From a virus: DNA of 25,999 bases. The translations under genes and the position numbers were made by a program. Location of the stretch: positions 1 through 25,999 of IMG/VR virus record IMGVR_UViG_3300047299_000180; one strand, given 5' to 3'. The notes beneath the pieces were generated by a model that saw only the letters and a program-made list of their open reading frames with translations, was not told the DNA's origin and did no database searches. Position 1 is the first letter of the stretch, and each line of letters opens with the position of its first letter. This document shows, piece by piece, positions 1 to 25,999 of the stretch.

Positions 1-1197
1 GTTGTTCACAATGTCGAAGCCGCGAACGAAGCGCAGCGAGATGCCGCCCTCATCAGCCATCGTGGCGTTGCTTGCCATGTCCATACCGTTCGGCAACTCC
101 ATTTCGGGAGAGACAAACGTGATGGCGTCGCGGTGCCAAATGACGTTCTGCGCGTAGGTCGTTGAAGCAGCGCCAGAGACAACCGTGATGGCCACGTTGT
201 CAGCCGGACGAGCGGTGACGTTCTGGTAGGCACCGCCAGCGATGATCGCCGGAGAGATCACCAACGTAGCGTTGCCAGCACCGTCCGAAGCCGCATCAGC
301 AGTCACCACGAACTGGCGAAGCGTGCCCAACGATTGCTTGGTTTCCGGGTTCACCGCCACAACACCGGGGATCGTGATCACATCGCCAGCGCGCAGGCGG
401 TTAGCGGCAGCAGCCGTCCAGCCGTCAGTCACCAATGAAGTGGTCGCCGAGAACGGGTTGTCCGTAGCGCCAGCATTCACCAAGCCCTGGTTAGCGCCGT
501 TGACCAGCGGTGTACCGCCCAAGCCGCCGACCGTGTGCGAAGGCACGTTCTGGCTCATGGCGATTTCCATGCCCAAAGCCGGGGACATCACGCCGGTCTT
601 GTACTGCGAGCCAATCCGATCGTTTGGATTGAACAGCGTGGCTAAGCTAGGGATGATGGCGGCATTGGCAACCGGGGACAGCGCAGCGAATCGCAGCCCA
701 TCACGCGGGCAAGCCTCGTTGTCCATCGGAACCTGCGCTTCGGCCAAGTGGGCCAAAGTGCTCGGTCCGGTGCCAGGCGTACCAACGAAGTTGGCCGTTG
801 CGTTCTTCACCAAGCTGCCAACGGCGGAATCAACGAAACCAGCCAAGCGCAGGCCAGCAGGCTTCAGGTAACGTTCACGAAACGCCTTGTCGATGCTGCC
901 ATCATTGCGCACCGCGGTATTCAGCTCGAAATCGCTTACGGCGAAGTCAATGCCGATCTCGGGGTTGATGGTGATGGGCACCGTCGATTCGGTGATGTCC
1001 TGAATGTTCGCGGTAGCGCCGGAGCGAACGGTGAATTGCACCGGGCGGCGGGCGTATACCGTGGAGCCAGGAGCGTATTTGCCTTTCCACATGCCTTCAA
1101 AGTCGGTGTTCATGCGACCCAAGAAGGCGGAAGAATTGTGAGCGATGCGCAACACCTCGTTGGTGATGAGCTGGGAAGTTTGCAGTGCGTTAGGCAT
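1..1197 (-). CDS. P22-type major capsid (coat) protein, 3' end beyond the window
   Basis: An open frame of 399 codons runs from the ATG at 1197 to the left edge with no stop, so the C-terminus is missing. The protein begins MPNALQTSQLITNEVLRI and continues with a sequence style like P22 gp5 coat proteins, including a segment near residue 75 rich in 'TVPITINPEIGIDFAVSDFELN'-like strands (shortened here). Known P22-type coats are about 400-430 residues, so only the last few tens are likely lost. It would form the icosahedral shell on the scaffold encoded just upstream (1210-2025). The SD AAGGA lies 9 bases before the start. Family assignment is by recognition and gene order (portal, scaffold, coat); I could not run a profile search. 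Confidence 0.85.
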   Translation of the reverse strand, partial: MPNALQTSQLITNEVLRIAHNSSAFLGRMNTDFEGMWKGKYAPGSTVYARRPVQFTVRSGATANIQDITESTVPITINPEIGIDFAVSDFELNTAVRNDGSIDKAFRERYLKPAGLRLAGFVDSAVGSLVKNATANFVGTPGTGPSTLAHLAEAQVPMDNEACPRDGLRFAALSPVANAAIIPSLATLFNPNDRIGSQYKTGVMSPALGMEIAMSQNVPSHTVGGLGGTPLVNGANQGLVNAGATDNPFSATTSLVTDGWTAAAANRLRAGDVITIPGVVAVNPETKQSLGTLRQFVVTADAASDGAGNATLVISPAIIAGGAYQNVTARPADNVAITVVSGAASTTYAQNVIWHRDAITFVSPEMELPNGMDMASNATMADEGGISLRFVRGFDIVNN

Positions 1198-1209
1198 GAT
1201 CTCTAATCC

Positions 1210-2025
1210 TTAGTTGCGGTACAGACCCTTTGCCTCGCGCTCGTTCTGGAATTTGATCCAGGCTTTAACGTCGCTCGGGTTAGGTGCTGCGGTTACTGTT
1301 CCTCGGCCTCTGCCCACTTCGAGCGGTTCAGCGGCCTTGCTTGGCTGAGGCTTGCCTTTGTCTGCTGCTTTCTTCGCTTCGAGCTTGGCTTCGAGCTTGG
1401 CAATTGCTTTGCCAGCCTGAATGCCGCTCATGCGAGAAAGGGCAGAGGCTTCGGCCTCGTTGTCTGGGTCAGCCAGATACTCGACAACCGCCTTCACATC
1501 GTCTGCCTCGAATATGGCTTCGGCTGCTGGTTTCCATTCGCCTTTGCGAATTTCAATCCCGCCGAGAGCTGCATCAAGGTCGTGCGAAAGGGCCTCGAAA
1601 CGCTGAGCGCCTAAGTTCTTGACAAGACCTTCTGCGACACGCCGCCGATGCTCAACCACGCTTTCTTCTTTGCTGTGCTTTTGCGCTTCTTGGCGCACCA
1701 GCTCGGCAAGTTCCTGGCGTGAGAGCGATAGGCGTTCGCTATCGTCTTGCTCGGGTTGATTTGTACCATCAATCGGCTCGCGTTGCAAGTGGCTCACGCG
1801 CTCTTCGTACCCGCCGAGCCGTTTGGTCAGTGTGCCAATGCGCCGCTCAGCGTTGCGCAGCTTCTTCTTCGCCCACGCGGGCAGCTTGTCGGCGTCTTCA
1901 GCCTCTTCGGCCTGGGGTTGTTCGCCAGTCTCGGGCTTTTGCTCAGCCTCGGCCTGCTCTGTAACGGGCCGCTGCTCATCAACAGCCGTCGGTTGCTGGT
2001 CTTGGGTAATCGTTTCTGCGTCCAC
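1210..2025 (-). CDS. Phage capsid scaffolding protein (P22 gp8-like role)
   Basis: This 271-residue, highly charged protein starts at a GTG with a strong SD (AAGGAGAG, 6 bases away). The first 45 residues are Glu/Gln/Pro-rich and acidic. Long predicted helices with coiled-coil character follow (about 50-85 and 95-140), then a Lys/Ala-rich segment near 205-225 and a basic, disordered tail. Scaffolding proteins of the P22 group have this acidic-helical-basic layout, and the gene sits directly upstream of the coat gene with a 12-base gap. The scaffold would guide procapsid assembly and leave before maturation. Sequence identity to known scaffolds is not something I can measure here, but position and composition agree well. 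Confidence 0.78.
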   Translation of the reverse strand: MDAETITQDQQPTAVDEQRPVTEQAEAEQKPETGEQPQAEEAEDADKLPAWAKKKLRNAERRIGTLTKRLGGYEERVSHLQREPIDGTNQPEQDDSERLSLSRQELAELVRQEAQKHSKEESVVEHRRRVAEGLVKNLGAQRFEALSHDLDAALGGIEIRKGEWKPAAEAIFEADDVKAVVEYLADPDNEAEASALSRMSGIQAGKAIAKLEAKLEAKKAADKGKPQPSKAAEPLEVGRGRGTVTAAPNPSDVKAWIKFQNEREAKGLYRN

Positions 2026-2035
2026 GGTTCTCTCC

Positions 2036-2401
2036 TTACAAAGCCACAGCCAATGCGGCTGCGATTAACTCCAACTCTTCATCCGACGCTCTACCGTCTT
2101 GCGCGAACACAAAGCCCGACAAGTCGATGCGCGCCACTTTCGATGGCGCGAGCGGCCCGCCCAACGCCCCAACCGGCACAAGATTGCTGCGCGGTCTTTG
2201 CTTGCTTGACGCCACGTTGCGCAACACCTGCGCTGGGTCAGTTGGCCCCGCCACGTTGCCGTCCAGGCTGCGCTTATGGGGCCTCCTGACAACAAAAAAC
2301 CCGCCGCCAGCCTGATCTGTCTGCGGCACCTCATTGCGCGCACCAAACCAGCCAGCCGCGAACCATGCGGCCTTGAACCAGCCAGCACGGAACAAGCTCA
2401 T
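2036..2401 (-). CDS. Small phage protein with an N-terminal GWF repeat, function unknown
   Basis: The 121-residue product begins with three near-copies of a five-residue unit (AGWFK, AAWFA, AGWFG), visible also as a short DNA repeat. A segment follows that looks like an exposed virion accessory protein, and the C-terminus is acidic and Ala-rich. The ATG overlaps the stop of the preceding 56-residue gene by four bases (ATGA), which supports this frame over the overlapping 2065-2388 alternative. It lies between the large virion proteins and the scaffold, so a minor virion or assembly role is likely but not shown. Confidence 0.6.
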   Translation of the reverse strand: MSLFRAGWFKAAWFAAGWFGARNEVPQTDQAGGGFFVVRRPHKRSLDGNVAGPTDPAQVLRNVASSKQRPRSNLVPVGALGGPLAPSKVARIDLSGFVFAQDGRASDEELELIAAALAVAL

Positions 2402-2568
2402 TCCTTCATGCCTTTATCGAGATCGGCAACGGCTGACTGCAATCCAGCTTGCGACGCCGCCATGCGCTGCCTTCTCAAGAGGTTGCGCTCTTTTTCGTCT
2501 TCATCAATGGCCTTGAGCTTTGCCGCGATTGCGCCGCTTGCGTCCTTGACCTTTTTCATGTTCGGCAT
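2398..2568 (-). CDS. 56-residue charged helical protein, function unknown
   Basis: A short gene lies between two large ones. It begins MPNMKKVKDASGAIAAKLKA and is almost entirely helical, Lys/Glu/Asp/Arg-rich, ending DLDKGMKE. Its ATG is one base after the stop of the 2570-4324 gene, with GGAG six bases upstream. Its stop overlaps the next start as ATGA. This tight coupling and the clean composition are the evidence that it is real. No function is recognised. Confidence 0.65.
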   Translation of the reverse strand: MPNMKKVKDASGAIAAKLKAIDEDEKERNLLRRQRMAASQAGLQSAVADLDKGMKE

Positions 2569-2569
2569 G

Positions 2570-4324
2570 TCATGCTCCGTGAGTGACAGAAGTTCTGTTT
2601 CCGCTTGCGGGGTCAGCCGCGCCGGATATTTGGTCGGCTGTGTCAGTCAAGTTCCGCGCCGTGAACCCAGCAGGCCCGCCCGAAGACTTGCCCGCCACAG
2701 CTGCCGCAATAATTCGCAGCGCTCTAGCCACCGAGTACCCTGATTCGAGTTCAGCGCCCAGAAAGTCCCCCGGCGTCGCTCCGGCCGCCACGTAGGCCTT
2801 ACCTGGATCCATCTGCACGCTGCCGCTTGCGCTGGCAATCACTGTTGAGCCATCGGAGCGAGCGAGATAACCGTCACCAAACTTCACAGGCGAGCCGGTT
2901 ACGTTGTCCAACTTGATATCGGCGAGCGCAGGGTCAATGATGTAGTTGGCCTCGTCTTGAGCAGCAATACCGCCGAACATCACGCCAGCAATGCCCAAAG
3001 CGCTTGTCTCGTAGTACCTGAACCACGCATAAAGCGCACGCACAGACGACACCCCATCCGGGTCTGACACATCGACTTGAACGTTTGGCTCATCAGCGGT
3101 GAAGTCGGTGACGGTTGATCCATCGATGCCGTTTGCCGCGTAGACTGGATCGGCAGGCTGGCTGTTCAGGAACGTAAGCCCCCCTGATGTGAACACCCCA
3201 ATGGCTGACACATCGACCTTCCCGAGCTTCGCTGCGCGCAGCCGGATGGTTTTATCAGCCACCCACCCCTGAACGTAAGACAGCCCAGGCGAAGCCAACA
3301 CGGTGTTGATGATCTGCACGCCATCGGTGACGTTGAACAACTGCACCCGCGTACCAGCCTCAAGGTTTGGTGCATTGATGGCAACAATGACTGCGGGAAC
3401 CTGCGTAGAGCCATCGTCCGCGATCAGCGCATAGGCATCACTTGTTGCGCCCTCAAGCCACCAGCCCTGCCGCAGCAGCAGCTGCCCCGCTGAGATCGTG
3501 GCAATTGGGTATTTGTCGTCCGGCGTGTAGTTGCTCAGGCCGCGGAAGCGCCAGCCGGGAACGCCGCCGATGGTGGCAGCCGAATCCTCGCGCATGATGT
3601 AGTGCAGATAGTGAGCCGCTTCGACCAACGTACACCCGCCAGATAGCGTGATGGTGCCCTTGTAGAGCTTTGGGCCGCTGCCGTTGTTCAGGTCTTTTGT
3701 GGTGTCGCCAGTGGTGATAGTGACCTTGCTGGAGAGTGCGGCGGCTGCCGCAAGACTCAGCGTGATATTTGGGTCAAGTTCCGTGGCAATTGCCGTGATA
3801 GATTCGCCGCCCGCGGATAGATCGGCCTCGGCCCTGGCAAACGTCTGCCCGTACTTGCGCGAGTAGATCGATACCAACCCCGAATCAATCAGCGATCCGC
3901 CCGTTTTCACCCTAACCAAAATCTGAATGTGCCCGTTCGGCCAGAACTTGGTGACTTTGGCCCCGCCCTGCACCACGTAAATTGGCGTCGATGCCACCAC
4001 GTTACCGATGGTCTTAACGCCTGAAAACTGCTCGTTCCCGCCTGCTTGCCGCACGCTTCCAAACTTCAGAAACGGCAACTGCGCATCTGTTATGTTGTGG
4101 CCGTTTAGCAGAGTCACGCGGGCTGGCACTTGCGCATCGCGCAAACCATCCAACCGGCATGGAAGCGGCAGCTTTAGCGTGGCCAGGTCATCGCCTGCGC
4201 CAACCAACTGTGAGGCTGCTGTTTGAAGGTAAACCTCCCACTCGCCAACGCTGTAAATCGCCGTCCCGCTTGGGTGGCGAATATCGCCGTTGACCGCTAC
4301 GCTCCAGTCGTCTGCAATTGCCAT
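2570..4324 (-). CDS. Large virion-associated protein, function unknown
   Basis: The product has 584 residues. It opens with MAIADDWSVAVNGDIRHPSG, then 'TAIYSVGEWEVYLQ' and, further on, a block around 60-110. This pattern recalls a group of long phage virion proteins that begin with a short 'xDWxVx..IxHxSGTxxYxV' module. Later parts are rich in short beta strands with many Gly, Thr and Val residues. There is no signal peptide or transmembrane segment. It starts two bases after the stop of the 950-residue gene, so the two are co-translated. Neck, baseplate or tail-fibre roles are all possible. In the P22 order, portal is followed directly by scaffold, so this gene and its partner are an insertion into that plan. 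Confidence 0.6.
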   Translation of the reverse strand: MAIADDWSVAVNGDIRHPSGTAIYSVGEWEVYLQTAASQLVGAGDDLATLKLPLPCRLDGLRDAQVPARVTLLNGHNITDAQLPFLKFGSVRQAGGNEQFSGVKTIGNVVASTPIYVVQGGAKVTKFWPNGHIQILVRVKTGGSLIDSGLVSIYSRKYGQTFARAEADLSAGGESITAIATELDPNITLSLAAAAALSSKVTITTGDTTKDLNNGSGPKLYKGTITLSGGCTLVEAAHYLHYIMREDSAATIGGVPGWRFRGLSNYTPDDKYPIATISAGQLLLRQGWWLEGATSDAYALIADDGSTQVPAVIVAINAPNLEAGTRVQLFNVTDGVQIINTVLASPGLSYVQGWVADKTIRLRAAKLGKVDVSAIGVFTSGGLTFLNSQPADPVYAANGIDGSTVTDFTADEPNVQVDVSDPDGVSSVRALYAWFRYYETSALGIAGVMFGGIAAQDEANYIIDPALADIKLDNVTGSPVKFGDGYLARSDGSTVIASASGSVQMDPGKAYVAAGATPGDFLGAELESGYSVARALRIIAAAVAGKSSGGPAGFTARNLTDTADQISGAADPASGNRTSVTHGA

Positions 4325-4326
4325 CG

Positions 4327-7179
4327 CTATGCCCCCAGCTGCTGCGCTGCAACGGTGAAACCAGAGGTTGGATCAATGACACCTGTCGTTGACCACGACT
4401 GGTGCGTGTCACCCTTTCGGATCTCCACCGCGATAGGAATCGCCGCCGCCGTCTGGATGTTGAACGACACAAAAGTGCCGCCAACAACCTGATAAATCAG
4501 GTCAGCATTCGTATCGGTGCGCTTCATCCAAACGCTGGAGCCCGCCACGATGTTGGTGATTGATGCCCCAACTACCGAGCCGTTTACATCGCTGTACCGC
4601 CCACTGATCGAACCACCACCGCCAATGACAACCGTGTAGGTCGTGGCAAACGAAGCGCCGTCGCTGCTCGTGATGTGGCGTGTTCTGTAGTTGCCGCTGG
4701 CGTCCAAGTTGTTCACAAGGTCAAGCATGCAAAAGCAGTAGACCTCCGCCGCCGTTCGCGCAGCAGTAATCGTGATGGTGCTTGTCGTGTGGTTGATCGC
4801 TACGCCAGTGACTGCACCAGACGCAGCCTCGGTGAGCGAGATCGTGGGGTCGACCACGCGGAACGGGTTCGCCTCGTCAAAGACGAAGCCGTACCAACGA
4901 GCAGCCGGAATGTATGGCTGCACAGGAAGCCCAGCGAAGTGCGCGACCCCGTTAACCCCCGGCCCTGTGGTCGCCAACGTTACGGTGACTTCAGTAGCCG
5001 CGCCGCTGTTCGTGATCGTGATGGTCTGCTCATGCCACACGTTAGCTGTATCGGTCGCCGAGGTGCTGGAGGTAACGCCGCTTGGCAAGCGCATCGTAAC
5101 TACCGGCATGGAGCCAGCACCGTAGGTCGTGTCGCGGCGCAGGTTCACCTTGAGCGTTTTCGTCTCGCCCGCTGCGATGGGCCAAACAAAGCTATGGTCT
5201 ATTAGCGTGTTTGCTGCTCTTGTTTCAAACGCCCAGCTACGTGAGCTGTTCTTCAGCGGCGTCGATACCTGCCGAGCAATGCCGCCGTTCGTCCACAGCT
5301 CGTTAATGATGGTCGCCGGGGTGCTGCGCCGCCAGCAGAACTGAAAATGCGTGTACGAGCCAATAAAGTTCCCGAAGGTGTAATTCGGCAACTGGTCTGG
5401 TAGCTGACTTGTCTTATAGAACGTGGTTCCGTTCTGATTTACAACGTAACTGAGCATCGTCCGCGAGTCTGCGATTGGCGCAAAGTCTGACTCTTGGATG
5501 ACCAGACCCGGCGCGTATTGAGTCACCCGCGAATCACCCGAGCCCGATATTCCGCCCGCGAGAGAGAAGCCTCGAATGGAGCCGGTGCAGAGGAACGACG
5601 AAAGCCCGGAAAACGCACCGGGAAGCGCAAAGCAATCAAAGTTTGATATGTCGCCAATGGGCGTTGGGTTGTTGCCGTTTACGCCCGAGTTAAAAGCGAA
5701 GATGCCATTGAGCATCGACGTGCTGTTGCGGACTGTCGTTGCATTATGGACAAGGCCCCCGCCGTTAAGGCTAACGGAGTACGTCACCAAGCCGTCGAAC
5801 AGCGCCCCCGCGCTACCAGTGAAGCTCGACCAACGAGAAGCCCCCCGGAATGAAACGGCGGTGTTTGTGACTCTGAATCGGAATCCGCCCGCCAGCGGCG
5901 TGCTGCCGATAGTCATAGCTGGCTGAAAATCCGCGCCCACCAAATCAAACGCAACGTTGTCGATCAGAACCCCATCTGCGGGGTTGTCTGTGTTGAAAAG
6001 AACGATAGAGCAGTTGGTTAGCGAGTAGTCTGTTATTGTGACGTTGCTCGTGCGGTTTATTACTCTGCACCCGATTGCCCTGGCAAACGCGGAACCCGCA
6101 GAAATCGGCACGGTCAGCGACCCTGGCGTGTACCCCGCAGCGATGGTCACGGCTTGCAGCTGGCCTACCGAAGTAGACTGAGTAGACGTAAACGCGAGCA
6201 CGAGCCGGTCGCCGACTTGCCACCCAGTTGCCTCTTCAACTTGAATCGTGGTGCCTGCCGCAGCAAGCGCAGCCGTCAGACGAGTGCGCCGCGTGCGGGA
6301 AGCCCCCGCCATCCGAATGGTGCCGTTTGCCGCCTTGGAAAATACGAACTTGTTGTCGGCCAGGGCGTTGCTGCAATTGGTTCTGATCGTCGCGGCGACT
6401 CCCTGCGGCACGCGATCTGACGCGCTGCCAATATCGAGCCGCCCGGTTGCTGCGACAGTTAGCCCGCCGCGACACGTTATGCCGCTGGACACTGTGCGCG
6501 AGTGGTAAATCGTCCCATTGATCGTGATGCCGGAGCCGGTGTCATCCCCGATGCACACCAAGCTATCAACCTCAACGCGATGCCCGCGATTGGTCAACGT
6601 CAGGCCGCTTGCCAGGGCCGCTGGTGCGCCTGGGCTTATGGTGATGCTTCCCGCGCCAGTGTTGAGAGCAATCGCGCCAATTGCGCCCGGCCCGGTCACC
6701 TCATGGTACGTTTCATGGCCCGCAAACTGAACCACCTCACCGACCACAATCGTTCCGGTGCCGGCGCTAACCGGAATGCTCGTGGCCCCGCTCGCAACTG
6801 CGCCAGATAACGTCCGGGCCGTCGCCGTACCGGGTTTGGAAATCGTCACGCTGTCGTCAACAAGATCAACGCTGATGGTCGTTGCGCTCGCGGGGATTGC
6901 GAGCACCAAACCAGGCGCGTCAATGATGATGTTGCCCGCGGTGCTTGCGGCCACCCCAGTCGCGCAGCGATACCAATTCGGATCGCCAGAAACGCGCAGC
7001 ATGCGGCCCGCCGTCACGACAGACGCGCCCGCACTCACCGGGATAGACGTTGCGCCGACAGCCACAGCGGTGCCAGTCGTTGTGCGTGAGCCAGCAAACA
7101 CTGAGCCAGGAACAACGCCCCCAGTCCAAGTCGATGTCGCGCTTGCGAGGCCGCTGCGGGCGCTGGTGATCGCAGCCAT
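4327..7179 (-). CDS. Very large beta-rich virion protein, possible tailspike or beta-helix protein
   Basis: The 950-residue product is low in charge and dominated by Gly, Ala, Ser, Thr, Val and Ile. The N-terminal 200 residues hold two similar 'ATSIPVSAG' units (about 43 and 132), which suggests repeated beta modules. The segment near 205-260 (GHRVEVDS, then repeated short strands) resembles G8 or pectate-lyase-like beta-helix entry sequences, and a right-handed beta-helix is likely for about 200-560. The C-terminal third looks like carbohydrate-binding jelly-roll modules. A tailspike or other surface-binding virion protein is an inference. The start overlaps the portal stop by one base. No catalytic residues can be named. 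Confidence 0.55.
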   Translation of the reverse strand: MAAITSARSGLASATSTWTGGVVPGSVFAGSRTTTGTAVAVGATSIPVSAGASVVTAGRMLRVSGDPNWYRCATGVAASTAGNIIIDAPGLVLAIPASATTISVDLVDDSVTISKPGTATARTLSGAVASGATSIPVSAGTGTIVVGEVVQFAGHETYHEVTGPGAIGAIALNTGAGSITISPGAPAALASGLTLTNRGHRVEVDSLVCIGDDTGSGITINGTIYHSRTVSSGITCRGGLTVAATGRLDIGSASDRVPQGVAATIRTNCSNALADNKFVFSKAANGTIRMAGASRTRRTRLTAALAAAGTTIQVEEATGWQVGDRLVLAFTSTQSTSVGQLQAVTIAAGYTPGSLTVPISAGSAFARAIGCRVINRTSNVTITDYSLTNCSIVLFNTDNPADGVLIDNVAFDLVGADFQPAMTIGSTPLAGGFRFRVTNTAVSFRGASRWSSFTGSAGALFDGLVTYSVSLNGGGLVHNATTVRNSTSMLNGIFAFNSGVNGNNPTPIGDISNFDCFALPGAFSGLSSFLCTGSIRGFSLAGGISGSGDSRVTQYAPGLVIQESDFAPIADSRTMLSYVVNQNGTTFYKTSQLPDQLPNYTFGNFIGSYTHFQFCWRRSTPATIINELWTNGGIARQVSTPLKNSSRSWAFETRAANTLIDHSFVWPIAAGETKTLKVNLRRDTTYGAGSMPVVTMRLPSGVTSSTSATDTANVWHEQTITITNSGAATEVTVTLATTGPGVNGVAHFAGLPVQPYIPAARWYGFVFDEANPFRVVDPTISLTEAASGAVTGVAINHTTSTITITAARTAAEVYCFCMLDLVNNLDASGNYRTRHITSSDGASFATTYTVVIGGGGSISGRYSDVNGSVVGASITNIVAGSSVWMKRTDTNADLIYQVVGGTFVSFNIQTAAAIPIAVEIRKGDTHQSWSTTGVIDPTSGFTVAAQQLGA

Positions 7180-9425
7180 TACAGCGCCTCAGCGTCTGAT
7201 AGCACCGTCCCCTCAATTCCGCCGTCAGGCGTGCGCTGTAGCATTACCTGCTTTACCGTCGAAACTGGCTGGCGTGCGTCTACATGCACGTGTATTTGCA
7301 AAGGCTGTGCAGCCGCAATTTTCTGCGCTTCATCACGGTGCAGCTCATGCTCTGGCGGGTCGTAGTCAATGTCTATGCGTTCATTTGGCGGGGCGTCGTC
7401 GTAATTCCGCTCGGGGTCGGCGCTGTATTCGCCCCGCATCGGGTCAGACAGAGCGGCGGGGGCCTTCCCAACCAGAGCCAAACGCTTGGTTTCGGCCTCG
7501 TATTGCTTGACCTCAAGCTCGCCGCGCTTGATCTCGACCTCTGCGTCCTTAGCGTCGCCCTCTGCACGCAACTGCTCGCACTCTTGCTGCGATTCCTGGG
7601 CCACTTGCAGCGCCTCTTGCAAAGCCTGCTGCATCTGTTGCAGCTTGGCCTGAAGCTCTGCGCTCGTTGGCTGGTCGTCCTGCGGCTTGAGGATCGCCTG
7701 AACCTCTGCCGGGGCCACAGCTGTTAGCACCTGAGTCAGCTTGTCAGCGTGCGGCACATCCATTGTTTGCGCCCACAGCGGGCCAATAACCGGCATCAGC
7801 TGCGGGTTGGCCCTCATCATCTCTGTGTAGGCCGCTTGGGCCTGCGAGCGCTGCGTGCTGAACGCCGCACCAACAACCACGCGGGCGTCATAGTGCCCAA
7901 CGCTCGGATTGATGATCAGCCCATCGCCGGACTCAGCAACAGCGCCCTCTTGCTGCGGGTCAACAGCCACCGTTGACACAGTGCTATCGATGCCCATGAT
8001 CCGCATGCGCCGCCGCGTGTCGATCAGACGCGGAATCATGCCAATCAGCAGCTTGCCCAAGTGCCCAATTGATGCGCCCGCGTGCGCTGCAAAGTGGCTC
8101 GTGCTGGCCTCGCCCTGCTGCTTGCGTGACTCGATGGCAATGCCGCTGGTCTCGTTACTCGGTGCGCCCAGGTTGGCCTGGTACATGCCCAAAGACGCCT
8201 GAATGTCCTGCAAGGCCTGCTGCGCGCCGCCCATGAGGTTCTGCAAGTTGGTGGCGAGCGGCATGCGCGTAGGCGCGGCAATTGCGCCCTGCTCGTCCAA
8301 GTCCTTGTACGGCAGATAGGAGCGCCGCTCGGTGCTGGCCTTGTCCCACAGCTTCTTGAGCTCACCATCAAGCGCCCGCTGAGGCACCAGCCACGGAGAC
8401 TTCGGCGCGTCATTCATGTACGCCCGGATCTCAGAGATCATCAGGTTGTAGCTCTGCTGCGGCTCCCTCGCCCTGCGGCCCATGCCGCAATAGCGCATGC
8501 GGCCATCAACAAAGCTCACGTACCCGTAAACCGGGATGATGCCGATGCCGCTTGCCGGGAACTCGCGCTCCTTAAGCAGCACCTCGGCACCGCTCATCAA
8601 CGACCACAGCACGCGCTTGCGCTTGTCCGTGTAGTTGCGCAAAACAGGCGGCTTTACATCTTCGCGCCCGAATCGCTCCCAATACTCAGTTTCAGTCAGC
8701 GATACCTGATCGCCGTCAGGCATGCCGACAATCAAAACATTCGTGCTGACCTCTTCCGTTCGCCAGCACTCAGCGGTCAAAATGCTCTCGCGCTCATCAT
8801 TCGAGCGCTTCTGTTCAGAGTCGCCAAAGCTGACCTTGCCAGCCTTTTCACCGAACTTGCGCTCAAACTCGCGATGTGAATATGGCGTCAGCACATAGCC
8901 AAAATTGGCGTCTGAGCCATCAATCTCCACGCTCCACGGGTCAAGAACCACCCGCAGCGGGTCGCCTTCACTTCCAATGCGCGGCTCTTGGTAATTGAGA
9001 GCCCGGTCTGTGTAATCGGGGCGCAGCGTCAAATAACCCACGCCAGCACGCGCCGCAGACATATTCGCCCGCGCATAGTGCTGCTGGGCGCGGCTCACAT
9101 GCTCAATGTGCCGGATCATCCCATCCAGGGATTCAGCCACCTTTTTGTCAGCACCAGAATCAACAGGGATTGCGTGAATAGCAGGCGGGCGCTGCTCAAA
9201 CTGGCCCGCCACATTGCTGATGTATTGCCCAAGCTGGTCATGAACCAAGCACGGCCTGACGCCGCCAGGATCACTTTCCCGCTGCCGCTTTACTTTCTCG
9301 TCCCACTGCTGCGGGTCGCTCGGGTCAGTAAACGCCAAATCCTCAGCGATTTGGTTTCGCTGGTCGCGTGAGGCGTCGATTGACTCCCGATAAAGGGCCT
9401 GGGCTTCAGCAAGCGCATCACTCAT
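7179..9425 (-). CDS. P22-type portal protein
   Basis: The 748-residue protein starts MSDALAEAQALYRESIDASR and has the helical opening, the 'RPCLVHDQLGQYISNVAGQ' region near 55-80 and the 'RAGVGYLTLRPDY' segment near 125 that are typical of the P22 portal family. A Gln/Glu-rich coiled-coil region occurs near 580-655, as expected for the helical barrel of this family. Its length is close to that of the P22 portal (725). It would form the dodecameric DNA-entry ring and dock the terminase encoded immediately upstream. The gap to terL is 45 bases and contains a short inverted repeat (GACTAT at 9444-9449, ATAGTC at 9466-9471). Confidence 0.88.
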   Translation of the reverse strand: MSDALAEAQALYRESIDASRDQRNQIAEDLAFTDPSDPQQWDEKVKRQRESDPGGVRPCLVHDQLGQYISNVAGQFEQRPPAIHAIPVDSGADKKVAESLDGMIRHIEHVSRAQQHYARANMSAARAGVGYLTLRPDYTDRALNYQEPRIGSEGDPLRVVLDPWSVEIDGSDANFGYVLTPYSHREFERKFGEKAGKVSFGDSEQKRSNDERESILTAECWRTEEVSTNVLIVGMPDGDQVSLTETEYWERFGREDVKPPVLRNYTDKRKRVLWSLMSGAEVLLKEREFPASGIGIIPVYGYVSFVDGRMRYCGMGRRAREPQQSYNLMISEIRAYMNDAPKSPWLVPQRALDGELKKLWDKASTERRSYLPYKDLDEQGAIAAPTRMPLATNLQNLMGGAQQALQDIQASLGMYQANLGAPSNETSGIAIESRKQQGEASTSHFAAHAGASIGHLGKLLIGMIPRLIDTRRRMRIMGIDSTVSTVAVDPQQEGAVAESGDGLIINPSVGHYDARVVVGAAFSTQRSQAQAAYTEMMRANPQLMPVIGPLWAQTMDVPHADKLTQVLTAVAPAEVQAILKPQDDQPTSAELQAKLQQMQQALQEALQVAQESQQECEQLRAEGDAKDAEVEIKRGELEVKQYEAETKRLALVGKAPAALSDPMRGEYSADPERNYDDAPPNERIDIDYDPPEHELHRDEAQKIAAAQPLQIHVHVDARQPVSTVKQVMLQRTPDGGIEGTVLSDAEAL

Positions 9426-9470
9426 GCGCGAATGATAGCAGACGACTATTAGTTTGTGTAGACCGATAGT

Positions 9471-10694
9471 CTAGATATATGAGCCTTGGGCGGCAGACGT
9501 TGACCAATCGATAGCGGCCTGGGGTTTTGCTGCCCGCCTTGCGCCTTCGCAGGCATATCGCAGAGAGTCGATGACGTGGTTATCTTTATCACTCAGCACA
9601 GGCAATACTGCGCCGGTCATTTCGTCCAGTTTGTAGCTGTAGGCGGTCAGCTCCTTGATCGTGTGCACGCAGCGCGGGTGCACCACAATGTCGAAGCTGC
9701 GCAGAAACTCGATACCCTCCTCCACGCTGCGAGCGCCCTTGATCGCTGGCAGCATCTTCGGGAACCCGTGGCGCTGCATGTAGCTGATCGTCTCGGGCCT
9801 GCTGCTGTCGGCAATGGTCGGCCAGCGCTCGGCGTCAGGAACCATGCGGAACAGGTCAGGCAGGAAATCGACCTCGCAGCCTATGCGATATGCCTCATGC
9901 GCCACGTACAGCGTGCGGCCAACAATCGAGCACTGCACAAGCACCGAAGGATCAACGCTGAACCCCCAATCCGCGCCCTGCCGCAAGATCCACTCAGGCG
10001 CAATGTCGAACTCTTCCACGCGCCAGTTCTTGAACACGCGGGTTTCGCTGTTTTGCCGGTACTGGCCTAGCCACACATGCGCGTACTTGTCCGGGTCGCG
10101 CCGCTTGTCGTACTCCATCTCGACCCGCAGCTCATCAGGCAGCCACGGGTTGTCGATGTAGTTCACTTGCGCGATTGCGGCTTCTGGTGGCGGATGCTCG
10201 CCGCGGAGCAATTTATCAATCGGGTCGTCAGCGCTGTCGGGGTTCCAGCCGAACCACATTTGAGAGCCTGGCTTGCGAATCGTTGGGCGCAACAGTGTCA
10301 AGCTCTTGTCGCTCGCTGCCTGCGCTTCCTCAAACCACGACCTATCGAATCCTTCCAGCGACTTGATACTGTCGCTCGTGTGGTTCTGCATGCCCTCGAA
10401 GATAGTCACGCCACCACTTATCGAAATGATGCGCCTATCCTGAACTTCAAAGTATCCGCCTGCGTTGTAGGCTGATATCTTGGCCTCAAGCAGCTTTTTC
10501 ACGCTGAACTCAAGGCTTTTCAGCGTCTCGCGCAAGCAAACAAAATCCAGCTTTTCCGCGATGCTTTCCCTTAGCCATCGCTCGCCGAAGTAGTGTGATT
10601 TGCCTGATCCACGGCCACCGTGCGCAGCCACATACCTATGCGCCCCCTCAAGTGGCAGAAACGCAGGGGCTATCTTGATGCGCAACTCAGCCAT
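9471..10694 (-). CDS. terL: Terminase large subunit (PBSX-type ATPase and nuclease)
   Basis: The 407-residue protein has all expected motor motifs. Walker A is GGRGSGKS at residues 26-33. Walker B with the catalytic Glu is in FDRSWFEEAQ (E122/E123). The RNase H-like nuclease has likely metal-binding acids at D242 (GADWGF), D296 (IADSSRP) and D376 (NHVIDSLRY). Its length is normal for this family. It cuts concatemeric DNA and pumps it through the portal. The start overlaps the end of the putative small subunit by eight bases, which implies coupled translation. Confidence 0.95.
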   Translation of the reverse strand: MAELRIKIAPAFLPLEGAHRYVAAHGGRGSGKSHYFGERWLRESIAEKLDFVCLRETLKSLEFSVKKLLEAKISAYNAGGYFEVQDRRIISISGGVTIFEGMQNHTSDSIKSLEGFDRSWFEEAQAASDKSLTLLRPTIRKPGSQMWFGWNPDSADDPIDKLLRGEHPPPEAAIAQVNYIDNPWLPDELRVEMEYDKRRDPDKYAHVWLGQYRQNSETRVFKNWRVEEFDIAPEWILRQGADWGFSVDPSVLVQCSIVGRTLYVAHEAYRIGCEVDFLPDLFRMVPDAERWPTIADSSRPETISYMQRHGFPKMLPAIKGARSVEEGIEFLRSFDIVVHPRCVHTIKELTAYSYKLDEMTGAVLPVLSDKDNHVIDSLRYACEGARRAAKPQAAIDWSTSAAQGSYI

Positions 10695-10992
10695 TGACCG
10701 GGCGATGGTCTACCACTTCAACAATGATCTTCTGAAATACGTGCTCGCCATTAGGGCCGGTGCCCTTTACCGTCAGCGGCAGGGTTTTGCCTACCAGCGT
10801 CAGAAACGCTGAAGCCGTGCGCGGGTCTTCGGCTCGCTCTTGAAGATACTTAACCCCGCCAGCGCCATCAAGCGCCTTCAGAATCATGTCCTTCAGCTCG
10901 ACAGTCACTTTATTTGTCGAGCCTTTCGGCCTCCCAGGTCCTGCGCCAAGTGCGGCAGCGCCTGTAGGTTTGCGTTTGGTTTTTGTAACCAC
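10687..10992 (-). CDS. Putative terminase small subunit
   Basis: The 101-residue product starts at a GTG. It has a basic N-terminus with an AT-hook-like GRPKGSTNK at about 19-27, followed by a helical 'VELKDMILKAL' segment and 'LTLVGKTLPL' near 63-72. Short phage proteins of this type commonly precede terL and act as the DNA-recognising small subunit, but the assignment rests mainly on position and on the basic DNA-binding start. The SD is weak, so expression may depend on coupling to upstream genes. It could instead be another DNA-binding accessory protein. Confidence 0.6.
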   Translation of the reverse strand: MVTKTKRKPTGAAALGAGPGRPKGSTNKVTVELKDMILKALDGAGGVKYLQERAEDPRTASAFLTLVGKTLPLTVKGTGPNGEHVFQKIIVEVVDHRPVNG

Positions 10993-10995
10993 GGC

Positions 10996-11379
10996 TCAAA
11001 ACCTCACCGAGTAACTAACGCTGCGCGGCCCAATACTGAGCCCCGCCACCTTTGCGGTGATTATCGCGCCAACGCAGGAATAAAGCACGGCCCGATTGTC
11101 GAAACTGCGGCCGAAGTTTCTGCGCTGGTCTTCTTCATATGCCGCGGCGATGACACAGCCAGCTGCAGCCCCTGCAAGCTCGTTGCGCGTTGCGATGGTG
11201 ACGCCTGCTGAGATTGCAGCCGCGCCGATTGCCATGTGTTCGATGTGCGCGCCTTTTGGCGGTGTTTGAAGTTGCAGCCGCAGCGCTTTGTCGCGCATGT
11301 GTTCTGGCATGGGCTCGACCTTTGCTAACGCTGGGCCGGTCAATACAGCGGCCAACAAGGCCAGGATGATTCGCTTCAT
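10996..11379 (-). CDS. Exported small protein with signal peptide, function unknown
   Basis: Starting at 11379, the 127-residue product has a clear signal peptide (MKRIILALLAAVLTGPALA) with a likely cleavage after ALA at residue 19. The SD AAGGGA lies seven bases upstream, so this start is preferred over the upstream in-frame one at 11469. The mature part has Gly/Ala-rich segments near 50-75 and 103-118 that could associate with membrane. The start overlaps the preceding stop as ATGA. It may modify the host envelope, but nothing in the sequence identifies a function. Confidence 0.7.
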   Translation of the reverse strand: MKRIILALLAAVLTGPALAKVEPMPEHMRDKALRLQLQTPPKGAHIEHMAIGAAAISAGVTIATRNELAGAAAGCVIAAAYEEDQRRNFGRSFDNRAVLYSCVGAIITAKVAGLSIGPRSVSYSVRF

Positions 11380-11588
11380 TTGGTTCCCTTTACAGTTGTT
11401 TGGTTGTCGGCGACCATTGATCGCCCGATGCGTAGGCAGCCGATCACATGCCATTGATCGCCCATGCACGCCTCATCTAGTGCCAGCTCAAGGCACGCCA
11501 CATCCGCGTGGATCTCGCGCCTTGCCCAGCTTGGCAACGTGCGGCAGTGCGCCTCTATCAGTGCGTCTGCGATGGGTGTTTCTGTCAT
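11376..11588 (-). CDS. 70-residue hypothetical protein
   Basis: The protein is soluble and mixed-charge, with a helical N-terminal half containing 'ADALIEAHCRTLPSWARREI' and three Cys residues. Both ends overlap neighbours as ATGA, which is the main reason to accept it. I do not recognise the family. Confidence 0.6.
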   Translation of the reverse strand: MTETPIADALIEAHCRTLPSWARREIHADVACLELALDEACMGDQWHVIGCLRIGRSMVADNQTTVKGTK

Positions 11589-11923
11589 TCAAAGACCTCC
11601 GTTTGCCAACCCGCTTTGCTTGCGGTGACGGCGATGAATCTGAACGGGTACATCTCTGCGGCCACTTTGATCTTTACCCTAGCGTCGTCCTGCCAGTAGC
11701 CCTTGACCTCGTGGCACTCAATCTGCCCATCTGCTCGCATGACTGCGAAGTCGGGCGTGTAAAAGGTGCTGTCGGCCAGGCGCAGCTTCAGGCCCTCGAA
11801 GCGATGCCAAAGCAATTCGCCAGCGGCTTGCTGCGCCTTCAGTGCGTCCGCGTACTTAGCTTCGGTGCGGTTCATCGCCCCCGCTTTGAGCCTGCCCAGT
11901 GCCATCGCTTTGCGATTCAGCAT
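11585..11923 (-). CDS. DUF1064-type PD-(D/E)XK nuclease-like protein
   Basis: The 112-residue product shows the restriction-endonuclease-like core: E21 in a helix (NRTEAKYADAL), then P57-D58 (FYTPDF) and E72-x-K74 (ECHEVKG). This spacing is what is seen in phage DUF1064 proteins, which are proposed to act on branched or damaged DNA. The start at 11923 has an excellent SD (AAGGAGG, five bases away) and is chosen over inner Met codons at 11905 and 11875. A role in late replication or recombination fits the gene's place between the replication module and the terminase. Nuclease activity is inferred from motif residues only. Confidence 0.8.
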   Translation of the reverse strand: MLNRKAMALGRLKAGAMNRTEAKYADALKAQQAAGELLWHRFEGLKLRLADSTFYTPDFAVMRADGQIECHEVKGYWQDDARVKIKVAAEMYPFRFIAVTASKAGWQTEVFE

Positions 11924-12095
11924 GTCGCCCTCCTTGATACCTCGCCAGCAGCGGCGTGCAGAGCACTCGCGGCACTTCCTTGAGATCGCCCAGCCACGGC
12001 GGCTTGATGCACTTGAGCATGAGCAGATCTGGCGTGCTGCCCTCCACTTCTAGCCATATCCGGTCGCAGTACAGCCACGGGTCGCCTAGGCTCAT
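11856..12095 (-). CDS. 79-residue hypothetical protein
   Basis: The product starts MSLGDPWLYCDRIWLEVEG and contains conserved-looking Trp, Cys and Pro residues in the first 55 positions, while the last 25 residues are low in complexity. Its ATG abuts the stop of the preceding HTH gene (TGA then ATG), and it overlaps the DUF1064 gene by 68 bases. An alternative frame starting at 12099 gives an Ala/Arg-rich protein of shadow character, so this frame is preferred. The long overlap lowers confidence in the C-terminal part. Confidence 0.55.
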   Translation of the reverse strand: MSLGDPWLYCDRIWLEVEGSTPDLLMLKCIKPPWLGDLKEVPRVLCTPLLARYQGGRHAESQSDGTGQAQSGGDEPHRS

Positions 12096-12437
12096 TCATG
12101 CCACCCTCGCCAAGTCAAACACGCTGTTCGGCGCAGTGATAGCGCCCGCTGTCCACTCGCCCACCCCGCGAAACGCCCGGACGATTGGCATGGCTTCCGC
12201 GCCGTCATCCTCAAGCTGGGCCTGTTCGCCCTTGATGCCGTACTTGGGCGCTGTTCGGATCGCGTGCCACAAGCCGCCGCCGCTGCGAACGTACTTCTTC
12301 TTTTTCAGCTCCTTGAGCAGCTGGTAGACGCGCTGGTAAGTCACGCCGATCTCGCCTGATATCTCGTGGCTGCGCAGGCCGAAGTCGTGCGCGATCAGCA
12401 GCCGGTAAACATCGTGTTCGCGTTTGCTGAGCATCAT
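12096..12437 (-). CDS. Winged-helix or HTH DNA-binding protein
   Basis: The 113-residue product has a classical helix-turn-helix at about 15-50 (SHEISGEIGVTYQRVYQLLK), followed by a basic wing (KKKKYVRSGGG) and an aromatic strand. This resembles MarR/ArsR-type domains used in small phage regulators. The C-terminal 50 residues are not recognised. The start overlaps the previous stop by four bases. It could regulate late genes or bind the replication region; no target is evident. Confidence 0.65.
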   Translation of the reverse strand: MMLSKREHDVYRLLIAHDFGLRSHEISGEIGVTYQRVYQLLKELKKKKYVRSGGGLWHAIRTAPKYGIKGEQAQLEDDGAEAMPIVRAFRGVGEWTAGAITAPNSVFDLARVA

Positions 12438-12688
12438 GATGCGAGCAGCCCCCCAACAGTTGCGATTGCCGCGGCGTGAATGCTGTTGCGAGCCCTGAGC
12501 GTGCGGCGTGCACGCAGTAGCGCTACGTCCACAGTTGACACATCACGACACACCCGACCGGCGATTTCGTCGCGTGTGAGGCCATGCACGAACATGAGCA
12601 ACGTGCTGCGCTGAACGCCAGTCAACATCGCTACGCGGGCCGCGCAAACCTCGGCGCGGGGAATCTCTGCTGGGGAATCTTTGCTCAT
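12434..12688 (-). CDS. Small HTH protein resembling LuxR or sigma region 4 domains
   Basis: The 84-residue product includes 'STLLMFVHGLTRDEIAGRVCRDVSTVDVALLRARRTLRA' (shortened here), where 'GLTRDEIAGRV' and 'STVDVALLRARR' form the two helices of a GerE or sigma-70 region 4-like HTH. No other domain is present. It is ATGA-coupled on both sides. A transcription regulator of the late operon is possible. The function is inferred only from the HTH pattern. Confidence 0.62.
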   Translation of the reverse strand: MSKDSPAEIPRAEVCAARVAMLTGVQRSTLLMFVHGLTRDEIAGRVCRDVSTVDVALLRARRTLRARNSIHAAAIATVGGLLAS

Positions 12689-12885
12689 GCCGTCTGTGTT
12701 TCCGGTTGGGGGGTTTGGGGGGTTGATCGGGTCATCTGGGCGTTGAGAGTTTCAACTGCGCGGATGTAGTCGCGGGCCTGGCGTACTGCGCTCAGGTTCA
12801 CCGTTTCGGGGTACTTGCGAGCCTGCTGTAGCGTCAGCCTTGCGGCCTCTAGCCGCGCTTGGCGGTGGATTGCTGCGTCGTCCAT
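12685..12885 (-). CDS. 66-residue helical protein, function unknown
   Basis: The chosen start (MDDAAIHRQARLEA) is one base after the helicase stop and has GGAG nine bases upstream. An in-frame ATG further up at 12921 lies inside the helicase gene. The product is a charged helical protein with an Ala/Arg-rich core and a Pro/Thr-rich tail. It is ATGA-coupled to the next gene. No family is recognised. Confidence 0.55.
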   Translation of the reverse strand: MDDAAIHRQARLEAARLTLQQARKYPETVNLSAVRQARDYIRAVETLNAQMTRSTPQTPQPETQTA

Positions 12886-12886
12886 T

Positions 12887-13798
12887 TCAGGCTCCAATTG
12901 GGTACGGGGTGCACGGGTCAAGCCGCTCAGGCACGAACCGCAAGCCGGGGCTGTTGAACCAGTACATCAAGCGGCCCTCAAACTCCCCGTTGCGCTGCTT
13001 TTCAACAGTGATGAGGGCGTCGGGCTTCAGGCTGTCGTAAGCCTCGCCCGTGGCGATTGCTTTAGCCTTCTTGCGGTCACTCCACACGGTCACCACGTTG
13101 GATGCCTGGTCAGTGATCGCGCCAGTGCCCTTAATGTCGTACTTGGTCGGCGGAAGGTCATCGCCTGCCGCTGGCTTGCGGCAGTGGGCAATCAGGTGCA
13201 GATGCAGGCCGGTTTCGACAGCCATTCGGCACAGCGTTGTGACGAACTGCTTTTGCTCGTCCAAGTGCTCTTCGCTGGCGCAAACCATCATCATTGAGTC
13301 AATGAAAACGTGCTGCCCTTTGAAGGCTTCGGCGAAGTACCGGCACAGCGCAATGCAGGTGTCGCCGTCGATCTTGCCCACATGGTCGAACAGCCACATA
13401 CGGCCATCAGCCCAGCGGTGGAAGGCGGCGATGTCGCCCCTGCTCGGCATGTCGTTTGCCGTAGCCTGGCGAACCATGCGCTTCAGCGTTTGAACCGGGG
13501 CCATCTCCAACGACGCCACCAAAATCTTCTGGCGCTGGCAGGCCAGATCCAATGCAACCTGGCTAGTGAACATGCTCTTGCGGTGGCCGTTGTACCCAGC
13601 CCAGACCGTTACCTCACCAGGCCGGAACTCAAGCCCCCTGGCCTTCACCGCAAGCATGGTCGGGTGATGATCCTCAGGCTTACGCGGAGCGAACTCAGCC
13701 GCCACGGCATCGGCGTATTCAGCCGCAGAGCGAACCTTTGCAGTCAGGTCTGGGGCGTGCATGTAGGCCGACAAATCGGCTACGTCGATCATGTTCAT
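12887..13798 (-). CDS. DnaB/Twinkle-type replicative helicase ATPase domain
   Basis: The start at 13798 gives 303 residues, with GGAGGTG seven bases upstream and an ATGA overlap with the preceding gene. The RecA-like core has Walker A GYNGHRKS at about 68-75, Walker B HVFIDSMMM near 163-171 (D167), and a motif HLHLIAHCRKP near 199-209 like the DnaB H3/sensor region. The usual Gly before the catalytic Lys is Arg here, a variant I recall from some phage Twinkle-like helicases. It lacks the N-terminal primase or DnaG-binding domain of full-length relatives. It would unwind phage DNA in partnership with the adjacent DUF1376 initiator-type protein. Confidence 0.85.
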   Translation of the reverse strand: MNMIDVADLSAYMHAPDLTAKVRSAAEYADAVAAEFAPRKPEDHHPTMLAVKARGLEFRPGEVTVWAGYNGHRKSMFTSQVALDLACQRQKILVASLEMAPVQTLKRMVRQATANDMPSRGDIAAFHRWADGRMWLFDHVGKIDGDTCIALCRYFAEAFKGQHVFIDSMMMVCASEEHLDEQKQFVTTLCRMAVETGLHLHLIAHCRKPAAGDDLPPTKYDIKGTGAITDQASNVVTVWSDRKKAKAIATGEAYDSLKPDALITVEKQRNGEFEGRLMYWFNSPGLRFVPERLDPCTPYPIGA

Positions 13799-14142
13799 GC
13801 CGCCCACCTCCAACGCAAAACGCGGGGCTTCGGCGTGATGGCCATCACATCGGTGAACCAGCCGGAATCCATGTCCATCAGGGTCAGCCAATGCGCCACC
13901 GGCAACAGGCCGCGCACAGCAGCACCAGCATCAACACCCTTGCGGGTCAGGATGACCACGAACTGACCCACCAGCGGCGACCAGTCGTAAGCCCTACCTG
14001 GCTCGGCAAGCACGGTGATGGCGTTGTCGTACCGCTCAAGGCCCACCAGCGACACGACCACAGGGCTGCTCGCGGTGTTGGTCTTGCCATCGGGGTAAGC
14101 AGCCTGCACCCGCTCGATTCCTCGCAGCTTCCAGGCGGTCAT
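13795..14142 (-). CDS. Hypothetical replication-module protein
   Basis: From the ATG at 14142, 115 residues start MTAWKLRGIERVQAAYPDGK. The start overlaps the stop of the DUF1376 gene and the end overlaps the helicase start, both as ATGA. The region 'YDWSPLVGQFVVILTRKG' near 52-69 is beta-rich. An upstream in-frame ATG at 14256 lies inside the previous gene and is not used. It may be a small replication accessory protein by context, but the family is not recognised. Confidence 0.65.
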   Translation of the reverse strand: MTAWKLRGIERVQAAYPDGKTNTASSPVVVSLVGLERYDNAITVLAEPGRAYDWSPLVGQFVVILTRKGVDAGAAVRGLLPVAHWLTLMDMDSGWFTDVMAITPKPRVLRWRWAA

Positions 14143-14846
14143 ATGGCCCCCGCGTACAGGTCGCCGACAGAATCCAAGCCGTCTTCGTCTTGCCAACGGC
14201 CTTCGTTCAGCCAGGTCGAGAGATGCGGGATGAATTGCCCGCCATCCTTGGCCCATTCCCGGCCATTTTTCTGCTCGGCAATCGCAGCCAGCATCAATGC
14301 CAGCAAAGGCTCATCAGGCCTGCGCTTGGCAAAAGCTTTCGCGGCAGCGTCCTTGGCTTTTTTCTTGGGGTAGGCATCCCAAAGCCTGTCAAACCCCGGA
14401 GGGAACGACCTCACCACCGAACCCCTTGGGGGGCTATGGGGGGTTTCTTGGTGTCTGGTGTCTGGTGTCTGGAGAGCATTGCCTTCGCTATGCGTTCGCA
14501 TTGCGTTAGCAGATGCGTTCGCATTGCGATTGCTTTGCGACCAACGAGCGTCAGCAGATGCCTTCGCTTTGCGCTGCTTGTCTTGATAGCGTGCGATCTC
14601 GCTATCCGCCCGCTTCTGGTGATAGCGGCCATCCAGCAGCTGGAAGAACTCATTCAGCACCTGATCAACAGCGCGGCGCTGTGCAGGCGTTACCGCCTTA
14701 GCGAGCCTGTACTGCTGGCCGTCTGCAATAGCCTGCTCGTGGTGATAGTAGGCGCGCAGCAAGCGCGTGTAGGCCATGTCCTCATCCCATGTGAGATGGC
14801 CTGTTGCGGCAGCCCAGTCGCCAAGGTGGTGCTCGTAATAGTTCAC
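14139..14846 (-). CDS. DUF1376 (YdaU-like) phage replication protein
   Basis: The product has 235 residues and a GTG start that overlaps the preceding stop. The N-terminal 90 residues (NYYEHHLGDWAAATGHLTWD and following) match the DUF1376 pattern found in phage replication modules. A low-complexity linker at about 95-140 follows. The C-terminal segment 'FDRLWDAYPKKKAKDAAAKA' to 'WLNEGRW' is a motif typical of the C-termini of phage replication initiators. The likely job is origin recognition or loading of the helicase encoded two genes downstream. The linker region has a short repetitive DNA tract at 14454-14470 (GTGTCTGGTGTCTGG). Confidence 0.8.
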   Translation of the reverse strand: MNYYEHHLGDWAAATGHLTWDEDMAYTRLLRAYYHHEQAIADGQQYRLAKAVTPAQRRAVDQVLNEFFQLLDGRYHQKRADSEIARYQDKQRKAKASADARWSQSNRNANASANAMRTHSEGNALQTPDTRHQETPHSPPRGSVVRSFPPGFDRLWDAYPKKKAKDAAAKAFAKRRPDEPLLALMLAAIAEQKNGREWAKDGGQFIPHLSTWLNEGRWQDEDGLDSVGDLYAGAI

Positions 14847-15142
14847 GCCTTCACCCCTCGCCTATCACCATGTAATGCACGACTTTGCTGGTCAAACTCG
14901 CTGTCAGGAAACACACTGTCACCAGACCCATGAATGACCACAGGAGAGGAGTCGAAATCGTGATGCAGCGTGCCAGTGAAGAAGTACGAAACAACGCGGC
15001 GCAAGAACTCGCCGTAAGTGATACGGTGAATCGCGCAGTACTCGCGGATGGCAAGCGCCATGCCGAGGGTTGTCCGCCATACCTGCATCAGCTTGATCTT
15101 TTTGGGGCCACGGTCGCCCACGGAGAAATCAATGTCGTCCAA
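14843..15142 (-). CDS. Hypothetical protein at the start of the replication module
   Basis: The 99-residue product has a compact central region with 'MQVWRTTLGMALAIREYCAI' and 'FLRRVVSYFFTGTL', probably helical. The first gene after the terminator at 15161-15199, it ends with a GTGA overlap with the DUF1376 gene. No obvious SD is seen. The family is not recognised; its position resembles that of small early regulators or initiators. Confidence 0.55.
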   Translation of the reverse strand: MDDIDFSVGDRGPKKIKLMQVWRTTLGMALAIREYCAIHRITYGEFLRRVVSYFFTGTLHHDFDSSPVVIHGSGDSVFPDSEFDQQSRALHGDRRGVKA

Positions 15143-15160
15143 GGATCACCCGATGTATGA

Positions 15161-15199
15161 GAAGAAAAAGCCCCGACCAGCTGTGACACCAGCCGGGGC
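15161..15199 (-). terminator. Rho-independent terminator ahead of the replication genes
   Basis: On the minus strand GCCCCG pairs with CGGGGC (15194-15199 and 15170-15175). Inside it GCTG pairs with CAGC around a six-base loop, with a four-base bulge (ACCA) on one side. The run TTTTTCTTC follows at 15169-15161. Placed between the Cro-side small genes and the replication genes, it resembles the lambda tR1 arrangement and could set early transcript levels or require antitermination. Confidence 0.75.
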
Positions 15200-15264
15200 G
15201 GAATTCCCACTACACCAGTGGGCCGAGGAGAAACGAAAAGTGCGAGCGCTCATCATTCGCCTGC

Positions 15265-15483
15265 TTAGACAATGTGCGGCGGAGCGCGCCAGACAAGCGG
15301 GGGCCCTCGCGGCTCACGCTGCGGGCATGTCAAACGCCCTGATTCAGCGGCAACCCAAATAGGCGCAGGGCCTTCAGCGTGCCAGTCGTAATGCGTGCAA
15401 CCGGGCGTGTCGTGGCTGCCCGAGCATTCGCGGGAGCGACGGCCTGGGGTTGTGTTCGACGGGCTGCCTGGGCAATTAAGCAT
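15265..15483 (-). CDS. 72-residue Cys-containing small protein
   Basis: It begins MLNCPGSPSNTTPGRRSREC and has C-x(n)-C and H residues (C4, C20, H23, C28, H30, H34) that could bind a metal. The ATG overlaps the end of the 57-residue gene by eight bases, which is the main support. The C-terminal part is Pro/Arg-rich and may be unreliable. The family is not recognised. Confidence 0.45.
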   Translation of the reverse strand: MLNCPGSPSNTTPGRRSRECSGSHDTPGCTHYDWHAEGPAPIWVAAESGRLTCPQREPRGPPLVWRAPPHIV

Positions 15484-15649
15484 CGCTGCCAACCTTCTGC
15501 GCCTGCAAGCACGCTTCCCACGCCGCTTGCCAGCGCTGCCACAGAGCTTGCGTTTGGCGGCTCAAATAGCGGTGGTCGTCGCGGTACAGGTCGCAGCCAG
15601 CATCACGGGCGCGGGCGTCTGACTCAAAGGCTTCGCGGCATGGGGTCAT
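15476..15649 (-). CDS. 57-residue helical early protein
   Basis: This short gene begins MTPCREAFESDARARDAGCD and has a Trp- and Gln-rich helical second half ('ALWQRWQAAWEACLQAQK'). Its ATG overlaps the stop of the Cro-like gene as ATGA, and its TAA overlaps the next start. The composition is typical of real small phage proteins. The function is unknown. Confidence 0.6.
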   Translation of the reverse strand: MTPCREAFESDARARDAGCDLYRDDHRYLSRQTQALWQRWQAAWEACLQAQKVGSDA

Positions 15650-15870
15650 GCTGCGGCCCTCGGCTTTGCCTTTGGCTCTACAGAAGCGAGCGCGACATTG
15701 ATTGCCCGCAAAACCCGAAGAGTTCCCACAGTCCCGCTTTCGCGGATTCGGTAGATGGTCTTGAGCGGAATGCCAGAGGCGTCGGAAATCTTGGGGGCGC
15801 TGTAGCGCTTCAGGATTCGGGACACTTCTTCTGATGATTGGTCAACTGTCAGCATGTTTGCATTAGACAT
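15646..15870 (-). CDS. Cro-like HTH regulator
   Basis: The 74-residue product has an HTH at about 27-45 (KISDASGIPLKTIYRIRESG), a helical C-terminus and a basic tail. It is divergent from the CI-like repressor with a 67-base shared control region, the classical position of Cro. It would repress the repressor promoter and lower early transcription. Its ATG has no clear SD. It is the first gene of the leftward unit, which also holds the replication genes. Confidence 0.78.
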   Translation of the reverse strand: MSNANMLTVDQSSEEVSRILKRYSAPKISDASGIPLKTIYRIRESGTVGTLRVLRAINVALASVEPKAKPRAAA

Positions 15871-15937
15871 CTTTGTCGCACGAAACGCAAGTGGTTATGG
15901 ACATTGTTGACATAGTTACAAGGGAATAATCTGTTCT
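15871..15937. promoter_or_regulatory. Divergent immunity control region between cro-like and repressor genes
   Basis: A rightward -35-like TTGACA is at 15907-15912 with a -10-like TAATCT at 15927-15932 (14-base spacing, short). A leftward -35-like TTGTAA occurs at 15921-15916 with CATAAC at 15899-15894. The imperfect palindromes TTGT(N10)ACAA at 15904-15921 and TTG(N12)CAA at 15873-15890 are operator candidates. The ten-mer TTTGTCGCAC (15872-15881) recurs at 16274-16283, and TTAGACATCTTTG (15863-15875) recurs at 16708-16720. Exact promoter and operator limits are inferred. Confidence 0.5.
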
Positions 15938-16255
15938 ATGCAACTTCCTGACTTGCGGGCTACTCTTGCTGACAACATCGGCAGGCGAATCGACGCCGAC
16001 ACGCCCAAGGGAGCGCGAAAAAGCGTGCGAGCCTGGGCAATCGCCAGGGGGCTGCAAGTGAAAATGATAGACAGGCTGCTTAAAGGTCAGCACGCAGTAA
16101 CGCTAGACACTCTTGACGAGGTGGCAAAGGCTATCGGCGTTCAGCCTTGGCAACTCCTATTGCCAGACTTGCCAACCAGCGGGGTCTCCGAGGCCCCTAT
16201 AACCAATGAGGAGCGCGCTCTTTTGGAGCGGCTCAAGTCAATTTTGACCAAATAG
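15938..16255 (+). CDS. Short CI-like XRE-family repressor without peptidase domain
   Basis: The 105-residue product has one HTH domain at about 28-75: 'SVRAWAIARGLQVKMIDRLLKG' followed by 'TLDEVAKAIGVQPWQLL'. It lacks the S24/LexA-type peptidase domain of lambda-type CI, so RecA-stimulated self-cleavage is not expected. It is divergent from the Cro-like gene and probably maintains lysogeny by binding the repeated operators around it. There is no SD before the ATG, and the -10-like sequence ends about six bases upstream, so the mRNA may be leaderless as for lambda cI from PRM. Confidence 0.78.
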   Translation: MQLPDLRATLADNIGRRIDADTPKGARKSVRAWAIARGLQVKMIDRLLKGQHAVTLDTLDEVAKAIGVQPWQLLLPDLPTSGVSEAPITNEERALLERLKSILTK

Positions 16256-16322
16256 ACTTGATTTCGCGGCAAGTTTGTCGCACAATCGTCGTGTCGTTGC
16301 TGGCACAACGAAGGTTTGTATG

Positions 16323-16395
16323 AGCCCCTGACTCATGCGTTTCTTCCCGAAAGGGCGGTGTGCCAGCACCGGGAGCGCAGTAGTCAGGGGCTTTT
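16323..16395 (+). ncRNA. Structured RNA or attenuator candidate
   Basis: A perfect 11-bp outer stem (AGCCCCTGACT, 16323-16333; AGTCAGGGGCT, 16382-16392) encloses a second short stem TGCG/CGCA (16336-16339, 16376-16379). Within it are two hairpins: CCC-GAAA-GGG with a GNRA loop (16346-16355) and CGGTG-TGCCAG-CACCG (16356-16371). TTTT follows the outer stem, so the whole could act as a terminator with a structured loop. Branched folds of this type occur in phage immunity RNAs such as C4 and P4 CI RNA. Membership in a known RNA family is not established. Confidence 0.55.
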
Positions 16396-16707
16396 GCGTT
16401 TCTGGGCCGCAGTCTGGCGAGCGCAGCGACAAATCGGGCATGCCCTTGAATCGGGGCGCCAGCAAAAGACCGGCCCTGCCACACCCGCAGGCGAGCCGCC
16501 CGAACTGTCCGCGAGGTATCGGTGTAGATGGATGGCTGCCAGGTGAAGACGAGCCCCCATCGAATGAATCGCGGCGTCATGCGTGCGCTGGGCTGAAGGG
16601 CCGGGCGAGGAGTGAAAGGCATCTGCCGCTTCACCCTGGGGCGGTTGTTTCCGAGCACTTATCGCTAACCCTAATTTGTCACGAATGTCCTACCTTTTCG
16701 CTTTGTT

Positions 16708-16746
16708 TTAGACATCTTTGACTTGACAGCGTTAGTCATGTATGTC
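16708..16746 (+). promoter_or_regulatory. Candidate operator and promoter for the rightward operon
   Basis: The 13-mer TTAGACATCTTTG (16708-16720) is an exact copy of 15863-15875 at the start of the cro-like gene. It overlaps two -35-like boxes (TTGACT 16718-16723, TTGACA 16723-16728). TATGTC at 16741-16746 is a weak -10 at 17 bases from the first box. Shared operator sequence suggests that the repressor or Cro also controls this operon. The promoter itself is weak and inferred. Confidence 0.4.
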
Positions 16747-16795
16747 CAAATACATCCATCGCAGCAAAACAAGCTGCATCAACCGGGGATCACAG

Positions 16796-17182
16796 ATGAC
16801 CTACTGCGCCGTAACCGCCGACACCGCCGCACACGACCGCCGCATGGAAATGATCCAGGCGCTTGCCGATGCGAGCGAGACGGCCTGCAATGACCTCTAC
16901 GCCGCGACGATGAAGGCTGTTCGCACTGGCGGCACGGTCGAAGTGCCTGAGTTCACTGGCCGCGTGTTTGACCGCTACACAGTGCGCCAAGCCCCGGTGT
17001 TCGGCGAGCTGGACGATATGTTTGGCGAGCCTGATTTGATCCACAAGCTTGTGCAAGCCGCATTGGTCAGCGTTGACAGCAACGTCAACATGATCGCGCA
17101 GCAGTGGGCCAGCAAGCTCGCCCTGAGCGTGGCGCAGCACTATGCGGATGATGTTGTGGCCATGCAGTCGGAGGGCGAATGA
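16796..17182 (+). CDS. Hypothetical protein, first gene of the rightward operon
   Basis: From the ATG at 16796 (GGGGA seven bases upstream) the product has 128 residues starting MTYCAVTADTAAHDRRMEMI. An upstream in-frame ATG at 16742 has no SD. The protein is mixed helical with 'YTVRQAPVFGELDDMF' in the middle and a helical C-terminus. The end overlaps the next start as ATGA. The family is not recognised. Confidence 0.65.
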   Translation: MTYCAVTADTAAHDRRMEMIQALADASETACNDLYAATMKAVRTGGTVEVPEFTGRVFDRYTVRQAPVFGELDDMFGEPDLIHKLVQAALVSVDSNVNMIAQQWASKLALSVAQHYADDVVAMQSEGE

Positions 17183-17397
17183 ACGCAAACCTCGCCATCG
17201 CAGCGCAGCCGCAGCCACATCGGTTCGCCCGCCGCGCTGCTGATCTGCAAATCATGATCCAAAGCGCTCGCGCCCGCATCGTGCCGGGTTACGAGCAATC
17301 AGAAGACCGCGAAGTCTGGACCGAAGGGCAGCGCGCAGCGAACAAGCTGGCCGCTCTGAAGCTGGAACTTACCCAAGCACAAAGGGCATGGAAATGA
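17179..17397 (+). CDS. 72-residue hypothetical protein
   Basis: A basic helical protein ending 'AALKLELTQAQRAWK', coupled to both neighbours by ATGA overlaps. No motif is recognised. Confidence 0.6.
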   Translation: MNANLAIAAQPQPHRFARRAADLQIMIQSARARIVPGYEQSEDREVWTEGQRAANKLAALKLELTQAQRAWK

Positions 17398-17600
17398 TCG
17401 AGTCACGCAAAGCTGCATTGCAGCAAGAGTCAGATATCCGGACGCTAAAGCGCAGCCGCGTCAAGCTGCACGGATGGCGCTCCTGGAAGGCCAGCGAACG
17501 CATGATTGCTCGCAATCGCCCGACGCCCGCGCAAACGCTGGCCTGGTATCAGCTGCAAGCAGCTCTCGCTGCAAACCAAACCGAGGCGCAATCGTGCTGA
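17394..17600 (+). CDS. 68-residue basic hypothetical protein
   Basis: The ATG at 17394 (MIESRKAALQ) overlaps the previous stop and has AAAGGG upstream; a second ATG two codons earlier is possible. The product is Arg/Lys-rich with two Trp residues and a helical C-terminus. It could bind nucleic acid, but this is only suggested by charge. Confidence 0.55.
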   Translation: MIESRKAALQQESDIRTLKRSRVKLHGWRSWKASERMIARNRPTPAQTLAWYQLQAALAANQTEAQSC

Positions 17601-17794
17601 AACTCGTGAGCAACAACCCGAACCCCCGCAGCCCTGCCCCGCGCATTCCGCGCAGCAGCTACACGCCGCAGCACTTCACGCCCGACAGCGAGCCGATGAG
17701 CAGCCGATTGGCTATTGCTGCGCTTTTGGTGGCGGTGCTTGCGCTTTTCGTTCTTGGCTTTTGGCTGGATCAACCGCCCGGGGTTTTGCCATGA
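17594..17794 (+). CDS. 66-residue single-span membrane protein
   Basis: It starts at a GTG with GAGG eight bases upstream and overlaps the previous gene by seven bases. A Pro/Ser/Arg-rich cytoplasmic part of about 38 residues is followed by one membrane span (RLAIAALLVAVLALFVLGFW). No function is recognised; small inner-membrane proteins of this kind occur in phage superinfection or moron loci. Confidence 0.55.
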   Translation: MLKLVSNNPNPRSPAPRIPRSSYTPQHFTPDSEPMSSRLAIAALLVAVLALFVLGFWLDQPPGVLP

Positions 17795-18090
17795 GCCGCC
17801 GCGATTGCGCCCGATGCGTGAGCGGCCTTGTGCCGTGCGTGTGCGACGACATGCCAACGCGCTTCGAGATTCACGAGACGCGGCCCGGTGATTTTGTGCC
17901 GACGATGTTTCCGCCAATGCCGCAACGTGGCTTTGTGCTGGAGTCCGAGGAGGACAAAGGCGAGGCGTACCCAGATGCCAGCACTTGGGGGCTGTTGGGC
18001 CTGCTGTGCCTCATTGCTGCGCCTGTTTGGTACGGCATCGGCTGGGTAATTGCTTGGGTCGCGTCGACGGCTTGGGGGCTGATCAAGTGA
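17791..18090 (+). CDS. 99-residue membrane protein with an N-terminal Cys cluster
   Basis: The start overlaps the previous stop (ATGA). The N-terminus has a CARC...C-x-C pattern (C6, C9, C16, C18) that could bind zinc or iron. A hydrophobic region at about 65-95 (WGLLGLLCLIAAPVWYGIGW) should span the membrane once or twice. It forms a pair with the preceding membrane protein. The function is unknown. Confidence 0.55.
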   Translation: MSRRDCARCVSGLVPCVCDDMPTRFEIHETRPGDFVPTMFPPMPQRGFVLESEEDKGEAYPDASTWGLLGLLCLIAAPVWYGIGWVIAWVASTAWGLIK

Positions 18091-18197
18091 CACCAGAGCA
18101 AGACCAATTGGCAGACGAGTACCAGCGCGATGTGCTGGCAGAGCATCAATCAGAGCAAGTGCCGGATGAGCCGGACGCAACCGAAGATTTTGGATAG
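18087..18197 (+). CDS. 36-residue acidic peptide
   Basis: A GTG overlapping the previous stop as GTGA opens a very acidic peptide (Asp/Glu/Gln-rich, ending DATEDFG). Its charge recalls small DNA-mimic or SSB-tail-like peptides, but this is only a suggestion. Its shortness limits confidence. Confidence 0.4.
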   Translation: MTPEQDQLADEYQRDVLAEHQSEQVPDEPDATEDFG

Positions 18198-18242
18198 GCA
18201 ACTGCACGGCCTCTAACGTGCGCAACTATTGGAGTAGAAGTC

Positions 18243-18878
18243 ATGGGATTCACAGCCACAAAGCCAACATCGGCCTACACGCCGCCCCCAGTGGGCATGC
18301 ACATTGCCCGCTGCTATCGGCTGATTGACATGGGCACACAGCCCAAGATGTACCAGGGCCAGCCGAAGGGCGAGGCTCGCAAGATTCGCGCTGTATTTGA
18401 GTTGCTTGGCGAAGACCGGATGGAAGACGGCAAGCCGTTTGTCATGTCCAAGAGCTGGGTTTTAAGCATGCACGAGAAGTCAGCTCTGCGGCGCGACTTG
18501 GAATCTTGGCGCGGCAAGGCATTCAACGCCGAAGAAGAGGCCGGTTTTGATGTGTTAAAGCTGCTGGGACAGTATTGCATCTTGAACGTCACAGAAGAAC
18601 CTGGCGCAGACGGCAACATGCGAACCGACATCAAGGGCATCAACCCGATGATGAAAGGCATGGTTCGCCCAGAAGGCGTTAATCCGGCCGTCTTGTTTGA
18701 CGCAGACGACCCAGACATGGAGCTGTTCGAGACGTTCTCGGACAAGCTGAAGGAAACGATCCGGGCTTGCCGCGAGTGGCGCATTAAGGCCAGCGGCTCG
18801 CGGGCGAGCACCACCGCCTCAAAGGCTCCATCACCGGCATCTGCGCCAGTAATGGAAGACGAAGATTGCCCGTTTTAA
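18243..18878 (+). CDS. NGO0469-family phage replication/SSB-like protein
   Basis: The 211-residue product has an OB-like beta-rich first part and 'DLESWRGKAFNAEEE' and 'GQYCILNVTEE' segments typical of the NGO0469 family of phage replication proteins. A disordered Ser/Ala/Pro linker follows near residue 180, and the tail EDEDCPF closely resembles the acidic partner-binding tip of bacterial SSB. Together these suggest single-stranded DNA binding and recruitment of partners. GGAG lies eight bases before the ATG. It heads the recombination module with the Ref-like and NinB proteins. Confidence 0.75.
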   Translation: MGFTATKPTSAYTPPPVGMHIARCYRLIDMGTQPKMYQGQPKGEARKIRAVFELLGEDRMEDGKPFVMSKSWVLSMHEKSALRRDLESWRGKAFNAEEEAGFDVLKLLGQYCILNVTEEPGADGNMRTDIKGINPMMKGMVRPEGVNPAVLFDADDPDMELFETFSDKLKETIRACREWRIKASGSRASTTASKAPSPASAPVMEDEDCPF

Positions 18879-18881
18879 GCC

Positions 18882-19103
18882 ATGCGCGCCCTGCCCGACA
18901 CGAACGACAGCGAGGCCATGATTTTGGCTGGCAAGCGCTCTGTGATTGGCAGGGCACGCAAAGAAGCATGCGAAGCGCTGCGTGATGCCTGCACTTTCTG
19001 CCAGTCGGCGGAATGGGGCGACATAACGCAGCACGCCGAGCAAGCAAGAGCAGCAAGTGAGCGGCTGAAGACGCTTGACGCAATGTGGCAAGAGCTGAAA
19101 TGA
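18882..19103 (+). CDS. 73-residue helical protein in the recombination module
   Basis: A short Ala/Glu/Arg-rich helical protein ending 'LKTLDAMWQELK'. It begins three bases after the SSB-like gene and overlaps the Ref-like gene as ATGA. The family is not recognised. Confidence 0.6.
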   Translation: MRALPDTNDSEAMILAGKRSVIGRARKEACEALRDACTFCQSAEWGDITQHAEQARAASERLKTLDAMWQELK

Positions 19104-19357
19104 ACAACCGCCTAACGCCCAAGCAGCGAGAGCACCTAGAGCGGGTAAGGCTGCTCGGATGCTCTGTTTGTGATGCGCCCGGCCCAAGCGAGGCCCACCA
19201 CATTAAGCAGGGTCAGCAGTACACGGCAGTGGCCCTGTGTGCTGACTGCCACAGGGGCAGCGTGTTAGGCCTCCACGGGCAGCGCAGGGCTTGGGCAGTG
19301 CGCAAGATGGACGAAACGGATGCTCTTGCAAAGACCGTTGAAAGGCTGATGGCATGA
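19100..19357 (+). CDS. Ref-like HNH nuclease
   Basis: The 85-residue product (MNNRLTPKQREHLERVRLLG...) carries the metal-binding pattern C21-x2-C24, HH at 33-34, C47-x2-C50-H51 and H59. This matches the C-terminal domain of P1 Ref, a RecA-dependent HNH nuclease, and its many phage relatives. The ATG overlaps the previous stop. Next to NinB and an SSB-like protein it would form a recombination or repair module. Activity is inferred from the motif. Confidence 0.75.
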   Translation: MNNRLTPKQREHLERVRLLGCSVCDAPGPSEAHHIKQGQQYTAVALCADCHRGSVLGLHGQRRAWAVRKMDETDALAKTVERLMA

Positions 19358-19731
19358 ACCGCTACATCCTCGCACACGATCTAGCCCACACCAGGGCGCT
19401 AGATCATGTGCGCAAGGCCCCGCAAGGCTGGCATGTGCTCGTGCAAGAGCCAAAGCGCAGCGGAGCGCAGAACGCGGCGCTTCATGCGCGGCTGACCGAG
19501 ATTGCTGCGCAGCGCCAATGGGCTGGCAAGTGGCACGATGTTTTCGTATGGAAGCGCCTGATGATCGGCGCATGGTCACGGGCCACAAATCGGCACGCAG
19601 AGATGCTGCCAGCGCTGGACGGTCAAGGCTTCGAGCTTATCTGGCGCAGCAGCACAGATTTGAGCGAGCGCGAATGCGGCGAACTGTTAGAGTTCATCAA
19701 TGCGTGGGATGCAATGGAGTGTGAAGCATGA
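19354..19731 (+). CDS. ninB: NinB-family recombination protein
   Basis: The 125-residue product contains 'GWHVLVQEPKRSGAQNAALHARLTEI' (shortened), a Trp-rich centre (QWAGKWHDVFVWKRLMIGA) and the 'STDLSERECGELLEFINAW' ending that mark NinB (lambda Orf). NinB is a recombination mediator that binds single-stranded DNA and SSB. It overlaps both neighbours as ATGA. Its length is near the family norm. Confidence 0.85.
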   Translation: MNRYILAHDLAHTRALDHVRKAPQGWHVLVQEPKRSGAQNAALHARLTEIAAQRQWAGKWHDVFVWKRLMIGAWSRATNRHAEMLPALDGQGFELIWRSSTDLSERECGELLEFINAWDAMECEA

Positions 19732-20027
19732 GCACGAAAGATGATGGCGCAGAAGCGCGCAAAGAGTGGCGCGAGGCTGGAGCCTGCACGAACTGCGACA
19801 CGCCGGTAACGCTGGTGCATAACTCGGACCACCCAACATGCCGGATGGATCGAAGGCGCTATGTGGACGCTCGGTTTCCCGACCGTGGCTGGTGCTTGTT
19901 TCGATGCAAAGCCTGCCATGCCGTGATTGACAAGAACTGGGCGGCGAGTGAAGCGCCTAACGTGGTGGTAACCGGCGCCCGCGCTGAAGTTTTCGAAGCG
20001 AACCCATGCCGGAGGGCGTCCGGTTGA
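19728..20027 (+). CDS. Zinc-ribbon-like protein, C-terminus overwritten by attC
   Basis: The 99-residue product has a four-Cys ribbon: C20-x2-C23 (ACTNCDT), C37, then C56 and C60-x2-C63-like positions in 'WCLFRCKACHAVI'. The last 24 codons (from residue 76) lie inside the attC-like site at 19955-20040. At the R'' core the DNA reads GAGTGAAGC, and a TGA exists there in the next frame. The original end may therefore have been altered when a cassette joined here. The ATGA overlap with ninB shows that the start belongs to the phage operon. The function is unknown. Confidence 0.6.
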   Translation: MSTKDDGAEARKEWREAGACTNCDTPVTLVHNSDHPTCRMDRRRYVDARFPDRGWCLFRCKACHAVIDKNWAASEAPNVVVTGARAEVFEANPCRRASG

Positions 20028-20040
20028 CCTAATGTTGGGC
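19955..20040 (+). repeat. attC-like site 1
   Basis: The R'' core is GCCTAAC (19955-19961) and the R' core GTTGGGC (20034-20040). Inside, AACCGG pairs with CCGGTT (19970-19975, 20020-20025) and GCCC with GGGC (19977-19980, 20014-20017). It is longer (86 bases) and less regular than the next sites. It marks the left edge of the cassette-like array. Confidence 0.6.
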
Positions 20041-20064
20041 CGCCGCGCCCGTAGCGAGGGAATG

Positions 20065-20322
20065 ATGACAAGTCAAGAAGTGAGATGGTGCGTTGAAGAA
20101 CGCGACACCGGGATGCCGTGCGCCAGTGGCAGCGCGCCCACCGAAGAAGAAGCAAGCCGCGAAATGATGCGCTACGCCATGCAATACGGGCAGGACGGCC
20201 CGGTGCTCTACTGGATGCGTCAGAACCGCAAGACGCTGGTGAAGGGCGAGATTGCTGGCGTTTCCGTGACCATGATGCGCACGGACGGCGGCGATCTGAG
20301 AACGCTGCTGGCAGGCCACTAG
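20065..20322 (+). CDS. Cassette gene, 85-residue hypothetical protein
   Basis: The start at 20065 has GAGGG four bases away; ATGs at 20032 and 20062 are less likely. The product is soluble, with 'EEEASREMMRYAMQYGQDGP' as a helical segment and a C-terminal beta region. Its stop is two bases before attC site 2, as usual for integron cassettes. The family is not recognised. Confidence 0.65.
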   Translation: MTSQEVRWCVEERDTGMPCASGSAPTEEEASREMMRYAMQYGQDGPVLYWMRQNRKTLVKGEIAGVSVTMMRTDGGDLRTLLAGH

Positions 20323-20324
20323 CG

Positions 20325-20382
20325 GCCCAACGATCGAATTGACGCGGGGCCGTAGGCCCTCGCGTCGAATGAGGGGTTAGGC
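20325..20382 (+). repeat. attC-like site 2
   Basis: R'' GCCCAAC (20325-20331) and R' GTTAGGC (20376-20382) are 58 bases end to end. L'' TTGACGCG pairs with L' CGCGTCGAA leaving one extra G unpaired, the extrahelical base typical of attC. GGGCC-GTA-GGCCC forms the central hairpin. Confidence 0.8.
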
Positions 20383-20420
20383 GCGTGCCCCGACTCGCGC
20401 GCCACTGCATGAGGACAACC

Positions 20421-20624
20421 ATGGAACTGCAACCCCACCAACAGCGCGTTGTGGCCGAGAAGGCCGAGCTGGACGAGAAGCTGGCGAAGCTGGACGCCTT
20501 TGGCCGCACGCCGCTTTTCGCCTCGTTGCCCGCCGACGAGCAAGGGCGACTGAACCGCCAGCACTCGCTGATGGAGCAATACAGCGCCGTCCTGGGGGAG
20601 CGCATCGCGGCTTTCACGGCGTGA
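20421..20624 (+). CDS. Cassette gene, crAss001_48-related small phage protein
   Basis: From the ATG at 20421 (GAGGA upstream) the product has 67 residues: MELQPHQQRVVAEKAELDEK, then a Phe-containing core (TPLFASLP) and 'LGERIAAF'. This pattern matches small phage proteins named after crAss001 gp48. It is homologous to the protein of the next cassette (HxQRV, LDEKLxKLxxF, TPxFxxL, ExxRL, ERIxAF). The molecular role is unknown. It ends about 33 bases before attC site 3 with a perfect hairpin between (20629-20651). Confidence 0.7.
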   Translation: MELQPHQQRVVAEKAELDEKLAKLDAFGRTPLFASLPADEQGRLNRQHSLMEQYSAVLGERIAAFTA

Positions 20625-20628
20625 TGAT

Positions 20629-20651
20629 GGCGGGCCTACTGCTGGCCCGCC
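20629..20651 (+). terminator. Perfect GC hairpin after a cassette gene
   Basis: GGCGGGCC and GGCCCGCC form an 8-bp stem around TACTGCT, five bases after the stop codon. No T-run follows, so it may act as a pause or mRNA 3' end rather than an intrinsic terminator. Part of the same sequence (TGGCGGGC) recurs before the R'' sites at 21004 and 23986. Confidence 0.4.
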
Positions 20652-20657
20652 TGAAGC

Positions 20658-20714
20658 GCCTAACGATCGAATTCAGCCGCGCCGCTAGGCGTCGGCTGGA
20701 ATGAGGGGTTAGGC
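20658..20714 (+). repeat. attC-like site 3
   Basis: R'' GCCTAAC (20658-20664) and R' GTTAGGC (20708-20714), 57 bases. TTCAGCCG pairs with CGGCTGGAA with one extrahelical G; CGCC-GCTA-GGCG is the tip. It shares GATCGAATT after R'' and AATGAGGG before R' with site 2. Confidence 0.82.
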
Positions 20715-20755
20715 GCGTGCCCCGATTCACGCGCCGACGTTGAAGGACTACAGAG

Positions 20756-20998
20756 ATGGACTTTGCACCGCACGAACAGCGCGTGATTGACGAGCACCGC
20801 GACCTGACCGAGAAGCTGAACAAGCTGCGCTCGTTCTTTGACACGCCGATCTTTCGCGGCCTGGCCGAAGCTGAGCAAATGCGCCTGCGCGCACAAGCCG
20901 GGTTCATGGACGGCTATCAGGACATGCTGCGCGAGCGCATCAGCGCCTTCATGCGCGCACACGCTGAAGCGGACGGGCCTTCGGTGGTGGCGGGCTGA
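20756..20998 (+). CDS. Cassette gene, second crAss001_48-related protein
   Basis: The ATG at 20756 follows AAGGA. The product has 80 residues: MDFAPHEQRVIDEHRDLTEK, TPIFRGLAEAEQMRL and 'LRERISAFM', clearly a diverged paralogue of the protein at 20421-20624, with 13 extra C-terminal residues. Leader sequences after the R' sites of the two cassettes are also nearly identical over 33 bases. The stop is six bases before attC site 4. Confidence 0.7.
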   Translation: MDFAPHEQRVIDEHRDLTEKLNKLRSFFDTPIFRGLAEAEQMRLRAQAGFMDGYQDMLRERISAFMRAHAEADGPSVVAG

Positions 20999-21003
20999 CA
21001 AGC

Positions 21004-21077
21004 GCCTAACGTTTGAGCTGAGCCGAGAGCGCAGGCGCGCAGCGCCGTAGCGAATCGGCTCCAGCGAAGTGTTGTGC
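21004..21077 (+). repeat. attC-like site 4
   Basis: R'' GCCTAAC (21004-21010) and R' GTTGTGC (21071-21077), 74 bases. TGAGCCGA pairs with TCGGCTCCA with one extra base. R' departs from GTTRRRY by a T, but the R'' of the following cassette (GCACAAC, 22163) carries the exact complement. Confidence 0.78.
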
Positions 21078-21122
21078 CCTTATATCCGTAGCGAAGACAA
21101 ATTCTTAGAGGCGAAAGGAAAT

Positions 21123-21314
21123 ATGAAACATCTTCTCTTGGTGCTGGTTCTGCTGGTTGTTGGCTATGGCGTTTGGCACTTCGTGCCGAAAACCGAGCGC
21201 GACGAAGGCGTGAGGCTGATTTCTCGCCACGGCATCCGCCTTGGCGCACTCGTGGCTGTGGCGCTTGCGCTGGTGGCCTTTGCGTACTACGCGAGTTCAA
21301 CTCGCATTCTGTGA
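21123..21314 (+). CDS. Cassette gene, 63-residue two-span membrane protein
   Basis: The ATG at 21123 follows GGCGAAAGGAAAT. Two hydrophobic segments (MKHLLLVLVLLVVGYGVWHF and LGALVAVALALVAFAYYA) flank a charged loop (KTERDEGVRLISRHGIR). It lies seven bases before the lipoprotein gene in the same cassette, so the two may work together at the membrane. The family is not recognised. Confidence 0.65.
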   Translation: MKHLLLVLVLLVVGYGVWHFVPKTERDEGVRLISRHGIRLGALVAVALALVAFAYYASSTRIL

Positions 21315-21321
21315 GGACTAC

Positions 21322-22161
21322 ATGAACCTGATTCGCACACTTTTTCTGTTGGCTGTGGCCGCCATGCTTGGCGCTTGCAGCCAGGTCGATACCGGCAATG
21401 TCGGTGTCGAGCGCACCTTGGGCAAGGTTGGCACCGATGCGCTGCCGCCAGGCGTGTACTTCACGATGTTCAAGACCGTGGACGAGTTCACCGGCAAGGA
21501 AGTGTTGTTCTCACTGGACAACATGACGCCCAAGAGCCGCGACAACCTGACCATGCAGGACGTTGACGTTGATGTGGTCTACAAGGTTGACGGTTCTCGC
21601 GTGCCGGCGCTGTATGCCAAGTATCAGGGCGACGTGGTGCAGCACAAGCAGGTTGTGAAGGAAGGCAGCGGCGACCTAATCATCAGCCACAACCGCGTGG
21701 CGCGCGAAGCGCGCGAGGCCATTTATAAGGCGGTGGCCAGCTTCGACGCAACGACGATGCACACCAAGCGTGCAGACGTGACTGAGGCCGTGCGGCGCAC
21801 GCTACAGGCTGAGCTTGATGCCGCCGACAAGGGCGCGTTTACCGTGACCAGCGTGAACGTGCGCAACATGGTCGTGGACAAAGGCATCGAGGATGCCATT
21901 CGCCAAAAGGCGGCGACTGACCAGCGCATTGAACAGGCGCAGCGCGAGCTGGCGCTTACCAAGGCCGAGGCAGAAAAGGCCATTGCCAAGGCGGACGGCG
22001 AAGCCAAGGCAAACCGCATCTTGGCTGAGTCGATCACTCCACAGCTGATTCGGATACGTGAGATAGAGGCGCAGCGCGACGCGGCCATTGCCGTGGCGGG
22101 GAAGGCTGGCAATACGGTGCTCCTGGGCGGTGGAGCGCAACCCCTGCTGGCAGTGAAGTAG
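21322..22161 (+). CDS. Cassette gene, SPFH/band-7 lipoprotein
   Basis: The start at 21322 has GAGGA six bases upstream. The 279-residue protein has a lipoprotein signal with lipobox LGAC and lipid-bearing Cys at residue 19. A band-7/SPFH domain covers about 25-200, and a helical coiled coil of repeated 'KAEAEKAIAKADGEAKAN' type covers about 200-250. This is the layout of prohibitin/HflK-like scaffolds, but anchored as a lipoprotein and short. Phage and cassette-borne SPFH proteins may protect or remodel the envelope; this is an inference. The stop is one base before attC site 5. Confidence 0.8.
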   Translation: MNLIRTLFLLAVAAMLGACSQVDTGNVGVERTLGKVGTDALPPGVYFTMFKTVDEFTGKEVLFSLDNMTPKSRDNLTMQDVDVDVVYKVDGSRVPALYAKYQGDVVQHKQVVKEGSGDLIISHNRVAREAREAIYKAVASFDATTMHTKRADVTEAVRRTLQAELDAADKGAFTVTSVNVRNMVVDKGIEDAIRQKAATDQRIEQAQRELALTKAEAEKAIAKADGEAKANRILAESITPQLIRIREIEAQRDAAIAVAGKAGNTVLLGGGAQPLLAVK

Positions 22162-22162
22162 G

Positions 22163-22221
22163 GCACAACGCCGCAATTGAGCGGCTGCCGTAGGCAGTCC
22201 GCCTCGAATTGCTTGTTGGGC
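22163..22221 (+). repeat. attC-like site 5
   Basis: R'' GCACAAC (22163-22169) and R' GTTGGGC (22215-22221), 59 bases. TTGAGCGG pairs with the CCGCCTCGAA arm with two bulged bases; CTGCC-GTA-GGCAG is a perfect tip. It starts the last, incomplete cassette. Confidence 0.78.
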
Positions 22222-22285
22222 CTCTGGTTCCGAAGCGAGAGAAATTGAACTTGACACACACCGCAAGACATGCAGTAGACTGCGC

Positions 22286-22484
22286 TCAGGTGCTTGAAAA
22301 CACCTTGAGATCAGCGGTCAAGCCGCCCCGTCAGTGCGGCTTTGTCACGCCCGTTTTCTATGGGCGGGATGCTCGGAGCGGTAACGCCCGGGGCCTGACT
22401 GATCTCAGGTTTTCAACATCCCGCCCACCCTTTGCGCTTGAAAACGCGAGGGGTGGTCATTCAGTCTCGATCAGGAGAATGACC
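22286..22484 (+). ncRNA. C4-like antisense-RNA leader of the antirepressor operon
   Basis: The leader has hairpins at 22320-22342 (AAGCCGC/GCGGCTT), 22348-22366 (CGCCC/GGGCG) and 22455-22484. One 28-base stretch, 22399-22426, is complementary to two separate upstream segments: 22294-22314 (TTGAAAA and TGAGATCAG parts, with small bulges) and 22362-22371 (GGGCGGGATG with CATCCCGCCC). A ten-mer GCTTGAAAAC at 22292-22301 recurs at 22436-22445 and can pair with the same target. In phages P1 and P7 the C4 RNA uses two antisense segments to repress the ant operon; gene order here (leader, unknown ORF, ant) is the same. Membership of the C4 family is inferred. Confidence 0.6.
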
Positions 22485-23036
22485 ATGTTGCATGACAGCG
22501 GCACAACCGCGCCCACGGCGCACGCCACCACCAACCCGACCGACACCGCGCCCGAGCTGCGCATTGAAATCTGGCCCGACGACTGGGCACAGTACACCGG
22601 CACCGCTGCCCAGCTTCAGGCCGAAGGGCTGATTCCCGACGGCTTCGAGTGGCCGCAGGCCGCCGCCGACAAGCGCTGGGAAGCGAACGGCTTCGACTAC
22701 TGGCTGCGCCGCACCCGGCCCGATGGCCACAAGGGGCCGATGCGTTCCTGGCTGGAGGTGGACAACTGGTTCTTGCGCGTGAGCGTGACCGGCCGCGACT
22801 ACCACTGGCGCACGCGCCGGGGCCTGGAACGCAAGGCCGAAGCCCTGCGCGCCGAGTACCACCGCCACACCGCCGCAGGCGCCCGCGAGTGGGAAGCCGC
22901 ATGGCACCGCTACTGGCAGACCGTGAAAGACAAGCGCTTCCAAGCGTTCAAGGCCCTGGTGCCCGGCCTGGTGGCGCCCAAGCGTGGCCGCAAACCCAAG
23001 ACCGAAACCACCGCGCAAGGAGCCGACCATGCATGA
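22485..23036 (+). CDS. Unknown protein upstream of the antirepressor (icd/orfX position)
   Basis: The ATG at 22485 has AGGAG seven bases upstream. The nearby ATG at 22479 is too close to it. The 183-residue product has a disordered Thr/Ala-rich start, then a conserved-looking region 'LRIEIWPDDWAQYTG' and 'GLIPDGFEWPQ', and a Trp-rich basic part (FDYWLRRTRPDGHKGPM, VTGRDYHWRTRRG). The tail is Lys/Arg-rich (APKRGRKPK). It takes the position that icd or orfX has in the P1 imm operon. It may bind DNA. Its end overlaps the ant start by eight bases. Confidence 0.7.
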   Translation: MLHDSGTTAPTAHATTNPTDTAPELRIEIWPDDWAQYTGTAAQLQAEGLIPDGFEWPQAAADKRWEANGFDYWLRRTRPDGHKGPMRSWLEVDNWFLRVSVTGRDYHWRTRRGLERKAEALRAEYHRHTAAGAREWEAAWHRYWQTVKDKRFQAFKALVPGLVAPKRGRKPKTETTAQGADHA

Positions 23037-23757
23037 AATCGTCTTCGCCCTGGAAGGGCAAGCCCTGACCTCCACGGCCGCCATTGCCGACGGCACCGGC
23101 ATCCAGCACAAGAACGTCTTGGAGCTGGCCCGCACCTACGCCGACGACTTGGCCGAGTTCGGAAGGGTCGCGTTTGAAACGCAACCCTTTGAGACTGCTG
23201 GCGGCACGCAGCAGCGGGAGGTGGCGCTGCTGAACGAGCAGCAGGCAACCCTGCTCATCACCTACATGCGCAACGGCGACACGGTGCGAGCCTTCAAGAA
23301 GCGGCTGGTGTCCGCGTTCTACAAGATGGCCCAGGAACTGGCCGTGCAGCGCTTCAAGGTGCCGCAGAGCTTCCCCGAGGCGATGCGCCTGGCCGCTGAC
23401 CTGGCCGAGCAGAAGGCCCAGGTGGAGCAGCGCCTTGCTATCGCGGCGCCGAAGGCTGACGCGCTCGACCTGCTTTCGGCCAGCGACGAGGCCGTCACGT
23501 TCCGCGAAGCGGCCAAGTTGCTGAGCGTCAAGCGCGAGCAGCTCACGAACTGGCTGCATGCCAATGGCTGGGTGTACCGGCTGAACGGCCGCTGGGTGGG
23601 CTACCAGAAGCACATCGAGAACGGGCACCTCCAGTTCAAAGAGGCCCGCTACACCGATGACAAGACCGGGCAGGAATGCCGAAGCCCGTACTGCCACATC
23701 TTGCCCAAGGGCATGACCAAGCTGGCGACAGTGTTTGCCATGAAGGAAGCTGCGTGA
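23029..23757 (+). CDS. Rha/ANT-type phage antirepressor
   Basis: From the ATG at 23029 (AAGGAG upstream) the product has 242 residues. The N-terminal domain (about 1-100) has the Rha signature, with 'RTYADDLAEFGRVAFE' and 'LLNEQQATLLITYMRNGDTV' followed by 'FKKRLVSAFYKM'. A helical linker follows, and the C-terminal 120 residues ('FREAAKLLSVKREQLTNWLH' and 'NGWVYRLNGRWVGY') form the ANT/KilAC domain. Antirepressors bind or displace the prophage repressor. As the repressor at 15938 has no peptidase domain, this protein is the natural candidate for induction. Its expression should depend on the leader RNA. Confidence 0.88.
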   Translation: MHEIVFALEGQALTSTAAIADGTGIQHKNVLELARTYADDLAEFGRVAFETQPFETAGGTQQREVALLNEQQATLLITYMRNGDTVRAFKKRLVSAFYKMAQELAVQRFKVPQSFPEAMRLAADLAEQKAQVEQRLAIAAPKADALDLLSASDEAVTFREAAKLLSVKREQLTNWLHANGWVYRLNGRWVGYQKHIENGHLQFKEARYTDDKTGQECRSPYCHILPKGMTKLATVFAMKEAA

Positions 23758-23951
23758 TGGAACAGGTAGCCCGAAGAACATGCAGCAACTGCTGCTCGTA
23801 TGAGGCCGGTGAATGCTGGAACGGCCTTGGCGCGGTTGACGCTCACGGCTGGTGCGAGCACCACGAGACGCAGGCCGAGTTCGATTCCGACGTGGCGGCG
23901 ATCCGGCTGTTTCGGCAGCGCATCGGGCTACCCCCGAAGGAAGCCGCCTGA
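23757..23951 (+). CDS. 64-residue Cys/His-rich zinc-finger-like protein
   Basis: The ATG shares one base with the ant stop (TGATG). C9-x2-C12-C13 (TCSNCC), C20 and C35-x-H37-H38-like residues suggest a metal site; the C-terminal half is helical. It is the last gene of the incomplete cassette. No family is recognised. Confidence 0.62.
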   Translation: MEQVARRTCSNCCSYEAGECWNGLGAVDAHGWCEHHETQAEFDSDVAAIRLFRQRIGLPPKEAA

Positions 23952-23958
23952 TGGTGGC

Positions 23959-23992
23959 GGGCCTCACTGCCGCGAGTGGGGTGAGGCCCAAC
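23959..23992 (+). repeat. Half attC-like remnant closing the array
   Basis: The stem GGGCCTCAC/GTGAGGCCC (23959-23967, 23981-23989) leads into GCCCAAC (23986-23992). This is the R'' core predicted for a cassette that began TTGGGC at 22216. No R' core (GTTRRRY) is visible in the next 150 bases, so the site looks truncated and inactive, fixing the last cassette in place. Confidence 0.5.
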
Positions 23993-24024
23993 GTGCTTTA
24001 GACAAACTCCGCGAACTTTTGATC

Positions 24025-24408
24025 ATGCGACATCGCAAAAGCCGTCGACATCAACTCTCCGCTTTCGCCCGCTGGCGGGCGGCCGAGAGGTTCGCCGATG
24101 CCGAGCGTGAGCGGGGCGTTTTTGACCGTGATCCCGTCATTGATGGCCGCGAGCCTATACCGATGGATTTGCGCAGCGTGGGCGGGCGCAATCTGCTGCT
24201 GGAGCCGCGCGGCGGTTATCTGGCGTGGCGCTTGATCGATGTTGAGACTGGCGAGGTGATCAAGCGCGCGGCGCTCAAGACGCTTTTGCGCTGGATCGCT
24301 GACAGCCTGCCGATGCAGCGAGCACCGGGCGCGGAGTACACGACAGAGCAATTCAGCGCACGCGACGAGGCTGACGCGCAGGCGGCGCATGAGGGAATGG
24401 CGTGCTAA
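24025..24408 (+). CDS. Hypothetical protein, possibly 5'-truncated by the array
   Basis: From the ATG at 24025 the product has 127 residues, with 'FARWRAAERFADAERERGVF', 'REPIPMDLRSVGGRNLLLEP' and a helical C-terminus. It resembles small proteins encoded near integrases in Burkholderiales phages. No SD precedes this ATG. The frame stays open upstream and reads a coding-like stretch (EAQRALDKLRELLIM) that begins inside the R'' core at 23983. The original start may therefore have been lost. It overlaps the HTH gene by seven bases. Confidence 0.6.
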   Translation: MRHRKSRRHQLSAFARWRAAERFADAERERGVFDRDPVIDGREPIPMDLRSVGGRNLLLEPRGGYLAWRLIDVETGEVIKRAALKTLLRWIADSLPMQRAPGAEYTTEQFSARDEADAQAAHEGMAC

Positions 24409-24785
24409 CTGCTCGCAAGGTGGCCGACATGCTCGGGCTTGGCCTGCGCACGGTCTATGCCATCCCTGCCGACCGACTGGCTCGTCATCGGTTTGGCCGT
24501 GCTGTACGCTACGAGCCCCAGGACGTTGAGGCCTACAAAGCATCATGCCGATCTACCGTGACAAGCGCACCGGATGCTGGCGCTACGACTTTGACCGCTA
24601 CGTCAACGGCGAGCGCGTTCGCAGGCGTCAGCTTCTCCCCGCTGGGTGGACGCGCGCCGAAGCAGACGCTTTCGACCGCAAGGAAAGCGCGGCCCTGTAC
24701 GCGATTGCCACCGGCATCGCCAAGCCTCGGGCCACCATTGACGCGGCTGTCGCTTGCTACCTGCGCGAGCGAGCCTCGGAGCTAA
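24402..24785 (+). CDS. Excisionase-like HTH protein overlapping the integrase
   Basis: A GTG opens a frame of 127 codons. The first 52 (LTARKVADMLGLGLRTVYAI ... DVEAYKASC) form an HTH_17/AlpA-type winged helix like Xis. The rest overlaps the integrase start by 241 bases in another frame and is low in complexity, so only the N-terminal part is well supported. It probably assists excision and controls int. A frameshifted fusion with the integrase is possible but not shown. Confidence 0.6.
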   Translation: MLTARKVADMLGLGLRTVYAIPADRLARHRFGRAVRYEPQDVEAYKASCRSTVTSAPDAGATTLTATSTASAFAGVSFSPLGGRAPKQTLSTARKARPCTRLPPASPSLGPPLTRLSLATCASEPRS

Positions 24786-25498
24786 AGCACGGCGCGAACC
24801 TGCTGCGCGAGATAGAGGCCACGCGCCCATGGTGGGCAGGCAGGCCAATCGAAGAACTGGCCGCAGTCTGCTCAGAGTATTCCGCCGACCAGCACGGAGC
24901 CCTAAAGCCTGCCACGGTAAAAAACCGCATTGCCTACCTTCGAGCAGCCTGCCGATGGGCATGGAAGCGCCACGGGATGGGCGACAGCGACCCAGGCGCT
25001 CGGGTTGTGTCGCCCACGGTGCGCAACGCCCGAGACGTAACAGTAAGCCGTGCGCAAATGGTGCAACTTGCAAGGGCCTGCCCTCATCGAGGCGTTCGCG
25101 CCCTGATCCGCATTCTCTACTGGTCTGGAATGCGGGTAAGCGAGGCGCAGCGGGCGCGGCGCGGGCCTGGGGTGTTTGTCCTGGCAGACACAAAGAACGG
25201 CAGCCCTCGCATCGTGCCAATGCTGCCCATCATCACCAGCGCAAGCCGGGTCACCATGCCGCCTCGCAGCCAGATCGATTACTGGTGGCCCATGACACGG
25301 CGCATCTGCGGGCTTGAGAACGTGACCCTGCATGATTTGCGGCACAGCGCAGCTACCGCCATGGTCGATGCTGGAATTGACCTCGGGACAGTGGGCGCTG
25401 TGCTTGGGCACAAGAGCGCAGCCACCACCAAGCGCTACGCGCATCACGGCGTGCAGCGCTTAGCCGAAGCGCTCGCAAGCATCAAGAGGCGGGCGTAA
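24545..25498 (+). CDS. int: Tyrosine recombinase integrase
   Basis: The 317-residue product has an arm-binding start (IYRDKRTGCWRYDF), a core-binding domain at about 60-160 and a catalytic domain with the full set R197 (SGMRVSE), K217 (ADTKNG), H263 and R266 (LHDLRH), H289 (LGHK) and Y298 (RYAHH). It would catalyse insertion at a tRNA-Cys gene, the core of which lies 55 bases downstream. Length is normal for this family. It shares its 5' region with the HTH gene. Confidence 0.92.
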   Translation: MPIYRDKRTGCWRYDFDRYVNGERVRRRQLLPAGWTRAEADAFDRKESAALYAIATGIAKPRATIDAAVACYLRERASELKHGANLLREIEATRPWWAGRPIEELAAVCSEYSADQHGALKPATVKNRIAYLRAACRWAWKRHGMGDSDPGARVVSPTVRNARDVTVSRAQMVQLARACPHRGVRALIRILYWSGMRVSEAQRARRGPGVFVLADTKNGSPRIVPMLPIITSASRVTMPPRSQIDYWWPMTRRICGLENVTLHDLRHSAATAMVDAGIDLGTVGAVLGHKSAATTKRYAHHGVQRLAEALASIKRRA

Positions 25499-25530
25499 AC
25501 TCCCCCACCGATATTTTTGCTACCAGCCCA

Positions 25531-25547
25531 GAAAACGGCGCGTTTTC
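25531..25547 (+). terminator. Hairpin after the integrase gene
   Basis: GAAAACG-GCG-CGTTTTC is a perfect 7-bp inverted repeat 33 bases after the int stop, ending in TTTTC. It can work in either direction as a weak intrinsic terminator. Confidence 0.45.
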
Positions 25548-25552
25548 ATAGG

Positions 25553-25598
25553 TGGAGGCGCGACCCGGAGTCGAACCGGGCTAGACGGATTTGCAATC
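25553..25598 (-). other. attP core: 3' end of tRNA-Cys
   Basis: Read on the minus strand it runs from the GCA anticodon loop (TTGCAAA) through the variable region, the T arm (CCCGG-TTCGACT-CCGGG), the acceptor 3' strand (TCGCGCC) and TCCA. The 5' acceptor GGCGCGA and the D arm are absent on the other side. This is the 44-46 base identity segment that integrases of tRNA-targeting phages carry. Phage-like genes continue at 25761, so it looks like an unsplit attP. Confidence 0.8.
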
Positions 25599-25760
25599 GC
25601 TCTCTGCACAGGAAGCGCAGCAGTTGTTACCTAGTGCTTGGCGCGCGTCCTACGCATGATTTGCGGCGCGGCGGGCGGAATTTCCCCCACCGCCTACAAT
25701 GCCCCCCGCAGGGTTAAGCGGTCTAGGCCGTAGGGCCGGGAGTTCCTAGCCGCCCTGCGC

Positions 25761-25943
25761 CTACACCCCGCGCCCGCACTCCACCGGCACCAGTATTTCA
25801 CGATTGCCGATGAAGACCACCACAGCGCCAACGCCGCGCAGAGAGCCGCAGTCAAGCTCAGCACGCACGGGTGGCTGTGCAGGCGCTTGAGCCATTGCGG
25901 GCATTGAGAGCGCGAAGATGCAGAGCATTGATGCGCGGATCAT
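25761..25943 (-). CDS. 60-residue exported protein next to the lysis genes
   Basis: It begins MIRASMLCIFALSMPAMAQA, a signal peptide with cleavage likely after AMA (residue 18). The mature part of about 42 residues has two Cys (in DCGSL and VECGRG) that could form a disulfide. The start overlaps the upstream stop as ATGA. By position it could be an o-spanin-like or other lysis accessory protein, but no lipobox is present. Confidence 0.6.
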   Translation of the reverse strand: MIRASMLCIFALSMPAMAQAPAQPPVRAELDCGSLRGVGAVVVFIGNREILVPVECGRGV

Positions 25944-25999
25944 TTCAGGGCTTCCCTTGCTGCTTGGTAGGCTCGCTCGCAGGCTTGCCCAGCGGCACG
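25940..25999 (-). CDS. C-terminus of a probable Rz-like i-spanin (partial)
   Basis: Only the last 19 codons are inside the window: RAGQACERAYQAAREALK then TGA. The Cys-Ala-rich helical ending resembles the C-termini of Rz-type spanins in Burkholderiales phages. It overlaps the next gene as ATGA. The assignment is tentative because most of the gene is missing. Confidence 0.45.
   Translation of the reverse strand, partial: RAAGQACERAYQAAREALK

Follow-up and report, generated by a model that had tools for sequence, protein, structure and literature searches.

An integron-type attC array with inverted cassette genes in a temperate P22-like phage

The stretch of DNA analysed here (the window; 25,999 bases of an IMG/VR record) contains five genuine integron attC sites. 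It holds an attC array (CALIN, that is, at least two attCs without intI) in a phage, and not a complete integron. The window very probably holds the cassette array of a phage-adapted integron. This array lies in the nin region of a P22-like temperate phage whose host is probably a betaproteobacterium. Integrons in phages are already known; the inverted, phage-specific form described below is an integron variant of which we found no report in the open-access literature searched.

The original prediction that the array lies inside a temperate phage agrees with its surroundings. The array sits between NinB and a phage tyrosine integrase, and the contig encodes several hallmarks of temperate phages (PF16510, PF04466, PF05772, PF03374 and PF00589) as well as a DnaB-like helicase domain. 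We describe the window phage as a temperate, P22-like phage, probably of betaproteobacteria. The features are given below, where the strand of each attC is its conventional orientation according to the covariance model R1, and a cassette unit extends from the GTT of one attC up to the AAC of the next.

7179-10694, minus strand: P22-type portal and terminase large subunit (PF16510, E 2e-128; PF04466, E 1e-27)
19354-19731, plus strand: NinB, the phage gene flanking the array on the left (PF05772, E 7e-29)
19955-20040, minus strand: attC1, 86 bp; R1 19.9 bits, E 3e-4; single-stranded fold z -2.6
20065-20322, plus strand: unit 1 ORF, 85 aa; an open frame flanked by attCs, no family match
20325-20382, minus strand: attC2, 58 bp; R1 50.2 bits
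20424-20624, plus strand: unit 2 ORF, crAss001_48-like phage protein (Pfam PF21825, E 2e-19)
20658-20714, minus strand: attC3, 57 bp; R1 68.1 bits, E 1e-18
20756-20998, plus strand: unit 3 ORF, crAss001_48-like (PF21825, E 1e-17)
21004-21077, minus strand: attC4, 74 bp, with deviant right core GTTGTGC; R1 44.5 bits
21123-21314, plus strand: unit 4 first ORF, 63 aa, hydrophobic N-terminus; weak FixQ match only
21322-22161, plus strand: unit 4 second ORF, SPFH/Band 7 (PF01145, E 3e-14; phrog_200, E 2e-46)
22163-22221, minus strand: attC5, 59 bp, with deviant left core GCACAAC; R1 17.4 bits, E 2e-3; single-stranded fold z -4.1
22479-23036, plus strand: unit 5 first ORF, 185 aa; no match in Pfam or PHROG searches
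23029-23757, plus strand: unit 5 second ORF, Rha/KilAC antirepressor (PF09669 and PF03374; phrog_63)
23757-23951, plus strand: unit 5 third ORF, small Cys-rich protein
23986-24030, minus strand: putative attI, comprising R box GTTGGGC (23986-23992) and adjoining sequence
24545-25498, plus strand: phage tyrosine integrase, right flank (phrog_1, E 1e-39)

The five attC-like sites were indeed present where they had been predicted and coincide with the five best matches of R1 in the window (68.1, 50.2, 44.5, 19.9 and 17.4 bits, with both strands searched and filters off), the sixth match having an E value of 0.058. R1 was built from 41 attCs on bacterial genome contigs, mostly from betaproteobacterial chromosomes, and holds just 11 base pairs; it recovered eight attCs of two class 1 integrons outside the training set. 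The scores of sites 2 and 3 are not fully independent because the pattern used in the scan for training sites was modelled on these and similar sites, a pattern to which sites 1, 4 and 5 do not conform. Scores are modest for sites 1 and 5, and in the covariance check proposed along with the original prediction, run here with R1, low scores for most sites did not occur. A hand-written attC finder with fixed arms was dropped in favour of the covariance model, having missed nearly everything, and no attC model was matched in an Rfam search of the window. When folded as single-stranded DNA, sites 1, 2, 3 and 5 outperformed shuffled sequences (z from -2.5 to -4.1), and the effect was weak for site 4 (z -1.4). 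The extrahelical bases that had been noticed in some of the sites appear in the R1 alignments as unpaired extras on one arm, and this arm is the one by which the sites are recognized as inverted with respect to the genes.

The inverted 7-base cores ascribed to every site are strict (R'' RYYYAAC, R' GTTRRRY) in sites 1 to 3, and sites 4 and 5 each carry one deviant core; accordingly, a scan of the 26 kb on both strands for a strict R'' followed by a strict R' returned sites 1 to 3 only. The complementarity between the ends of a unit, first described for four units, extends over 9-10 bases in all five, including the deviant pair GTTGTGCCC/GGGCACAAC. Unit 1, for instance, has the ends GTTGGGCCGC and GCGGCCCAAC, and the fifth complementary unit runs from 22215 to 23992.

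Cassettes and sites of the window recur elsewhere. The cassette of 20756-20998 is found, together with its own 5' leader, in four other phages (L002, L006, L007 and L008), and it also recurs in a Burkholderiales MAG contig (L130); in L004 and L005 the gene is present with no attC accompanying it. IMG/VR searches that used NinB or the gene downstream of the array as query returned no relatives, and none of the phages compared was a near relative of the window phage with another set of cassettes. One L130 site (6000-6056) differs from attC3 by a single base, and a hairpin similar to attC1 lies at 11688-11773 of L007, where the array, as read by eye, begins straight after a NinB-like gene. In L006 (37.5 kb), about 10 cassettes, with N6/N4 and C5 DNA methylases among their cargo, lie between early genes and tail genes; L006 has no intI. 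The family of the crAss001_48-like proteins (PF21825) is present in 41 phage records, and a screen of 84,980 genomes of bacteria and archaea at close range did not return the cassette-encoded one. Overall, 52 viral loci on metagenomic and partly incomplete virus contigs gave 214 R1 matches at E values no higher than 1; such site counts are lower bounds because R1 misses an attC-like site near intI in L181.

The absence of intI asserted in the original prediction is true of the window, in whose 26 kb no intI was found, and does not extend to related phages (L130, L171-L183 and others), which do encode intI at the end of the array beside the phage integrase. The gene at 24545-25498 was rejected as a candidate integron integrase, having reached 42 bits against the TIGR02249 cutoff of 265 with its C-terminus alone matched. 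In L130, by comparison, an integron integrase gene comes after the array (424.6 bits to TIGR02249). The genes around it encode RecE, RecT, a phage integrase and DnaB, among them phage early functions, which identifies L130 as a prophage. The L130 IntI matched 13 IMG/VR contigs at 52-59% identity, and two further contigs with IntI were L159 (the contig of L027) and L160 (the contig of L032). Counting all sources, true integron integrases were identified on some 20 IMG/VR contigs and in one prophage of Burkholderiales, and nearly all of them belong to a single clade. Of the 13 matched contigs, three were examined; each has hallmark genes of phages, and their terminases are of three different types. 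In a tree of IntI proteins, L130, L159, L160 and L171-L181 form one clade (91/87), with a core of 11 rows at 99/93, set among betaproteobacterial chromosomal IntIs; the IntI of L182 falls outside the phage clade. The long-branched IntI-like proteins of L184-L188 were left out as clade members. The Rctr41k virus has an IntI-like gene and yielded no attC in an R1 scan, and GenBank phages contained no IntI closer than IntI1 itself (58%).

In the relatives, intI adjoins a conserved attI, the attC array and the phage integrase. The sequence between the last cassette and intI is constant, reading RYYYAAC and, beyond the junction, TTAAATTC..CGACA....TGTCG, and everything to its left varies; we read this element as attI. 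When used alone as a query against IMG/VR, it identified 15 contigs, with IntI immediately beyond it in 13, the other two offering little room or no match. The last cassette of the window likewise stops at an R box, GTTGGGC, without a hairpin. Its end, GGCCCAAC joined to GTGCTTTAGAC (23985-24003), corresponds to GCCCAAC joined to GTGTTTTAGAC in L006, and the junction is placed like the conserved attI of the intI-bearing phages, although it resembles the intI-linked attI only loosely. Position and resemblance to L006 thus make 23986-24030 a putative attI-like site. L009 was discarded as a relative for this terminal junction, the match being due to chance and the junction pattern having the wrong spacing.

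Pairs of near-identical phages differ in their cassettes. L171 and L172 share 99.98% identity across 8.5 kb on the left side of the array and 96.5% across the 4.3 kb that begin at attI. L172 exceeds L171 by two cassettes, and one of these sits precisely at the junction of 'GGGGCACAAC' with attI 'TTAAATTC'. In L176 and L179, the 4.1 kb that begin at attI are 99.93% identical; their arrays differ by several complete cassettes, and the breakpoints fall at attC sites. The proposal that phages gain, lose and reshuffle such cassettes is borne out in these relatives; genes always kept together in a fixed order with unrelated spacers did not occur. Site-specific recombination thus appears to be a means by which some phages acquire and exchange genes, since relatives of the window phage carry an integron integrase of their own, the site at which it docks and cassettes in altered arrangements, the genes being turned to fit transcription of the virus.

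The array differs from a conventional integron in the orientation of its genes. All R1 matches in the window lie on the minus strand and the genes on the plus strand, four of them with Pfam support; the ORFs and attCs therefore do not share a strand as they do, by definition, in conventional cassettes. The strand reported by R1 was taken as conventional after calibration against class 1 integrons, whose attCs share the strand of their genes. Among clear cases, the ORF is on the attC strand in 140 bacterial cassettes and on the opposite strand in 9, compared with 13 and 68 for viral cassettes (Fisher p 1e-34, a test that counts cassettes singly, those that share an array not being independent); strands were assigned to ORFs with a simple score, and the ORF caller is crude in GC-rich DNA.

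Could the array be a passenger fragment, that is, a part of a host chromosomal integron captured through imprecise excision or illegitimate recombination, its cassettes being inert fossils? We consider this improbable. The window lacks intI, attCs of the same type are common in betaproteobacterial chromosomes, with IntI over the cutoff in 97 of 250 Burkholderiales genomes, and captures of this kind have been described in Vibrio phages, which Qi et al. 2023 (PMC9892861) treat as acquisitions of host integrons. However, bacterial arrays are conventional in ORF orientation and that of the window is inverted; its cargo is phage-like, including an antirepressor as well as the crAss001_48-like protein; and the array ends at an attI-like junction that it shares with L006.

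Less probable still is the view that the cassettes are conventional, with each gene followed by its own attC, as the original prediction had it, and that the symmetry of the sites creates a false impression of inversion. The attC cores are near-palindromic, so that orientation rests on the internal asymmetry of the sites, and a minority of viral cassettes (13 of the 81 clear cases) do read as conventional; R1 nevertheless orients class 1 and chromosomal arrays correctly. Two further observations agree with the R1 orientation and are independent of the model. First, the hairpin conserved with a gene is the upstream one: for the crAss001_48 cassette, upstream hairpins share 81% mean identity among phages, and downstream hairpins 48%. 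Second, the last gene of L171 abuts attI with no hairpin after it, the unit added in L172 consists of a hairpin and a gene, and at all intI-side junctions the final gene abuts attI without a trailing hairpin. The hairpin thus belongs to the gene downstream of it, and hence the phage ORFs are inverted relative to attC. The already disfavoured reading of the hairpins as terminators or as regulatory repeats within a phage operon, with a merely fortuitous likeness to attCs, for which one might cite the modest scores of sites 1 and 5 and the frequency of intergenic hairpins in phage early operons, is scarcely credible against the specific pattern of cores, arms and complementary ends in five of five units, the 68-bit match to chromosomal attCs, the linkage to IntI and attI in relatives and the lack of T-tract terminators in a scan of the window sites.

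Under the preferred reading, that of a phage-adapted integron, the order intI-attI-attC is the classical one when viewed from attI, but the ORFs are directed toward attI and have the same direction as intI and the early genes of the phage. Read along the minus strand, the window would start with attI (near 24030-23986), followed by five cassettes, each closed by an attC, with the cassette ORFs on the opposite strand, pointing back to attI and the phage integrase. Lying on the strand opposite to attC, the ORFs could consequently be co-transcribed with the phage early operon. An integron integrase would recombine attI with the attC of a circular cassette, the latter in folded, single-stranded form (in this phage, the plus strand), presumably at RYYYAA^C on the plus strand, and cassettes would be reshuffled by excision followed by re-insertion. 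The integrase acting on the window sites might be supplied in trans by the host or by a co-infecting phage, or might have been lost. More broadly, we think it likely, with somewhat less assurance than for the window itself, that phage-encoded integrons make up a separate class that possesses its own integrase clade, its own attI and cassettes with reversed ORFs, by means of which unrelated temperate betaproteobacterial phages swap phage genes (methyltransferases, antirepressors and others) cassette by cassette without homology, the window phage being a member that needs the integrase in trans.

Phage genomes are mosaic, which is usually explained by homologous or illegitimate recombination. 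A phage-adapted integron would be a dedicated site-specific device for single-gene swaps in the early region, with ORFs turned to suit phage transcription. Phage gene exchange would then become directly testable at the level of excision, insertion at attI and strand choice, and integrons would gain a natural vehicle between hosts. Furthermore, the orientation of ORFs relative to attC would follow the promoter instead of being fixed by the mechanism of recombination.

Integrons and CALINs have been described in phages, and some of the phage attCs are used by IntI1 (Qi et al. 2023, PMC9892861). Those phage integrons are like the present ones in having attC arrays with or without intI, in occurring in temperate as well as virulent phages and in carrying DNA methyltransferases. 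The group described here is set apart from them by an IntI clade specific to phages, a conserved phage attI, ORFs inverted relative to attC and a constant location next to the phage integrase; in the Shewanella and Vibrio phage arrays, most ORFs near intI point away from intI. In the open-access literature searched, we found no report of phage integrons that combine inverted ORFs with an IntI clade and an attI of their own, and for this reason we file the window as a CALIN in a phage and the wider group as an integron variant. The sedentary chromosomal integrons of betaproteobacteria share the attC type, and the phage IntI clade is nested among theirs, but their ORFs are conventional (140 of 149 clear cases) and lie outside phage operons. 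In the integrons of Treponema (PMC3607928), intI is co-directional, being transcribed toward attI with the cassettes beyond, so that intI and the cassette ORFs share a direction of transcription, as they do here; in the phages, by contrast, transcription of intI leads away from attI, and it is the ORFs inside the cassettes that are inverted. Finally, class 1 integrons (IntI1, attI1, aadA and dfrA cassettes) resemble the phage form in that R1 detects their attCs and IntI1 is about 58% identical to the IntI of L171, and differ from it in the conventional orientation of their cassettes, their resistance cargo and their carriage on transposons and plasmids.

Directly after the phage integrase (24545-25498, plus strand), the window carries part of a tRNA gene:

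25550-25605, reverse complement: 3' half of a tRNA, ...TTGCAAATCCG...GGTTCGACTCCGGGTCGCGCCTCCAC

Judged by its sequence, this remnant looks like tRNA-Cys, and no complete tRNA was found. Given the position of the partial tRNA next to the integrase and the lack of a whole one, we consider this stretch to be probably the attP core of the phage.

The phage attI sequence, a conserved stretch beside intI in related phages, is present in two further IMG/VR contigs, L253 and L256, in which no match to IntI was detected beside attI, with little sequence left there in L256. L253 may represent a further phage from which intI is missing, as it is from the window. Within the unit adjoining the attI-like site of the window, positions 22363-22433 weakly match sRNA-Xcc1, a small RNA treated in the integron literature (31.5 bits compared to a gathering score of 53).

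IntI-like proteins are also encoded elsewhere. The protein of Virus Rctr41k (KX853513), annotated as xerD, is 47.6% identical to the IntI of L171, a phage contig with IntI, attI and an attC array, and genes upstream of its gene share its strand. The covariance model built from 41 bacterial, mostly betaproteobacterial, attCs detected no attC in this virus, which may possess an attC type that the model fails to recognise. L184-L188, IMG/VR contigs that are each about 31-44 kb long, encode a second, distant group of IntI-like proteins (36-38%), which have long branches in the tree; L186 also contains one attC-like match.

The crAss001_48-like gene (PF21825) that the window carries as a cassette at 20756-20998 adjoins a terminase-like gene in two IMG/VR contigs (L004 and L005) without any attC; thus, some phages have it as an ordinary gene and others in cassette form.
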